Shown here: positions 1 through 64,000 of the stretch, piece by piece
How the letters are laid out: every line of letters begins with the position of its first letter
Numbering within the stretch: position 1 is the stretch's first letter
From: Thermogutta terrifontis
Lineage (GTDB): Bacteria; Planctomycetota; Planctomycetia; Pirellulales; Thermoguttaceae
Assembly: GCF_002277955.1 (NCBI RefSeq)
Contig: NZ_CP018477.1
Span: forward strand, 2,935,206-2,999,205
DNA: 64,000 bases
Direction of reading: 5' to 3'
Made by a program: the position numbers and the translations under genes
The notes under the pieces: model-generated
Told to the model about the DNA's origin: nothing
Database searches by the model: none
What the model saw: the letters and a program-made list of their open reading frames with translations, nothing else

Positions 1-2
1 CC

Positions 3-536
3 GCGGCAATGGGTGGTTTCTACTGCTTCGAGAACACCAATACGGAATGGCCGGACTCCTTCGTCGGAATTTGTGAATACGGTCCAACACCAGTGGCACC
101 GAAGGGGTTTGTCCTCCAGTACACCTTCAGCGGTGCCGCCCGGCGTCAGCGACGCTCCCACGCGAAGTGCTTTTACGGAACGAAAGGCTCGATGCTCATC
201 GACCGCAGCGGTTTCACCATCACGTGGGAAGCCGGAGAAAACCGCGAACCCAAGGACGAGACCACGGTAGAAAATGAATTCAAAAAGGACACCCACATCG
301 CCAGTCTTCAGGCGCACGCCCGAGTCTTCCTCGACTCCATCAAGTCGCGACAGAAGCCGCCGGCGGATGTGCTCGTGGGACATCAGGCGACGAATCCCGG
401 CCATCTCATGAATATCGCGTGGAAGCTGGGGCGAAAGATCCGCTGGGATCCGGAAAAGGAGGAGATCGTGGGAGACTCCGAAGCTGCGGCCCTTCTCAGC
501 AAACCCTATCGCGCCCCGTGGAAACTCGAAGTCTGA
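3..536 (+). CDS. Gfo/Idh/MocA-family oxidoreductase, C-terminal part (5' end outside window)
   Basis: The frame is open from the window edge, so only the last 177 residues are visible and the true start lies upstream; the first ATG at 9 is internal. The visible part matches the C-terminal half of NAD(P)-dependent Gfo/Idh/MocA oxidoreductases: a beta-sheet stretch (VLQYTFSGAARR), then the typical GTKGSMLIDRSGF segment, then HIASLQAHARVFLDSIKSRQ and a GHQATNPGHLMNIAWKLGRK tail, where these proteins list the sugar-side helices. In planctomycetes such proteins are abundant and often exported by Tat, acting on unusual sugars or inositols. The NAD-binding Rossmann half is not in the window, so substrate and cofactor cannot be judged. 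Confidence 0.85.
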   Translation, partial: AAMGGFYCFENTNTEWPDSFVGICEYGPTPVAPKGFVLQYTFSGAARRQRRSHAKCFYGTKGSMLIDRSGFTITWEAGENREPKDETTVENEFKKDTHIASLQAHARVFLDSIKSRQKPPADVLVGHQATNPGHLMNIAWKLGRKIRWDPEKEEIVGDSEAAALLSKPYRAPWKLEV

Positions 537-601
537 TCCATTTCAGGGTACTTCATCGTGCGGAAGATATCCTGTTGCGCGATAGCGTGATAGCCAGTGA
601 T

Positions 602-646
602 TAAAAAAAACAATAAAAAACAGCGGGCGGCAGTTGTGCCGCCCGC
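602..646. terminator. Hairpin with A/T tract after the oxidoreductase gene
   Basis: A perfect 10-bp stem (GCGGGCGGCA at 623-632, TGCCGCCCGC at 637-646) closes a GTTG loop. An A-rich tract lies at 603-620, which is a T tract on the minus strand; on the plus side the hairpin is followed by a weaker GTGCGTTTATT. It can end transcription from the gene ending at 536 and, better, from the minus strand. Confidence 0.6.
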
Positions 647-1376
647 GTGCGTTTATTCGTCAGGTTTTAGCGGGAGGCTGCTGGCGCCCGCTCGTGCTAC
701 ATGCCTCTGCATGTTATTTCGGTCGCACATGCCGCGGATGGCCCTGCCACACACGAAACTCTGCTGGATCGTCCAGCCGGCGTCTGGCTGAGAAGTTGGG
801 CTCAAACGGGCCTGTGCCGGACCAAGCCAATTCAGCACGTCATCGCTGACGCTGGCAGCCTCGGGTCAGAGAGATGGCTCTGTGCTCCGCTATTCCCTCC
901 TTTCGCTTTTACAGAAAAGACCACGGTCACCATTCCCGCTTGTTTTGGGCGCCCGACTCCGCCGTCGGACGCCCCTCAGCCAGGATCGGATCGTGCGTGG
1001 GCTCGACGCATGACTCGGCCTCCAGATTAGAGGGTTCAGATTCGACCTTCTCGAGCCACCACTATAGGATATACTCGTTTCACGACAAAAGTCAAAGGAT
1101 TTTCTTGTGATCGCCGGTAGCAAGTAACGTGCCAGGGAAGTTGCGATCAATCCAATTGCAAAGGCTTCTCCAGGCCATAAACTTTCACTTCAGCACGCCC
1201 TGTTGCCCCTGCGACCTGCCTCTCTCTACATTTCAAGACGTGCTTATCCGACCATAGGTTCGCTTGAGATTCCATCAGGATTTCCGCCCGTTGGTCAATC
1301 AGTGTCGTGTGCCCGACTCATCGGACATTTTTCTTTTGCCGAGGTGGACCTTCACGGGGGTTCGCGTGCCAGCAAA
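647..1376. other. Intergenic stretch without a supportable gene
   Basis: Short open frames are present in several phases but none has a convincing ribosome-binding site, family resemblance or consistent codon use. No RNA gene is recognised. Confidence 0.55.
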
Positions 1377-1599
1377 ATTCAAGCCGGACGGACGTGCTTG
1401 TCACGTCCACTCTGCAACGCTACACCATACGTTGAGTTTCGGCGGCGACGACAAGCGTCCCCCTCTGAAGCATTTCTCATTGAAAGCAGCTCGTCAGGTC
1501 AGGTTCCAACGTTTGGATTATCCATTTCACCGACCGGGCTCGAACTGCTGGGTTCAGTTGCTGGTTAAAAGGTAGGGGCAATTCATGAATTGCCCCTAC
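1377..1599. repeat. Palindrome array A (decayed composite repeat)
   Basis: The unit begins with a hairpin GGACGTG-CTTGT-CACGTCC near 1391-1409, continues through a segment TTTCGGCGGCGACGACAAGC, and ends in the 28-bp palindrome at 1572-1599. The order and wording match arrays at 20.3-20.7, 31.9-32.3, 42.9-43.25, 46.0-46.4 and 59.8 kb, so this is a dispersed repeat rather than coding DNA. The middle part (1470-1570) is poorly conserved. Confidence 0.8.
1572..1599. repeat. 28-bp perfect palindrome, copy 1
   Basis: Self-complementary over all 28 bases; core GGGGCAATTCATGAATTGCC with GTA and CCTAC ends. Identical to the copies at 32304, 43190 and 59847. Confidence 0.95.
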
Positions 1600-1851
1600 A
1601 ACGCACAGAGACTCGACTCACTCGCAAAAGCCACCAAAAAAGGAATATGGCCCAAATGCTGTTCGCTTATTATGTGGTAGCTGTTGATATTTTCGGCTGG
1701 AATACTCTCTGCCGTTCATCCTAAATGAAAGTTGGCTTCTTCCGAACGAAGCACGTGCCAATGGCTTTGCCCCGGCGGCCGCCGCGCTACAACTCGGCAG
1801 CAATTGGGGCCCAAAACTTGCATCACCTGCGCTACTACCAATAAGGGTATT

Positions 1852-2739
1852 TCACCAGGGAAGCGCAACGATCCGATAGGAACCACTGTTGGATTTAGTA
1901 ACGCCTTCCACAAGCACCCTGGCATCATGCGGAAGCGTATCACGCTGGGAACCCAGGAGTGCGTCCGAAACCTTTTCCGCCAGAATATGGACGAGGGAGG
2001 AGCTTGGCCACAATACATCTGTCTGAACCCATCGGAGGTGCGGCCATTTTTGACGCGACTGCTCGAGCAGGTCGCGCAGATGATTCGTCAAATAGCCTTC
2101 AAACAGAAGGTAAGGCTGAACCAAAACACTGCGGATCCCTTCAAGCTGCGCCACTTGCTCCAGCACATCTTCCACCCGCGGCTCAGCCGCCGCAAAATAA
2201 CACAGCTTCCTGTGGGCATAACCAGTCATCCCAATCAACTCATAGACTGTTTCAACCTGACGAAGAGCCGCCTCGTCGCTTGTGCCCCGAGCAACCATCA
2301 CGTAGGCGGTCTGCTCGCGTGTCAAGTTGCCATCGGCCAGCACCTCCTTTTGCCGTTCCATAGCCAGCCCTAGAAGTCTCCATCGCATTCCGTACGCTGA
2401 AGTGATGTAAACCGTGACGGACTTCTCGGCGTAGGACTCTATCGCTCGTCGTGTAAGATCCGGAATGTCTTTCTTGATGTGATCCGCGTCAAACAGCATG
2501 ATGGGTACGACGATGACTTTTTGGTTGCCATTTCGCACAACCGACTCCAGCATCTCCTCCAGGCTCGGCCTTGCGATCTCCAGGAACCCAACGTAAAACG
2601 GCGGCAATCGCTGGAAGTTTCTGTTCAGCTCCTGAAAAACCTCCACGCAGAGTTCAAGACTCTGGTTAACACCAGCCTGCTCCCGCGTCCCGTGGGGAAC
2701 CAAGATCACAGCCGTCGAGGGGAAGGTCTTGTCGTACAT
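1852..2739 (-). CDS. CbiX/sirohydrochlorin chelatase-like protein (two-domain)
   Basis: A 295-residue protein with the CbiX chelatase fold pattern. The N-terminal domain has HGTR (His16) after a hydrophobic strand, and LPPFYVGFLEIARPSLEEM and VIVVPIMLFDADHIKKDIP as in CbiX proteins that insert Co2+ or Fe2+ into sirohydrochlorin. A second, degenerate repeat follows (VMVARGTSDEAALRQ, then VLVQPYLLFEGYLTNHLRD), as in long-form CbiX. The ATG at 2739 places HGTR at the usual distance from the N-terminus; TTG at 2826 or ATG at 2781 are possible longer starts, none with a strong Shine-Dalgarno. No other cobalamin or siroheme genes are nearby, so metal and substrate are open. Confidence 0.8.
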   Translation of the reverse strand: MYDKTFPSTAVILVPHGTREQAGVNQSLELCVEVFQELNRNFQRLPPFYVGFLEIARPSLEEMLESVVRNGNQKVIVVPIMLFDADHIKKDIPDLTRRAIESYAEKSVTVYITSAYGMRWRLLGLAMERQKEVLADGNLTREQTAYVMVARGTSDEAALRQVETVYELIGMTGYAHRKLCYFAAAEPRVEDVLEQVAQLEGIRSVLVQPYLLFEGYLTNHLRDLLEQSRQKWPHLRWVQTDVLWPSSSLVHILAEKVSDALLGSQRDTLPHDARVLVEGVTKSNSGSYRIVALPW

Positions 2740-2981
2740 CGGGGGCAAAGTCCTAACGACCAAAAAACCAGGGCCGAGCATCCATCGTATTCCCGCACCA
2801 CCGGAGACCAGCGTGACGGGCAGCAAGTTGTCGGCACGTTGGGCACGATCTGGGGAGCAGTTGATTCACGCCAGTGTTTGCGCGTCACTGCAAGCCAGCG
2901 TGGACCTCCACGCTGATCCACATTTATCGGGCCTTGAGGTTATTCTATACCGACACCGCGGGAGGGATTGCCGGGGATGCG

Positions 2982-3779
2982 TTAGAACGGGAAGGTGTCG
3001 TCGAGGGGGGATTGAGAGAGTTCCACGAGAAACGCCGCGAGACGCTCCACAAGGACCTCCATGACGCGGCGTCCTTTCTCGGCGGTGGCTTCATGAGGGT
3101 AGCCGGCGCCGGCATTGGTGGTCAGCAGATGCCACGGCCGGGTAATGCTCACCCAACCGCGATTGACCGCTTCAAACCGGCAGGGGCGGGGCCGACCCTC
3201 GTCCGCCGCAAGTTGGCCGTCCTCACGTCGCAGGACCAGTTCCGGCCAGTAGGCCAGGGCGAGCGACGTTTCCATTTCCCCCGCGTGGTCATCGGGATGC
3301 TGGAAGATTTGGTGGTAAACATCCCGAAAAACGGTGTACCAGTTACACAGAAACAAGTGCGCGGGGGTCTTTCCGTACATTTCCCGGAGAAACGGCTTGA
3401 GATCATTACCCCCGTGGCTGTTGAGCAGGACAATCTTGAGGATGCCCTGCGTGACCAGCGATTCCACGAGGTCTTCCAACACGCGAAAGATCGTCGTTGG
3501 ATTGAGGTTCAGGGCGAATGGAAAACCGCGCTGGTTGGTCTGGGTACCGTAGGGGAGCGTGGGAAGGAGAATGACTTTCGCACCCTGATTCCATGCCGCC
3601 TCGCAGATCATTTCACCCACCAGATCGGCCTCACGGGTATCCATACTGTAAGGCAGGTGGAGATTGTGAGGCTCTGTGGCTCCGAGTGGCAGAACGGCCA
3701 CCTCGTAGCGAAAGTCTTTCACCAATCCGTAAGTGAGATCGGAAAGTTTCCACGGACGCAAAAGCCCTGGATGATTCAT
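2982..3779 (-). CDS. Creatininase-family amidohydrolase
   Basis: A 265-residue cytoplasmic protein of the creatininase family (metal-dependent hydrolases of cyclic or linear amides, including FAPy deformylase and mycofactocin peptidase homologues). The metal site is complete: PLGATEPHNLHLPYSMDT gives Glu36, His38 and Asp47, followed by NSHGGN and HAGEMETS with the distal ligands. The ATG at 3779 is preceded by AGGGGTG at a normal distance and aligns with family N-termini; an upstream extension to 3983 has no family resemblance. The gene follows the CbiX-like gene's direction but is separated from it by about 240 bp, so co-transcription is uncertain. The substrate cannot be deduced. Confidence 0.88.
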   Translation of the reverse strand: MNHPGLLRPWKLSDLTYGLVKDFRYEVAVLPLGATEPHNLHLPYSMDTREADLVGEMICEAAWNQGAKVILLPTLPYGTQTNQRGFPFALNLNPTTIFRVLEDLVESLVTQGILKIVLLNSHGGNDLKPFLREMYGKTPAHLFLCNWYTVFRDVYHQIFQHPDDHAGEMETSLALAYWPELVLRREDGQLAADEGRPRPCRFEAVNRGWVSITRPWHLLTTNAGAGYPHEATAEKGRRVMEVLVERLAAFLVELSQSPLDDTFPF

Positions 3780-4500
3780 GTCAGTCACCCCTGTCAGTAC
3801 GGCTGTGATTTTGCCCAGCTTAGCGCATGGTGTACTCCCCGACAAGCCATCATCACACGGGTTTGGCCGGTATGCGACGTGGGCACAGCTTGATTCACGG
3901 CAAGCCTGCATCCGCGCTGACTTGCCGATGCTGTTCTGCCGATTATAATGCAATGGGTGGATTATTATGGAGCGGCGGCGCAACCCGATTATTGAGCCGC
4001 TCGCTGTTTTGGGACGCGTTTAACGCTCCGTCGTTATCATCTTCATTATCCAAAGGGCGTCCCACTTGAGACGGCGCAGGCCGATGAAAATATTCGGGAC
4101 GATTCGGTCGTGTAAGTTGTGTCAAGCCCCGCGGAGAGAGGAAACAAGGCAAGAGTCGGTGATCAGTCGGAGTGGCGCCAAGACAGTCAGAGTTCACGTC
4201 ACGTTATCTTGATTCCCTTTTTTGTCATTCTCCACTAGTTGCGTTATCCATGGCGGCACTCCCGCCGGTCCTGATGGGAGGGAACATCGGACCGGCACCC
4301 TTCTGGGAACGATCGCAGGGCTCTTGCCCACTCTGGCGGAAGACCTGATCCGGGTTGCTTACGATCTGGGCTCAGGCGGCTTGACCAACGGTGCCGGGTG
4401 GTCTTTTCACACATGCTCAGCACAACAGAAGTTCTGATCTGCTGGTTCTGCTCCCGGCGCTGGATTCCCTTGCGGCCCCGTGGGCCGGAGGAATGCTCTC
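3780..4500. other. Divergent intergenic region, no gene seen
   Basis: About 720 bp between the divergent creatininase-family and HTH genes. It should hold both promoters. Open frames here are short, lack ribosome-binding sites and resemble nothing known to me. Confidence 0.5.
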
Positions 4501-5082
4501 ATGCGCGTCTCAGATTTGGGATTGCCGGCAGTGGCGATGCCGGCCGTGGTCACGCCCGTCGGTAAGGAGCAACAGTCTTCGCCAGGTAACGCGTTGCAAA
4601 CATCGCCGACGAATCAGGAGCCGTCTCAGGGCCAGAATAACAGGGTCCCCCTCCATCGGCTTGCCGAAGTCCGGATCAGGCAGGGGGTCACCCGGCGGAC
4701 GATGGCCCGGCGGATGAAAGTGGATGTCCGCACGGTGAAACGTGAGGAGGATCCCTATACGGATCTCCCGCTGTCTGCGCTCTACCGCTGGCAAAAAGCG
4801 TTACAGGTGCCCCTTGTGGAGTTGCTGTCCGACATCGAGGAGCCACTGTCGGCGCCAGTTCTGCAACGGGCACGGCTCCTCCGCATGATGAAGACGGCCC
4901 GAACCATCCAGGTGAGGACGAAACAGCCCTCCGTCCGGTACCTTGCTGACATGCTCGTCCAGCAACTTCTGGAGCTGATGCCCGAACTGGCCGACGTAAC
5001 CCCCTGGCCGGGTGGCCGATCCAAGCGGCAACCCACCGTGGGCGAAATCGCCCAGCATCCCCAGAAATTTCGGATGCGTTGA
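4501..5082 (+). CDS. Helix-turn-helix DNA-binding protein (XRE-like)
   Basis: A 193-residue protein. A disordered, Gln/Pro/Ser-rich N-terminus (about 1-50) precedes an XRE/Cro-like helix-turn-helix: RLAEVRIRQGVTRRTMARRM followed by the recognition-helix region DVRTVKREED and a third helix LYRWQKALQVPLVELL. The C-terminal half (SVRYLADMLVQQLLELMPEL) may be an oligomerisation helix. The start at 4501 has GGAGGA eight bases upstream; a GTG at 4480 is open but less well placed. This HTH type recurs in planctomycetes as a stand-alone protein of unknown target. An inverted repeat just after the stop is a possible binding site or terminator. Confidence 0.75.
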   Translation: MRVSDLGLPAVAMPAVVTPVGKEQQSSPGNALQTSPTNQEPSQGQNNRVPLHRLAEVRIRQGVTRRTMARRMKVDVRTVKREEDPYTDLPLSALYRWQKALQVPLVELLSDIEEPLSAPVLQRARLLRMMKTARTIQVRTKQPSVRYLADMLVQQLLELMPELADVTPWPGGRSKRQPTVGEIAQHPQKFRMR

Positions 5083-5105
5083 AGGATCACGTTGACGGCG
5101 TACCG

Positions 5106-5140
5106 AACACGGTGATCTGTGGGCAACGGGTCACCGTGTT
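5106..5140. promoter_or_regulatory. Inverted repeat just downstream of the HTH gene
   Basis: Arms AACACGGTGA (5106-5115) and TCACCGTGTT (5131-5140) are perfectly complementary over 10 bp with a 15-base spacer. No T tract follows, so it is a poor intrinsic terminator; arm centres 25 bp apart (about 2.4 turns) would suit a dimeric regulator. Confidence 0.4.
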
Positions 5141-5438
5141 ACCCAATTTCACGGTCCCTTTCGAATTACCTGGGGCTAGGTCAACCGGACCCCCGTCAGA
5201 AAATCCCTGCGCGGGGCGGTAATCTACCATCAAAACTGGCCAACGGCCACTCAGGTTAAACCTCTCTTTTGGCACTCAAAAACGATTCTTAATTTCCCAT
5301 CTTCTCTTGTTAGTCCACATTCACACCGATGGCAAAGCAAAATGCGCTATTTCCACACGCTAATACTTCGTGTTCAATAGGGAAGTCGCCGGAGAATACA
5401 GAACTGTCACTTTGCCCCGAATGCCTGGGGGCCCGGTT

Positions 5439-6833
5439 ATGACCACCCCGCGCATGCAGTTCCTGGACGGTTTGCTCGCACAATCGGCCAATTCGGCAGG
5501 CTTGCGTTCCCATGGGACGCACCGCAGCCTTAGAAGCTCGAGTTTTCTCGTCGCTGGGATGTTGCTTGGCTTGCTTGCCGTGGGCTGTCAAAAAGCATCC
5601 CGACAGGAGGAGACTCCCCCGTCTCCGATTGAGGAACTCGGCAAGTTGCCCGGCGTGCGGAAGACCCTCCTGCCCGCTCTTCGGGAGGAGCTTGCCAGAA
5701 TCGAGGAGGAAGGTGGAACTCCAGAACTTATGACGCCGCGTCTTCCTCCCCCGGAAGAAAACCTGGCTGCGGTGTTCCACAAACTCTTTCCCGCTGACCG
5801 CCTCGAATTCCTTTTAGCTAGGAGTCGAGAATTAGTCCTGAGCGGACTTCCGGCGGATGATGCGGCCGCCGGGGCGTTGCAGGAGTTCTTGCGGCCTCTG
5901 GAAGTGCAGCAAAAAGCGGTTCGCGCAGCTTTGCATCGACCGAAATGTGTCTTTCCGATCGCTTACACCGCCGGATTTGCCGCCGACCTGCGGTTTGCCG
6001 ATCACGTCATCATGGCCACCCGGGTGGAGCTCCTGCAGGCATTGCTAAGTGCCTCCAAAGGGGAGTCAGGCCGGTCTCTGGAAAGCATTGGAGTGGCGTT
6101 GAGGATCAGCCATCGGTTGAGCCAGACCGCCCATCCCCACCTGCGATTCGAAGCTGCTCGGCTGCGCCGTGCCGTTCTGGATGTGCTCCAGGAAATTTTC
6201 TCCCACGGCAAAGTGTTTCGCGAGGACGCGGCCAGGCTCAACGAGGTCGTGAGAAACATCCTGGCAACATGGCCTGAGGACGCCGATACCTGGAAGGCCG
6301 CCCGAGCTCTTGGTCTCCACGCTTATGAGGTGGTTCGCATTGGACGCCTGTTTGATCTATTGACCGACGAGGAAGCAAAGACGCTCTCCCAGGAGTACGA
6401 CCTCCGCACCCTTGTGGAAAAGACCCGCGCCCATGCGGATCAGGACGAACTCTATTATCTCACCCAAATGCGGCAGGTGATTGACCTATCGCGGAAGCCC
6501 TACTTCGAACGAAAACCCGCACTTGACCGCCTGGTTAGCGAATGGCAGGCGAGAAAGGCGGACGAAGAGGTTTTGGTGGCCTGTCGCATCCTCCTGCCTA
6601 TGGTAGAGCCTGGGCAACTGGTCCAGGCGGAAGATCGTGCCAATATGCTGGCGTGGGCGGTGGCACTCGATGCGGCTTTGGGTCATCAAAATGCCACGGA
6701 GGTTGTCAATCCGCTGACGGGAGAGAAGTACTGGGTCGAGTCCAGCGGCGATTGGCTCTACATTAATGGCATCGGGACCGACCTTGGGCGGCATGGTGCC
6801 ATCGCGATCCCCCGTTTTCCGTCGCCGAAATGA
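5439..6833 (+). CDS. Exported lipoprotein of unknown function
   Basis: About 464 residues. After a long basic n-region (RSHGTHRSLRSSS) comes a hydrophobic core and lipobox LLGLLAVGC, so the mature protein starts at a lipidated cysteine and is tethered to a membrane. The mature part is mostly alpha-helical and charged (EELGKLPGVRKTLLPALREE; repeated Leu/Arg/Glu helices), with a C-terminal segment VNPLTGEKYWVESSGDWLYI that looks like a small beta domain. I do not recognise a family. The start is uncertain: ATG at 5439 is chosen, but GTG 5370, ATG 5421 or ATG 5454 would leave the lipobox intact. It converges with the HD-GYP gene 10 bp away. Confidence 0.7.
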   Translation: MTTPRMQFLDGLLAQSANSAGLRSHGTHRSLRSSSFLVAGMLLGLLAVGCQKASRQEETPPSPIEELGKLPGVRKTLLPALREELARIEEEGGTPELMTPRLPPPEENLAAVFHKLFPADRLEFLLARSRELVLSGLPADDAAAGALQEFLRPLEVQQKAVRAALHRPKCVFPIAYTAGFAADLRFADHVIMATRVELLQALLSASKGESGRSLESIGVALRISHRLSQTAHPHLRFEAARLRRAVLDVLQEIFSHGKVFREDAARLNEVVRNILATWPEDADTWKAARALGLHAYEVVRIGRLFDLLTDEEAKTLSQEYDLRTLVEKTRAHADQDELYYLTQMRQVIDLSRKPYFERKPALDRLVSEWQARKADEEVLVACRILLPMVEPGQLVQAEDRANMLAWAVALDAALGHQNATEVVNPLTGEKYWVESSGDWLYINGIGTDLGRHGAIAIPRFPSPK

Positions 6834-6843
6834 AATCGGGCCT

Positions 6844-8658
6844 CTACATGGGAGCCATTGTGGATTCACTCTTGGTGGACTGGGAACCTTCCCCGGCGGG
6901 TTGAGAGGTGGAGAAGTTCTGGCTCTTTTTCCCGTTCCCGTTGTTGGTCATGCCCAGCGATTTTCGCACGATCGGTCCCAGCAGGGGATGATTGATCAGT
7001 TTCAGGTCTTTTTCGTCAGCGATCTGCCGAAGGTCGTCACGTGCTCGGAAGAATGCTTCCACAACCTGCGGGTCCCACTGGCGACCTGCTCCCTTGCGGA
7101 TGATTTCGTCGATTTTGTCGTTGGGCATCCGGGAGCGATACGGACGGTTGCTCGCCATCGCATCATAGGCGTCGGCCACCGCGACAATTCGGGCGATGGG
7201 AGGAATGGCCTCGCCAGCCAATTTATGGGGATAGCCCGTCCCATCCCATGACTCGTGATGGTGCAGCACCACAGGCAGAATATCATCCAGTTGCTTGAGT
7301 CCGGCAAGAATCCGGTGCCCTTTCTCCACATGGGTCTTGATGTGGTCGTACTCCTCATCCGTGAGTTTACCGGGTTTTTGAAGCACCGCGTCATTCACCC
7401 CGATTTTACCGATATCGTGAAGCAGTCCTGCCAGGTAAACTCGGGAAAGCATTTCGGGAGGATAGCCCATCTCCTGCGCCAGTCGCACAGCGATCCGGGC
7501 AACGCGGTCACTGTGACCACACGTGTAGGGATCCTTGGCATCAATCGCCGATGTGAGCGCCCTGATCACACCCGCCAGAAGCATCGACTGCTGTCGATAA
7601 AGCTCAAGGTTGGCACTGTGGACCCCAATGATCGTCGCCACGGAATGGAGCAGGTTGGCCTCCATGCTGCCAAACTGCTGATCCTGGCGATGATTGAAAG
7701 CGGCCAGATAGCCCAGCAGGTTCTCACCTTCCGTCACCGGGACGGCGATGACATTGCGAATCGAGAATGCTTCAAAAGTAAATGGATCGGAAAAGTTCCG
7801 GACCAGAGGGTCGATCGCTTTGCGAACATTCCAGTGCTCCATAAGGGAGCAGAATTGCTCGTCGGTCAGGGGTAAATTCCCCGCCTTCAGTAACACATTT
7901 TGAGTGCGGACCTTTCCGAGGTAGTTTTCATCCGTTGAGTCCACAGGCAGGAGAACCAGCCCGATGCCTTGCGCTGGCACCACCTCCATCAGCCAGTCGA
8001 TGGCAATTTTGGCGAGCTCTTCGTCCGTTTTGGAAAGTCGCAAATTGCGGGTTAAACGGTGGAGAAGGCTGATTTCTTCGTAAACGCCGGCCAGGTGCAT
8101 GGACATTTCGTCGGCCTGGCTTTCCAGGTCCTCCACACGATCAAGTGTGCGGAAGTGCTCACGGCACGCATCCGCCACTTGGAGCAGAATCCGCGGATCC
8201 CAAACGTGTTGGTGAGCCGCCCAATGATGGAGATGGCTCGCCTTGGCCCCGAGACGCTCGGCGTGGGCGTCGAGGGAATCCTGCGGCGACAGGGGTGCGG
8301 TGAGAAACACAGCGGCCGCCACGTGCCATTCCTCCCCGGCGCGAAAAGGAACGGCGAGGGCCGTCAGGGGAGACTCCTCCCAAATAATCTCGGACTGTTT
8401 CCGATTCGCGACGACCCGGCAAAGTATCCCAAACTGTTCCCAATCAATCGACGGCTGTTCCGGCTTGGCCAAAAGTTCCCCAGTCTCCCCTTTGAACACA
8501 GCAAAATCGGTCCCGAAACTTTTGGCTAGAAAGCGGAGACGCTTTGAACCTGACGGCGATGCCAAGCATACCGCCGCCCAGACTTGGGCGACATCAGAGC
8601 CTTCACCGCTTGCCCATTCCTTCCAGCTCTCGAGCAGGGAAGATTCGCCTATGGTCAT
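6844..8658 (-). CDS. GAF and HD-GYP domain cyclic-di-GMP phosphodiesterase
   Basis: A 604-residue soluble signalling protein. An N-terminal half of unclear fold (1-180) includes a short helical linker (about 150-190), then a GAF-like sensor region (about 190-350, with FSIRNVIAVPVTEGENLLG), then a C-terminal HD-GYP domain. The catalytic motifs are intact: HDIGK at His414-Asp415 and HHHESWDGTGYP around 467-478, so it should hydrolyse c-di-GMP. The ATG at 8658 has GAGGGA upstream; a GTG five codons earlier is also open. No membrane segment or receiver domain is present, so the input is probably an intracellular ligand bound by GAF. A Gln/Ser/Lys-rich disordered tail follows the HD-GYP domain. 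Confidence 0.92.
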   Translation of the reverse strand: MTIGESSLLESWKEWASGEGSDVAQVWAAVCLASPSGSKRLRFLAKSFGTDFAVFKGETGELLAKPEQPSIDWEQFGILCRVVANRKQSEIIWEESPLTALAVPFRAGEEWHVAAAVFLTAPLSPQDSLDAHAERLGAKASHLHHWAAHQHVWDPRILLQVADACREHFRTLDRVEDLESQADEMSMHLAGVYEEISLLHRLTRNLRLSKTDEELAKIAIDWLMEVVPAQGIGLVLLPVDSTDENYLGKVRTQNVLLKAGNLPLTDEQFCSLMEHWNVRKAIDPLVRNFSDPFTFEAFSIRNVIAVPVTEGENLLGYLAAFNHRQDQQFGSMEANLLHSVATIIGVHSANLELYRQQSMLLAGVIRALTSAIDAKDPYTCGHSDRVARIAVRLAQEMGYPPEMLSRVYLAGLLHDIGKIGVNDAVLQKPGKLTDEEYDHIKTHVEKGHRILAGLKQLDDILPVVLHHHESWDGTGYPHKLAGEAIPPIARIVAVADAYDAMASNRPYRSRMPNDKIDEIIRKGAGRQWDPQVVEAFFRARDDLRQIADEKDLKLINHPLLGPIVRKSLGMTNNGNGKKSQNFSTSQPAGEGSQSTKSESTMAPM

Positions 8659-9142
8659 GGTTGATTCCCTCACTTGTTTCCGCCACGCACACTTCGTCGC
8701 CCCACTCGATGAGATCCTTCATATCGGCCTTTGCAATCGAAAATCTCATCCCGTTGACTAAGTGTCATTGCCACTGGTCTGCCCATCCGGCGACTTATTC
8801 CGACTCATTTCCCCGCACCAGGCCCCAGTGAAAATTTAGGACACTTTTTCCATTCACGCAAAATGTCTGGCCGTCCTGACAGAAATATTCTGGATTCTGC
8901 CACGGGAAGAATCGGCATTACCTTCCCCACGGACGAATTACCCGGGAGAACGTTGAAAGAGCCACTGAGCTGTGCCGGACACCGAAAAACCGATTGGGGG
9001 CCGGTGATGAAAATCTCGGTCGGGGATTTAATCCGCTCCGCGCAGGATGGCCCACAAATCACCCGGTGCACATAATGAAGGGCTGACAGCGGCCCTTCAG
9101 ATAAGAGGTCCCAAAAAGTTCCCGGAAATGTCTGTCAGTGTG
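8659..9142. other. Intergenic region without a recognised gene
   Basis: About 480 bp upstream of the HD-GYP gene and downstream of the cysteine-rich protein gene. The small frame at 8863-9075 (plus) lacks a ribosome-binding site and is not believed. Confidence 0.5.
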
Positions 9143-9184
9143 AAAAAAAGAGCCGCGTCCCAAACAATCCATTCGGGACGCGGC
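9143..9184 (-). terminator. Rho-independent terminator of the cysteine-rich protein gene
   Basis: On the minus strand a perfect 10-bp stem (GCCGCGTCCC / GGGACGCGGC, plus positions 9175-9184 and 9152-9161) with a 13-base loop is followed by TC and seven T. It lies 55 bp beyond the stop at 9240. Confidence 0.9.
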
Positions 9185-9239
9185 CGCTTCCGGGAGGGAC
9201 AAAGGGGAACGGGTTTATCCGGTGAATTTCAAGGACTCA

Positions 9240-9923
9240 TCAACCCTGCTTTTTCTCCTCCTTTTTGCGGGGCTCGAAGCCTTTCTCGAATCCCGCATTA
9301 CCGAACACAGCATTAAAACGCTCGGCATCAGCCATTTTCTCGATCTTGCCCGCACATCCCTTGCAGCAGAAATGCACCTCCAATCCACCAATCTCGGCCT
9401 TTTGCTCGGTCGAGACGGGGCGACCGGTCAACGGGCAAGCCTTTTGAGTGTACTGCTTGGTCAAAACAAGCTGTTGATTGGCCTTGGCCGCGTACTTGTC
9501 CTTATGCTTGTTGAACTCTTCGATGCAGTCCGGGCAGCAGAAAAACACTTTCCCGCCGCGATAATCGGCAGAGACTTCTTTCTTGGCCTCTCCGCCCATC
9601 ACCGGGCATTCAATCTTCGGACCCTTCTTGGGCGCGCCTTCGAGAGCGGTCAACTGAGCGGCCACCCCTCCCTTCTCCTGGGCGGCATCGACCGGACAGG
9701 ACTGATCTGTATCGCAGGCCTTTCCAGCGCAGCAGGCGGACTTTTCACCGTCAACCTTATCCGCAACTTCGGAAACCGCTCCGCCACCGCAGCACCCGCC
9801 CGCCACAGCTTTGACCGGACACTGGCCAGAGGTCTCGTCGCCCGTCGTGGATGAGGAGCTAAAGAGGATGGAACCCCCGATAATTCCGGCACTCAAGCTA
9901 ACAAATGCAATTAGGTACTTCAT
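9240..9923 (-). CDS. Exported cysteine-rich protein with two YHS/TRASH-like metal-binding modules
   Basis: A 227-residue protein with an N-terminal membrane anchor or signal (MKYLIAFVSLSAGIIGGSIL). The mature part has 15 cysteines. An N-terminal cysteine cluster (C35, C44-C45, C64-C65, C70, C76) is followed by two related modules: CPVMGGE..(~20)..VFFCCPDCIEEF (C106, C129, C130, C133) and CPLTGRP..VHFCCKGCAGKI (C163, C186, C187, C190). This C-x~22-C-C-x2-C arrangement resembles YHS/TRASH domains that bind copper or other soft metals. The ATG at 9923 has AGGAGGAGA immediately upstream; the open frame above it (to 9992) is rejected. Metal identity and role (sequestration, delivery or sensing at the envelope) are inference. 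Confidence 0.8.
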   Translation of the reverse strand: MKYLIAFVSLSAGIIGGSILFSSSSTTGDETSGQCPVKAVAGGCCGGGAVSEVADKVDGEKSACCAGKACDTDQSCPVDAAQEKGGVAAQLTALEGAPKKGPKIECPVMGGEAKKEVSADYRGGKVFFCCPDCIEEFNKHKDKYAAKANQQLVLTKQYTQKACPLTGRPVSTEQKAEIGGLEVHFCCKGCAGKIEKMADAERFNAVFGNAGFEKGFEPRKKEEKKQG

Positions 9924-10304
9924 ATTTCTCCTCCTCTCGTTGACCCTCCTCTCGCATCCGCCGGCGCGGGTGGAAAATTTCGTCAGAATCAATTGCTGAA
10001 TTAAGCATAGGCAGGGCAGCCAATGCGGTCAAGTGTTCAAATACGACATATTTGCTAATGTTTTTTGGGCCCCCCGCACAAACGCTCTTGGGGCGGCAGG
10101 CCGGCCGCTATGTCCGCCCGGTCTCAGCGGCAATAATGAACTGATTGTGCGGCAGCGTCTCAGGCCGCGAGCCGGTAAAGCCGCGGGCGGAACCGAAGTA
10201 AAGCGCGTTGTTGATCCAGATTGGGTAACATTTCCTCGGGGTTCTGGTTTTTCTGGTGATGGAGCGGCCGGTGATCCTCGACCATCCTTTCGGAGCGCCA
10301 AGCC

Positions 10305-10961
10305 ATGCCAAAAATCATTGATCTTTCGCTTCCGTTGACCGACGGCGGGCCGAGTTATCCCAAAGATCCACCCCTCCGCATCGAGGTTTACCGTCGGCTT
10401 CCGGATGACGGATGCAACGTGACGCAAATCACGATGGGCACGCACCAAGGAACTCACTGCGACGCCCCGTTTCATTTTTTGGAGGAAGGCCGTCCGGTCG
10501 ATCAGGTGCCTCTGGAGCGCTTCTATGGCCCGGCCACCCTTGTGGACCTCGCACCCGGCGGAGAACTGCCTCCCAAAACACCCATCACCCCAGATATGCT
10601 CCAGCCCTTTGCCAAGTACTTTCGGGAGGGAAGCCGCGTCATCTGCCGGACGGGTTGGTACCGCCGTTTTGGTCAGCCTGAGTATTTCATTGATCTTCCC
10701 TCCCTTACAGTAGAGGCGGCGCAGTGGATCGCCGCTCGCCGCATCAGTCTGTTGGGCATTGATATGCCGACGCCGAGCAAAATTGCTGGTCACGAGGTCC
10801 ATCGGATTCTGCTGGCCCCGGGAGCCGAGATTGTTCTCGTGGAAGCCCTCACCAATCTCGATGCCTTGCCGCAGGAGTTCATTTTCGCGGGTTTCCCGCT
10901 CAAACTGGTGGGCAGGGATGGTTCCCCAATAAGGGCTGTGGCCATCATCCCGGATGAATAG
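10305..10961 (+). CDS. Cyclase/kynurenine formamidase-like hydrolase
   Basis: A 218-residue member of the cyclase family (PF04199 type), which includes bacterial kynurenine formamidase KynB and polyketide-like cyclases. The metal-binding signature GTHQGTHCDAPFHF (His47, His51, Asp53, His57) is intact, and LSLPLTDGGPSYPKDPPLRI at the N-terminus and LLGIDMPTPSKIAGHEVHR near residue 150-165 fit the family. The ATG at 10305 is preceded by GGAG. No tryptophan-degradation partner is adjacent, so kynurenine is not assumed as substrate. It may start the same-strand run that continues with the HAD gene, although 178 bp and a tandem repeat separate them. Confidence 0.85.
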   Translation: MPKIIDLSLPLTDGGPSYPKDPPLRIEVYRRLPDDGCNVTQITMGTHQGTHCDAPFHFLEEGRPVDQVPLERFYGPATLVDLAPGGELPPKTPITPDMLQPFAKYFREGSRVICRTGWYRRFGQPEYFIDLPSLTVEAAQWIAARRISLLGIDMPTPSKIAGHEVHRILLAPGAEIVLVEALTNLDALPQEFIFAGFPLKLVGRDGSPIRAVAIIPDE

Positions 10962-11026
10962 CCCCGTAGTTCCCCCAGAGGACAATTGAGCGTCAAACCC
11001 CGGTGAGCCCCGCTCTACCCCCTCGC

Positions 11027-11088
11027 TTCCGAAGACCCTTCCGGATATTGAGACACGTTCCGAAGACCCTTCCGGATATTGAGACACG
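11027..11088. repeat. 31-bp direct tandem repeat, two exact copies
   Basis: Two identical head-to-tail copies (11027-11057 and 11058-11088) of a unit containing CCTTCCGGATATTGAGACAC, 51 bp before the HAD gene start. There is no spacer between copies. A following TTC begins a third copy but then diverges. Confidence 0.95.
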
Positions 11089-11139
11089 TTCGGTGGGAAG
11101 AAGTGTTCGCCACTTTCCGCAAACACCAGGGACAAAATC

Positions 11140-12054
11140 ATGGACGAGCACACTCACACGTATGAGGAAGCTGACTACCGGCCGGCGGTTGCCCCGCCCC
11201 CGCAATCCATCTTCATCCCGGGAACGCAAATCGAAATCATTCGCCCCATTGATAGTCCGGGCATCTATCGACATGCTCTGTTTGATTTTGACGGGACATT
11301 GAGCCTGATTCGGGAAGGCTGGCCGGACGTCATGATCCCGATGATGGTGGAGATCCTGCTGGCCACTGGAACCACGGAGACGCCGCAGGAGCTCGAAGAA
11401 TTGGTTCGGAACTTTGTCACCGAATTGACAGGAAAACAGACGATTTACCAGATGATCCGATTGGCGGAAGAGGTGGCCCGGCGGGGTGGTCGACCGCTCG
11501 ATCCCGCTGAGTACAAGCGGATCTATCACGAACGTCTCATGGCGCGCATCGAGCATCGCCGGGAAGGCCTCCGCAGCGGACGAATCAGGCCCGAGGACAT
11601 GCTTGTTCCCGGCGCGATTGAGCTGCTGGAAGAGCTTTGTCGCCGCAGAGTAAAGCTGTACCTGGCCAGTGGTACGGACGAGGTCTATGTCCAGGAGGAA
11701 GCCCGGCTGCTGGGGCTGGACAAATACTTCGGTCCCCATATCTACGGGGCGATTGACGACTATAGACGTTTTTCCAAGGCCATGGTCATCGAACAGATTC
11801 TGACAAGTAACCAAATCACTGGCCGGGAACTTCTCGGGTTCGGGGATGGATATGTGGAAATCCAGAATGTGAAGGAGGTCGGGGGAACCGCGGTGGCGGT
11901 GGCAAGTGACGAAGCCCACAAAAGCGGCAAGCCCGACCCGTGGAAACGTCAAAGGTTGATCGGGGTGGGGGCGGATGTGGTCATCCCCGATTATCGGGAA
12001 TGGCGAGCGCTCATCGGTTATCTTTGGGGAGTAATTCAGATTCCCGCTGGATGA
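11140..12054 (+). CDS. HAD-superfamily phosphatase
   Basis: A 304-residue HAD hydrolase of the phosphoglycolate-phosphatase-like group. All four motifs are visible: DFDGT (Asp49 nucleophile, Asp51 acid/base), LASGTD (motif II Ser/Thr) near 190, the lysine in RFSKAMVIEQI near 210, and GFGDGYVEI (motif IV). A helical cap lies between motifs I and II. There is a 45-residue N-terminal extension (EADYRPAVAPPPQSIFIPGT) absent from ordinary members. ATG at 11140 has AGGGA upstream. It is followed, same strand, by an unknown conserved protein and a PfkB kinase with gaps near 100 bp, which suggests a sugar-phosphate pathway. Confidence 0.88.
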   Translation: MDEHTHTYEEADYRPAVAPPPQSIFIPGTQIEIIRPIDSPGIYRHALFDFDGTLSLIREGWPDVMIPMMVEILLATGTTETPQELEELVRNFVTELTGKQTIYQMIRLAEEVARRGGRPLDPAEYKRIYHERLMARIEHRREGLRSGRIRPEDMLVPGAIELLEELCRRRVKLYLASGTDEVYVQEEARLLGLDKYFGPHIYGAIDDYRRFSKAMVIEQILTSNQITGRELLGFGDGYVEIQNVKEVGGTAVAVASDEAHKSGKPDPWKRQRLIGVGADVVIPDYREWRALIGYLWGVIQIPAG

Positions 12055-12164
12055 TGACAGGCTGGCATGCCCGCATCGCGGCCGCCACGATATTTCCATG
12101 CTGACCGCGCGGTGGCAGAATAGCCGTAGAAGACTGTCAATCCGGCTGGAAAAAGGAAAGCCCT

Positions 12165-13142
12165 ATGCCCTATCCACAGTTTGATCGTTCGCGGGTAACG
12201 CTGCGTCCATTGAGCGAGCGAATTCATGACCTGAACCGCAGCATCCTTCTGGATCCGAATAACCTTCAGGTCACGTTTCGACATCCCGCGATTCCTGTCC
12301 TGGCCGAAAGAATCACCCAGGCCGCGGTAAAAAAGGCATCCATCATCGCTTTTTGCGGCGCCCATGTCCTGAGGAAAGGCAATGGCCCCCTTCTTATTGA
12401 CCTGATGGCGAAAGGACTTTTAACACATTTGGCCCTCAACGGCGCTGGGGCGATTCACGACTTCGAGCTGGCGCTCATCGGCGCGACCTGCGAGAGCGTC
12501 GCTCGGTATATCCGCACCGGACAGTTTGGCCTGTGGCGCGAGACCGGTCGAATCAATGAGGCGGCGATTCTGGCGGCGCGGGAGGGCATCGGGTTCGGCG
12601 AAGCCCTGGGACGAATGATCGAAGAAGAACAATTCCCATACCGGCAAACAAGTGTTCTGGCGGCGGGATATCGGCTAGGCGTCCCAGTGACGGTCCATGT
12701 GGCCATTGGGCAAGATATCGTGCACGAACATCCTAACTTTGACGCAGCGGCCACCGGCCAGGCGTCGTACACAGATTTTCTGGTTTTCACCGAGAGCGTA
12801 GCCCATCTGGAAGGCGGCGTGTACCTCAATATTGGGTCGGCCGTTGCAGGACCGGAGGTCTATCTCAAGGCCCTTAGCATGGCGCGGAACGTGGCACGGC
12901 AGGAAGGCCGGGAAATCCGGCACTTCACGACGGCGGTGTTTGACCTAATACCGATCGGCGACGACTGGCGCAGTGAAGCGCCCAAAGACGATCCGCGCTA
13001 CTACTACCGGCCGTTCAAAACGGTCCTCGTGCGGACGGTGGCCGATGGCGGAGAAAGTTTCTACATTCAGGGAGACCACCGCGAGACGGTGCCGTCTCTT
13101 TACACGGAGATTATCCGCCGCTGGCAGTCTCGCCCCGCCTGA
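12165..13142 (+). CDS. Conserved protein of unknown function between phosphatase and sugar kinase
   Basis: A 325-residue soluble protein, start supported by AAGGAAAG before ATG 12165. Striking conserved-looking blocks are IIAFCGAHVLRKGNGPLLID, THLALNGAGAIHDFELALIG, GVPVTVHVAIGQDIVHEHPN and VYLNIGSAVAGPEVYLKA. The glycine-rich segments alternate with hydrophobic strands, giving a Rossmann-like look; I see a loose similarity in layout to deoxyhypusine-synthase-type NAD-binding proteins but cannot confirm it. Position between a HAD phosphatase and an HldE-like kinase suggests it handles the same phosphosugar or its product. The reaction is unknown. Confidence 0.7.
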   Translation: MPYPQFDRSRVTLRPLSERIHDLNRSILLDPNNLQVTFRHPAIPVLAERITQAAVKKASIIAFCGAHVLRKGNGPLLIDLMAKGLLTHLALNGAGAIHDFELALIGATCESVARYIRTGQFGLWRETGRINEAAILAAREGIGFGEALGRMIEEEQFPYRQTSVLAAGYRLGVPVTVHVAIGQDIVHEHPNFDAAATGQASYTDFLVFTESVAHLEGGVYLNIGSAVAGPEVYLKALSMARNVARQEGREIRHFTTAVFDLIPIGDDWRSEAPKDDPRYYYRPFKTVLVRTVADGGESFYIQGDHRETVPSLYTEIIRRWQSRPA

Positions 13143-13232
13143 CCGGGCAGCAACTGACGCCGCCCGAAGCAGTTCTTTCCCAGAGAGGCTGGGTCGTCCC
13201 TGACAGGGTGCATCAGAAACGAGGTCCGTGGC

Positions 13233-14312
13233 ATGGTTTCAGCGAAACGTTTCGAGGGAATCACACAGGAACGACTGACTGCCCTGCTGGAACGCTTTCC
13301 CAGTCGACGTGTGGCGGTCGTGGGGGATTTTTTCCTTGACAAATACCTGGATGTGGATCCCCGATTGGCGGAAACCAGCCTGGAGACTGGCAAAATCGCG
13401 CATCAGGTGGTGCGCGTCAGGCACAGCCCGGGAGCAGCGGGAACTGTGGTGTGTAACCTGGCGGCCCTCGGCGTGGGCACCATTTACTGCGTGGGAATCA
13501 TCGGCGACGACGGCGAAGGTTATGAATTACGCCAGGATTTGCAGAGACTGGGTTGTCGGCTGGAACATCTCCAGGTTGTTCCAGACCGATTCACCCCTAC
13601 CTACCTGAAACCCCGGGATATTACCGACCCGTCACTTGCTGGTGAACATTCCCGGTACGATACGAAGAATCGAACGCCGACACCAGAAAAGCTGGTGGAT
13701 CGCCTGCTTTCCTCCGTGGAGAACCTGCTGTCGGAAGTGGACGCGGTAATCGTTCTGGACCAGGTGGAAGAAGAGGAATGTGGCGTGGTGGGACGACGAT
13801 TACGGGAGTTTCTCGCCCAGCAGGCACCGCGTTTCCCCCACATTGTTTTCTGGGCGGACAGCCGACGTCGCATCCGTCAATTTCGCCGTATCATCCTCAA
13901 GTGCAACCGTTATGAATTGACCGGATCCCGGCCTCGGGAGGCAGATCCACCGGACTGGGCCGCTCTTTTGGAAGCCCTCAAGAGCTTCCGCGAGTTGAAT
14001 GGCGCACCCGCCGTTGTCACACTAGGTGAATACGGCATGATGGTGAGCGACCCGGAGATCCTTTGGATTCCGGCCGTCCGCGTCGAAGGGCCGACTGACC
14101 CCACCGGGGCCGGAGACAGTGCCACGGCCGGCGCCGTGGCAGCGCTGGCCAGTGGTGCTTCGCTGCCCGAAGCTGCTCTCGTGGGTAACCTGGTCGCTTC
14201 GATCACAGTGCAGCAACTGGCCACCACGGGGACGGCCAAACCGGAAGAACTGCCGCCGCGTCTCGAACTATGGCGATCTCAGCAAAGCGATCAGCGATCA
14301 CTCCCCGCCTGA
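13233..14312 (+). CDS. PfkB-family sugar kinase, HldE/RfaE kinase-domain-like
   Basis: A 359-residue ribokinase-fold kinase. The N-terminus VAVVGDFFLDKYLDVDP and SPGAAGTVVCNLAALG resemble the kinase domain of HldE (heptose-7-phosphate kinase), and the C-terminal signature DPTGAGDSATAGAVAAL carries the catalytic Asp295 and the anion hole. No cytidylyl/adenylyltransferase domain is attached, so this is the kinase half only. Start ATG 13233 has a weak GAGG upstream. The preceding HAD phosphatase would match the GmhB step logic (kinase plus phosphatase) in a heptose- or related nucleotide-sugar pathway, but GmhA and the nucleotidyltransferase are not here, so the sugar is unproven. Confidence 0.85.
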   Translation: MVSAKRFEGITQERLTALLERFPSRRVAVVGDFFLDKYLDVDPRLAETSLETGKIAHQVVRVRHSPGAAGTVVCNLAALGVGTIYCVGIIGDDGEGYELRQDLQRLGCRLEHLQVVPDRFTPTYLKPRDITDPSLAGEHSRYDTKNRTPTPEKLVDRLLSSVENLLSEVDAVIVLDQVEEEECGVVGRRLREFLAQQAPRFPHIVFWADSRRRIRQFRRIILKCNRYELTGSRPREADPPDWAALLEALKSFRELNGAPAVVTLGEYGMMVSDPEILWIPAVRVEGPTDPTGAGDSATAGAVAALASGASLPEAALVGNLVASITVQQLATTGTAKPEELPPRLELWRSQQSDQRSLPA

Positions 14313-14382
14313 ATGGGGTTTTTGCACCGGTCAGAAAGAAACGTGCTGCCATCAATTTCCCGGCAACGTGAAAGTCAATTCC

Positions 14383-16998
14383 ATGGCTCGACGGCACGCG
14401 TCAGGTGCGGGGGCGACGGTGAACCTTGGAGCCGCTGTGGGCAAGGTGGCCCGGTGGCTCAAGGCACGTCCCCCCGTGGTCCAGCAACTCCTGACCTGCC
14501 TCACCTGTTCACTCTCGCGGCCTGCGCCAACCTCCCCTTCCGGCTCAGCCACGAAATTACGCGTCGCGTCAAAAAGCGGCGACGCTAGCCAGTCGCCGAA
14601 AGCCGGACGACTATGGGCAGCTCAATGGGGTTTAGACCCCCACCTGACGGACAGCGTTGTCGAGCAGGCCCTTGAGGCCGTCTTCGCCTGTGTGACCACC
14701 CTCATCACCGTGCGTTTTCTCCAGCTTTTGGATGTCGAGGGAATCCCCGAAGAGCCGTCCGTTCATGCGCAGTTGCTGGTCGCCTTCGCAGTCCAGGACG
14801 TACCCGAGCGCTATCCCCAGGCGAAAGAACTCTGGGGCTTCTATCAGTGGTTGGGGCTGACCGACGCCCTTTCTGTGAATGTGAACGCGGACCCCAGCCA
14901 ACTGACAGCGCATCTCACGGCGTTCGTGCAGGAGGTGGATCGCATCCTCGAGCCAAAACCAGCGTGGAATGTAACGCCCCAGGATATCTTTCGTCCCATC
15001 CGCGAGGCCCTCTTCCCAAAATGGATCCGTCTGGCAAAAGGCGAATTCTACACGCCCTTTGTCCTGGCCGATTACATCCTCGAAAAACTTGGATATCCTG
15101 ATCAGATGAATTCGCGTCTCCTGGACCCCTCGTGCGGAAGTGGGGTTTTTCTGGTGGCGGCTGCCTGGCGACGGGCTGAGCACTTCCGGCGGCAACTCGC
15201 TGAGGGTATCGCCATCCACCGAGAATATTCTTCAACCCCCGCAGTCCATGGCAACGCTTCCGCGCAAGCCGTGCTTCGCGATAAACTGCTCCACACGATC
15301 CTGGGTGGGGGCATCCTGGGACTGGAAATTCAACCTGCCGCTGTTCTGGCCGCCCGCGCAAGTCTGGCCGTGATCGCCACCGCTTTCTGCCGTCGATGGA
15401 TGCCCCACGTCCCGATTTCGCTTTCCGACCTCACGCGCCACGGCCCTCCCGTTCTTCGGAGAGATTTCCTGTCTTTGTGGTCCTCACTGGGCAGCGGTGC
15501 GTGCGAGACCTCGGAAACTTCTTTCCCAACCACCTCAACGGACGTCCTTGACAGAAAGCCGTTTGACATCATCGTTGGCAATCCCCCGTGGGTGATATGG
15601 GACCGGCTGGATGAAAACGCCCGGCGCGACATGTCCACCGTTTTTCGCGAACTCGGGCTTTTCGATCTTTCGCCTCAAATGGCGCGGCATGGTGGCGGCA
15701 AACGTGACTGCGGTGCTGCATTCATTTCGGCAGCGTGCCGCGTTCTCGAACAGCATGGCCGCCTTGGAATGGTGTTGCCAGTTAGCCTGTTTCATAGCCA
15801 GGCCTCGGGCCGGAGTTTTCGGCTCCTGTTTAGCAAGTCCCAGGGCTGTTTGAGGATTCGAGAGGTGGTGGACCTTCGTGCCGTCTCGGTGTTTCCGGGG
15901 ACGATTCAGCGGACGGGAATTCTGTTCGCGGAGAAAGGCATTGCGCCTCGGTTTCCGGTACCGTTTACAGTTTGCCGAGGCAGGAAAGGCCATCGGGGCC
16001 AATTACGTGACGGCATGTGGCCCAGCATCCAGGCCGAGCGGACGGTGCTCTTCGCGCAACCGGCCGACAGGACAGACGCCGGCGCTCCCTGGATTATCAT
16101 GAGACCGTCCCTGTGGGAGATTTGGGAACAAATCTGCGGTCGATCTGAATACCAGGCCTACTTAGGGGCGAATACGGGCGGGGCGAACGGGATTTTCTGG
16201 TTGGAAGTTCTGGGATGGGAGGGAAACCGGCTCGTTGTGCAGAATCGCCCGGAATTTGGTCGCACCCCAGTGCCCCGTGTCACGGCAACCCTCGAGCCCG
16301 ATCTGGTTTTCCCCCTGGTGCGGTGGAAAGATCTCGCCCCGATAAAGGCCCCCGTTCTCGGCGTCCTCCTCGTGCAGAATCCTGCTACCCGCTCGCCATG
16401 GCCGGAGGACTACCTCCGCGAGTTTTTTCCGGCGACCTTTGGTTATCTCGCCCGGTTTCAAGATGTTCTGGACAGGCGCGCGGCACGAAAGAAGCTTCAA
16501 TCGCGAGGTCCCTGGTATGCCCAGTACAACGTGGGACCGTACACAATGGCCTCGTGGAAAGTGGTGTGGCGACGGATGGACGCGACGCTGAAAGCCGTGG
16601 TGCTGGGGGAAGAAAGTCTCGCCGGGTTACCGGCCAAGCCCGTGATTCCCCAGGAAACGTGCTGCTTTGTCCCGGTGGAGTCCAGTGAAGAAGGCCATTA
16701 TCTAGCTGGTGTTTTGAACAGTCCCCTGGTGGAAGCGATTATTCAGGCCTTTGGGATGTCCGGATCACGAAGTTTCGGCAGTCCCAGCCTGCTCCATTAT
16801 CTGCGAATTCCTCGCTTTCGACCGACGGACCCTGTTCACATGCAACTCGCCGAGTTCTACCGCCAGGCCGCTTGCCGTGAAGACACCGCCGATTCGGATT
16901 TTCTGGCGGAATGGACAGAGCTGGCCGCCGCCGTGTTCGGTACTGATTCGGAGCGGGCCAAACGAGAAATTCTGCAACACGGCACTTCACCCCATTGA
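14383..16998 (+). CDS. Eco57I/TaqI-like N6-adenine DNA methyltransferase
   Basis: About 871 residues. GEFYTPFVLADYILEKLG (near 220) and LLDPSCGSGVFLVAAAWR (near 246) are the SAM-binding motifs X/I, and IIVGNPPW (near 400) is the N6-adenine catalytic motif IV. The last third, with AQYNVGPYTMASWKVVWRRM (about 712) and EEGHYLAGVLNSPLVEAI, resembles the TaqI-type target-recognition and C-terminal domain. I see no clear PD-(D/E)XK nuclease motif in the 220-residue N-terminal region, so it looks like a methylase without its own cleavage activity. The ATG at 14383 is chosen because the open frame above it runs inside the kinase gene; GTG at 14368 is an alternative. No restriction, BREX or DISARM partners flank it. 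Confidence 0.85.
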   Translation: MARRHASGAGATVNLGAAVGKVARWLKARPPVVQQLLTCLTCSLSRPAPTSPSGSATKLRVASKSGDASQSPKAGRLWAAQWGLDPHLTDSVVEQALEAVFACVTTLITVRFLQLLDVEGIPEEPSVHAQLLVAFAVQDVPERYPQAKELWGFYQWLGLTDALSVNVNADPSQLTAHLTAFVQEVDRILEPKPAWNVTPQDIFRPIREALFPKWIRLAKGEFYTPFVLADYILEKLGYPDQMNSRLLDPSCGSGVFLVAAAWRRAEHFRRQLAEGIAIHREYSSTPAVHGNASAQAVLRDKLLHTILGGGILGLEIQPAAVLAARASLAVIATAFCRRWMPHVPISLSDLTRHGPPVLRRDFLSLWSSLGSGACETSETSFPTTSTDVLDRKPFDIIVGNPPWVIWDRLDENARRDMSTVFRELGLFDLSPQMARHGGGKRDCGAAFISAACRVLEQHGRLGMVLPVSLFHSQASGRSFRLLFSKSQGCLRIREVVDLRAVSVFPGTIQRTGILFAEKGIAPRFPVPFTVCRGRKGHRGQLRDGMWPSIQAERTVLFAQPADRTDAGAPWIIMRPSLWEIWEQICGRSEYQAYLGANTGGANGIFWLEVLGWEGNRLVVQNRPEFGRTPVPRVTATLEPDLVFPLVRWKDLAPIKAPVLGVLLVQNPATRSPWPEDYLREFFPATFGYLARFQDVLDRRAARKKLQSRGPWYAQYNVGPYTMASWKVVWRRMDATLKAVVLGEESLAGLPAKPVIPQETCCFVPVESSEEGHYLAGVLNSPLVEAIIQAFGMSGSRSFGSPSLLHYLRIPRFRPTDPVHMQLAEFYRQAACREDTADSDFLAEWTELAAAVFGTDSERAKREILQHGTSPH

Positions 16999-17047
16999 CG
17001 AATTGGTGCAAACAGCAGTTCTCTGTTTGGGCAAAGCAGTCGGCCGG

Positions 17048-18292
17048 TCAAGAGTTCGGAGGGCCGTTGAGCCCCAGTCGGGTAAGCCAGCGACCTCGCG
17101 GTGGCTTGGCCTTGTCGCCGGAGGCCGACGCACTTTCCAGAGCTTGCAATTTCTCTTCGAGTTCGCGCTGTTTTTCCTCCAGCAGGGCGCGCTCGCGGGC
17201 GATTTTCGCCCGTTCCAGAGAGATCTCCAGCTCAGCCTTGCGGAGTTTTTCCTTCCACTCCTCTTCCAACTGACGGAGATGTTCACGTTGCTGACGAATG
17301 ACTTCATCCTGATCGAGCAACCGCTCCAGCGCGGCGGCACCTACGGCCACAGAGCCGATACTCGTGGCCTGCTCTTCAAGCAGACGTCGAAGTTCGGCGA
17401 TTTCATTGTCCTTTTCGGCGAGTAGTGCTTCCGTCCGGGTGATAATTTCCTCAATACGATCCCGCTCTTTCTGAAGCGTGCCATCCGAAGAATCTTCAGA
17501 CTCCGACTCCAAAGCCGCCAGGATTCGCTGTTTTTCGGCTTCCCAATTGAGAATCCGGCCATCGCTGGCACCACCCGGGGCCGGCCCGTTGGACTGCGCT
17601 CGCGCCAGCTTCTTCTCCAATTCTGCATTCTTCTGTCTCAGTTCACGGATTTCCGCCAGGGCGAGATTATATCTTTCCTGAAGCTCGGATTGCGTTGACC
17701 CATTTCCTTCGCGGCGAAGAGCCTCCAGTTCTTCCTCAAGCTGGCTGCAACGAAGCACAAGGGCGTTGAGCGCCGCCTCGCGATCATTCCACTGGTTTGC
17801 CCACTGCTGTCTTTCGCGCTCAAACTGCGTCAGGAGTTGTTTCTCCCTGGCCTTCCAACTGTCTTCGCTGTCCCCAGAATGCTGCTGAAGTGCTGTCAGG
17901 CGGGTTTCCAAATCTTCCTTGAGGTTTCGCACCGACGCCAGTTCTTCGCGGACGGCCACCAGCTCCGCTGTGAGCCGTTCCAGGCAAGCGGTTTGCTGTT
18001 GGAGGGGTTCCTGCCATCCGTTGCCAGACTTTTGAATCATGGCCTCCAATGTAGGAATCAGCGAGGCCAGTTGCTGAGAAAGACCGCTATCACTGGAAGA
18101 AGCCGACGCCGGGACGGTCTCGGCGCTGCGGAGAGCCTGCTCGAGAGCGATTTTCAGTCCTTCCCCGGCCAGGCGAAGCCGTTCTTCCTGACGCGCGAAA
18201 ATCTCGCGGCATCGGCTCTGTTGATGCTGAAGACGTCTGAGGAGCGCTTCCGCCGAGTTCACCGGCGCCGCGAGTCCTTCACTTGCCACCAT
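17048..18292 (-). CDS. Long coiled-coil protein of unknown function
   Basis: A 414-residue protein, almost entirely predicted coiled coil. Heptad-rich stretches run from about residue 20 to 395 (for example QQREHLRQLEEEWKEKLRKA and LEISLERAKIARERALLEEK). The first part is interrupted by a Ser-rich, low-charge linker (SAETVPASASSSDSG). A short basic tail (AKPPRGRWLTRLGL) ends it. No signal peptide or membrane segment is seen, suggesting a cytoplasmic structural or scaffolding role. ATG at 18292 is preferred; the frame is open to 18583 but that extension is not coiled coil and overlaps the next gene. It converges with the methyltransferase gene 49 bp away. Confidence 0.75.
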   Translation of the reverse strand: MVASEGLAAPVNSAEALLRRLQHQQSRCREIFARQEERLRLAGEGLKIALEQALRSAETVPASASSSDSGLSQQLASLIPTLEAMIQKSGNGWQEPLQQQTACLERLTAELVAVREELASVRNLKEDLETRLTALQQHSGDSEDSWKAREKQLLTQFERERQQWANQWNDREAALNALVLRCSQLEEELEALRREGNGSTQSELQERYNLALAEIRELRQKNAELEKKLARAQSNGPAPGGASDGRILNWEAEKQRILAALESESEDSSDGTLQKERDRIEEIITRTEALLAEKDNEIAELRRLLEEQATSIGSVAVGAAALERLLDQDEVIRQQREHLRQLEEEWKEKLRKAELEISLERAKIARERALLEEKQRELEEKLQALESASASGDKAKPPRGRWLTRLGLNGPPNS

Positions 18293-18493
18293 GGGACGGG
18301 ACTTTCTTGACCAAGTTCGTGGTAGATGAGATCTCCGCCAATAAAATTGCGGGGAATTATCCCTGTAAAATCCATATCGCCGGCAATGCCAGCACTCCCT
18401 AATGAACGAGTAGCTCACAGATGGCGGCCAGTCAAATGGGCGGAAATCAAACACCGGAGTGCTGATTTTTTGCACCGACCAGGCCAAATCAAA

Positions 18494-18519
18494 CGGGGAC
18501 GGCAACTGTGCCGTCCCCG
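18494..18519 (-). terminator. Hairpin terminator downstream of the SGNH esterase gene
   Basis: Perfect 11-bp stem (CGGGGACGGCA / TGCCGTCCCCG) with an ACTG tetraloop, followed on the minus strand by a T-containing TTTGATTT after a few bases. It lies 54 bp past the esterase stop at 18573. Confidence 0.6.
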
Positions 18520-18572
18520 CGATGTGGAGATGCTGTTCGCGCCTCACACGCCAAGGATGGTGAGACGTTGAC

Positions 18573-20138
18573 TCATTGGGCATCCTTCGTCACGCCCGGG
18601 AAGTCGTCGGTGCGGAATGGGCTGGCTGGCAATCCCGCTTTATTCCAGAGATTGACCACTGGATAGTTGGCCCAACCAAACCGCACGGCGACCGGCTTTT
18701 CCACCTGCGGGCTCCACACGACGACGGTGTCGCCCTGAATCTCTGCCTCCGCGTTGACGAATTTTCGATCTTCGCCGCAGATCGTGAAGCCCGTCAACTT
18801 GTCACCCTTGCAGACCAATCCGCCGTCCACATGGGTGAAATGGAGGATCACCTTGTTGCCCTGAACTTCCATGTGGTCGTAGATGGGGCCCGAGTACTCG
18901 ATATCTTCACCGTAGGCCAGCGCCCTTGCGGCAATGGCGAGGCGTTCACCGACCGGCTGCTTCTTTTTGGGGTGAATATCGTCTTCCTCACCCACGTCAG
19001 TGATAACAGCCATCGCCGTATTGCGGGTATTGAGCATGGTCAAAAGCTGTGCCTCGCGGAGTTCCGCCCAGGCACTTTCGGTCGGCTCCGTTTCAATTTT
19101 CATGAAGGGAGCTAGTTGCACGAAGAGGAAGGGAAAGTCTCCCTGATTCCACGCTTCCCGCCAGGAGGCAATCATTGCCGGGAAGAGTGTGCGGTACTGG
19201 TAGGCCCGCCCCGCATTCGATTCCCCCTGATACCAGATAGCCCCGCGAATGGCATATGGGATGAGCGGCGCGACCATGGCGTTGTACAAGCCACCGGGAC
19301 TGTGCGGATGTTCCGGTCCCATCGGAGGGCTGGGAGGCCGTCGATTGAACTGCTCACCCTTTTCCTTGGCCTGGCGAGCCTGTTGGCGGTATTCCGCCAT
19401 GGCCTCCTCGTACTTCTTCATATTCTCGGGATACTTGGCCAGCGCATCGCGGAAGCGGTCCACGATGGGGGAAAGCTCAGGCATATTGATGAGTTTGTGC
19501 CAGTTCGTCCAGGCCTCGGCCGGCGTCCCGCCATACGAGGTGTTGATCAATCCCACAGCCACCCCGAGCTTCTTTTGCAGGCTGCGTCCGAAAAAGTAAC
19601 CCACAGCGGAGAAGTCCGCCACCGTGTCCGGACCACAGACTGCCCAGGCTCCGTTCACGTCGGTCTGCGGTTCGGGCTTGGCCTGGCGGGGCACGGTGAA
19701 CAGCCGAATCATGGGATTGGCCGAGTTGGCGATTTCTTCTTCGGCGTTGGCTGACGCCCGCACCGGCCATTGCATATTCGATTGTCCGCTGCAAATCCAA
19801 ACCTCTCCGATCATAACATCTTTGAGGACAATTTCATTCTTGCCCTGAATTTTCAGCTCGTACGGTCCGCCCGCGGGCACGGCCTGAAGTTTGACCATCC
19901 ACCGCCCGTGTTCGTCTGCTTTGGTGGAAACTTTTTGATCGCCCAGAGTAACAGTCACCTCTTCGCCCGGATCGGCTGTCCCCCAGACAGGAATCGGCAT
20001 CTGCTGTTGCAGGACAGCATGGTCGGAAAACAGGGCCATCGGTTTAACGTCCGCCCGGGCTGCGGTGAGGGCCCATCCCACCCAACACAGGCCGGTTAAC
20101 AGCAGGACACTTCTCCAGTGGTGCCACACGCGTTGCAT
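18573..20138 (-). CDS. Exported sialate O-acetylesterase-like SGNH hydrolase
   Basis: A 521-residue protein with a signal peptide (about 1-29, SVLLLTGLCWVGWALTAARA). It matches the sialate O-acetylesterase/acetylxylan-esterase SGNH family: catalytic serine in CSGQSNMQWPV (Ser120), the family block GAIWYQGESNAG, and the C-terminal DDIHP carrying the Asp-His of the triad. A beta-sandwich region (30-110) precedes it and a C-terminal beta domain ends it, as in full-length homologues. An Arg/Lys/Gln-rich insertion (EEAMAEYRQQARQAKEKGEQ, about 265-295) is larger than I expect. ATG 20138 has AAGGAG upstream. It likely removes acetyl groups from polysaccharides outside the cytoplasm, alongside the other carbohydrate enzymes here. 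Confidence 0.9.
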   Translation of the reverse strand: MQRVWHHWRSVLLLTGLCWVGWALTAARADVKPMALFSDHAVLQQQMPIPVWGTADPGEEVTVTLGDQKVSTKADEHGRWMVKLQAVPAGGPYELKIQGKNEIVLKDVMIGEVWICSGQSNMQWPVRASANAEEEIANSANPMIRLFTVPRQAKPEPQTDVNGAWAVCGPDTVADFSAVGYFFGRSLQKKLGVAVGLINTSYGGTPAEAWTNWHKLINMPELSPIVDRFRDALAKYPENMKKYEEAMAEYRQQARQAKEKGEQFNRRPPSPPMGPEHPHSPGGLYNAMVAPLIPYAIRGAIWYQGESNAGRAYQYRTLFPAMIASWREAWNQGDFPFLFVQLAPFMKIETEPTESAWAELREAQLLTMLNTRNTAMAVITDVGEEDDIHPKKKQPVGERLAIAARALAYGEDIEYSGPIYDHMEVQGNKVILHFTHVDGGLVCKGDKLTGFTICGEDRKFVNAEAEIQGDTVVVWSPQVEKPVAVRFGWANYPVVNLWNKAGLPASPFRTDDFPGVTKDAQ

Positions 20139-20265
20139 TGTCGCGGTCTCCTTGTTCAAAACACCAACCGACACCGTCGCTTCCAAGGTGGAAGCGCGCT
20201 TCACAAAACAGCGCCTATTGTGTGTCCGCAGAAAGCCGCATGCAAGCCACCCGGTTGTTGCCCCA

Positions 20266-20640
20266 TCCGCAGTTTTGCAAAAACCCACGAGATGCCACGG
20301 GCGCAACGTGCTGTAGGGGCAATTCATGAACTGCCCCTACCAGTCCCAGGGCCCGGATGAAATGGGCCCGCAAATGGAACCGAACATTCGAGCGCTTCTC
20401 AGGATTCGGAGATCAACGGGACGATCGCTCAGGACGGCATCTGCGTCTGTTGGAGGGGCGTCTTCCACGGTATCCGGTGAACACGGAGAGGCACGCTTCT
20501 CGTGCCCGGCGAAACGCAATGCGTCATCTCACGCTGGGAAGCGGACCTGACGAGCATATCCCTCCGAGATGTGGAGTGCGGGGCTTTAGCTCCGCTTTCA
20601 GCGCGGGACTTCAGTCCCCGCCGAAGGCAAATGGATGATC
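20266..20640. repeat. Palindrome array B (composite repeat)
   Basis: Order on the plus strand: a conserved block TTTTGCAAAAACCCACGAGA to GGGCGCAACG (20266-20308), the 28-bp palindrome (20313-20340), a 150-bp segment that recurs inverted at 43060-43190 with roughly 85% identity by eye (shared phrases GGGCCCGGATGAAATGGGCC-like and GCAAATGGAACCGAACATTC), a GGCACGCTTCTCGTGCC hairpin (20491-20507) and the CTTTAG-core hairpins (GGGGCTTTAGCTCC and GGGACTTCAGTCCC) near 20580-20620. It lies upstream of the SGNH esterase gene. Confidence 0.85.
20313..20340. repeat. 28-bp palindrome, copy 2 (one mismatch)
   Basis: Differs from the perfect form by a single T to C in the right arm. Confidence 0.95.
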
Positions 20641-20807
20641 CAATGTCGAATGGCGGACCTGACACGCACGTCCCTCCGGGATTGCACCTGACAAGGAGGT
20701 CCCTGCGAGCTGAATCCCGCTCCGACGTGAATCGCTTCGAACGACCTCGTCCCCATCGGCAGACCAAAAGTGGGGATGTCTCAAACCCGCGTGATTGCGA
20801 AATAAAC

Positions 20808-20840
20808 CGAGCGCCCCGGGGTTGACTGGCGGGGCGCTCG
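20808..20840 (-). terminator. Hairpin terminator downstream of the chemoreceptor gene
   Basis: An 11-bp perfect stem (CGAGCGCCCCG / CGGGGCGCTCG) with an 11-base loop; on the minus strand it is followed by GTTTATTTCG, a weak T tract. It lies 85 bp beyond the chemoreceptor stop. Confidence 0.6.
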
Positions 20841-20924
20841 TCGGCAGGAATCGGGCAGTCCTTCTTGGGTACCGAGGTTTGGGAAATTTGGGGCTTACGC
20901 GGCCGGCTGCCGGGGGAAGAACAA

Positions 20925-22659
20925 TCAGCTTTGATGGGCCAGCTCGCCACGGGTCTTGAATCGAGCAACGAGCGACCGCAGAGCCGTGGCCTGGGCGCCC
21001 AGCTCTTCACTGCACGAGGCAAGTTCGGAGGTGCCCGCGGAGGCTTCCTGCGTGATGGCAGCCACCGATCCGATTGCCTGAACAACCTGCTGAGCGATGG
21101 CGGTCTGCTGCTGTGTCACCTCTGCAATTTCGGAGATCATTTGAGAGGTGCTTTCCACGGCCGCCACAATCTTCTGGAGGGCTCCTCCCACCTGTTCGCT
21201 CAGTTGTGCCCCCTCCACAATCCGTTCCGTGGACTCCTTGATGAGCGTCGTGATCTGGCTGGCAGCGCGGTTGCAGCGTTCTGCCAGCTTGCGGACCTCG
21301 TCGGCCACCACGGCGAAGCCCATGCCGTGCTCACCGGCCCGGGCCGCTTCAATCGCCGCGTTGAGCGCGAGCAGATTGGTCTGGCTGGCGATGTCCGAAA
21401 TCACACCGATGATCTCGCTGATTTGATTGGCACTTGACCGAATCAATTCCATCGATTCCATAGATTTCTCGACCGACTGAGCCCCCGTGTGAGCCAGTTG
21501 ATCGGTATTCCGGGCCTGTGCCGCCGCCTCCATAGCCTTCTGCTGAATCTCCTGAATCAACTGGTTGAGTGTTTGGACAGAGCGGGTCACCGATTCAATC
21601 GCTTCAACCTGGTTTTGTGCGCCCGCTGCAATATCCTGAGAGCGCGTGGCCACAATCTGTGACCCCTCGGCAAATTGGTGGCCGCTCTCCACCACGCTGG
21701 CCACGAGAGCCTCCAAGCGATCGATGAATCGATTAAACCACATCGCCAGCTCACCGAATTCGTCGCGCGTAACGGCGGGGAGACGCTTCGTCAAATCACC
21801 CTCACCCTCTGCAATATCGCGGAGCAATTCCGTGGTGGTGCGAATCTGGCGAAGCGTCTTGCGAATTAGATAAAAGACGCCACCCATGCACACGAGCCCA
21901 CCAACCAAAATGGAACCTAGGAAAACGAACAATGTGCGGCGCGCCTCACTTCGGATCCGATGGCTGATCTCCTCGGTCTGCGCTGCAGTCGTCTGGATAG
22001 CGCTGATTTGCCGCGATCATGCTATTTCGCTCGGCAGTTGCTTTCAGTACCCGTTCGATCTGCGCCTGTTGTTCATCCTGCATCACATCGAGGATATGCC
22101 GGGCCTCATCAAAATGGGCCACCGAGGCAGCCCTGCTAATTTCCGTGGCGGCCTCGCGCTGATCAGGGTGAGCCGCTTTGGCTACGACCTCGCTGGTCAC
22201 AGATTTCCACGCCTGAAAAGCCTCCTGGAATTTCTGATAAAGCTCGCGGAGGGTAGGCGAATCGTATTTTTCGAGGGACTTTTTCACCCGCTCTTCGGCC
22301 TGTCCGAGGTTCTCCTCGCTGGCCTGCTTGGCTTTTTCCCATGCTTCAGGGGTACTGGCGGCGAGGGCTTCCCGTTCCGCCACAAGTGCCTGGTACATAT
22401 CCCGGTCAGCATTCAGCATGAGAGTGATGCTCTCGTAGCGTCCCGCGACTTCCGGCAAATCCTGGGATATGAGCGCTCCCACTTGCTCGTTGATGAGCGG
22501 GTTGATTTTGTGCTCGACCAGGGTGGGGATTTGATGTTCTGCCACGTCATGGAGCGCTCTGTCCAGCGTAGCTAATGCGTACCATCCCACCGCGGAGACC
22601 GTTACCATCAACAAACCAATAAACCCAATAAGCAAATAGGCTTTGGTGCGCAATCGCAT
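20925..22659 (-). pseudogene. Methyl-accepting chemotaxis protein split by a single-base frameshift
   Basis: Two adjacent frames together make one chemoreceptor of about 577 residues. The first (22659 downward) has a transmembrane helix (LLIGFIGLLMVTVSAVGWYA) and a helical sensor domain; near 22002, after ...RNSMIAANQ, it shifts and stops at 21946. Dropping one base near 22002 continues as [20 protein letters not shown], then a second membrane helix ([20 protein letters not shown]), HAMP and the signalling domain. That domain has the conserved hairpin ([34 protein letters not shown]). The total length (1735) is one more than a multiple of three. It is either a sequencing error or an inactivating insertion; a start at GTG/TTG near 21932 could still make the cytoplasmic half. 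ATG 22659 has AGGGAG upstream. Confidence 0.85.
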
Positions 22660-23190
22660 GGTCTTCACAACTCCCTGAAATGTTAACGCCGTTCTTGAGA
22701 CTTTCACCGCAACCACTGCCATTAGGGTGCGTCTCGCGATGCATCGCGATCGACGACTGACACACGATCACAACAAAGGACGTCTTTGAATGGCCAACGT
22801 GGTCGAAAATAGGGCACACGGCTCACGAGAAGACTCTCTCGGAAACTGTCGAGGCCTTCTTGGCTGTTCTTTGCGGAGCCGAGTGCCGGGCTGGCTTGCC
22901 AGCGGATAGCGACTCCATTCGCAGAAACTATAGGTCATGAATTTGGAGGCGTGAGAAAACGTCTGAAGAATCGTTGACTTTGCATCCCGCGAATCCACCG
23001 ACGGATCCGGAATCAAAAGCTCGAGCACAATTACACCAAATCCCACGTGCAACTTTCCAGAAAAGCTGTAATCTTGATACCAGCTAGTCCCGTACAGGCC
23101 ACACAACAGACACTACTGTTGGGCCGCCATCTGGCGGAACGTGACCCCGCCGCCGCAATTGCCCCAGAAGCCTATAGTCTTTAATAGTTC
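22660..23190. other. Intergenic region without a recognised gene
   Basis: About 530 bp between the chemoreceptor start and the GH2 stop, both on the minus strand. The minus frame 22768-23106 has no recognisable family, no ribosome-binding site and a base composition unlike the neighbours. Confidence 0.5.
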
Positions 23191-26100
23191 TCAACGCTGA
23201 TCGGCCGGAATGATGTCGATCTCGGCAATTGAGGTGAAAGGCTGGCCGCGAATTTCCTTCAAGGCAACGAGTTTGAGGAATCGGGCTCGGATCGACTGTG
23301 GGAAGCGGATAACTCTTTCGATCGCTCGGCCGTCCCAGGTGCCCCGAACAATGGCATCGCCCCAGGCCTGGCCGTCATCGCTCAGAAAGACAGCAAATTC
23401 AGCAATTCGCCCGTTAGGATTGCTGTCCTGCCGGGGTAGGACTCTCATCCCGGCCATGAGCACAGGCTGCCCCAAATCAACGATGATTTCATGCGGCGGG
23501 GGCGCGGCCACCGGGTCCCAGGCGGTATGCCACATCGTCTGCGGATCACCGTCAATCGCCAAAGTCGGTTCGTAGCCTGGTTGGAAGCTGTCGGCGGTGG
23601 CCTTCGCGCCAAGGGTTTCGAGGAGACGCGGCTTACGCCACAGGGTTTGCCACTGTACCTCGGTAACCGTGACCGCCGGCTGGAAATTCTCGGAAAGCAT
23701 GTAACGAATGAGACTGCTTCTCAGTTGGCGGGCAACCACTCGTGTGGATAAATCATGCAGCACGTCCATTGAACACACCAAAAGCCGACCGTTTCCAACC
23801 CTCGCTTCCCACAGAAGCCCGAGCTTCCGGGCTTCGCACCAGTCATCGATGGCCTGAACGATGGGGCGGAGATCCCGGGCTAACCCGTCCAGAACCATCG
23901 GCGTGCATGCGTCGAGAAGCTCCTGCCACTGCCAGTCGGCATGAAAATCGGTCGGAAAATCCTTGAGCGCAGGATGCTCAGGATCACAAAGTATTCCCAC
24001 CATATGCACTTTTTGAGTGGGAAAGGTAATCCGGTTCCAGAAAATCGGCTGGAATGTCCCCAGCGTATCTCCCCCAATCCATTTCCTCTCCGGTATGAAA
24101 AGAACGGTTCTGCCCTCCTGGGCAAATCTCCACGCCGTGTGTGGATCTGTGGCCAGTGCAATTTGATCCGGGATCTCCGTGGAAACCTCGGCCGGATAAA
24201 CCCAAATTTTCCAGTCATTGGTCACATCACTATTCTCAAGGCATACTTTCAGCCTGAGGACGGCCGGCGCGGGCACATTGCGAAGGTCGACACTTTGCAC
24301 TGACCCTTCGGTGAGCTGACCGGTGGGATAATCCCGGGGGACCGTTTGCCCAGCCGCAATCACCCGCGGTTCCGGATTTTCTTGGCACAATTCCCATTTC
24401 AGCACGGCGTCTCTGAGGTCCTCCGGACCGTAATGGGCCAGATCGAGCTGGAATTCGAGTTTCTCCTGGTTGGTCCAAACGAACTTTTTCAGCCGAGCCA
24501 GTGGAACGGTGCTGTTGCAGAAACGTCGATATTCCCCGGGAGAACAGTACCCCTTGCTTTCCCAAAACGCGTCCAGCACACCGACAGGAGCGGTCCCCTG
24601 TCCGGGAAAATCGTGCAGATCCAGCAGTTGAAAACCGGCCATGCCCGGCGTCCGCAAAGCGGCTTCGATCTCCTGCTTGTAGAGGATCACCTGAAATCGG
24701 CCGGAAGCCCGGATGAAATCCGCCGCCTGATCGTAGAGGCCCTTCTTTTGCAGGATGTCGCGAAACACCTCCATATTGGACCCGCGGAAAAACCCTGTGT
24801 ACTTCTCAGGTTCGGAGACCACATTGGGGTAAGCGCACCACTGACCGATCTCGTGGCTGACGACGGGAATTCCTGCTTTGGCGATAAATTCACGGTAGTC
24901 GAGCCAGGTTTGCCCTGGTTTATTCAACTGCAGAGGTCCCCAGGCCTGAAGGCGCGGAGCCGGTGTGACGTGATATTGATTGGCTGGTAACTGAGGCCAA
25001 CCTGAGCCGGCCGAGTAACAGCGTCTGGGATCGGCAGCCTTTTGTGTTTCCACCCATTTGGTAAGAAAGGCGTCCCGCTTGGCCACAGAGGGCCCGCCCG
25101 GCTCATTGCTCGCTACCATCAACAGGAAGGAAGGATGATTTCCATACGTCCTGCGAATGCGTGCCGCCTCGGCGTACACAAACGCGTCCTGCGGTTCGCC
25201 ATTGCCGAACGAGGCCCAGCAGGAGCATTCCACCTGGTAGTAAAAGCCCATTTCGTCGGCCGCGACAAAGGCGGCCTCCGGTGGGCACCAGGAATGAAAG
25301 CGCAGGTGGTTGAGGCCGTAGCTCCGCGCCACAGAAAGAATCCGCTTCCAGGACTCCACGTCCGTGGGAGGATGGCCTTCCCGGGGAAAAATGCAGCATT
25401 CCAGTGTGCCCCGGAGGAAGATGGGGCGTCCGTTGAGAACAAACTGAGTTCCGCGGACTTCCAATTGCCGCAAGCCAAATGTCACCGTTTCCACATCATG
25501 ATACGTCCCTTCTCCACGGTCCTGGGTTTTTAACTCCACCGTCAGATCGTACAAAACGGGATGAAATTCATCCCAAAACCTTGCTCGGCCATCCAGGGAA
25601 TAGCGTACCCGCTGGCGCAGGCCGTCTGCGTCCCATCGAACGGGAATTTCCAGTGCGCGGAATTGTTCTGCTGGAGCAGAATCCGCCTGGGCGGCGTGTG
25701 CCCTGGCCGCCAGGAGCAACTGCCCGTGACCGCTGACGCCCGTCCGATTTCCGAGGGTGATTTTCACCTCCACCGCATGCTGGGCCACATCGGGGTAAAC
25801 CTGGACGTCATCGATCCACACCGGGGGACGACGACGCAGTTCCATGCGTCCCACAATCCCGTTCCAGTTCCCCTGGGTCTCATCAGAAATGCTGTGCGCG
25901 CTTTTGCCCACCGGAATCAGGTAACGGTTATCTACGGAAATCGTCAAGCGATGCTTTCCCGGTGTGAGGTATTCCGAGAGATCATAAACGTGGGGCGTGG
26001 CCAGGGAATTCTGGGAACCCACCTCTCGATCGTCGATCCAGAGCGTGCTCTGCCAGTGGACACGCTCAAGGAAAAGGACAATGTGGTCACCCTGCCAATC

Positions 26101-26499
26101 TTCTGGAATTGTTACCTCCCGCTGGTACCAGGCCGGGCCGACATAATGACGCGGCGGAGTCAGAAAAAAAGGAGAACGAAAGTTCTCACGCGTCCAGTAA
26201 GGAGCGAACAGAGAGTCGTTTGCCCTTTTCAATCCGATTCCCGCCAGCCATTGGCTCTCCGGTCCAGGCGGATCGCCATATCCCTGCGCCTGAAGCATTC
26301 CCGGCAGTTGGATGCGATCCGGCAACGCGGTGTCGTACCACCGTTCTACCCGGCCACGATCCTCTGGATCCAGTCGGAAGGACCACTCACCGGATAGATC
26401 GACCGCTCGCTCTGTCGCGTGAATCTTGGCCGACCAGGCTATGCTTACTGCGAACGCCAATACTAATCCCAACTGACCGTATTTCGGTGATCGCGACAT
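23191..26499 (-). CDS. Exported glycoside hydrolase family 2 protein with C-terminal discoidin-like domain
   Basis: A 1102-residue secreted enzyme: signal peptide (1-29), sugar-binding jelly-roll (about 30-220, YVGPAWYQREVTIPEDWQGD), immunoglobulin-like domain, then the GH2 TIM barrel with NGRPIFLRGTLECCIFPREG. Acid/base Glu466 sits in the Asn-Glu pair of MVASNEPGG and nucleophile Glu550 in VVSHEIGQW. Further beta domains follow, and the last 140 residues (TLAIDGDPQTMWHTAWDP, HEIIVDLGQPV) look like an F5/8-type (discoidin, CBM32-like) carbohydrate-binding module. GH2 enzymes are beta-galactosidases, glucuronidases or mannosidases; specificity is not clear. ATG 26499 with GGAGGG upstream is secure. 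It is larger than ordinary GH2 enzymes because of the tail. Confidence 0.9.
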   Translation of the reverse strand: MSRSPKYGQLGLVLAFAVSIAWSAKIHATERAVDLSGEWSFRLDPEDRGRVERWYDTALPDRIQLPGMLQAQGYGDPPGPESQWLAGIGLKRANDSLFAPYWTRENFRSPFFLTPPRHYVGPAWYQREVTIPEDWQGDHIVLFLERVHWQSTLWIDDREVGSQNSLATPHVYDLSEYLTPGKHRLTISVDNRYLIPVGKSAHSISDETQGNWNGIVGRMELRRRPPVWIDDVQVYPDVAQHAVEVKITLGNRTGVSGHGQLLLAARAHAAQADSAPAEQFRALEIPVRWDADGLRQRVRYSLDGRARFWDEFHPVLYDLTVELKTQDRGEGTYHDVETVTFGLRQLEVRGTQFVLNGRPIFLRGTLECCIFPREGHPPTDVESWKRILSVARSYGLNHLRFHSWCPPEAAFVAADEMGFYYQVECSCWASFGNGEPQDAFVYAEAARIRRTYGNHPSFLLMVASNEPGGPSVAKRDAFLTKWVETQKAADPRRCYSAGSGWPQLPANQYHVTPAPRLQAWGPLQLNKPGQTWLDYREFIAKAGIPVVSHEIGQWCAYPNVVSEPEKYTGFFRGSNMEVFRDILQKKGLYDQAADFIRASGRFQVILYKQEIEAALRTPGMAGFQLLDLHDFPGQGTAPVGVLDAFWESKGYCSPGEYRRFCNSTVPLARLKKFVWTNQEKLEFQLDLAHYGPEDLRDAVLKWELCQENPEPRVIAAGQTVPRDYPTGQLTEGSVQSVDLRNVPAPAVLRLKVCLENSDVTNDWKIWVYPAEVSTEIPDQIALATDPHTAWRFAQEGRTVLFIPERKWIGGDTLGTFQPIFWNRITFPTQKVHMVGILCDPEHPALKDFPTDFHADWQWQELLDACTPMVLDGLARDLRPIVQAIDDWCEARKLGLLWEARVGNGRLLVCSMDVLHDLSTRVVARQLRSSLIRYMLSENFQPAVTVTEVQWQTLWRKPRLLETLGAKATADSFQPGYEPTLAIDGDPQTMWHTAWDPVAAPPPHEIIVDLGQPVLMAGMRVLPRQDSNPNGRIAEFAVFLSDDGQAWGDAIVRGTWDGRAIERVIRFPQSIRARFLKLVALKEIRGQPFTSIAEIDIIPADQR

Positions 26500-27078
26500 G
26501 AAAGGCAGTCCCTCCGCAAAGATTTTGCTTCATCCCATCGGAAAATGACGAATCGCTCTGCGCTAACGCATGGTCCCGTCGGACCATGGCTGTAAAAACC
26601 TCGATTAATGTACTGCAAGAGGCGTTTCTCCGCGACCCACTCCGTCGGAAGATCGCCAAGCATTCAACACGTTTCCAGGTCCGAACCGTCCGTCGCAGAA
26701 GAGATCCAGAGCGCATTCAGGGCCGGCTCAAGAAGGGCCGGTTTCACCCGGATTAACGGCACGCCGCGGAAGGCGTCCCTCCAGTGGAGGCTGTGGAACA
26801 CGTCGCGCCCGTGGGCGGATGGGCGGGTCGGGTGTCACCCCGACCGATCGCGATTCTGTCACGAGAAAATCGCCGGTCAACCGACAAGTGAGGCGAAACC
26901 GACGGACCAGAAATTTTTATTTGCCCCCGGAAATCCGTGAAGCATCATGGTATAAATAAGGTTTTCGACGGTTCTCGCCCGAACACGATTGGCCCTGTCC
27001 GGGCGTGGCGCCCGGCCCGGCGCGATGCGAGCCATCATAACAAATCTGTACAGCGCGAATTTGCTGAAGGGAGGATGT
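26500..27078. other. Divergent intergenic region with faint repeat remnants
   Basis: About 580 bp between the divergent GH2 and trpB2 genes; it must hold both promoters. Near 26760-26790 the words CGCGGAAGGCGTCCCTCC echo part of the composite repeat (compare 43060-43080), but no palindrome is intact. No gene seen. Confidence 0.5.
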
Positions 27079-28434
27079 ATGGAGCTGAAACGGTCTCTCC
27101 TGCCGGAAAGCGACCTGCCTGTAGAGTGGTACAACCTGCTGGCCGATCTGCCTGAACCGCTTCCACCGCCGATTCATCCGCTGACCAAGGAACCCCTGGA
27201 TCCTGCCGCTTTGGAACGCATTTTCGCGAAGGAGCTGATCCGGCAGGAAGTCAGCCAGGAGCGATGGATCGGCATTCCCGACGAAGTGCGCCGGGTGTAC
27301 GCCCTATGGCGTCCCACGCCCCTCGTTCGCGCTCGCAATCTGGAAAAGGCGCTGAAAACCCCTGCTCGGATTTACTTCAAAGACGAAAGTCACAGCCCGC
27401 CCGGAAGTCACAAGCCTAACACAGCGGTTGCCCAGGCTTACTACAACAAGATTCAGGGAATCCGACGCCTATCGACGGAGACAGGTGCCGGCCAGTGGGG
27501 ATCTTCTCTGGCGTTTGCCTGCTCCTTCTTTGGGCTGGAGTGCAAGGTTTATATGGTCAAGGTGAGCTATCACCAGAAACCTTATCGACGTGTCATGATG
27601 CAGTTGTGGGGAGCCACGGTAACGCCGAGTCCCTCGGAGGAGACGGAATGCGGGCGCAAGATCCTCGCCAGCGACCCCAACTGTCCCGGAAGCCTGGGAA
27701 TCGCCATTAGCGAAGCCGTCGAAGTTGCCCTCAAGAACGACGACACCAATTACACACTGGGGAGCGTTCTCAACCACGTGATGCTCCATCAGACCGTCAT
27801 CGGTCTTGAGGCCGAAAAACAGATGAAAGAGTTCGGCGATTGGCCAGATGTTGTCATCGGCTGCGTCGGCGGCGGAAGCAATTTTGCTGGCTTGGCTTTC
27901 CCGTTCCTCCGCCACAAACTGGCAGGAAAGGAAATGCGTTTTGTGGCGGCAGAGCCGAAGGCCTGTCCCTCGCTCACCCGAGGCATGTACCGCTACGATT
28001 TCGGCGACACCTCGATGCTCACACCGTTGCTCAAGATGCACACGCTGGGACACAGCTTTGTGCCAGCCGGCATTCATGCGGGTGGACTGCGATATCATGG
28101 AATGGCCCCGATGGTGAGCTTCGCCGTCAAACTGGGCCTGGTGGAAGCTGTGGCCCTCCATCAACGGGAATGCTTCGAGGCCGCCAGGCTCTTTGCCGCC
28201 ACGGAGGGAATCATCCCGGCACCGGAAACCTCGCACGCCATTCGGGCGGCGATTATCGAGGCCCTGAAATGCAAGGAAACCGGCGAAGAGAAGTGCATTC
28301 TCTTCAATCTGAGTGGCCACGGAATTTGCGACCTGGGCGCTTACGAGCGCTATCTGGCCGGAGAGCTGGAAGACTACGAATTGCCACAGGAACAAATCGA
28401 TCAGGCCCTCGCTGAACTGCCTGCCGTCGAGTAG
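27079..28434 (+). CDS. trpB: Tryptophan synthase beta chain, TrpB2 type
   Basis: A 451-residue PLP enzyme of the TrpB2 group, which joins indole and serine to tryptophan. The PLP lysine is Lys112 in [23 protein letters not shown] is the substrate loop and [10 protein letters not shown] the phosphate-binding loop. The long N-terminus ([20 protein letters not shown]) and [20 protein letters not shown] are typical of TrpB2 rather than TrpB1. The ATG at 27079 has AGGGAGG upstream; the open frame from 26989 is discarded. No trpA or other trp gene is adjacent, consistent with TrpB2 acting alone, for example to salvage free indole. An esterase gene follows after 82 bp. Confidence 0.93.
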
Positions 28435-28516
28435 GAGGCTATCCTCTAATCTGCGGCTGACCGCACCTGTCGGCCTACGTCTATGATTCATGAAAACCTA
28501 AAAAAGGAGGCATGCC

Positions 28517-29725
28517 ATGACCTATACAGGGCGTGGTAGCGGGCGACTGGCCGCCCGAGCCGTGACAGTTGCATTTGCCCTGGCGCTCCTTTTTGGCGCA
28601 AACCTGCCGGCGGAGAAGATCGGCCCATGGGATACCGATCTCCTCTTTCAGCCCCCGACTGTGGAATGGGGCGAGGAAAAAGACGGGGTCCGCGAACTCT
28701 TCTACCAGGGAGAGCCTTTTCAGGGAAGACCGACCCGCGTGTACGCCGTTTACGCTCAGCCGCCGGGAACCGGTCCCTTTCCTGCCATGGTGTGTGTCCA
28801 CGGAGGTGGCGGCACGGCGTTTCCGGAGTGGGTCCGACTGTGGGCGGAGCGTGGATACGCGGCGATCTCCATGGACCTGGCCGGTTGTGGCCCCCAACGG
28901 CAGCGTTTACCGGATGGTGGCCCTGATCAATCCGACGATTCCAAGTTTCGTTCTTTCGACGAGAATTCAGTTACCGAAATGTGGACATACCATGCGGTGG
29001 CGGCGGTGATTCGGGCACATTCACTCCTGCGGAGTCTGCCTCAAATCGATGCTGATCGCATCGGTGTCACCGGGATCAGTTGGGGCGGTTATCTCACATG
29101 CATCGTGGCTGGAGTGGATAGCCGTTTTCGACTGGCCATTCCCGTTTACGGATGCGGATTCCTCCACGAGAACAGCGTGTGGCTTCCCCGATTTGAAAAG
29201 ATGTCACCGGAACAGCGTGAACGATGGGTCCGCTTTTTCGACCCTTCCCAATATCTCGGTCGCGTGCGATGTCCGATCTTTTTCCTTAACGGCACAAACG
29301 ATTTCGCCTACCCGCTTGACAGCTATCGCAAATCCTACGACCTCGTACCGGGAGAGAAATACATTCGCATCGAAGTCCGCATGAAGCACAGCCATCCCGA
29401 CGGTTGGGCGCCGCGAGAAATCGGCCTTTTCGCCGACGCCCTGCTCAAAGGAGGACAACCGTTACCCCGGCTCTCTTCTCTCCACCGTGAGGACCGGACG
29501 GTCTGGGCCGAGGTGACGTCGGTCGTACCTGTGAAGCAAGCCCATCTGAATTACACCGTCGACGGTGGTCGGTGGCAGGACCGTCAGTGGACGTCCATCC
29601 CCGCCAGGCTGGAGCAGAACCGCGTGGTGGCAGAACTGCCTTCCGAACAGTTGTCCGCATATTACCTGGATGTGGTGGATGAAAGAGGGGCGATGATTTC
29701 CACGCCCCCCGAGATTGTGCGATAG
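28517..29725 (+). CDS. Exported alpha/beta-hydrolase (acetylxylan-esterase/dienelactone-hydrolase-like)
   Basis: A 402-residue protein with a signal peptide (AVTVAFALALLFGANLPA). The alpha/beta-hydrolase core is complete: oxyanion loop CVHGGGGTAF, nucleophile Ser188 in GISWGGY, acid Asp262 in NGTNDFAYP and His291/His293 in MKHSHPDG. The block YAAISMDLAGCGPQRQRL fits acetylxylan esterase- or peptidase S9-like hydrolases. After residue about 320 a small beta domain (TVWAEVTSVVPVKQAHLNYT) follows. The AAAGGAGG at 28505-28510 places the ATG at 28517; one more ATG at 28512 is out of frame. It probably acts on esterified polysaccharides outside the cytoplasm. It converges with the lipoprotein gene 54 bp away. 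Confidence 0.87.
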   Translation: MTYTGRGSGRLAARAVTVAFALALLFGANLPAEKIGPWDTDLLFQPPTVEWGEEKDGVRELFYQGEPFQGRPTRVYAVYAQPPGTGPFPAMVCVHGGGGTAFPEWVRLWAERGYAAISMDLAGCGPQRQRLPDGGPDQSDDSKFRSFDENSVTEMWTYHAVAAVIRAHSLLRSLPQIDADRIGVTGISWGGYLTCIVAGVDSRFRLAIPVYGCGFLHENSVWLPRFEKMSPEQRERWVRFFDPSQYLGRVRCPIFFLNGTNDFAYPLDSYRKSYDLVPGEKYIRIEVRMKHSHPDGWAPREIGLFADALLKGGQPLPRLSSLHREDRTVWAEVTSVVPVKQAHLNYTVDGGRWQDRQWTSIPARLEQNRVVAELPSEQLSAYYLDVVDERGAMISTPPEIVR

Positions 29726-29779
29726 CCGGGCAAGGGCCCCTGCCGGGTGGAATCGCCCAGGCGTGGGACCGGGATCTTT

Positions 29780-30256
29780 TTAATCCGTTAGTTCGAACGT
29801 GAACTCGGTGGTGGACTCCGTGACTTCGGCTGTTAGGCCTGACGTTTCTGGTGCCGCATATTTCGTGGGGAGTTCGTCACGATATTTGGCGGGGACGGGC
29901 GGTGCGTCAGGATCCGTGCTTCCACCTTCCACCAGGACCGATTTCCGGATAGTGACCCGATAGCTGCCCGGTACAACCCCGTCGTTCTTCTCGAATGTCG
30001 TCAGGCGTGCCACACCTTGAGCATCCGTCATCCCTGTAGCGGCATGGCCTCCAGACGTGGGCAGGAATTGGACGTTTGCCTCAGCTACCGGTTGGCCCTT
30101 GTACTTGACCGTCACTTTTACGGGCACGGTCTTGGGACGCCCCGGCACGGCGCGCTTGCCGCTGCCACAGCCACTCAAGCAAAGCGACAAAGCGACGATA
30201 ACACCAACAGCAGCCGCTTTTCCCACGGAAGGTCTCCAGTTACGCGCCGTCAGCAT
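29780..30256 (-). CDS. Carboxypeptidase-regulatory-like lipoprotein
   Basis: A 158-residue small lipoprotein: signal with lipobox CLSGC (Cys30), then a beta-sandwich of the carboxypeptidase-regulatory-like type (VPVKVTVKYKGQPVAEANVQ, GMTDAQGVARLTTF, GSYRVTIRKS). Such proteins occur next to DUF1559 genes throughout planctomycetes, as here, and probably act at the cell surface; function unknown. ATG 30256 has AGGAGAA upstream. Confidence 0.88.
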   Translation of the reverse strand: MLTARNWRPSVGKAAAVGVIVALSLCLSGCGSGKRAVPGRPKTVPVKVTVKYKGQPVAEANVQFLPTSGGHAATGMTDAQGVARLTTFEKNDGVVPGSYRVTIRKSVLVEGGSTDPDAPPVPAKYRDELPTKYAAPETSGLTAEVTESTTEFTFELTD

Positions 30257-30555
30257 GCTTTTCTCCTAAAGCTCGACTTCTTTGGCAGGTTGAGTATCGA
30301 TAAACCTCAGTCACCGTTTCGCCTGCAGCGATGGAACAATACAAGCCGGCCTGCTAGCGCAGGCCGGGCAAGGAGGTGCGTCATGCCGCCACTCGAGACA
30401 GCCTCAAGAGAGCTTTTCGCTGGTCTTGCGACCGCTCTCTTAAGCCCGACGATTTGGCCGGCGCGATTGGCCAGAAATGTCGCGAGGAAAAAAACCACGG
30501 AATGCGATCCCCAAGCATCGAGATGGAATGGGGATCAACTCAGGAAATCTCGCGA

Positions 30556-31614
30556 TCAGAATTCCGAACTCGGCTCTCCGCCAGCCTTGGTCCCCAGAGC
30601 GCCCCAAACGCCGTACGGGCTCACGCCACCCGCGGTTGGCGATGGAAAGTCGGTTCCCAGGTTCCCTGTGTCAACGGTTTCGGTAACGAATCGCACGGAT
30701 CCGTCAGCGAATGCCACGTTGACACCACCGGGATGACGACTGCTGGGGGTGTAAATACCCCGTTCCCAGTGGCTGGCTGCATTGGCACAGGAAGCTGAAT
30801 TGGGCGGAAGAATCGTGGTAAAGCCAGCAAACCATGCCGCACCGTCCGCCCAGCGGAATCCAGGTGCCGTATCGGTGGTGAAGCTTCCCGTCACGTATTT
30901 CTTTTGAGCTGGATCATAAGCAGCCCGACAGGTTAATGGATTTGTACCGAGCGCCAATCCCACAACGTTGCCAAGAGAGTTCTGAGCCTTCGGTCGAACA
31001 CGCTCGGAGAGCAGGGCCGTGTTGCTCGTCCCATCAGTAATATCCGCCATCGATGACCAACTGAAGACGTGAAACACCCCACGGTTTTGGGCACTTGTGG
31101 GTGGTGCGTTGAAGCTATCAATGGGCGAATCACCGCCGTTCATGCAGTAGCTCAATGTTCCTCGGGCGGTTCCCGTGGGCGTCACATTGGTCGGATCGCT
31201 GGGGCAATTGAGGGCTGGAATCACGGCGTTGTACCAGGTTGTGCCGTTCCATGGTGCCTGATTGGGAAGAGCGTAGATCTGGTCATAGAGCGACTGCTGC
31301 TCGATAAACGGAGTCACCGCGGCCCAACCACTCAGACGCCCTCGATGCGTTGTGTTGCTGTTGGAATTCTGATCTCCGGAACCGGCCTGGCGAGCGGGAA
31401 ACCGATTGTACACATCATGATAATTTTGCATCGCCAGCGCGAGCTGCTTGAGGTTGTTCACGCATTGCGTGCGTCGCGCGGCTTCCCGCGCAGCCTGAAC
31501 CGCCGGTAACAAAAGGGCGATTAAAATTCCGATAATGGCGATCACTACAAGCAGTTCCACGAGTGTAAACGCCGAGCGCGCACAACTTTTCTTACGAGAC
31601 AACTCAAAACCCAT
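30556..31614 (-). CDS. DUF1559 prepilin-type surface protein
   Basis: A 352-residue DUF1559 protein. The N-terminus carries the type IV-pilin-like cleavage signal [20 protein letters not shown], followed by [19 protein letters not shown], then the DUF1559 beta-domain. Near the C-terminus [19 protein letters not shown] gives the H-X9-DG motif typical of planctomycete DUF1559 proteins. GGAGGT upstream of ATG 31614 supports this start; the open frame to 31794 is not used. Paired with the downstream regulatory-like lipoprotein (same strand, about 300 bp on). Probably assembled or exposed at the surface by a type II secretion/pilus-like system. Confidence 0.93.
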
Positions 31615-31904
31615 AAAAAGACCTCCATCCGGAAGCAAATTGAACGGGAAAAACGGATACCACAGACACACAAAACCGAACCCTAAGGCGCTGCAAAACC
31701 CCCGTGCAGCGAGCGTCCTCTCCCTGACGAAAGAACCCAGCGGGGACAAGCCCGGGGAATTGGGCGGGAAACTAACGGCGGGTTTTTTCAGCATTTAACT
31801 TCCATCGTAGATGGCCTTTTGACTGCTGTCAAGTAACCGAGTGATGCCCAAGCCCAAGGTTAACAGTGAGGCCGCTCGTCCCGTCACCTCTGTGGGACCT
31901 AATT
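31615..31904. other. Upstream region of the DUF1559 gene, no gene seen
   Basis: About 290 bp, with no credible gene; the promoter of the DUF1559 gene presumably lies here. Confidence 0.45.
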
Positions 31905-31953
31905 CATCCCCACTTTGCAAAACCCGACGACATGCCACGGGCACAATGGGTTC

Positions 31954-31979
31954 TAGGGGAAATTCATGAAGTGTCCTAC
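31954..31979. repeat. Decayed 28-bp palindrome
   Basis: Reads CTAGGGGAAATTCATGAAGT before TGTCCTACG; the centre is kept but both arms have substitutions and a lost base. Confidence 0.7.
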
Positions 31980-32303
31980 GTCGTCGGAGGGAACCGCTTG
32001 TCAGGTCCGCTTTTTCCAACGTTGGACCATCGATTTTGCTTCACCGGGCACGACAAGCGTGCCCCTCCGGCCTTTTTCCGGAGGGACGTGCTTGTCAGAT
32101 CGGCATCTTCGGAGGGACGTGCTTGTCACGTCCGCCGTTCAATGTTGGATCATTCGTTCCCTTTCGCCGGGGACTGAAGTCCCGCGCCGAAAGCGGGGCT
32201 AAAGCCCCGCACTCCATGGAGTGCGGCGATTTATCGCCGCTTTCTTCGTGAAGGCTTTAGCCTTCACAACCTTCCGTCGGTGCAGATGGAACGACGCTAA
32301 GCG

Positions 32304-32331
32304 GTAGGGGCAATTCATGAATTGCCCCTAC
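32304..32331. repeat. 28-bp perfect palindrome, copy 3
   Basis: Identical to the 1572-1599 copy. Confidence 0.95.
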
Positions 32332-32523
32332 CATCCGAGAGAATGCGTTTCGGCGATCGGGGGCCTGTCGGATCGCCTGCCCGTTGCAACATGAACTCAT
32401 GTCATGCCTGTCGCGTCCTGGCCTGTGCCGGAGAACTGGCTTTCCGAACGTGGACTGACTATCCTAATGGGGCGGACGATGTGACGACATTTTTGAGCAC
32501 GCAAAAGAGAATAAGGTGCTGCC

Positions 32524-33444
32524 ATGACGAATTCCCATGCTTCTACCGGCTATTCGCGACGTAGCGTTTTGAGGGGACTGCTAATGTGCGGGACGATGGC
32601 CATTGGGAGTCGGTCCCTTCTTGGGACTGGACTTTTGGCTGAGGAAGTGGCTGGCTCGGGGCAGGCCCTGGAAAAACGTGGCTGGAAACTTGCTTGCCAA
32701 CTCTACACATTCCGAAGATTTCCTTTTTATGAGGCGATCGAAAAAATCGCGGCTCTGGGGATCAAAGCCGTGGAACCGTGCTTTTTCCTGCCCCTTGATG
32801 CGCGCCAGCCTGGCCTCGTCACAAGTGAGGCCCTTCCTCCCGACAAACGTGCGGAAATGAGGCAGAAAATGGCCCAACTCGGCATAACAATGCCCAACTT
32901 CTATGCGAACCTTGGCAACGATCAAGATCAGGCACGGAAAGTGTTTTCATTCGCGAAAGAGATGGGCTGCCAGACCGTCGTGGCCGAACCGCCTGCCGAC
33001 TCGCTCCCCATGCTGGACGAACTCCTGGCCGAGTACGGTCTCACGCTGGCCATCCACAATCATCCCCAGTCACCCAGTTCTCACTACTGGCATCCTAAGA
33101 ACGTGCTGGGGGCAGTGGAAAAACGTAGCCACCGAATTGGAGCGTGCGCAGACACGGGACACTGGGTCCGCTCGGGCCTGGATCCCGTCGCGTGCCTGAA
33201 GCTGCTGGAAGGGCGCATCATTACCCTTCACTTGAAGGACGTGGCGGAATGCGGGGTGGTTGGTTCCCGGGATGTTCCTCTGGGCACGGGAGCGGCCCAC
33301 TATGATCGCGTCCTGGAAGAGTTGGCCCGGCAAAACTTTCGAGGCGTCATGACCATCGAATACGAGCACGATTCGCCGCAACTGCTTGAAGACGTCGCCA
33401 AGTGTCGCGATTTCGTCATCAATTGGGCGGTCCAACACGCGTGA
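32524..33444 (+). CDS. Tat-exported sugar phosphate isomerase/epimerase-like TIM-barrel protein
   Basis: A 306-residue AP-endonuclease-2-fold (xylose isomerase-like) protein. The N-terminus has a twin-arginine signal SRRSVLRGLLMCGTMAIGS, so it is probably exported folded. Metal-binding blocks are present: AVEPCFF, IGACADTGHWVRSG, IITLHLKDV and GVMTIEYEHDS. In planctomycetes this family is common near carbohydrate genes and probably isomerises or epimerises sugar derivatives, but the substrate is not predictable. ATG 32524 is preceded by AAGGTG. The beta-helix protein gene follows after 57 bp, suggesting one transcript. Confidence 0.88.
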   Translation: MTNSHASTGYSRRSVLRGLLMCGTMAIGSRSLLGTGLLAEEVAGSGQALEKRGWKLACQLYTFRRFPFYEAIEKIAALGIKAVEPCFFLPLDARQPGLVTSEALPPDKRAEMRQKMAQLGITMPNFYANLGNDQDQARKVFSFAKEMGCQTVVAEPPADSLPMLDELLAEYGLTLAIHNHPQSPSSHYWHPKNVLGAVEKRSHRIGACADTGHWVRSGLDPVACLKLLEGRIITLHLKDVAECGVVGSRDVPLGTGAAHYDRVLEELARQNFRGVMTIEYEHDSPQLLEDVAKCRDFVINWAVQHA

Positions 33445-33501
33445 ATGCCTTCCATTTAACTTGCGGGTTCTTTCGAGTCGCGCATCCAGGGGAGAAAATC
33501 T

Positions 33502-35109
33502 ATGCGGTGGCTGAAAACAATGACGGCTTTCTGGGCAGAGCCACATTCCCGACCATCCGTTGGCCGGTTGAGCGTTCTTTCTCTTCTCGTGGTCGTGACT
33601 CTGACCCCACCACCTATCGGGAAAACGCAAGAGGCTCAGCAGTTTTCCAAACTTTGGGGCAAAAACGGAGCGCTCTGGTCGCCCTACAGTCGGCTTCCGG
33701 ATTTCACCTGGGCAGGATACCGTTGGGGCTCGGAGACCTACAGAAGGCCTCAGGAACGGGTGTCGGTCAAGGATTTCGGGGCCAAAGGTGACGGACAAAC
33801 CGATGACACGGCGGCCTTTAAACACGCCCTCGAGGCCGGAAAAGGCAAAATTGTTTTCATCCCACCCGGAAAGTATATTTTGCGGGACATTCTTTACATC
33901 CGCAATTCAAACACTGTGCTGCAAGGGGCGGGGCCGGAGCAAACCGTCCTCGTCTTCACCAGACCCGGCGTGGAAATCGATCCTCGACCCTCCAAAACCG
34001 ATGGTAATCAGCCCACCACCAACTGGTCCTGGGCGGGGGGACTGATCTCCATTGGCGGCGCGCGTACTCAATCCAAAGACGTGACGAAAGTTATCAAATC
34101 CCAAAAGCGAGGGGACACAACCCTCACGCTGGAGAAGAATCCTTTTCGGCCGGGGGATGAAATTCTTCTTACCCTCCGCGATGATGATGCGAAATCGCTC
34201 CTGAATTACCTTTATCGCGGCCAGCCTGGCGATATTTCGGGACTGGACAACTGGTACGTGGAACAGGTTTTCCGCGTCGTTGGATGCGAGGGGCAAACGG
34301 TGGTTTTGAATCGGCCGTTGCGTTTTGACGTCCGTGGGGAATGGCGGCCAACCGTGGAGCGATTTGTCCCACCTGTGACAGATGTCGGAGTCGAAGGGCT
34401 CACCTTTGATTTCCCAGTGCGTCAATACGCCGGACATTTCAAGGAGGTGGGCCTGAATCCGGTGGAGATCACGCGCTATGCTGCCCATTGCTGGTTGAGA
34501 GACCTGGTGATTCGCAATGCTGATAATGGTCCGTTTGTTTCGGGTTATTTCTGCACTTTGGAGAAGATTCGCTTGGAGGCCGATCCGGAAAGGGCCTCGC
34601 CATCCGGCCATTACACCGGCCACCACGGCATTACTTTCGGCCGAGCTTCAGACTGCCTCTGCCGGGATTTTGAGATCAATACCCGATTCATACACGATCT
34701 GACTGTGCAGAGTTCCATTGGATGCGTGTTTTGCTCAGGACGCGGCATCGACCTCTGTTTCGATCACCACCGCTGGGCGCCATACGAAAATCTTTTCACC
34801 GATATCGATGCGGGCATTGGAAGCCGCCTGTTTGCTTCGAGTGGCGGGGGCATGCGGGGCAATCACACCGCCGGAGGTGAAACCTTCTGGTGCATTCGCA
34901 CCCAGCGACCTGTCCGCTGGCCCGCGAGTTTGGGGATTGACGCGATCAATGTGGTTGGCCTTAACGTGAGTGATGCCGCTCAGGCTGTCCCCTCGTTACC
35001 TCCGGTCGCCGAGCTGACGGGAAGATGGTGTGAACCGATCCCGCCGCAAAAACTTCTCCCGCCGAATTTATACGATGCCATGCGTGCGCGAGGCGGCGGC
35101 AATAACTGA
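33502..35109 (+). CDS. Exported right-handed beta-helix (pectate-lyase-like) protein
   Basis: A 535-residue protein with a signal peptide (VLSLLVVVTLTPPPIG). Residues 85-150 show the Pectate_lyase_3 entry VSVKDFGAKGDGQTDDTAAF, followed by regularly spaced short beta-strand turns typical of a parallel beta-helix (NTVLQGAGPEQTVL, GVEGLTFDF, LRDLVIRNADNGPFV, YENLFTDID). Such folds occur in pectate lyases, GH28 and GH55; no confident catalytic residues can be named. ATG 33502 has AGGGGAG upstream. Likely a polysaccharide-degrading enzyme; co-directional with the Tat-exported TIM-barrel gene 57 bp before. Confidence 0.82.
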   Translation: MRWLKTMTAFWAEPHSRPSVGRLSVLSLLVVVTLTPPPIGKTQEAQQFSKLWGKNGALWSPYSRLPDFTWAGYRWGSETYRRPQERVSVKDFGAKGDGQTDDTAAFKHALEAGKGKIVFIPPGKYILRDILYIRNSNTVLQGAGPEQTVLVFTRPGVEIDPRPSKTDGNQPTTNWSWAGGLISIGGARTQSKDVTKVIKSQKRGDTTLTLEKNPFRPGDEILLTLRDDDAKSLLNYLYRGQPGDISGLDNWYVEQVFRVVGCEGQTVVLNRPLRFDVRGEWRPTVERFVPPVTDVGVEGLTFDFPVRQYAGHFKEVGLNPVEITRYAAHCWLRDLVIRNADNGPFVSGYFCTLEKIRLEADPERASPSGHYTGHHGITFGRASDCLCRDFEINTRFIHDLTVQSSIGCVFCSGRGIDLCFDHHRWAPYENLFTDIDAGIGSRLFASSGGGMRGNHTAGGETFWCIRTQRPVRWPASLGIDAINVVGLNVSDAAQAVPSLPPVAELTGRWCEPIPPQKLLPPNLYDAMRARGGGNN

Positions 35110-35440
35110 CAATCGGAATGCGAAAAGCTTACGTGGAGCGGGCGCGCCCCACCGTGGGGTATTCGCCCGGGTTTCTGTACTACGCTTTTATAAGAGGGTT
35201 TCTTTAAAAAATGCGCGGCGAGGGCCGACATGGATCAAGCGTATCGGCATTCGCCCCCTCAAGTGGGGTATTGTTTCTTGGTTTGGCCAGACTATATTTC
35301 AGGCGGTGGCGATAACACTCGCCGGGGGCTAATGAAAATGTTGGGACCGCCATCGGGCAAATAGAAATCATGAATTGATTTCAGAATTGATTACTTCGAC
35401 GGAGCGGCACGTTCGGTTTTTAACGAGAGATGCAGGCAAT
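35110..35440. other. Intergenic region, no gene seen
   Basis: About 330 bp, somewhat more A/T-rich than the flanking genes. Contains two short, similar words (CCACCGTGGGGTATTCGCCC near 35148 and CCCCCTCAAGTGGGGTATTG near 35252) of unknown meaning. Confidence 0.4.
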
Positions 35441-35474
35441 GCAATGTTGCGCAACCTGCAATGTTGCGCAACCA
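35441..35474. promoter_or_regulatory. 17-bp tandem duplication containing a palindrome at the PEP-CTERM start
   Basis: Two head-to-tail copies of GCAATGTTGCGCAACC plus one base (35441-35457, 35458-35474), each holding the perfect palindrome GTTGCGCAAC (35446-35455, 35463-35472). The second copy overlaps the start codon at 35461. No Shine-Dalgarno is seen, so the repeated site may control translation or repressor binding. Confidence 0.55.
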
Positions 35475-36264
35475 TGGTTTCTACTTAAGCATTTTCGTCG
35501 GCGTCGTGCTCGTGCTAGGGGGATGGGCAGGAAAAGCACGGGTTTTCGCGGAACCGACCCTGCAGATCTATCTCGAAGGCGGACTTTACGACACGGTGAC
35601 AGAAAGCTGGTACCTGGCACCGCCGGGTTCTTCGGCAGGCGCACCATTCCGGTTGTGGATCATTGGTAACACCTCTCAGGGACCTATCGAGGAAGTGCGC
35701 CTTTCCATGGCTTATTCGGCCGTCTACCGGGCAAACGGCGTCGATCTTGCCGTGACCATCACTCCGACCACCACAGGGGGGCTATTTGGATTCACCGATC
35801 CTTCGACGCCACCCCCTCCCACCTTCCTTCAGTACGGTGCGGAAGGAACTCGGCCGGCTCTGGGAGATGGTTCACCGCTCCCCGCTCATGGGATTTACGG
35901 TGAGGGTGTCGTATGGCAGGAATGGCTTCTGGGGGACTTTACGCTCTCCGATTCGCCCATCGGCGATTTCATCAACAGCGTGCCTCCGCCAGGTCCGAAG
36001 ACAGGTCAAATCAACGTTTATGAGGTAACCATCACTTTCTCAGATGGCTCGAGTGCTCACGGTGTGAATGTACACTTTGACGCGTACAACCACGTGGAAG
36101 CGAAAAATCATGTACGGTACCGCTTTGCCCCGTTTTCGCACGACGCTGACGGCGATGTGACGGTTGTGCCCGAGCCGGGCAGCCTTGTTGCTCTCGCGTC
36201 TTTTCTTGGAGGCTCGTTAGTCTTCGGGACGGGAACTTTTTTCCGGCGGCGAAAGAAAGGTTGA
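35461..36264 (+). CDS. PEP-CTERM sorting-domain surface protein
   Basis: A 267-residue exported protein. Signal peptide at the N-terminus (LSIFVGVVLVLGGWAGKARV). The C-terminus is a PEP-CTERM signal: VPEPGSLVALASFLGGSLVF, then FRRRKKG, which exosortase systems use for sorting to the envelope or biofilm. The core is Gly/Pro/Thr-rich beta-structure without a recognised domain. The ATG at 35461 lies inside a duplicated palindrome and lacks a good ribosome-binding site. No exosortase is in the window. It precedes a pilin-like gene, two DUF218 genes and a surface glycosyltransferase. Confidence 0.88.
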   Translation: MLRNHGFYLSIFVGVVLVLGGWAGKARVFAEPTLQIYLEGGLYDTVTESWYLAPPGSSAGAPFRLWIIGNTSQGPIEEVRLSMAYSAVYRANGVDLAVTITPTTTGGLFGFTDPSTPPPPTFLQYGAEGTRPALGDGSPLPAHGIYGEGVVWQEWLLGDFTLSDSPIGDFINSVPPPGPKTGQINVYEVTITFSDGSSAHGVNVHFDAYNHVEAKNHVRYRFAPFSHDADGDVTVVPEPGSLVALASFLGGSLVFGTGTFFRRRKKG

Positions 36265-36547
36265 CCAATCCACGTTCAATGTGGTTGCGGTGAAGTCATC
36301 GTTGTCGGCTTGCCCGTTCCCATTGGGCAACATCGCGCTGGATGAACGTTTCATTCCAGCAACATCCTGGGATATTCGGCTCGCAGCCCACCTTCTTTTT
36401 AAGCGCCTCGGCCAGGTTTTGAGAGTTTAGCGTCGTTTCGGCACGCGACGTGCTGCTCTAATGGACGAGTGTTGGTGGCGTCTGAGGTTCCCCATCGCGA
36501 AGCGATTTTGGTTCAGGCTAGTTTTTGTCGCCAGGAGTAAGCGGTCT

Positions 36548-36802
36548 ATGAGTCACCTCTCCTCGTCGGGTCGTCGGCGCTCACTTCGTCGTGGCGTACT
36601 CAGTTTCGAGTGGATCCTCCTCATTTCGCTCCTAGTGATCGGAATTATCGGCGGACTGGCGGCCGTGCGAAATGCCCTGCTCAGCGAGCTCAACGATCTC
36701 TCCCAAGCGGTTGAAGCGATCAACGTCTGCGGGACGTGCGATCCAGCCAGTTGTCCCCCCGGAAACCCCGATTGCTGCGACGATCCCTGGTGGTGTCCGT
36801 GA
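36548..36802 (+). CDS. Small Flp/pilin-like membrane protein
   Basis: An 84-residue protein: basic start (SSGRRRSLRR), then GVLSFEWILLISLLVIGIIG as a single membrane helix that begins with Gly-Val-Leu-Ser-Phe-Glu, resembling the mature N-terminus of Flp/TadE-like pseudopilins (Glu5 equivalent present). A Cys-rich tail (CGTCDPASCPPGNPDCCDDP) follows, unusual for a Flp pilin. ATG 36548 has AGGAG ten bases upstream; the longer frame from 36461 is rejected. Planctomycetes carry similar short pilin-like proteins of unknown role. Confidence 0.7.
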   Translation: MSHLSSSGRRRSLRRGVLSFEWILLISLLVIGIIGGLAAVRNALLSELNDLSQAVEAINVCGTCDPASCPPGNPDCCDDPWWCP

Positions 36803-36911
36803 TCCATCCATGGCTCCCTGCCGCTTTGGGCAGTCGACCAGCTACAATAGGGCATTGAACTGGCTGTATCACTACCGCTGTTCGTCGCTTTGGCCTCTTG
36901 GATAAGTGTTA

Positions 36912-37712
36912 ATGGAATCGCCCCACGTTAGTGACACTGCCGGCCAGACGGTCGCTCCCGTGGGCGAGAGTGCGTCCACTCACCCGGGGCGGGCCGCTTG
37001 CTGTCCTCGCTGGCGTCGCGGTTCGCTTTTAGCAGTCGCCCTGCTCTTCGTCCTTGGGGTGATTTTCCACCGACAGTGGCTGCCCCTGCTCGTCTATCCC
37101 CTTTTGGCACCGACGAACTCGCATCCGGGTGCGGCGGATGTTGTTTGGATCCGCAGTTCGGACGGGCACTCTCTGCCTACCGAAGACGCAATTTCGCAAG
37201 CCGCGGCGATTCTCCGCCAAAATCCGGACGCCGTTGTTATCTTTACAGAAGGATGGCCGAGCCGACTTGTAGAGCTGGGCGTCCTCCCGCCCATGGTGGA
37301 AGTGCTACGGTCGGCCCTCAAGGACTACGGTATTCCTCCCGAGCGGGTGATCGAACTCAAACCCGATCAAGCGGGTTTATGGTACGAAGCACAGGCGGTG
37401 GCGAACTACCTCAAACGGCATCCCGATACGGATGTAGTCTTTTTTGTGGAAGAATTTGGCGGAAGAAGTACTTCGCTGGTCCTTCGATCCGCCATGGGTG
37501 ACGACGTCTATCGCCGTGTCACCCTCGTGGGGGTGCCCCATCCGCTGTTTTCCGCGCAAAACTGGTGGCGTTGCCGGGCAGGCATCAAGGGAACCATGGT
37601 GGGTTATCTGTACCTCATTTACTCTCTCATTGAACCCCGGCCGGTGGTATCACCGCAGCCATTATCACTTGACGATTTTGACAGACTGATACCGGAATGT
37701 CCGGAAAGCTAA
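36912..37712 (+). CDS. YdcF/DUF218-family membrane-anchored protein (first of a pair)
   Basis: A 266-residue protein with one N-terminal membrane helix (SLLAVALLFVLGVIFHRQWL) and a DUF218/YdcF-like domain facing outwards. ADVVWIRSSDG, then a variable loop, DAVVIFTEGWPSR, PPERVIELKPDQ and RRVTLVGVPHPLF follow the YdcF plan (vancomycin-resistance SanA-like, proposed to act on envelope precursors). Start at ATG 36912; GTG 36906 also open. The next gene encodes a second, distant DUF218 protein and starts close after the stop, so the two are likely one operon. Confidence 0.75.
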   Translation: MESPHVSDTAGQTVAPVGESASTHPGRAACCPRWRRGSLLAVALLFVLGVIFHRQWLPLLVYPLLAPTNSHPGAADVVWIRSSDGHSLPTEDAISQAAAILRQNPDAVVIFTEGWPSRLVELGVLPPMVEVLRSALKDYGIPPERVIELKPDQAGLWYEAQAVANYLKRHPDTDVVFFVEEFGGRSTSLVLRSAMGDDVYRRVTLVGVPHPLFSAQNWWRCRAGIKGTMVGYLYLIYSLIEPRPVVSPQPLSLDDFDRLIPECPES

Positions 37713-37726
37713 GGAAACCCCGCACC

Positions 37727-38452
37727 ATGAGCCGTCGGTGGATAGCCGTTCTGGTGGTCCTGGGAGTCGTTGGCGGTCTGGCCGCCGCACACCAGTGGTG
37801 GCTTCCCCACCTGGCAAGTTGGCTGGATGTCAGCGGTCCGCTGCGCCGTGCTGACTACGCCATGGTGATGGGAGGAGGTGTGGAAAACCGTCCCGTGCTG
37901 GCTGCCGTTTTGTACCGGAAGCGCTGGGTGGATCGGATTCTCATCTCGGAAATCAGACCCATCCCCTCACGGACCCGATCCCTCATACCCGCCGAGCATG
38001 AACTCACAAAAGCCCTTCTGATGCGCTTGGGGGTACCGGAGGACCGAATTGTCCTGTTGCGGGGCAATCATGCGGCGACTTTTCATGAAATCACTTCCTT
38101 GCGCGATGTGCTGGCGGAATCGCCCTCCGTTCGGGTAATCATCGTGACCGACAGTCTCCACACCCGGCGGACTGCCTGGAATGTCCGCCATTTGCTGGGC
38201 CCCATGGCCGACCGCGTGACCTTCGTGGGGGCTCCTTCAGAACGCTACGACCTCCGCCGGTGGTGGCAGTCCGGCGACGGGTTCTTCATGGTCACAAGCG
38301 AATACCTCAAGCTTGTTTCATACTGGATCCTTTATGGAACGGGCAAATGGTGGGTACCCGGCGTTATCGCCTTGATCCTCGTGCTCGGTATGCTCCGACG
38401 TCACCTCACCCGGTACCGGAGAACTCACCGCCTGACGCAGGGAACAGCTTGA
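37727..38452 (+). CDS. YdcF/DUF218-family membrane-anchored protein (second of a pair)
   Basis: A 241-residue DUF218-like protein with N-terminal helix (WIAVLVVLGVVGGLAAAHQW) and a possible C-terminal membrane segment (WWVPGVIALILVLGMLRR), so it may be held at both ends. Core blocks are ADYAMVMGGGVENRP, LGVPEDRIVLLRGNHAATFH and VRVIIVTDSLHTRRTAWNVR, which contain the family-typical GG..., and S-x-H-x-RR. ATG 37727 has AAGGAAA upstream; ATG 37697 (overlapping the previous gene by 16 bp) is also open. Role unknown; proposed envelope or exopolysaccharide assembly from position. Confidence 0.78.
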   Translation: MSRRWIAVLVVLGVVGGLAAAHQWWLPHLASWLDVSGPLRRADYAMVMGGGVENRPVLAAVLYRKRWVDRILISEIRPIPSRTRSLIPAEHELTKALLMRLGVPEDRIVLLRGNHAATFHEITSLRDVLAESPSVRVIIVTDSLHTRRTAWNVRHLLGPMADRVTFVGAPSERYDLRRWWQSGDGFFMVTSEYLKLVSYWILYGTGKWWVPGVIALILVLGMLRRHLTRYRRTHRLTQGTA

Positions 38453-38742
38453 AAGAGCACGAGCCGCGGTCCGGAGATTGACGCCGTCCCGCGCGTGCCG
38501 CCTCGCTGGTTCATTCAACAGTTTTTGGCCCACCCAAGACGGCCGTTTTGAAAACGTTCCTCTCTTTCGGCCCCAGTCCGCCGCGCAAATTCCCCAAGTT
38601 GGTGGTGTGGCACTACCGCACCAGGAGCCAAACTGGTAAGATTATCATGGTGGTAGGGCAACCATCAGTTTGAGGGGGGACGTGGTGGGCGCCAGATGCC
38701 TTGGCGGGGCGTCGCTTCAAGGGGATATAAGCTGGGAGATCC

Positions 38743-39405
38743 ATGGCCATGAACGAGGCACAAACTGAACCCAAAAAAATTCGGGTGTTCATCGCTGACG
38801 ACCACGAGATGGTGCGGGTGGGCCTGCGCGCCATGTTTCAGGGAACGGAGATCGAGGTCGTCGGGGAAGCGGGAACGGGCGAGGACGCGGTCAACTTTCT
38901 GCGCAACAACGATGTCGATGTTGCCATCCTTGATGTGCGGATGCCCCATGGCGATGGCCTCAATGCCCTGGGTCGGATCAAGCTCGAAAAGCCCGATCTC
39001 CCGGTTCTGATCCTCTCCACATTCGACAACCCCAGCTACGTCGCCCGCGCGGTTGCTTTCGGTGCCCAGGGATATCTCCTTAAAAGCAGCACACGCGACG
39101 AGCTTTTGGAGGCCATTCGGGCAGCCGCCCGCGGGGAAAGTATCTGGACCCGGGAAGAACTTCGCCGGGTGGCGGGGGGACTGGCCACGCCCCGGACACA
39201 GGGAAACATCGATATTCCGTTGACTCAGCGGGAAAGCGAGGTGCTGCGCCACCTTGCCCGGGGAATGACCAACAAAGAGATCGCTCAGGCCCTCAAAATC
39301 AGCTACGAAACCGTCAAGGAACACGTCCAGCACATTTTGAGAAAAATTGGTGTGACGGACCGGACTCAGGCGGCCGTCTGGGCGGTGAAAAACGGTTTGG
39401 TATGA
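38743..39405 (+). CDS. NarL/FixJ-type response regulator
   Basis: A 220-residue two-domain regulator: receiver domain (FIADDHEMVRVGLRAMF, phosphoacceptor Asp64 in AILDVRMP, Thr and Lys switch residues in STFD and LLKSS) and a LuxR/GerE helix-turn-helix (LTQRESEVLRHLARGMTNKE, IAQALKISYETVKEHVQHIL). Start 38743 has GGGAG five bases upstream. No histidine kinase is adjacent, so it is an orphan, probably fed by a kinase elsewhere. A clear terminator follows at 39437. Confidence 0.93.
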   Translation: MAMNEAQTEPKKIRVFIADDHEMVRVGLRAMFQGTEIEVVGEAGTGEDAVNFLRNNDVDVAILDVRMPHGDGLNALGRIKLEKPDLPVLILSTFDNPSYVARAVAFGAQGYLLKSSTRDELLEAIRAAARGESIWTREELRRVAGGLATPRTQGNIDIPLTQRESEVLRHLARGMTNKEIAQALKISYETVKEHVQHILRKIGVTDRTQAAVWAVKNGLV

Positions 39406-39436
39406 ATTTGTCGCTCATGCCGGTAGGCTAAACTGG

Positions 39437-39462
39437 ACGGGAGCGAGTTCTCCCGTTTTTTT
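39437..39462 (+). terminator. Rho-independent terminator of the response regulator gene
   Basis: Seven-base-pair stem ACGGGAG / CTCCCGT with loop CGAGTT, followed by a run of seven T. It separates the regulator from the glycosyltransferase gene. Confidence 0.9.
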
Positions 39463-39566
39463 ATCCTGCTATTTCTCTTCCGTATGCCACATTTTCTGGG
39501 CAGCGAGAAAATCCTTCCCAAAGATGGTCCTACCCAGTTTCAAGCTTCCGGCTACGGTGGAAAACG

Positions 39567-40460
39567 ATGGCCGTTATCCCCCTATCCCCAGCTAATTTTC
39601 CGCGATTTGAATCAGACCTGGTCCTCAAACCGTGGACAATCGAGAGCGGGAACGCTGAGGCGGCGTTTCCCCTTCCTCCCGGGGCGTACTTTCCAGCACT
39701 GCCGGAGAAGCCAGCTCTGCCTGAACCGGTGGAAGTTCTGGGCCTGCCTATTTCCCCATGGACAAAGAGCCAGGTTCTCGAGTTTGTGGATTGGCTCGTG
39801 CTCCGAGGTCAGCCGTCGTTTTTCATCACGGCCAATCTCCACTACGCCCGACTGACGGCACGGTGGCCCGATCTGAAAGAGATCAACAAAAAAGCGGACT
39901 TTATCGTGGCCGACGGAATGCCTCTCCTCTGGGTGGCTCGCTGGATGGGGCGTCCCCTGCCTGAACGGGTGACCGGTGCCGATCTTGTTTGGGATCTTTC
40001 CGAGCTGGCGGCCTCTCGCGGTTATCCTGTCTTTCTTTTGGGAGGGACCCCGGGAGTTGCCGAAATAGCGGCACGAAAACTGCTCGAAAGGTTCCCACGT
40101 TTGGTCATCGCCGGGACGGCGGCCCCGATGCTGGATACCCTGGAACCGGCGCGCGAAGCGGAGTTACTGGCCCGGATCAGGCACAGTGGGGCCCGAATCC
40201 TCTTTGCCGCCTTTGGTCAACCCAAGGGTGAACGCTGGCTGGCCTCGCGTATCGAGGCACTGGGTGTCCCGGTCGCCGTCCAGGTCGGAGCCGCTCTGGA
40301 TTTTGCCGCGAGGAAAGTCCGTCGGGCACCGCGATTTCTTCAACGCGTCGGTCTGGAATGGGCCTATCGGATTCTGTGCGATCCCCGGCGGCTGGCTCCT
40401 CGGTACATGGCCGACGGCCTGTTCTTCCTGCGCGCCCTTGCGCGGATTCAAAAGGGATGA
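39567..40460 (+). CDS. WecG/TagA/CpsF-family glycosyltransferase
   Basis: A 297-residue GT26-type enzyme that transfers N-acetylmannosamine-like sugars to lipid-linked acceptors in teichoic acid, ECA or capsule synthesis. Signatures are ITANLHYARL (Thr88), KADFIVADGMPLLWVARWMG (Asp116), PERVTGADLV and the C-terminal QPKGERWLASR and QVGAALDFAARKVRRAP. A Pro-rich, variable N-terminus (1-55) is longer than in family members. ATG 39567 has GGTGG upstream. It converges with the NHL gene 7 bp away. Confidence 0.92.
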   Translation: MAVIPLSPANFPRFESDLVLKPWTIESGNAEAAFPLPPGAYFPALPEKPALPEPVEVLGLPISPWTKSQVLEFVDWLVLRGQPSFFITANLHYARLTARWPDLKEINKKADFIVADGMPLLWVARWMGRPLPERVTGADLVWDLSELAASRGYPVFLLGGTPGVAEIAARKLLERFPRLVIAGTAAPMLDTLEPAREAELLARIRHSGARILFAAFGQPKGERWLASRIEALGVPVAVQVGAALDFAARKVRRAPRFLQRVGLEWAYRILCDPRRLAPRYMADGLFFLRALARIQKG

Positions 40461-40467
40461 ATATCCA

Positions 40468-42621
40468 CTAACGATTCACGGTGTATTCGAGGGTCAAAGT
40501 GCTCTCGCCACCATCGGAAACTTCAACGGGCAGACGCCAGCCTTGAATTCCAATGCGGCATAAACCACGGCCGGACTTTTCGCACCAGTAAAACACGGCC
40601 ACAACTTCAAGCGTCGTGGTGCCGGAGTCCAGCGGAGAGAGCTCGACTTCGATAGGCCCTTCCTTCGGCGTGACCCGAAAGACTTCAAAGCCCTGCCGCG
40701 TGTCCCCTGAGGACGCTGACGTTCCAGACTGCTGCAATCGCCGAACCCGAATCTCCACCGGCATGGCCGGATTCAAACCGTGGTCCGGAGGGAACCGGAG
40801 ATCAAGGCGAATTTTCAGTGGTGATTCCGAACGTACCGAGACTTTTTCCTGGGTGATGAAGGGAACGTCAGCGAAAGGTGGCTCACTTTCACGTTTGATT
40901 TGAGGTGCCTGCAGACCTTTGATCGCCACCGTGATGCCCCGAACCGCCGGCGCAAGCTCAATTCGCCGTATCGCGTGATTATTCGTATCAGCCACGTAAA
41001 GAACCGAGTCCGAAGCAGGTGAAATCCCAGCCGGCTCATCGAAACGGGGTGGATCGTCGCTGTTGCCCGGCTGGGTCTCACCGGCCACGGTCACGGTCTC
41101 CCCAGTCTCGGGATGCACCCGCTTGATTTTGTTGTTGTACGTATCGGCCACATAGAGAAATTTCCCTGCATAGCACAGACCTATCGGGTGCTGAAGCAGG
41201 ACCTGAGGGGCGGGCCCGTCCCGATCCCCAAACGTAAACAGCCGCGCAGCCATCAAACGGGCGGTTCCCACCACCGTTCGAACCTCACCGCCTGCCTGCA
41301 GCGGCACGGCACGGATGGAACTTCCTTCGCTGTCAGCCACATAGAGCCATCGACCATCGGTGGCCAGCCCACTGGGCTGTGCGAACGAAGCGAACCCCAA
41401 AGCGTACGGTGATGGCGGGAGAAGCGGCCCGTCGACGATATCCTCACGGGCATTTCCCGCATACGGACCAATCCGGCTGAACTGCGTATCCATCCGCCAA
41501 ATCTGGTGACATCCCGCCATCGCGATGTAGATCCACTCTCTCACGATGCACAGATCCCATGGGCTGCTCAATTCGGTGGTAAGAGGAGCTCCCATGCGCG
41601 CGGGTGGGGGGCGGCGCAGTTGACGACCCGTTCCCGCGACTGTTCGCACAACGCGTTTTTCCAGATCCACCGCGCGGATCGCATGGTTTTCGGTATCTGC
41701 TACTAAAAGGATTTGGCCCAGGAGTGCCATTCCCTGAGGACTGGAAAACTGGGCTGCCTCGAACGTCCCGTTCCGGAGGCCCGGCTCCCCCGACCCAATC
41801 ACGGCGAGAAGATCTCCCTCCAGGGTGGTCACGACAATCCGATGATGCCCGGAATCCGCTATGAAGAGCCGTTTTCCCGAAGAATCGACGAGAATTTTGC
41901 CGGGAAACCGCAACGGAGTGGGTTCAACGCGGCGGGCAAGCGTCTCGAAATGAATCGGGGTGCGGTCGAGAGTGCCGCGTTTGTCGTAGTATGCAATTGC
42001 GGGCCGCAGGAGCCGATCCAACGCCTCGAACGTGGTCTCTCCGCTTTCACCCCAAACGACAAAGCCTTCGGGATCGATCAGAACCAGCGTCGGCCAGGCG
42101 TTAACACCAAACCGCCGCCAAATTGTCATGTTGCGGTCGTTGATGACCGGATGCTCGATTCCGTAGCGCAAGATGGCCTGCTTGATGTTGTCCGTGTCGC
42201 GCTCTTCATCGAACTTCGCAGAGTGTACGCCGATTACCACCAGTTCCCGCGGATACTTGGCCTCCAGCTTCTTCAACTCGGGAATGATGTGCATGCAGTT
42301 GATGCAGCAGTATGTCCAGAAGTCGAGAAGGACAAATTTGCCGCGAAGGTCTTCCCATCGCAGCGGCCCCGCGGTATTCAACCATTCCACGTCTTCTGGC
42401 AAATCCGGAACAGGATGACGCACTGCAAAGGGTGCTGCTTCCATAGTCAAACCTTTATTGGCACAACCAAAAGAAACTAAATTGAGCGTGCACACAAATA
42501 TGGCAAGTAAAAGCCACGAGCGACCATACCTCAGGAATCCGCTTTGTGGCACCCGATCTCGACACCGCTGGGAATTGTCGGCGATCCGGATCGTGGGATT
42601 GGAAGGTCTCCACAAAACCAT
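40468..42621 (-). CDS. Thioredoxin-like/NHL-repeat lipoprotein
   Basis: About 717 residues. A signal-like helix (SWLLLAIFVCTLNLVSFGC) ends in a cysteine that could be lipidated. Then a thioredoxin-fold domain with FWTYCCINCMHIIPELKKLE (C105, C106, C109), like NHLRC2-type proteins, then an NHL beta-propeller: six repeats of the form SPQGMALLGQILLVADTENH (IWRMD; ADSEGSSIRAV; ADTYNNKIKRV; ADTNNHAIRRI). A C-terminal beta-sandwich (RFPPDHGLNPAMPVEIRVRR) follows. Start uncertain: ATG 42621 fits; the open frame to 43053 runs into repeat array E. Probably a periplasmic or surface redox protein of unknown target. Confidence 0.85.
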   Translation of the reverse strand: MVLWRPSNPTIRIADNSQRCRDRVPQSGFLRYGRSWLLLAIFVCTLNLVSFGCANKGLTMEAAPFAVRHPVPDLPEDVEWLNTAGPLRWEDLRGKFVLLDFWTYCCINCMHIIPELKKLEAKYPRELVVIGVHSAKFDEERDTDNIKQAILRYGIEHPVINDRNMTIWRRFGVNAWPTLVLIDPEGFVVWGESGETTFEALDRLLRPAIAYYDKRGTLDRTPIHFETLARRVEPTPLRFPGKILVDSSGKRLFIADSGHHRIVVTTLEGDLLAVIGSGEPGLRNGTFEAAQFSSPQGMALLGQILLVADTENHAIRAVDLEKRVVRTVAGTGRQLRRPPPARMGAPLTTELSSPWDLCIVREWIYIAMAGCHQIWRMDTQFSRIGPYAGNAREDIVDGPLLPPSPYALGFASFAQPSGLATDGRWLYVADSEGSSIRAVPLQAGGEVRTVVGTARLMAARLFTFGDRDGPAPQVLLQHPIGLCYAGKFLYVADTYNNKIKRVHPETGETVTVAGETQPGNSDDPPRFDEPAGISPASDSVLYVADTNNHAIRRIELAPAVRGITVAIKGLQAPQIKRESEPPFADVPFITQEKVSVRSESPLKIRLDLRFPPDHGLNPAMPVEIRVRRLQQSGTSASSGDTRQGFEVFRVTPKEGPIEVELSPLDSGTTTLEVVAVFYWCEKSGRGLCRIGIQGWRLPVEVSDGGESTLTLEYTVNR

Positions 42622-42924
42622 GGCCATATCCTTCGCGCCTGACGAAAATGGCACAACGTTTCTTCTCATTCCCATTGAAGATTTCTTCCCGGTCTCCAGA
42701 GGTCCGGCTGGAGGTTGAAACGGGCCTGTCATCTTCGTGCCCGCGGGTCGTGGAAATGACAAACGGATTCCGATGGCCCGAACTCCGATGGCGAGATCCG
42801 TCCTGGGATTGCCCAATCCTATACCCGACAAGGCCGCTGGGACAATAACCACCAACGCTGACACATCCCCACTCTTTCTCAAACGAGGGGGACGCGGACG
42901 TTCACACGGGTTTGCGTCGAAGCG
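42622..42924. other. Gap upstream of the NHL gene, no extra gene seen
   Basis: About 300 bp that remain open in the NHL gene's frame but do not resemble the protein family. The upstream starts at 42669 and 42675 cannot be fully excluded. Confidence 0.4.
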
Positions 42925-43252
42925 AAATTCAACCCGGGGGAACCTGCTTGCCAGGTCCGCTTTCGGAGGGACGTGCCGGTCACGTCCACTTTGCAACGTT
43001 AGACCACCCATTGGGTTTCGGCGGGCATGGCAAGCGTCTCCCTGCGCGTTCAATGGACGCCGTGGAAGGCATCCCTCCGACAGACGCAGATGCCGCCCTG
43101 AGCGATCGTCCCGTTGGCGTCCGAATCGTGAGAAGCACTCAAATGTTCGGTTCCATTTGCGGGCCCATTTTATCCGGGCCCCGGGACCGGTAGGGGCAAT
43201 TCATGAATTGCCCCTACAGCACGTTGCGCTTGTGGCATCTCAGAGGTTATTG
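42925..43252. repeat. Palindrome array E (composite repeat, inverted copy of B)
   Basis: On the plus strand: GGAGGGACGTGCCGGTCACG hairpin region (42965-42985), GGCGGGCATGGCAAGCGTCT, a 130-bp segment matching array B inverted (43060-43190), the perfect 28-mer (43190-43217) and then AGCACGTTGCGCTTGTGGCA, the inverse of the block before the 28-mer in B. The order is that of B read on the other strand. Confidence 0.85.
43190..43217. repeat. 28-bp perfect palindrome, copy 4
   Basis: Identical to the 1572-1599 copy. Confidence 0.95.
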
Positions 43253-43374
43253 AGAAGCAGGAATGACTCGGGCACCCACGGTGACGATTTGCCCTCTGAG
43301 CGGTTGTACCGGAGGCCGAAACTGATACATCCAGGAACAACTCGGCCGGAGACTGAAAAGAGCCTGCGAAACTG

Positions 43375-44376
43375 TTAGGAGGCCTGAGAGAGCTGCGAGA
43401 CGAGCCTTGCAAACTCCTGCTGGACTCTCTGTTGAATCCCCGAAGTGTCCGGGTCACTGGAAAGGGCTGCCTGCCGAAGTGCCAGTTCGCTGCAGAGAAC
43501 CACCGCCCTGCAGGTCGCATCATAGTTAATGGGGAGGAAGATTCGCAGCCGGGCGGGCAAAAATCGCCTGCGAAGAAGCGCTGCCTGGTCAGGCCGAATT
43601 CGGCCCTCGCGCACCTGCTCCTCCAGATACCGCACAAAGGACCCGTACTCTCGCCGCAAAATAGCGATCACCACCAACACGGCGACAAGCCACGCCAACC
43701 CGTCGACCCAGCCGGCGACGCTGACCGGAGAATAACCCATGCGTTCGCTGAGAAGCAGCACGGCCCCGTTTCTTAGAACACGCACACCGTACACGCCACT
43801 CCACAGGGTGATTGCCGTATGCCAGCGCTGCCACAGTTTAGGACGGCTTTGCGCCCAGGCCAGCGCGGCCCCGATGGCCGCCCCACAAAGCGTGGTCATG
43901 AATCCCCCAGCAACCACGCGATTCACGAACACGCTGGCCATCCCGCCATATCCCGCCGGCTGCCACCCCGCCAGATAGAGATAAAACACATTCTGAATGG
44001 CGGCGAACCCCGCTGCGATGACGCCCCCGTAGATCATGGCCTCCGAGAGATAGCCGAACTGTTTGCGGAACATCAGCATCACCGCCAGAATGGCGAGCGC
44101 CTTAAGGCCCTCTTCCACAGCGGGAGCCACAAGAAGAAACCGACGAGGCACCTCCAGGGCCTGGCTTTCCAGATGAAACGCCATATTCCAGGGCACAAGC
44201 AACCCCAGGAATAAATTAGCGAACACCCCGGCCACGAGCCCCCAGCCAAACACGCACCCCAGTAAATAGGTCTCCTGCCACCGGTACCGCTCCAGCCAGT
44301 AGAAAAACCAGGCAAAGCAAACACCGGCCAATAGAGACCCAACAGTGCATATGAGCAATCCGAGGGCTTCGCTCAT
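43375..44376 (-). CDS. PrsW-family intramembrane protease-like protein with altered motifs
   Basis: A 333-residue polytopic membrane protein (about seven to eight helices). It resembles PrsW/YpdC-type glutamic intramembrane proteases: motif 1 APAVEEGLKALAIL carries E88-E89-x-x-K92. Motif 2, normally F-x-x-x-E-N, reads FAAIQNVFY (Glu replaced by Gln128), and where motif 3 normally has His the sequence reads VAGGFMTTLCGAAIG (Phe159). So two of three expected catalytic or structural residues are changed. The C-terminal 100 residues are soluble helices. ATG 44376 has AGGGAAAGCAAGG upstream. Either an inactive homologue or a divergent active variant. Confidence 0.75.
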   Translation of the reverse strand: MSEALGLLICTVGSLLAGVCFAWFFYWLERYRWQETYLLGCVFGWGLVAGVFANLFLGLLVPWNMAFHLESQALEVPRRFLLVAPAVEEGLKALAILAVMLMFRKQFGYLSEAMIYGGVIAAGFAAIQNVFYLYLAGWQPAGYGGMASVFVNRVVAGGFMTTLCGAAIGAALAWAQSRPKLWQRWHTAITLWSGVYGVRVLRNGAVLLLSERMGYSPVSVAGWVDGLAWLVAVLVVIAILRREYGSFVRYLEEQVREGRIRPDQAALLRRRFLPARLRIFLPINYDATCRAVVLCSELALRQAALSSDPDTSGIQQRVQQEFARLVSQLSQAS

Positions 44377-44533
44377 CCTTGCTTTCCCTCAGTCAAAAGT
44401 CAGAGCGTCACTGATAACCCACCTCCCGAAATAAACAGGTGTCATCTTCCGCCCCCAAAAGCCCTAAGGCTCTTATGGCACGTTTTGCCACAAGCGGGCC
44501 CTCCAATCGGGAGAGTTCTCGCAGTGCGTTATC

Positions 44534-45718
44534 TTAACGCCGCCGGTCCCGCGAGCCATACCCCGATCGCCGACTCCTCGCTTCCAAATTCTTCTGGATA
44601 ACATAGCCAACCACCTCGGCCCAACCGGGCACCGCCTTGTGCGATGGTCGCGGAATTTCTTCCTCGTCGGTCTCGTGGGCTTCCTCCTCTTCTGGCTTGC
44701 TCTCGGCGGACGTTACACTACGCCGTTTTCGCTGGGGCGCGACCTCGGGTTCCTCCCGAACCGCCTGGCTTGGCTCCGCCTCTTCTGGAGATTCTCCTGT
44801 TTCCCCGTTAGCCTCCGCACCACTAACGGCAAGCTCCACGATCTCGGGAAGCTCTTCTTCAAACGGTTCCGGAGATACCGGGGCCACACCGGAGCGTTTC
44901 TTTCGACGTTTTCTCCGGCGTTTTTTCTTTTCCCCCGTTAGAGCCTCGGCTTCTGACGCGGATTCCCCGGACGACACATCAGCCACAACCGGTTGAAGCG
45001 TGGCTGTATCCGCCGCCACCGCACGCCCCGCGGAGGAGGGCGTCAGAATTTCTTCCACCACCGGCACAAGTGGGGCAGGAGGGTTTTCTCCCTCCACGGG
45101 CGCGACCACCTGCTCCTCCAGCCAATCGCCCTGCGGAGTGACCTCCGCCTGGACCACCTCCCGTACCTCCTCCTCCGGTGGCAAGGTCACCGCCACCACA
45201 GACGCCTCTTCGAACGGCTCGGGAGCGATTGTCTGTTCGACTGGTGCAAACCATTCCAGAGCACCGGTCGATGGGGCGACCGTCTCGGAAGTGCCCTTCT
45301 CTCCCGTTGGCCGGGCGGTCATTTGGTCGGACGTGACCCCCTCGGCCGGGGCTGCCGTCTCTTTGGGCCGTAGCCCAAGCTGGGCTGCGATATCGTCCCA
45401 ATCACCCCCCGACCGACTCCGCGGCGTCCACCGGCGCAAGGGAATGCGATCCGGGATTGCTTCGAGCGTGATAGGCCCCGGCGATTTTCCAGACGCCTGG
45501 GTCACCGCTACACTCGGCTGTTCACCAGGTTGCTGCGATTCCGATGGAGTGTCCCGTTGATCCGTCGCACTCCCTTCCACAGGCGTGGCGGACCCGGAGG
45601 AAGGCTGCGAAGACTCCGCACCGCTGTCCCCCGGCCGAAGTCCGAGGAATTCGGCCAGCTTCGCCCACGGATCATTCTCAGTTCGCTGCTTGCTTGATGA
45701 TTCGGACGCTTCTGCCAT
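44534..45718 (-). CDS. Disordered, acidic/basic-tract protein of unknown function
   Basis: A 394-residue low-complexity protein. Two short similar motifs near the N-terminus, DPWAKLAEFLGLRPGD (about 17-32) and GDWDDIAAQLGLRPKE (about 104-119), share W-x-x-(L/I)-A-x-x-L-G-L-R-P. A polybasic segment KKKRRRKRRKKRSG lies near 270, flanked by Glu/Pro/Ala-rich regions, and the C-terminus has VPGWAEVVGYVIQKNLEARS. I do not recognise a family; the C-terminal motif occurs in my memory in planctomycete proteins. No signal peptide. The polybasic tract suggests nucleic-acid binding, which is inference. Start ATG 45718 lacks a strong ribosome-binding site. Confidence 0.7.
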   Translation of the reverse strand: MAEASESSSKQRTENDPWAKLAEFLGLRPGDSGAESSQPSSGSATPVEGSATDQRDTPSESQQPGEQPSVAVTQASGKSPGPITLEAIPDRIPLRRWTPRSRSGGDWDDIAAQLGLRPKETAAPAEGVTSDQMTARPTGEKGTSETVAPSTGALEWFAPVEQTIAPEPFEEASVVAVTLPPEEEVREVVQAEVTPQGDWLEEQVVAPVEGENPPAPLVPVVEEILTPSSAGRAVAADTATLQPVVADVSSGESASEAEALTGEKKKRRRKRRKKRSGVAPVSPEPFEEELPEIVELAVSGAEANGETGESPEEAEPSQAVREEPEVAPQRKRRSVTSAESKPEEEEAHETDEEEIPRPSHKAVPGWAEVVGYVIQKNLEARSRRSGYGSRDRRR

Positions 45719-46274
45719 AAGTGCTCAGGTTGCCCAAGTAGCCCGGTAACCAGGCGCAGGACCGCATTAACGAGGAATACCTCCGCAGGAGGCAACAAAA
45801 CGAGGACGACTCACTGCGAGTTTTTCTTAATTTTTCGCATCTTTTAATATACGCCAGCCTTCTGCCCGTGAAAAGCAAGCCCGCCGCGACGTGGGAAGCC
45901 TTGCCAAAGGGACTACCTCCACTTTCCCCCGTCGATAGGTACGCGGAGGCCACATCGGCTTACGTCAACCCGGAGGGACGTGCTTGTCGCGTCCGCTTTT
46001 CAGCGTTAGGTGATGCGGTGTGGTTCGGTAGGCTCCATGGAGTGCGGGGCTTTAGCCCCGCTTTCATCGTGGGACTTCAGTCCCCGCTGAAACGGAATGG
46101 ACGATCAAACGTTGAACGGCGGCCCCGACAAGCGGGGCCCTCCGAGAAATCATTCGGAGGGGCGCGCTCGTCGTGCCCGATGAGGAGGCATGGTTCATCG
46201 ATCAGTTTTCATCGGCCCCGACAAGCGGGTCCCTCCGAAGAAGCGGCCCCGAGAAGCGAGTCGCTCCGCACGCG

Positions 46275-46302
46275 GTAGGGGCGATTCATGAATCGCCCCG
46301 AA
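46275..46302. repeat. 28-bp palindrome variant with compensating inner change
   Basis: Centre GGGGCGATTCATGAATCGCC remains perfectly paired because A-to-G is matched by T-to-C; the outermost three bases on the right (GAA instead of TAC) have decayed. Confidence 0.9.
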
Positions 46303-46333
46303 AATACTTTCATCAGGGCCAAGCGGTATGTCG

Positions 46334-46361
46334 GTAGGCGCAATTCATGAATTGCGCCTAC
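46334..46361. repeat. 28-bp palindrome variant with compensating outer change
   Basis: Perfect palindrome (GTAGGCGCAATTCATGAATT + GCGCCTAC). A G-to-C change in the left arm is matched by C-to-G in the right arm. Confidence 0.95.
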
Positions 46362-46574
46362 CTCGCGCCATGCCCTTAGATTCCGACAGATCCTTTCAAA
46401 AAAGTGGGGATGGGTCAGGGCAATCGGTCGCTTGTCAGGGCCCTGCCGGGCCGGGTACGATAACATTTCCTGTGCCCCCTGAATTCAACACCACTGGACG
46501 GCGTGTGAGGCAGACGGCTGGCAGTGCTTCCCGCCGCAAGACCTTGATCAACTGACCAGGTAAAGGACGTGCCT

Positions 46575-47216
46575 ATGTCTGTCAATCCGTGGCTTCCATT
46601 CCCGATAGACCAGTTTGCGCAGGCCGGGTATCGCGATTATCAACGCCAGCGGCAACTCACGCTGGGTGACCTCCTTCTGGAAAACCGCATCATCCTCCTC
46701 CAGGGGCCGATCTACGACCTCAACGCGAGCGAGGTCATCATGAAACTCCTCTATTTGCAAAGCGAAAACCGACGGAAAGACATTCATTTTTACATCAATT
46801 CGCCCGGGGGAAGTGTCACTGCTACCCTGGCGATTTACGACACGATGCAGATTCTCAGTTGCCCGGTGGCCACCTACTGCGTGGGTCTGGCTGCCAGTGG
46901 AGGCGCGGTCCTTTTGGCCGGAGGGACCAAAGGCAAACGCTTCGCGCTCCCGCACTCCAAGGTGATGATCCACCAGCCCTACGGCCAGGTGGGCGGTCAG
47001 GTGAGCGACATCGAGATTCAAACACAGGAGATTCTCCGCACGCGGGACATTCTTAATCAAATTCTCGCGCAGCATACAGGACAGCCAATCGAACGCATTG
47101 CAAAGGACACAGACCGCGATTTCTACATGACTGCCGAGGAAGCCAAGGCTTACGGTATCGTGGACGATATTCTTTCCAAACAGTCCCAGGAAAAACCCGA
47201 AGACGAACTGGAATGA
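46575..47216 (+). CDS. clpP: ATP-dependent Clp protease proteolytic subunit 1
   Basis: A 213-residue ClpP. Catalytic triad preserved: Ser108 in CVGLAASGGAVLLAGG, His133 in VMIHQPYGQVGGQ, Asp182 in [27 protein letters not shown] is the family Gly-rich strand. It differs from its partner in SGGAVLLAGG instead of [10 protein letters not shown], and lacks an obvious cleaved propeptide. ATG 46575 has AAGGA upstream; GTG 46569 possible. ClpP forms double-heptamer chambers with ClpX or ClpA; in bacteria with two clpP genes they often build mixed rings. A second clpP follows after 152 bp. Confidence 0.93.
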   Translation: MSVNPWLPFPIDQFAQAGYRDYQRQRQLTLGDLLLENRIILLQGPIYDLNASEVIMKLLYLQSENRRKDIHFYINSPGGSVTATLAIYDTMQILSCPVATYCVGLAASGGAVLLAGGTKGKRFALPHSKVMIHQPYGQVGGQVSDIEIQTQEILRTRDILNQILAQHTGQPIERIAKDTDRDFYMTAEEAKAYGIVDDILSKQSQEKPEDELE

Positions 47217-47368
47217 ACCAGAAAGTGCCAGCCCAGGAAATAGCCGCTGTCATCTGGACTTCTTGCATTCTCCGAATCATGCGGTCTTTTGAAGCGGTTT
47301 ACCGGGACCTGCACGCGTGAGGCAGCCGCCGCAACGAAAACAATGCGAAGTTGTCAGGAGACTCAATC

Positions 47369-47971
47369 ATGACGCTGATCCCTTTTGTTATTGAACGGAC
47401 GGGTCGGGAAGAGCGGGCGATGGATATTTACAGTCGCCTGCTCAAAGATCGGATTGTCTTTATCGGTGCTCCCATCACGGACGAACTGGCCAACTCGGTG
47501 GTCGCGCAATTGCTCTATCTGCAATCCGAAAACCCCAAGGCAGATGTGCACATTTACATTAATTCGCCAGGCGGAAGTGTGACGGCGGGACTGGCCATCT
47601 ACGATACGATGCAATTCATCCGCTGCGATGTCGCCACCTACTGCATCGGACAGGCTGCGTCCATGGCGGCCGTGCTCCTGGCCGCAGGAACAAAAGGAAA
47701 ACGCTACGCCCTGCCTAATTCGCGGATCATGATCCATCAGCCGATGGCCGGTGTCGAAGGAACTGCTACCGAGATCATGATTCACGCCAAGGAATTCCGG
47801 AACCTCAAAGAGCGGATCAATCGCATCCTGATCAAACACACGGGACACCCCCTTGAGAAAATCGAAAAAGACACGGACCGCGATTGTTTCATGTCCGCTG
47901 AGGAAGCCCGCGACTACGGACTGATCGACCACGTGATCGAGCGTGCCCCGGAGCCTGTGGAAAGGCAGTGA
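47369..47971 (+). CDS. clpP: ATP-dependent Clp protease proteolytic subunit 2
   Basis: A 200-residue ClpP with the canonical sequence: [20 protein letters not shown], Ser98 in [13 protein letters not shown], His123 in [11 protein letters not shown], Asp172 in [22 protein letters not shown] at the end. The N-terminus is the usual hydrophobic loop that docks the ATPase. ATG 47369 has AGGAG. Same strand as the first clpP, so probably one operon. It converges with moxR 46 bp away. Confidence 0.95.
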
Positions 47972-48017
47972 GTCTCAACTCAGAGGAATAGCGCAACGTT
48001 AAGCCCCCAAACGAACG

Positions 48018-48959
48018 TCACGCAGGCACCGGTGTGTCTTCAACGAGGCGACGGATGAGCGCTTCCACGGCGTCCCGCTGACCTCCGTGGAGATACCCCT
48101 GGGTGATGACACGGTGAGCGAGGACGGGCACGGCAAGGGCCTGGATGTCGTCTGGCACCACGAAATCTCGTCCCTCCAGAAAAGCCCGAGCCTGCGCCGC
48201 CCGGTAAAGGACCAGCGACGCCCGGACACTGGCCCCCACGCGGATTTCCGGGCATTTCCGAGTGGCTTCCACGAGGTCGAGAAGATACTCCAGCACGGAT
48301 CGCTCCATGCGGACCTCACGAACGGCGGCCTGCAGCGCCAGCACCTGCTCCGTTGTGAGTACCGGCTCGAGCGAGTCCACCGGTTCCCCGTTGCGGTGCT
48401 GCTCCAATAGTTCCCGTTCGAAATCACGGGCGGGATATCCTACCGAAATCCGCAGCAAAAACCGGTCCATCTGACTTTCCGGCAAAGGATAAGTCCCCTC
48501 GAATTCCAGCGGATTCTGCGTGGCAATGACCAGAAATGGACGGGGCAGCGGATATGTCTTGCCCTCCACAGTCACCTGGGCTTCGTTCATGGCCTCCAGA
48601 AGAGCACTCTGCGTCCGCGGGGTGGCACGATTGATTTCGTCGGCCAGAACGACGTTAGCAAAAATCGGACCTGGATAAAAGACAAATTCGCGGCGATCTG
48701 CATGATATAAGTTGCTTCCCGTGATGTCCGATGGCAGCAGATCCGGCGTAAACTGAATGCGGCGGAAAACGCCTGCAATGCTTCGTGCGATCGCCTTTCC
48801 CAGCAGCGTCTTGCCCACTCCTGGAACATCTTCGAGGAGGAGGTGTTCCCCGGCCAACAGGGCGATCAGACACATCTCCACGACAGATTGTTTGCCGAGG
48901 AGCACACCGTTGATATTGTCCCGCAGGGCCTGGAGAAGGCGAAACGTTTCATTGTCCAT
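48018..48959 (-). CDS. MoxR-family AAA+ ATPase
   Basis: A 313-residue AAA+ ATPase. Walker A is EDVPGVGKTLLGK (near 50), Walker B VVLADEINRA (near 110) with RTQSALLEAMNE, and LVIATQNPLEFEGTYPLPES with sensor 1. MoxR proteins act as chaperones or remodelers with von Willebrand A- and DUF58-containing partners, in stress responses or metal-cofactor assembly. No DUF58 or VWA gene is adjacent in this window. ATG 48959 lacks a strong ribosome-binding site. Confidence 0.93.
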   Translation of the reverse strand: MDNETFRLLQALRDNINGVLLGKQSVVEMCLIALLAGEHLLLEDVPGVGKTLLGKAIARSIAGVFRRIQFTPDLLPSDITGSNLYHADRREFVFYPGPIFANVVLADEINRATPRTQSALLEAMNEAQVTVEGKTYPLPRPFLVIATQNPLEFEGTYPLPESQMDRFLLRISVGYPARDFERELLEQHRNGEPVDSLEPVLTTEQVLALQAAVREVRMERSVLEYLLDLVEATRKCPEIRVGASVRASLVLYRAAQARAFLEGRDFVVPDDIQALAVPVLAHRVITQGYLHGGQRDAVEALIRRLVEDTPVPA

Positions 48960-49313
48960 AAGGCAAATACGCCCGACTCAAAAGACTGTCTTCTGTTGCT
49001 GGCGGAAACGAACAGAGGGGAGCATCACGGGTTTGCACCGCCTCACGTGCGCGGATCAATGTCGCTCCTGATGCCCCATTATAATCTAGCCAGCTTCGAT
49101 GTCGTCCGCCCACACCTGAAAGGAGAAACGCCCGCCACGCGGGTGATGCGAGAACTGGGCAGGGAAACTGGCTCGAAGAGAGAAGATACGCCAGTCCCAT
49201 CGCAATTCCAAATTCAAGACCATCCCCAGCAGCCCACAGTTCGGGCACGAACTGGGAGGAGTGCGGCAACTCCTCGCCAGGTTCAGACGGTGGGGGCGGA
49301 TGCCGGTTCCACC
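48960..49313. other. Gap between moxR and the TolC-like gene, no gene seen
   Basis: About 350 bp upstream of moxR (minus) and downstream of the TolC-like gene. Overlapping plus-strand frames are not supported. Confidence 0.45.
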
Positions 49314-51797
49314 TCAGGGTTTGATCGCCCGCCAGGATTCGGCGGTCACCCGTGCCGGTGTCTCCTCGGCTGATTGGTTCCGCGCATTCGCGGGTTTGCT
49401 CGTGGAGGGCACGTCGTCCGATACGCCCACCCAGGCTACCGGTTCCACCTCGCTTACCCCGTTCTTCTGCGCGAGTGTTCCCTCCGCTTTGTGCGTTGCC
49501 ACGTCGCGCTGCGCCGATGACCGGCCGGGCTGCAAATGCGTGCCGAGCGCTCTCAACTCTAGATCGCCGGGAGAAACTTGCGAGGCAACGCGCTCATACG
49601 ACCTGCCATGGGATACCCTTGTGTTCTGGCTCCCTTGCGAGCCCGAGTTGACCGAAGGTGCCTTCACGATGCGCAGGGTGGAGCCACCCTCTTTTGCACC
49701 CGAATCAGAACGGGGACTGAGCCGGGTCGTGGATGGAAGAGGTGGGACCTCCGGGCCTTCTTCGCCGGTGCTTTTCTGCGGCTTGGGAGCAGGTAACACC
49801 TCGGGCCCCTTCGGCTCGGTCTTGGATTCGGTCGCGTTTTCGCCCTCCGCAGTGAACGGATTACCGGAGTCCGAATCCCGTCGCCCCGCATGTTGATCAT
49901 ATTCCCCGCGGCTGAATACCGGCGGATTGGTCATGCCGTAGTTGAGATAGATTCCGGCATCGCGAGCCCGAGCCCGGCGAAGGGCGTCGAAGTAGGCTTT
50001 TTCCGGCCAGGGACCCTCAGTGAGATACACACCGTTGTATTCCAGGAGGGAACCCTTCCGAAAGTGGAGATGGCTGATCGCGAACATGTACTTGGTGAGG
50101 GCCTGATAATACTGAATTTCCGCTTCCGCTCGACGCTGCTGCGCGTTAAGCAGAAGATCCAGCGTGGCCGTCCCCGCATCGTACATCGCCGTGACCGCGC
50201 GGACTTCGTTTTCGGCGGCCACCGTTCGGTTGTAGTTCGTCTGGGCGAGTGTGTAATACTCGTCGATTTCCCGCAAGACCCAGGCAATCTGGTGGGAGAT
50301 TTCCAGCTCCTGCTCCTGGAGGATCGCTCTTTCCCGGGCAAGGTTGAGCTGGGCGTTGCGGACAGCAGCAAGTTCCTTCCGGAAACCGATCGGAATCTGC
50401 AACTCCATGCCCAGCTCCCAGTCCTGGAAGTCGCCCGACGTGAGCGATCCGTAGGCGTTGGACCTGCTGTTATCGGGATCGAGCAAGTCATGTCCCAGGC
50501 CGTTCCATCGGTAAAACCCGAAGAAATCCAGGCGGGGGAGAAGGTAATTCTTGGCCGCGATCAACTCCAGCTCGGCTTTCTTCACACGCCATTTCTCCCG
50601 CCGAAGGAGCGGGTTGCGGACAAGGGCCTCGGCGTGGACATCGTAAAAGTCAAACTGGACCTTTGCCCGGGTGGGTTCGTCTTTGGGCCTGATGAGTCGT
50701 CCATCGGTGGCGGCAAGCCCCATCAGGTAGCGGAGATTGTTTTCCGCTTTGTAGAGCGAGCTGAGTGACTGTTCCACCGCAGCGCGAAAGGCCAGGTATT
50801 GTTGACGAGCCTGGGCCTCTTCCTGGGCACTCCCTCCACGACCGCCAACCTCGTACTTCGCCCGAACCTGCCGCCACGTCTGGAGGGCGGCGTCCCGTCC
50901 GGCAATGACCGTGTCGAGCTGGCGATACGCGAGATACAGGGTCCAGTAGGCCTTTTCCACGTCCAGGAGGAGTTCCGAAACCGACTGTTCAAACTCCGCC
51001 AGCCGCTGATCCGTTTCCAATCGCGCGATGAGCACCCCGTTGTACACTCCGGGAATGGTGTTGGGACCAGCAATCCGATTGAACGTCACCCCCGCACCCT
51101 GGAGTAACGGTTGCCGGAACTCTGCCTGAAGATTCGCTGTCCAGTGACTGGGCCAGGCCCGGCTGGCCGTGGCGTTATTCCATTCGTAGCCCACATTGTG
51201 ACTGATGCTGAACGTCCCGCCCGTTGCGTAAGTCTTGGACAACTGCGTCTGAAACGTGCCGAGGTCCTGGCGAAAGGCCGATGGCCGAAAAAATGTGACA
51301 AAACCTGCCACGTTTTGAGGGGTGTCCAGTTTTTGCCAGAACAAGCGGGTACTCAGTTGAGCATCGAATTCGGCGAGCACCGCTTCAACACCGGTGCGAG
51401 GATTGGTCTCCTGCCTCGCCGGGTCGTAAATCGATGCCGTACCTTCCGGAGCCACAGTGAGCGTGGTCTCAGGGAGACGCGGTGCACCAACGTCCGGTTG
51501 ATTCAGACTGCGGATGATCTTGCTGTTTTGAAGCGCGATCCGTGCCGCCTCTTCGAGTGAAAGATCCCAGTACTCTTTGACCTCACTGTTGGAAATCGTA
51601 AATGGTGGCAACGCCTTTTGCACTTCGTCCAGGGAATTAGCTTCTACGTCCGGATATTCAATTTGCGTGGCCTTATCGACGTAGTGGGAAAGATCGCCGT
51701 CTTCATGGAGGAAAAACGGTTGCTGCGGACGGCAACCGAGCATCCCGGCGAACACAATTCCGCAGACCACGGTGAGCATGCCTCTCGGCAGCTTCAT
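49314..51797 (-). CDS. TolC/outer-membrane-efflux-like lipoprotein with long disordered C-terminal tail
   Basis: About 827 residues. Signal with lipobox FAGMLGC. Residues roughly 80-620 follow the TolC-type plan: repeated helical hairpins with SLEEAARIALQNSKIIRSLN, QSVSELLLDVEKAYWTLYLA, KYEVGGRGGSAQEEAQARQQ and WELGMELQIPIGFRKELAAV. Such proteins form outer-membrane channels for type I secretion or RND pumps. The last ~195 residues (from about SGNPFTAEGENATESKTEPK) are Ser/Pro/Glu/Gly-rich and disordered, an unusual addition after the last coil. ATG 51797 has GAGAGGAT upstream; the longer frame to 51854 is rejected. No adaptor or pump gene is adjacent. Confidence 0.85.
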   Translation of the reverse strand: MKLPRGMLTVVCGIVFAGMLGCRPQQPFFLHEDGDLSHYVDKATQIEYPDVEANSLDEVQKALPPFTISNSEVKEYWDLSLEEAARIALQNSKIIRSLNQPDVGAPRLPETTLTVAPEGTASIYDPARQETNPRTGVEAVLAEFDAQLSTRLFWQKLDTPQNVAGFVTFFRPSAFRQDLGTFQTQLSKTYATGGTFSISHNVGYEWNNATASRAWPSHWTANLQAEFRQPLLQGAGVTFNRIAGPNTIPGVYNGVLIARLETDQRLAEFEQSVSELLLDVEKAYWTLYLAYRQLDTVIAGRDAALQTWRQVRAKYEVGGRGGSAQEEAQARQQYLAFRAAVEQSLSSLYKAENNLRYLMGLAATDGRLIRPKDEPTRAKVQFDFYDVHAEALVRNPLLRREKWRVKKAELELIAAKNYLLPRLDFFGFYRWNGLGHDLLDPDNSRSNAYGSLTSGDFQDWELGMELQIPIGFRKELAAVRNAQLNLARERAILQEQELEISHQIAWVLREIDEYYTLAQTNYNRTVAAENEVRAVTAMYDAGTATLDLLLNAQQRRAEAEIQYYQALTKYMFAISHLHFRKGSLLEYNGVYLTEGPWPEKAYFDALRRARARDAGIYLNYGMTNPPVFSRGEYDQHAGRRDSDSGNPFTAEGENATESKTEPKGPEVLPAPKPQKSTGEEGPEVPPLPSTTRLSPRSDSGAKEGGSTLRIVKAPSVNSGSQGSQNTRVSHGRSYERVASQVSPGDLELRALGTHLQPGRSSAQRDVATHKAEGTLAQKNGVSEVEPVAWVGVSDDVPSTSKPANARNQSAEETPARVTAESWRAIKP

Positions 51798-52083
51798 GGG
51801 CGATATCCTCTCTGAAGCAGCAGCTCTTTTAGCGGGCATCAACGCGCCACCCAAACCACAACAAGCGCGTTAAATCCTGCGGAATTGTTATCGACGAGTT
51901 GATCGTTAAACTTTGACAAATCGGGTCATCTTAACACCCCGCCCTTCGGACGAGCGTCCCGGATGGCGCCTGCGCTAGTCGCAAGACAGATCAGAAAACA
52001 TACGAAGCATGGAGGAAATAAACAAACGAACTGCGATGGCATGCGCCGCGGTTGCTGGCCCCTCTCAGAGCAAATCGAATTGG

Positions 52084-52515
52084 TCAGTCAGAGGATTTGT
52101 GGCCAAACAGTGTCAGCACGATCCGCCGCCCTGAATTGTGTCGGCGGTGTTCGCAGAGAAAGATCCCCTGCCAGGTGCCCAGGGCCAGCCGACCATTGCG
52201 AACAGGGATGAGCACACTGCAGCCCAGAATCGAGCATTTGCCGTGGCCAGGCATGTCGTCAGCACCTTCCACCGTGTGCACATACCGAAAGCCCTCCGGG
52301 ACGAGATGATCCAGAAGGCGATCGAGGTCGGCCGCCACGTCGGGATCAGCAGATTCGTTGATGGTTAGGGAAGCCGACGTATGCTGAAGAAACACATGGA
52401 GAAGGCCGCACTGAAACTGCCGCAACTCCGGGAGCGCTTCGACAATATGTCGGGTGATGGGATGAAATCCTTTTCCAAACCGGGGCAGCTCGATTTCTCG
52501 CTGAACCCAATCCAT
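52084..52515 (-). CDS. YjbQ (UPF0047) family protein
   Basis: A 143-residue YjbQ-family protein. The family blocks FGKGFHPITRHIVEALPEL, VFLQHTSASLTINESADPDV and GRLALGTWQGIFLCEHRRH are all present; these carry the conserved His and Asp residues reported as a metal site. YjbQ has been linked to thiamine-phosphate synthase-like activity in some bacteria, but its general role is unsettled. The start MDWVQREIELPRFG at 52515 matches family N-termini; ATG 52524 lies close upstream. Confidence 0.92.
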   Translation of the reverse strand: MDWVQREIELPRFGKGFHPITRHIVEALPELRQFQCGLLHVFLQHTSASLTINESADPDVAADLDRLLDHLVPEGFRYVHTVEGADDMPGHGKCSILGCSVLIPVRNGRLALGTWQGIFLCEHRRHNSGRRIVLTLFGHKSSD

Positions 52516-52741
52516 TCCGCTCATATAACCTGTCTTTCGCACTTTTTTCAGAATACCAAAGCTCGCAATCTCGATTCTCATTCTCTGCCAATATGCAATG
52601 TACGATTCATTTCCGCAAGATTGCCGAATAAAATGAGGTGACACGGGAAGACCAATCGCACGCGGAAACCAGCGGCCTCGGCGGGATTAAAATTACGGCT
52701 TCCGCGGCATCAATCCACTTTGTCAGAATCAGGACCCGAGT

Positions 52742-52966
52742 ATGACCTGCAAACACCTCCAAGAACTCTTTGCCCTGTGTGAGAGGTATAACCTGAAAAT
52801 CACGGGTGCCGAACTCGTTCGCATTGTCTGTCCCACGTGTGGAGTGGATGAAGTCTGCCCCAACGTCCTGACGGAAGAATACGAGAGGCGCCACGGCGAA
52901 GTCTCTAGTGAGGAGACCGCCCCGCCGCAGCCGCAAGGGTCTTCAACCGCCACGCCGTCGCCCTGA
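52742..52966 (+). CDS. Small cysteine-motif protein, planctomycete type
   Basis: A 74-residue protein with MTCKHLQELFALCERYNLKI, then VCPTCGVDEVCPNVL, i.e. a C-x2-C-x5-C pattern with one more Cys at the start that could bind zinc, and a disordered Pro/Thr/Ser tail. ATG 52742 has AGGA seven bases upstream. I know similar small proteins only as hypotheticals. Confidence 0.65.
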   Translation: MTCKHLQELFALCERYNLKITGAELVRIVCPTCGVDEVCPNVLTEEYERRHGEVSSEETAPPQPQGSSTATPSP

Positions 52967-53312
52967 CCACTTCTCGTTGGTGTTGCTTTTCAAAAAACGG
53001 CTCACTTTCAGGCCCGATCGACCACTCGAACCTTTCACGATTCCGGCGCGGGCTGCCCTAATTTCGGGCGGCTGTGAGCTTCGACTGGCATGGCGAATCC
53101 AACCCAGTGGCTTTCTCTATGAGGCCCACACGGAGACGGTCCCTATTCGCGCGGAAAACCTCCACTATTAGACTAACGTTTTTCCCCGTCGCTTTCATGA
53201 GCTTTTTTGACGCCCTGAACGTACAAAATAAATAGGGTGACAATTCGAGCACCCTTTGGGTTTCGTTTTGACACAACGAAGTCACTTCAGCACAAGCTAA
53301 GGAGCCGAAGCG
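52967..53312. other. Gap upstream of the ferredoxin gene, no gene seen
   Basis: About 345 bp, without a credible gene; the ferredoxin promoter is expected near 53230-53290. Confidence 0.4.
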
Positions 53313-53486
53313 ATGCCAGCAGTTGTCAATCAGGAAACATGCAACGGTTGCGGTGAATGCGTGCAGGCTTGCCCTCTGGATGCCATCAAGATTGAAAATG
53401 AAAAAGCTCACGTTGACCCGGATACTTGCGGCGACTGCGGGGCCTGCGTTGACGTGTGCCCAACGCAATCCATTACGCTCTCGTAA
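53313..53486 (+). CDS. 2x[4Fe-4S] ferredoxin
   Basis: A 57-residue ferredoxin, shorter than 60 residues and easily missed. Two cluster motifs are complete: CNGCGECVQACP and CGDCGACVDVCP, separated by LDAIKIENEKAHVDPDT. It carries electrons between redox enzymes in the cytoplasm. AAGGAG at 53298-53304 sets the ATG at 53313. A hairpin with a T run follows, suggesting a single-gene unit. Confidence 0.95.
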   Translation: MPAVVNQETCNGCGECVQACPLDAIKIENEKAHVDPDTCGDCGACVDVCPTQSITLS

Positions 53487-53537
53487 TCCCCGCGACTGCC
53501 CACGATAAATCGGTAAACCGGGCATCCCCACAATGAT

Positions 53538-53570
53538 CCCGCCTGAGATAACACTCAGGGGGGAGTTTTT
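53538..53570 (+). terminator. Rho-independent terminator of the ferredoxin gene
   Basis: Stem CCTGAG / CTCAGG with loop ATAACA, extended by CCC...GGG around a bulge, then GAGTTTTT. It lies 52 bp past the ferredoxin stop. Confidence 0.75.
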
Positions 53571-53676
53571 CCGCGAAACTTCTCCACCACGCCTGAGGGA
53601 GCGGCTTAGCACGTTTTCTGGTGCGTCAAGCAGCACAGCGCTGACATTACCGGTGGGTAGATGGCCGGCGGCGTGG

Positions 53677-54888
53677 TTATTTTCGCGTCTTCAAGAACTG
53701 CCTGAACCCGGGCAGGGGAGCGGTGGCACTGGCAACGTATTTGGGAAGCCGGACAACTTCCCCGTTGGCCCATTCGACGAACCCTCGCTGGTGGCAGTCT
53801 GCCGCGAGGTCGAGAATTGTTTTCTCAGCCAGCGGGGGATCCGCCTCGGCCAGCGCCACAACAAACCAGCCTGCGGGAACGGGCCAGTAACCGCCGTTTT
53901 GATACGTCTCGGGAGGTGCCTTGCAGACTTCCCAATAGCTACCGCCCGGCAAGTGGCGGATTTTCCCTTTTTGGACAATCTCGCTGTAATGATTGCGAAA
54001 ATAGGCACCTGTTTTGCGCCGCTGGCCGGGTGAAGCAACCCCCAAATAGACGGCGAACGCCGATCCCCAAATGTCAGGCTGTCCGCACTGATGCGTGGCC
54101 GCCAGAAAGAGACCGATCTTCTCATCCCACAGCGTTGTGCGGATCGCCTCGGCAAGACGTGCAGCCTCCCGCGCATAACCGGTCGCCTTTTCTGAGTTTC
54201 CGGCGGCCGACTCCATCTCAGCCATTTGCTGGTAACCCTGATACAGCAAGAGGGAACAGAAAAGAACCGCCCCTTTTTTGACAACCGTGTCCGTGAACCC
54301 ATAGGGGCAACGGTCCCATTCTTTTGCCGGATCAATCCAAACAAGTCCAGAACTCGGCTCTCGGGGCACGACGGCGAGCGCCTTTTCAAGACGCGGAAGA
54401 ATTTCCCGCAGAAGCTCTGGGTCTTTAATGCGTTTCCAGGTGTGATAGGCAACATCCACAAGAAACTGGGAACCATCGGCAACCGGATTTTCCCCCATGG
54501 TGCCCATCCCGGGCTTAAAGATGGGCTTGCCGTCGAAGGTGACACAATCGACGCATGTGCCGTCGGGTGCCTGGGCATTCAGAAAGATGGCCAGGCAGTT
54601 ACGGAGTTCGTCTTCAGTGAAGGCATCGGCCGCTCCTTCTAGCACGTACGCGTAATCGCGGAGCCAGAAAGCCTCATAGCCGATGCCTACCTGAGGGGGA
54701 AAAACAGCCCGGCCGTCCGGAAGTGTCCGGCGGCATTCCCGAACCAGACTTCTCGCCTGGGATTCCAGCCAGGTCACCGCCTCGGAGACATCCCTCCACG
54801 GGAGTTCTCTCCCCTGCTCTGCGAAACTAACCGAAGCCCTCACCGTGGCGAGAACCGCGATCACGAGGCCCAACGGTGCCAATCGCAT
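53677..54888 (-). CDS. Exported six-hairpin glycosidase-like protein
   Basis: A 403-residue secreted protein: signal peptide (RLAPLGLVIAVLATVRASVS), then an alpha/alpha-toroid pattern of paired helices (AVTWLESQARSLVRECRRTL, YEAFWLRDYAYVLEGAADAF, NGGYWPVPAGWFVVALAEAD). This is the six-hairpin glycosidase superfamily (glucoamylase, unsaturated glucuronyl hydrolase, GH78/GH88-like); family and substrate are not certain. VGIGYEAFWLRDYAY recalls GH15/GH37-type W-x-x-D centres. ATG 54888. DUF1080, sulfatase and agarase-like genes follow on the same strand, a likely polysaccharide locus. Confidence 0.8.
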   Translation of the reverse strand: MRLAPLGLVIAVLATVRASVSFAEQGRELPWRDVSEAVTWLESQARSLVRECRRTLPDGRAVFPPQVGIGYEAFWLRDYAYVLEGAADAFTEDELRNCLAIFLNAQAPDGTCVDCVTFDGKPIFKPGMGTMGENPVADGSQFLVDVAYHTWKRIKDPELLREILPRLEKALAVVPREPSSGLVWIDPAKEWDRCPYGFTDTVVKKGAVLFCSLLLYQGYQQMAEMESAAGNSEKATGYAREAARLAEAIRTTLWDEKIGLFLAATHQCGQPDIWGSAFAVYLGVASPGQRRKTGAYFRNHYSEIVQKGKIRHLPGGSYWEVCKAPPETYQNGGYWPVPAGWFVVALAEADPPLAEKTILDLAADCHQRGFVEWANGEVVRLPKYVASATAPLPGFRQFLKTRK

Positions 54889-55036
54889 GGGGCATCCCCA
54901 TTTGCTGAAGGTTCAGAGCAGTCCTGGCTGCCAGGCTGCATTGTGTGCAAAGGAAACAAGGCAGCCAACTAAGCCGTGGCAGATATCTCCGGTATTCGGC
55001 AACTGTCTAAAGTGCTGGGACAAACGACCACCCGGA

Positions 55037-55756
55037 TCAGTGCGCTCCCGCTTGCTGCTGAGCTTCTTCGGGAGGAATTTCCCGAATGAAGATATTGCGG
55101 AAATAGAGTTTGTTGCCGTGATTTTGAAGCTCGATCGGGCCGGTGCGGTAGATGGGCTTGTCACGTTCCCAGTAGTTTTCCATCACCACGTTGTCCACCA
55201 CCAGTTCTCCGTTCAGCCACACGCTCACGCGGTCTCCAATCATCCGGATGCGGAAGCGGTTCCACTCACCGATAGGTTTGTCCGCCCGTTTGAGCGGCTT
55301 ATTCGGGTGCTTCTGATTGTTGTAAAGTCCCCCTGAACCCTCCGGATGGTCGTTGGCGTCCCAGATCTGGACCTGGGGGCATCCCCGGAGATAAATTCCC
55401 GAGTCCCCGTGGGGCAGGATTTTCCAATCCACCCAAAGCTCGAAGTCGCCGTAATCGCGGGCAGTGCAGAGGTTGTCGCCCTTTCCATCAAACACCAGGA
55501 CGCCATCCTCCACATGCCAGTGTTCACGCATCCGCTGATCGGCGATTTCCTGGGCCTTGGCCAGCTCTTCAGGCGACATTTTAGCCCGAGTGACCGGATT
55601 TCCCACGAGGCCCTTCCAACCGGTCAAATCTTTCCCATTAAACAGGGCCACAAAACCGGGGGGCGGCACGTTGTTTTCGCCAGGTTCCGCCGCCAGGGCC
55701 ACACCTACCATCCCAGTCAGGATGCTACTCAGAATCAGCAAGCTGAAAAATCGCAT
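55037..55756 (-). CDS. Exported DUF1080 (3-keto-disaccharide hydrolase-like) protein
   Basis: A 239-residue protein: signal peptide (FFSLLILSSILTGMVGVALA), then one DUF1080 (concanavalin-like beta-sandwich) domain with VALFNGKDLTGWKG, DGVLVFDGKGDNLCTARDYG, DFELWVDWKI, SGIYLRGCPQVQIWDAND and NYWERDKPIYRTGPIELQNH. Members bind or hydrolyse sugar derivatives (3-keto-disaccharide hydrolases in some) and accompany Gfo/Idh oxidoreductases in planctomycetes. ATG 55756 has AAGGAGAAGG upstream; the frame to 55816 is rejected. Confidence 0.92.
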   Translation of the reverse strand: MRFFSLLILSSILTGMVGVALAAEPGENNVPPPGFVALFNGKDLTGWKGLVGNPVTRAKMSPEELAKAQEIADQRMREHWHVEDGVLVFDGKGDNLCTARDYGDFELWVDWKILPHGDSGIYLRGCPQVQIWDANDHPEGSGGLYNNQKHPNKPLKRADKPIGEWNRFRIRMIGDRVSVWLNGELVVDNVVMENYWERDKPIYRTGPIELQNHGNKLYFRNIFIREIPPEEAQQQAGAH

Positions 55757-55924
55757 GACCTTCTCCTTTCGTGATTGACTGACAGTGTCCCCCGTAAACG
55801 CGATGTTCTCGCACAAAGCACCGATTCTTACCGTCGGCCCAAAGCATTGACCCCCACTTGGCTGGCTGCCATTCTAGCCGAGTCGGCGGACATGATCACG
55901 AGATGCCGTCAACCATCCGGATCG

Positions 55925-57421
55925 TCAACGGTTGCGTCGGACCGTACCTTCGCCTCCATAGTACGGTGCGCGGTCCCAGTAATCGGTGTCGCCCAGTGCC
56001 CGGGGGTCTCCCGTCGAGACCATCCAGTCGCGCAGTTTGGCTTTCAGTTCGTTCTCGACCTGGGCAAGTTCCGGTTTTCCCGATAGATTGTGCATCTCGC
56101 CGGGGTCCGCCTGGAGATCGTAGAGCTCGAATTCGGGCCGTTTGGCTCCGGCTGCCGCAAGGAAGAACGGGCGGATTGCCGGGTCGTCTTTGCGTGCGAG
56201 CATCTCTGACCAGGTGGGCGAGCCATCGATATCGCCGTAGTCCCGCCCCACGCTTTCCTCCGGTGGATTGCCAGCCGGCCAGAGCTGCGGGCGCAAATTC
56301 CAGATCAGATGCCAGCGTTCCGTAATGATGGAACGGATTGGATAACTCGCGTTGTTGGGTCGGGTGCAGGTGTGGCGTTCGCGTTCTGTAAACACGTGAT
56401 CGCGTGAAGGATCCACCCGCCCCGACTGGTTGGACAGCAGGATGTTCAGGAAACTCCTGCCGGTCATCTCAGGAAGCGGCTCCAAACCTGCCGCCTCGAG
56501 GATTGTGGGAGCTACGTCGGTCAGCGAGATAAAATCGTCCACGATCCGGCCACCCGGCACGCGGGCCCGCCAGCAGATTGCCAGCGGCACGTGGGTACCC
56601 GCATCGTAACACGTCGCCTTAGCCTTGGGAAACGGCATCCCGTTGTCGCCAGTCACGATGATGAGGGTGTTATCGAGGCGACCGCTCTTTTCGAGCAATG
56701 CCAGAGCTTCGCCCAGCTCTCGATCGAAACGTTCCACCTCAAACAGATAGTCGGCAATATCACTTCGCACGATAGGCGTATCGGGGAGAAACGGCGGCAC
56801 ACGGACCCGTTTGGGGTCGATGCCGGCTGCCTCGCCCGAACCCTTTTCGTATGGTCGGTGGGGATCAGATGTCCCAAACCAGAAGCAGAAAGGTTTATCA
56901 GGCGGGACAGTTTTCAGAAACTGTTCAAAGCTTTTGAAGGAGGGACCTGCCGGATTCCGCTTTCTTCCCGTCCCTTCCAGGGAGCCGGGGCCCCAGCCTT
57001 TGCGCATGCTGCCGATGACGTAGTCGTTTTCTTCCAGAACATCGGGATAGCAGCGGAATTTGGCCATCAGACGGCTGTGCAGATTGGCACCCTCTTCCAG
57101 TCGATGCGAGGCCTGTCCGGTCAAGAGCGCTCCGCGAGACGCCGTGCAGGTCGGGGCATTCACGTGAGCGCGGGTGAAAAGCACACCTTCCCGGGCGATG
57201 CGGTCGAACGTGGGGGTCCGCGCCGCCGGATCGCCGTAGGCTCCAGCATGCGGCCAGGCCCAGTCATCAGCAATCGCCAGCAAGATGTTGGGACGTTCCG
57301 CCGGGCGCTCTTCCCCAAGGCCCGTGCTGGAAAACAACGGCACTGTCTGAAAGCCGGCAACAATCAGCAGCAAGTTGCCGATCATGCCGAAAAACCACCG
57401 TTGGATGTTGACGTGACTCAT
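55925..57421 (-). CDS. Exported sulfatase, N-sulfatase-like
   Basis: A 498-residue sulfatase with an N-terminal signal (FFGMIGNLLLIVAGFQTVPL). PNILLAIADDWAWPHAGAYGD has the metal-binding Asp52-Asp53, and NAPTCTASRGALLTGQ has the Cys92-x-x-x-Arg96 site whose Cys is converted to formylglycine; VTGDNGMPF and ATCYDAGTHVPL are later family blocks. The sequence in this region resembles heparan N-sulfatase (SGSH) more than arylsulfatase A. It removes sulfate from polysaccharides, matching the agarase-like gene beside it. GGAGGAGAT precedes the ATG at 57421; the open frame to 57655 is rejected. A maturase is not in the window. Confidence 0.92.
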   Translation of the reverse strand: MSHVNIQRWFFGMIGNLLLIVAGFQTVPLFSSTGLGEERPAERPNILLAIADDWAWPHAGAYGDPAARTPTFDRIAREGVLFTRAHVNAPTCTASRGALLTGQASHRLEEGANLHSRLMAKFRCYPDVLEENDYVIGSMRKGWGPGSLEGTGRKRNPAGPSFKSFEQFLKTVPPDKPFCFWFGTSDPHRPYEKGSGEAAGIDPKRVRVPPFLPDTPIVRSDIADYLFEVERFDRELGEALALLEKSGRLDNTLIIVTGDNGMPFPKAKATCYDAGTHVPLAICWRARVPGGRIVDDFISLTDVAPTILEAAGLEPLPEMTGRSFLNILLSNQSGRVDPSRDHVFTERERHTCTRPNNASYPIRSIITERWHLIWNLRPQLWPAGNPPEESVGRDYGDIDGSPTWSEMLARKDDPAIRPFFLAAAGAKRPEFELYDLQADPGEMHNLSGKPELAQVENELKAKLRDWMVSTGDPRALGDTDYWDRAPYYGGEGTVRRNR

Positions 57422-57479
57422 CGCTGAGATCTCCTCCCCAAAATTAACACTCGCCGCGTTGGGTCGGCGAAATCCGAGT

Positions 57480-59633
57480 TTAACGACCCTGGGAACTCCG
57501 CAGGGTGTACATAACGGATGCGATATCCCGAGCGGCCTGAATGATCTCGGGATAGGGTGTATCACACACGTCGAGAAAGCCGATCTGGTAGTTCTCACCG
57601 TCACCCCGACCGGTGGTGGCCTGATCCATAAGCTGGAACCAATGCGTGCCCACAATCTGCGGATGGAGCAAGGCGCTTTTCACGTACCGACGATAACATT
57701 CCGCGCGGTCTGCCTGATCAGCGGCTTCGCGGAGTCCCGTGTGGAACATCCCCCGGTCCAAGGCCCCGAAGTGAAATTCTCCGATGATCACGGGTTTATC
57801 AATTCCGTCGGGCAGACGGAGCGAGGCCACACTGACGTCATAGCGGTTGAAGCTGATAACATCGCAGTACAAGGCTGCGGCACGAATTGCCCGATCGTTC
57901 ACCCAGGCAAATCGACAGCCCAGATAGAGTTTATCAGGCGCGAATTTTTTGACGGCGTCGTGGCAGCGACGGAAATATGTTTCAGCAATTTCGCTGCAGA
58001 AGGCCGCCAGATCCTCGCGGGCCTTTTTCTGATCCACCTCGTCCGTTTTTTGGAGGAAATCGTCCCAAGAGGCAAAACTTGTTCCCCAAATGGCGTTCAA
58101 TTTGGCGACATCTCCATACTTTTGCCGAAGGCGCTCCTGGAAAACCTTTTTAGCGGGTTGATCTGCCGGCGAACGAACAGTCGCCACTGCCAGAGAAAGC
58201 TCGTCACCCCAGCTCAGCTCGTTATCCACGAAGTAGCCCAAACACCACGGATCTTTTGCCGAGGAATTGGCTTCCCGCTCCATCGCCGCCAGAAGGCCAC
58301 GGTCAAAATCGGGATCAAACGGATCCGCAAATCGACCCCAGTATCCGGTGGAACCTTCGATCCGGCGGGCGCCTGAGGAAAGAGTCACCACATAAGGAGT
58401 GCGGCGCATGCTGTAAATAGCCGGGTCCGACCAGTTGCCAATGGTGTTAATGCCCCAGCTCCGCAACCGCTGATGCATTCGCTCGTTGAACGTTTTTTCC
58501 CAATTCGTGCCGTACTTTAGGAGGAGATTGGCGCCGGAAAAGCAAAACGTTCGATACGACTCTTTCTTCTGATAGTAGCCGTGGGGGGCCCATGAGCCCC
58601 GACCGTAAAACACGCCAAATGGACTATCCACCGGCGGGAGTTGGAACCAGTGCTCACGATCGGTGATGGGTGTGACCGCTGTGGTGCTGCGGACACAGTC
58701 GACCCCGTGCGACCAGAAGAGCCGCCCCTCTGGATCCACCAACCACCATCGGCCCTCGTGTTTGGTCACACGAAAGTGACCTGTTGCCTCCAGAATCGGC
58801 CCGCTCTTCCACCCGCCGAACTGATCCCAATCGCCTGGACCGGGATGGGCAGCCAGATCGCGATCCTCCTCCCGGATTCTTTCAGCCAGCTCCGCCGCGC
58901 TGTGGATTTTCCCGGGCCAGTCTCGATGTCGGTACTGCCCAAACTCGTCAATCAGCGGGAACAGATTGCTTGTATCACCACTCCACCAGGGGGGCGTTTG
59001 GAAGCTTTCGCTGGCCAGCACTTTTTGCACTTCCAGCACGGTGTTGGCGGAAAAACCTCGCATCGTGAGCGCCAGCTCTTCCACGGTAGCGACGTCGATG
59101 CCCCGTTCTGGGTCAAGCAGTTCAGGAAATCCCCGCATGCCAAAGAACACGTCCTTGAGCGCTTCGGGAACGACACGGCGGAGCGTCAGTCGAAGGTGCA
59201 CGCGTTCGCCAGGTTCCAGAATGTAATCCCGGGAAAGATTCTTGCCCTTGCTCCTTGCTCGCCATTGAACCCGTAGTGTATCCGCGGAAGGATTGTGAAG
59301 TTCGATTCCGACGTAGCGAAAGGCCGTCAGATTCCAGGTCTTCTCAGGGGCTGGAAAGCGAACCATTGCCGAGTCTGCTCCCGCTTCCGGCCGGATCCTC
59401 AGGATCGAAACCCCATCGCGGGATGCTACCTCGGCTGTCGCCCGTTCCAAACGATAACCGTCTGCCTTTTGCGGCGACCACAATACTTCCACGGACGCGC
59501 CGTTCGGTTGCTCGGCCTGAGCCTGCCTGCCCGGGAACACCGGCAAAACATTCCAAGAGTTGCAAACAATCAGAACGGCTAGCGTGATCTGTAGGTAGCA
59601 GAGACATCCAGGCAAATTAAAGTACCGTCTCAT
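57480..59633 (-). CDS. Exported agarase/beta-galactosidase-like glycoside hydrolase (clan GH-A)
   Basis: A 717-residue protein: signal peptide, an N-terminal beta-sandwich (about 50-180, carbohydrate-binding-like; LRIRPEAGADSAMVRFPAPE), then a GH-A TIM barrel. GHFRVTKHEGRWWLVDPEGR and LFWSHGVDCVRS are characteristic of GH42/GH50-like agarases. The catalytic pair is Glu472 in YFVDNELSW (acid/base) and Glu619 in VIIGEFHFG (nucleophile). ATG 59633 has GGAGGTGA seven bases upstream, the best Shine-Dalgarno in the window. With the adjacent sulfatase it suggests degradation of a sulfated galactan. Confidence 0.85.
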   Translation of the reverse strand: MRRYFNLPGCLCYLQITLAVLIVCNSWNVLPVFPGRQAQAEQPNGASVEVLWSPQKADGYRLERATAEVASRDGVSILRIRPEAGADSAMVRFPAPEKTWNLTAFRYVGIELHNPSADTLRVQWRARSKGKNLSRDYILEPGERVHLRLTLRRVVPEALKDVFFGMRGFPELLDPERGIDVATVEELALTMRGFSANTVLEVQKVLASESFQTPPWWSGDTSNLFPLIDEFGQYRHRDWPGKIHSAAELAERIREEDRDLAAHPGPGDWDQFGGWKSGPILEATGHFRVTKHEGRWWLVDPEGRLFWSHGVDCVRSTTAVTPITDREHWFQLPPVDSPFGVFYGRGSWAPHGYYQKKESYRTFCFSGANLLLKYGTNWEKTFNERMHQRLRSWGINTIGNWSDPAIYSMRRTPYVVTLSSGARRIEGSTGYWGRFADPFDPDFDRGLLAAMEREANSSAKDPWCLGYFVDNELSWGDELSLAVATVRSPADQPAKKVFQERLRQKYGDVAKLNAIWGTSFASWDDFLQKTDEVDQKKAREDLAAFCSEIAETYFRRCHDAVKKFAPDKLYLGCRFAWVNDRAIRAAALYCDVISFNRYDVSVASLRLPDGIDKPVIIGEFHFGALDRGMFHTGLREAADQADRAECYRRYVKSALLHPQIVGTHWFQLMDQATTGRGDGENYQIGFLDVCDTPYPEIIQAARDIASVMYTLRSSQGR

Positions 59634-59799
59634 GGGTTTGTCACCTCCGAGTTGCGGGCAGGATCCGCGACGTTTCCGGGAGCTAACTCCTCGAGCACGA
59701 CCACGCTCATCAGTGCATGCGTTGATGTGCCACGATTAACCGTGCCCCTATCCTACGTCGGAGAGCCGTGCCCTTCAAGCACGTCAGGACCCGCGCTTC

Positions 59800-59874
59800 A
59801 TCCCCCCTTCTGCAAAAACCACGAGATGCCGCGGGCGCAAGGCGTGGTAGGGGCAATTCATGAATTGCCCCTAC
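59800..59874. repeat. Palindrome array H (conserved left block plus 28-mer)
   Basis: CTTCTGCAAAAACCACGAGA to GGGCGCAAGG (59812-59840), then the perfect 28-mer (59847-59874). The same left block precedes the palindrome at 20266 and 31915 and follows it, inverted, at 43218. Confidence 0.88.
59847..59874. repeat. 28-bp perfect palindrome, copy 5
   Basis: Identical to the 1572-1599 copy. Confidence 0.95.
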
Positions 59875-60181
59875 CGTTTAACCCGCCGCCGAACCGACCG
59901 TTTATCGCCCGGTTGGTGAATTTGGTCATCTAAGGATTGCGCTAGGAACATGACAAGCGCGTCACTCCCAAAGCAAGCCTGAGAAACGGGTTCTACCAGG
60001 CTGATGTCGCTCCCACACAAGCCCGTGCGGATGTCCGCGCTCTTTGGCAGTGGAAAAGTAGGGATCTGTCAGCTTCAGTATCAATTAGGAATTCTTTAGA
60101 CTGAGCAAAAGAGGACGCTTTCTCCCCATACCTGGCTCCGCAAACAGATTTTTTGTCACCGTCCGCGGTAGAAATGTGGTG
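59875..60181. other. Upstream region of the kinase gene, no gene seen
   Basis: About 300 bp in a divergent region; holds presumably the kinase promoter. Nothing else recognised. Confidence 0.4.
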
Positions 60182-61660
60182 ATGTTGCTCTCTCGGCTTC
60201 AGTATGGATTTACGCAAAGTGCTGTTCGCTGGCTGGCGGATCGGCGGCGGTCGCTGGCCTGGCGATTGTTTACCGGCTTTGTTTTGGTAGCGCTGAGCAG
60301 CAGTCTGCTGGCGGGCCTGGGCACGGCGTTGTTTTGGCGCCAGCACGTGCAGAAACGTCAGGAACGCGAGTTACAGCGCGTGGCCGACATCGTCACCCAC
60401 GCCAGATTTCCCCTGGGAAGAAGTGTGCTGCGACAAATGCGGGAACTTTCCGGAGTGGAGTTTGTCACCGCATCCCGCGCTGGACAAATCCTTGACAGTA
60501 CCATTCCCCTCGATAAAACCGACGAGAAAGTGTTGACCACAATCCTCGGGCAGCATCCAGAAGGTCGAGACCCTAGCCGCACAGTGAACCTCTCGGGCAA
60601 GCAGTACCGGGTCAAAAAAATTCCCGTGGCGTATCGAACGGGCTCACCGGACGACGCCCACGCCGTACTGCTTCTTCGCGAGCAAGCGGCCTTACTGTCG
60701 GAGATGGCACCAATTCTTCCTGCGACGGGCGTTGCTGCCGGATGTGCCGTTGCCCTGTCGGCGATTGTCTCCATTTGGCTGGCGCGTTCCATCGCCAAAC
60801 CACTCAGCGACCTGGCCAGGGCAACCGTTCGGGCGGCACGGGACTGGAATGCCTCCATCCCCATTCCTTCAACCAACAACGAGGTGTGCGACCTGGCCGT
60901 GGCGATTCAGCAAATGATCCGCCAGCGACAGGAGTTTGAACGGGCACTCCGCGATGAAGAACGCAACCATGCGCTGCATGAGATTGGCCGTGGACTCGCG
61001 CACCAACTGAGAAACCTGGTTACCGCGCTCCGTCTGGCCGTGGATCTCCATGTGCAGTCCTGTCATGAGGCTGGGGCTGATGACGAATTGAGGGTGGCGT
61101 ACCGGCAACTTCAGGTGATGGAGGTCACTCTTCGCGAATTCCTCACCCTCACCGCCCAACTTCCGCATCCGGAACTTGTGGATCTACGCGCGCTGCTGGA
61201 CGAGGTTCTGGAGTTGCTCCAGCCAGCCATCGAGCATGCTCAGGTGACACTTCGGGTGGAAGTTTCACCGGATTCCGACGGAAAATTTCCTGTGGAAGGA
61301 CATCGATGGGCCCTGTTTCAACTGATGGCCAATCTGATCACCAATGGATTTGAGGCAGCCCGACAGGGCTCTCACCAGCCTCAGGTGTGGGTTCTGCTCG
61401 AGCGCCGCGATAACAAAGGGCGACTGGTGGTGAGGGACAACGGGCCAGGCGTGGCAGATCATGTGCAGGAGCGACTGTTCAAAGCACCCGTCACGACCAA
61501 GCCGGACGGAATTGGGCTGGGCCTTTTGGTCTGTCAGACTGTGGCCGCCCAACACCACGGGACGCTGAGCTGGTCTCGCCAGCGTGAGTGGACCGAGTTT
61601 GTCTTTGAATTCCCACTCGCGTCAAGTGGAAACCCGTCAACGGTAGAATCGCAGGCGTGA
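60182..61660 (+). CDS. Membrane histidine kinase
   Basis: About 492 residues. TM1 (FTGFVLVALSSSLLAGLGTA), a ~115-residue extracytoplasmic sensor region, TM2 (PATGVAAGCAVALSAIVSIW), HAMP, then a HisKA-like helix with GLAHQLRNLVTAL (phosphoacceptor His274), N box LMANLITNGFEAA, and G boxes VVRDNGPGVAD and GIGLGLLVCQTVAA. The H box (AHQLRN) is of the NtrB-type pattern. ATG 60182; GTG 60176 or 60179 are also possible. The NtrC-type regulator starts 3 bp after its stop, so they form one operon and one signalling pair. Confidence 0.9.
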   Translation: MLLSRLQYGFTQSAVRWLADRRRSLAWRLFTGFVLVALSSSLLAGLGTALFWRQHVQKRQERELQRVADIVTHARFPLGRSVLRQMRELSGVEFVTASRAGQILDSTIPLDKTDEKVLTTILGQHPEGRDPSRTVNLSGKQYRVKKIPVAYRTGSPDDAHAVLLLREQAALLSEMAPILPATGVAAGCAVALSAIVSIWLARSIAKPLSDLARATVRAARDWNASIPIPSTNNEVCDLAVAIQQMIRQRQEFERALRDEERNHALHEIGRGLAHQLRNLVTALRLAVDLHVQSCHEAGADDELRVAYRQLQVMEVTLREFLTLTAQLPHPELVDLRALLDEVLELLQPAIEHAQVTLRVEVSPDSDGKFPVEGHRWALFQLMANLITNGFEAARQGSHQPQVWVLLERRDNKGRLVVRDNGPGVADHVQERLFKAPVTTKPDGIGLGLLVCQTVAAQHHGTLSWSRQREWTEFVFEFPLASSGNPSTVESQA

Positions 61661-61663
61661 AGC

Positions 61664-63121
61664 ATGGCGAACATTCTGATTGTCGATGATCAACCGGATA
61701 TCTGCTGGGCGCTCTCCAAGCTTGCCCGGCAGATGGGACATTCCGCCATCACGCTGACGGCGGCAGAGGACCTGTTTCGCCAACTGGAAGAAGCTCGCGG
61801 CGATCTGGTGATCCTCGATGTGCGTCTGCCTGGGATGGACGGTCTGGAGGCCCTCCGGCAGCTTCGCCAACTTCGCCCCCGACTGCCCGTCATTGTCATC
61901 ACGGCTTACGGTGATCTGGACGTGGCCGTCCAGGCAATCCAGGCAGGGGCCTTCGACTATCTGACAAAACCATTCACGCTGGAAACTGCCGCCCAGGCCA
62001 TCAGACGTGCCCTGGCCACCCCGGCTTTGCAAACCGCATCGCCGGACGCAACGGATGACCGACAGGGAAACGAGTTGCAGCTCATCGGCGTTTCACCCGC
62101 CATGCAAGCGGTTTTCAAGCAGATTGCCGTGGTGGCACCCACCGATTCGGCAGTGCACATTACCGGCGAAAGCGGGACAGGAAAAGAACTGGTCGCGAGG
62201 GCCATTCATCACTACAGCCCTCGCCGCGATCGTCCCTTTGTTGTCGCCCACCTCGCGGCCCTCAGTCCCTCGCTCGTTGAGAGCGAACTTTTCGGCCACG
62301 TGCGCGGTGCCTTCACAGGAGCCGAGTCGGATCACGTGGGGCTGCTTCAGCGGGCGAACGGGGGCACTCTGTTTATCGACGAAGTCGCCGACATTCCGCT
62401 GAACGTTCAGGCCAAGTTGCTTCGAGCCTTGGAATATCGCGAATTCTGCCCGGTGGGTGGCACAAAACCGGTCCAGGTCAATTTTCGCCTCATTTCGGCC
62501 ACACACCAGGATCTGCGCAGACTCGTCAGAGAGGGCGCGTTCCGACATGATTTGTTTTATCGGCTTGTGACATTCGAAATCCATCTCCCTCCCTTGAGGG
62601 AGCGGAAGGAAGACATTGAACCGCTGGCAAAGTACTTTCTGGGACGGCTGGCCGCGCAATCGGGAAAGGCACCTCCGGCCTGGTCCGCGGATTTTCGCGA
62701 GGCGCTTCTGGCGCGTCCCTGGTGGGGAAATGTACGCGAGTTACGGCACGCCCTGGAGCACGCCCTCATCGTCAGTCGAGGAGGCGTCCTGCATGCCGAC
62801 CACCTCCCGCCAGCCCTGTCACGCAGCCAGCAGGATGTCGCGGAGGAAGAATCGCTTCGCGATTGTGTGCAGAAATGGGTGCAGCAAGCCGTGACCGATC
62901 CGACCCTCGAGGGCCGACTGTACGAAGCGTTTCTCCAGCTTGTGGAACCGGTGCTCCTGGAAGCCGCCCTGGAAATCCATCGAGGCCAGTACATCCATGC
63001 GGCGCGGCATCTGGGAATTCACCGTGTCACGCTGCGAAAAAAGCTCCAGCAGTACCGAGAGCTCCGCCGGTTTGCCGATCGGTCGGCGGAGACCTCTTCG
63101 GAGGCTGATCCAAGCGAGTGA
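61664..63121 (+). CDS. NtrC-family sigma-54-dependent response regulator
   Basis: A 485-residue regulator: receiver (LIVDDQPDICW, phosphoacceptor Asp52 in LDVRLPGMDG, Lys in YLTKPF), AAA+ domain with Walker A GESGTGKE (from Gly168), GAFTGA (Gly215-Ala220) for sigma-54 contact and GTLFIDEVADIP Walker B, then a C-terminal Fis-type helix-turn-helix (AARHLGIHRVTLRKKLQQYR). The linker before the DNA-binding part (about 390-450) carries a helix WVQQAVTDPTLEGRLYEAFL. It should activate sigma-54 promoters in response to the paired kinase. Confidence 0.93.
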   Translation: MANILIVDDQPDICWALSKLARQMGHSAITLTAAEDLFRQLEEARGDLVILDVRLPGMDGLEALRQLRQLRPRLPVIVITAYGDLDVAVQAIQAGAFDYLTKPFTLETAAQAIRRALATPALQTASPDATDDRQGNELQLIGVSPAMQAVFKQIAVVAPTDSAVHITGESGTGKELVARAIHHYSPRRDRPFVVAHLAALSPSLVESELFGHVRGAFTGAESDHVGLLQRANGGTLFIDEVADIPLNVQAKLLRALEYREFCPVGGTKPVQVNFRLISATHQDLRRLVREGAFRHDLFYRLVTFEIHLPPLRERKEDIEPLAKYFLGRLAAQSGKAPPAWSADFREALLARPWWGNVRELRHALEHALIVSRGGVLHADHLPPALSRSQQDVAEEESLRDCVQKWVQQAVTDPTLEGRLYEAFLQLVEPVLLEAALEIHRGQYIHAARHLGIHRVTLRKKLQQYRELRRFADRSAETSSEADPSE

Positions 63122-63214
63122 AGCGACTCCCTTCGGACACTCGCCCGTTTACAGGCGAGAAGGCAGCCTTCATAATAAGTGCACGAGGTTTGATAGAAGG
63201 AGGGTCATTCCACG

Positions 63215-63754
63215 ATGAGCAGCCAACAAACAATTGACCTCGCGAGCTACATCCGCTCAATCCCCAACTTTCCCAAACCGGGGATTATTTTCCGCGACAT
63301 CACGCCATTGCTGGCTTCTCCCGAAGCTCTGCGAGAAACGGTGCGGCAGCTCGCCGATGCCGTCCGCGACCGAGATGTAGAAGCCATAGCAGCCGCCGAA
63401 GCTCGGGGTTTCCTTTTCGCCGCCCCGCTCGCCCTGGAGCTGAACGTGGGGCTGATCCCCATTCGTAAGCCGGGGAAACTGCCCTCTGAAACTTTTTCTC
63501 ACACCTATACTCTGGAGTACGGAACCGACACCCTGGAAATGCACAAAGACGCCATCAAGCCGGGAACGCGGGTACTGGTGGTCGACGATCTCCTGGCAAC
63601 CGGTGGGACTGTGGAAGCGTGCTGCCGACTTATAGAGAAGGCTGGCGGAATTGTGGTCGGCTGTGCTTTTGTTATCGAACTGACCGATCTCAAGGGGGCC
63701 GAACGTTTGGCCCGATACCGCCCGGTGAGCCTCATCAAATTCAGCGGCGGATGA
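63215..63754 (+). CDS. apt: Adenine phosphoribosyltransferase
   Basis: A 179-residue enzyme that makes AMP from adenine and PRPP in purine salvage. Features: SIPNFPKPGIIFRDITPLL near the N-terminus, EARGFLFAAPLALELNVGLI, RKPGKLPSETFSH, and the PRPP loop VLVVDDLLATGGT. GGAGGG lies upstream of ATG 63215. Nothing unusual; 93 bp after the NtrC stop. Confidence 0.96.
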   Translation: MSSQQTIDLASYIRSIPNFPKPGIIFRDITPLLASPEALRETVRQLADAVRDRDVEAIAAAEARGFLFAAPLALELNVGLIPIRKPGKLPSETFSHTYTLEYGTDTLEMHKDAIKPGTRVLVVDDLLATGGTVEACCRLIEKAGGIVVGCAFVIELTDLKGAERLARYRPVSLIKFSGG

Positions 63755-63857
63755 CTCCTTCCCGGGAATGACCAGGCTTGCCCGCCGGCTCTTCTGACCC
63801 TCGTCAGTACGAATCGAAGAAAGCACATTCCTGAACGGTCGAGGGGCAGATTTTCCA

Positions 63858-64000
63858 TCAGCGGACGAAAAGCGTGCTGGTGGAGCGTGCCGGACTGACC
63901 ACCGGGGTTCTCTGAAAAAACCGGGCAAGTAAGGCGGGCTGGGCTGCAAAGTCCACGTGCACGATCGACGCCACCACCTGCGCGTTGCCGATGATGTCGT
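63858..64000 (-). CDS. 3' end of an unknown gene running off the window
   Basis: An open minus-strand frame enters from the right edge and stops at 63858 (stop on 63858-63860), giving 46 residues ending DFAAQPALLARFFQRTPVVS, PARSTSTLFVR. It is too short to identify. Open frame, lack of stops and location suggest coding sequence but do not prove it. Confidence 0.4.
   Translation of the reverse strand, partial: DIIGNAQVVASIVHVDFAAQPALLARFFQRTPVVSPARSTSTLFVR

Follow-up and report, generated by a model that had tools for sequence, protein, structure and literature searches.

GTAG-Tagged REPs and Their Closest Relatives

The closest described relatives of the palindromes considered here are the double-foot REPs placed in subclass 2.4 by Quentin et al. 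2018 (PMC6006769), which carry GTAG and CTAC at opposite ends and are described from many phyla. In the account of this subclass, the arrangement in which a REP transposase is both flanked by the palindrome and carries it has already been published. The GTAG families presented by Di Nocera et al. 2013 (PMC3733652; 24 families) are also GTAG-tagged palindromes, with subfamilies that have alternative complementary stem bases and with heterodimers whose members differ in the stem, a likeness of description and not of family consensus; Planctomycetes are listed there among the hosts. REPINs, as presented by Bertels and Rainey 2011 (PMC3116915), are inverted doublets that serve as the copying unit, with single REPs as remnants, and compensatory changes have been reported for them. 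According to Nunvar et al. 2010 (PMC2817692), modified REPs in BIMEs keep the palindrome and hybrid clusters of several REP types occur, and the kept palindromes were interpreted as selection for complementary mutations. Concerning the stem itself, a mismatch is reported to lower TnpA-REP cleavage seriously in the perfect-palindrome type, and the E. coli type needs a bulge (PMC8266576). Stems are also repaired by template switching (PMC8794818), a subject treated in PMC7202029 as well.

The locus described below differs from each of these systems in some respect. In contrast to subclass 2.4, no gene carrying the same core has been found in Thermogutta, and the match to the subclass, as it is described in PMC6006769, rests on the feet and, in other phyla, on the arrangement of the transposase gene, and not on the authors' models. 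Unlike the REPINs described in PMC3116915, each REP is itself a near-full palindrome, and doublets are a minority (42 of the 170 copies). Finally, whereas PMC2817692 explains kept palindromes by selection, the quantitative test reported here indicates that pairing is inherited from the sources and not kept in place.

The Repeat Family in the Thermogutta Genome

The family, GGTAGGGGCRATTCATGAATYGCCCCTACC, is counted in a 30-nt frame that starts with GGTAG and folds as a hairpin. With up to three mismatches allowed, it has 329 copies in the 4,810,751-base Thermogutta genome (a single contig), in which the reversed pattern has none. The window, i.e., the whole stretch of 64,000 nucleotides that was analysed, covers bases 2,935,206–2,999,205 of this genome and holds 7 matches to the motif against 0.06 expected; the motif is not there by chance. 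Apart from the two palindromes under study, motif matches of the A·T type (explained below), with no strand assigned, lie at 1571–1600, 20312–20341 (with a one-arm change), 32303–32332 (perfect), 43189–43218, and 59846–59875 (perfect).

Most counts below come from the window and 80 stretches of 20 kb distributed evenly over the genome (1.664 of 4.81 Mb in all). Every site that agreed at 21 or more of the 30 positions, scored on sequence alone, was taken as a copy, which gave n = 170, with none in the reversed control at the same threshold. REP copies are rare within genes: only 29 of the 170 lie inside ORF proxies, which span 80.3% of the sample. As is usual for GTAG-tagged REPs, the repeat is a palindrome of 20–40 bp with a GTAG foot, present in high copy number and mostly extragenic. 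The combination of GTAG and CTAC ends that distinguishes the double-foot subclass 2.4 is found both in the right REP of the dimer and in the family consensus.

The REP Dimer at 46274–46362

The left REP (46274–46303, plus strand) reads GGTAGGGGCGATTCATGAATCGCCCCGAAA and belongs to the G·C type, as do 25 of the 170 sampled copies including itself; it bears the GTAG foot on its outer side only and has no inner foot. Its hairpin, GGGGCGATTCATGAATCGCCCC, occupies 46278–46299, with the marker pair at 46283/46294. A spacer at 46304–46332 (plus strand), common to the closer ones among the other dimers (57–63 bp start-to-start), separates it from the right REP (46333–46362, plus strand), GGTAGGCGCAATTCATGAATTGCGCCTACC, which is of the A·T type, has the double foot GTAG...CTAC, and carries a private C·G pair at 46339/46356.

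Differences were read against the commonest form in the genome, in which pair 7 is G·C and pair 10 is A·T. In the left copy, pair 10 is G·C; in the right copy, pair 7 is C·G. The original prediction, in which an A-to-G change matched by T-to-C was noticed in the 46275 copy and a G-to-C change matched by C-to-G in the 46334 copy, is therefore borne out by the sequence at both places, and its statement that self-complementarity survives holds for both palindromes, which fold fully. As single-stranded DNA, the left copy forms a 9-pair hairpin of −10.6 kcal/mol and the right copy a 13-pair hairpin of −15.0 kcal/mol, and in either case 0 of 200 shuffles were as stable.

The dimer closes a mosaic at 46039–46370 in which three or more types of repeat are combined: a GGAG palindrome, GACAAGC repeats, and the GTAG double-foot REPs. 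On the plus strand, this cluster comprises a GGAG-type palindrome at 46039–46061, like those around the RAYT gene at 896.6 kb of the same genome (see below), the GACAAGCGGGKCCCTCCG repeat at 46127–46144 and again at 46220–46237, and a diverged copy of the GACAAGC repeat at 46251–46268, directly before the left REP. Among the matches listed for the congener, more than 40 are partial matches to this mosaic. The cluster is followed at 46573–47658 by two adjacent similar genes (71% alike over a 162-nt stretch), which we take, from their appearance, to be clpP copies. In the genomes G002 and G003, the genes beside the cluster align only downstream of it, and no empty insertion site was found there.

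Pair 10 as a Marker of Dimer Partners

The 42 sampled copies that stand in doublets make up 21 dimers, 57–63 bp apart. As in REPINs and other REP dimers, the unit is repeated, has a fixed spacing, and is inverted with GTAG outside, the orientation being taken from the one-sided foot of the left REP; the spacers of the closer dimers are recognisably homologous. Six other places resemble the dimer of the window at 90–93% over 79–98 bases.

Exactly one G·C copy is present in 15 of the 21 dimers (shuffle mean 9.9, p 0.018) and two G·C copies in none (0 of 21), and copies of this type are enriched in dimers, with 15 of 42 as against 10 of 128 outside. The same two states of pair 10, A·T and G·C, are found in many phyla. 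Pair 10 is a two-state subfamily marker, and a dimer usually joins a G·C copy to an A·T copy. For the A/G pair, the suggestion that the matched changes were copied from paired source elements is supported by these dimer counts and by the occurrence of both states across phyla. Perfect pairing at this position is probably dispensable for copying because the broken version, with A opposite G, is common: it occurs in 15 of the 170 copies, and in the congener 12 listed copies depart from the consensus by a broken pair 10 alone.

Covariation within the Genome

For the covariation test, right-arm letters of the 170 copies were dealt out anew by our own shuffle script. Pair 10 shows 27 complementary changes against 8.4 expected, a number reached by 0 of 2000 shuffles, and it covaries because G·C and A·T mark the two usual partners of a dimer. 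With pair 10 set aside, pairs 2–14 are changed in one arm in 392 cases and in both arms in 38, of which 14 are complementary and 24 are not; the shuffle mean for complementary changes is 13.4 (464 of 1000 shuffles give 14 or more). Stricter thresholds for calling copies lead to 6 complementary changes versus 6.1 and to 2 versus 2.8. Shifting the partner by one or two positions yields between 37 and 47 double changes, and the true partners yield 38. The check on genomic copies that had been proposed with the prediction is thus answered in two parts: pair 10 does exceed the shuffles, and the other pairs taken together remain at chance.

There may be a small real excess of paired changes outside pair 10, since the stem core and pair 7 lie above expectation. 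In the core (pairs 5–14 without pair 10), 7 complementary double changes stand against 4.8 expected, and 192 of 1000 shuffles reach 7. At pair 7, where 24 one-arm changes occur, no other copy of the 170 shares the C·G of the 46334 copy; in the 107 best-preserved copies this means 1 against 0.09 expected, with 177 of 2000 shuffles reaching 1. The G-to-C pair of the 46334 copy looks like a one-off, a single case without statistical support.

Orthologous Copies in the Congener

Forty stretches of the congener G001, together with a few search loci, were aligned to the sampled Thermogutta sequence, and palindromes within long matches were kept. The resulting 11 orthologous sites differ by 21 one-arm and 0 two-arm changes. 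At three of the 11 (L264, L276, and L301), the site is at the edge of the match and orthology is supported on one side; without L299:804, the least certain site, 10 sites remain, with 16 one-arm and 0 two-arm changes. L301:1200 (a one-base insertion), L298 (a misaligned match), and matches due to mosaic repeats, e.g., L262 and L263 versus L180 or L299 versus L007, were left out.

The orthologous loci L086 and L202 differ by presence or absence of the palindrome, and the dimer at L006 corresponds to a single copy at the orthologous locus L276. Two congeners have no match to the family at up to two mismatches.

Copies in Other Genomes and Phyla

Exact copies occur in at least 115 stretches of GTDB contigs, which presumably cover at least 12 phyla as we assign the record titles, and the core is exactly conserved across many phyla. 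A relaxed pattern, in which three stem pairs are free and two are restricted to purine or pyrimidine, matches 39 of 40 genomes that bear exact copies. Among the 221 matches listed in 17 other genomes (three of them, G062, G078, and G058, entered only in part), 33 copies are fully paired stem variants and 17 have an unpaired change; these figures are copies and not independent events, the 33 come from six genomes and reduce to 14 combinations of genome and variant, in some of which two pairs are changed. In the own-genome sample, the same pattern finds 1 fully paired variant, the 46334 copy itself, and 11 unpaired ones (n = 30). Paired versus unpaired variants are distributed differently between the 17 genomes and the own genome (Fisher p 0.0006; 0.006 without the richest genome). 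The C·G variant of the 46334 copy recurs in multiplied form in a Nostoc genome, as 4 copies that have a second changed pair as well. Pairing thus appears to be preserved from one source lineage to another in these other genomes.

Transposase Genes Carrying the Palindrome

In other phyla, a gene for a REP-type HUH transposase is flanked by the palindrome and also contains it in frame. The contig set contributed two more palindrome-carrying cases, Candidatus Brocadia WS118 and a Proteobacteria genome, and one transposase gene from Flammeovirgaceae has the palindrome at both ends and none within. GTAGGGGC is present in 17 of 31 examined HUH-bearing ORFs, in frame in 14 and between the motifs in 15 (the copy in L359 is near the ORF end, not between them); since these ORFs were partly chosen for the palindrome, the proportion is not a frequency. 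In seven palindrome-associated proteins (without Acidobacteria), wherever a column has the same amino acid, the codon is shared in all 183 cases within the palindrome and in 860 of 1778 outside it. These seven proteins score 49–74 bits with model NF047646, under its cut-off of 80, and six of the seven are over the PF01797 cut-off. The REP-type HUH transposase that carries the palindrome is likely its mobiliser.

Other relatives of the transposase have the same feet around different, largely complementary cores. In G041 (Dehalococcoidia), the in-gene core is GGGTTTGAAACCC, which is also dispersed in the genome, and this genome harbours three or more double-foot REP families that are alike in their feet and have cores of the ATTCATGAAT, GGTTTGAAACC, and CACAGCTGTG types. 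Translated in either direction, the palindrome gives V-G-A-I-H-E-L/S-P-L, and it lies in frame in long ORFs of 509–1270 aa (L087, L116, L126, L128, and L133), which resembles the in-frame Rickettsia palindromic elements described in PMC3733652. Letter searches of the literature for GAIHELP and ATTCATGAATTGCC found no paper. One transposase, searched against plasmids and phages, gave three distant records and one distant record, respectively.

No transposase gene with this palindrome was found in the two Thermogutta genomes searched (G000 and G001). The former has one REP transposase above the NF047646 cut-off (83 bits), the RAYT at C1:896562–896966, and it was set aside as a candidate mobiliser, its neighbours being the GGAG palindromes GGAGTGCGGCGATTTATCGCCGC and GCGGGGCTAAAGCCCCGCACTCC; this kind of palindrome is also seen in the window at 20573, 32193, 32218, and 46039. 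A second relative in the same genome, at about 3676.4–3676.9 kb (L343, 874–1398), is shortened at its N-terminus and holds in frame a single perfect double-foot palindrome with a different core, ACGGCATGCCGT, of which no other copy occurs in the Thermogutta sequence examined. Neither transposase model has a match in G001 (a 96% complete draft) or in the high-copy genomes G078 and G058. PF01797 matches occur in 35 of 40 palindrome-bearing genomes and in 19 of 24 relatives; the PF01797 count alone was discarded as evidence for a mobiliser, being uninformative when relatives that mostly lack palindromes match too. Among the 24 relatives, palindromes are found only in G000 and G001, the latter being one of the five without a PF01797 match.

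Origin of the Matched Changes

The two palindromes very probably represent a REP heterodimer that inherited its A/G pair from two sources, with resident copies decaying one arm at a time and pairing kept at the copying source. They form the left and right members of a REPIN- or BIME-like, non-autonomous mobile unit; we infer transposition rather than observe it. The A·T/G·C difference was not made in place: the dimer counts support its descent from two old source versions that usually stand side by side in a dimer and were copied in that form. After insertion, copies lose symmetry one arm at a time, as both the sampled copies and the orthologous sites show. The C·G pair of the 46334 copy, a singleton, is explained equally well by a pair of substitutions in that copy or by a single template switch, neither of which requires selection.

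The latter possibility, a quasipalindrome correction by template switching during replication that turned a one-arm change of the 46334 copy into a matched pair, is considered only tentatively. Such repair of stems is known (PMC8794818), and the related dimers L036 and L037, in which only the outer arm carries the 46356 base, are the intermediate that it predicts. Against it, a tree of 13 dimers gave no clear order, so that the shared outer-arm base may be recurrent; one such event is indistinguishable from two substitutions, and if the process were common, a paired excess would be expected throughout the genome, where none is clearly seen.

In-place selection on each hairpin or cruciform, whether as an mRNA stabiliser, a terminator, or a protein site, might also drive compensatory changes, and perfect hairpins in both window copies, the covarying pair 10, and the spread of the family over many phyla could be read in its favour. 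As the main cause it is very improbable and largely refuted by the shuffles and the orthologous sites: there are 392 one-arm changes to 14 paired ones, a number that the shuffles match, not a single two-arm change was found at the 11 orthologous sites, and a broken pair 10 is common both here and in the congener. The selection for the hairpin or cruciform that the original prediction had suggested is accordingly not supported at the present sites; for the 46334 change, what had been named in advance as speaking against it, no excess of paired over single changes, is what was seen outside pair 10. That the palindromes are conserved regulatory protein sites and not mobile repeats is scarcely credible, for although the core is exactly conserved over many phyla, the copies number in the hundreds, dimers have homologous spacers, orthologous loci differ by presence or absence of a copy (L086 versus L202, L006 versus L276), transposase genes carry the element, and two congeners lack it at up to two mismatches.

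Under the reading of a heterodimer copied from two sources, selection for pairing is placed at the source because, in other TnpA-REP systems, a stem mismatch cuts cleavage in the perfect-palindrome type, as reported in PMC8266576; most likely, the hairpin has to be folded to be recognised by a single-strand HUH transposase of the TnpA-REP kind. The Thermogutta copies are probably an orphaned, decaying population because no transposase gene with the palindrome was found in the Thermogutta genomes searched.

Implications for the Family

As a more speculative extension, doubtful as yet, the letters may be frozen across phyla since a master copy sits in the frame of its own transposase (V-G-A-I-H-E-L-P-L) and moves between phyla. 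The in-gene copy would be held by DNA structure and protein together, dispersed and flanking copies would drift via paired variants, and once the gene is lost, as may have happened in Thermogutta, later changes would be one-armed. If this were true, the ratio of paired to one-arm changes would date the loss of the transposase.

A very widespread palindrome is now linked to transposase genes in which it is contained. Elsewhere, complementary changes in REPs were taken as selection on the hairpin (PMC2817692); here, with controls, they are traced mainly to the source that was copied, and resident copies are seen to decay freely. Counting paired versus one-arm changes is suggested as a simple test of whether a REP population is still being renewed.
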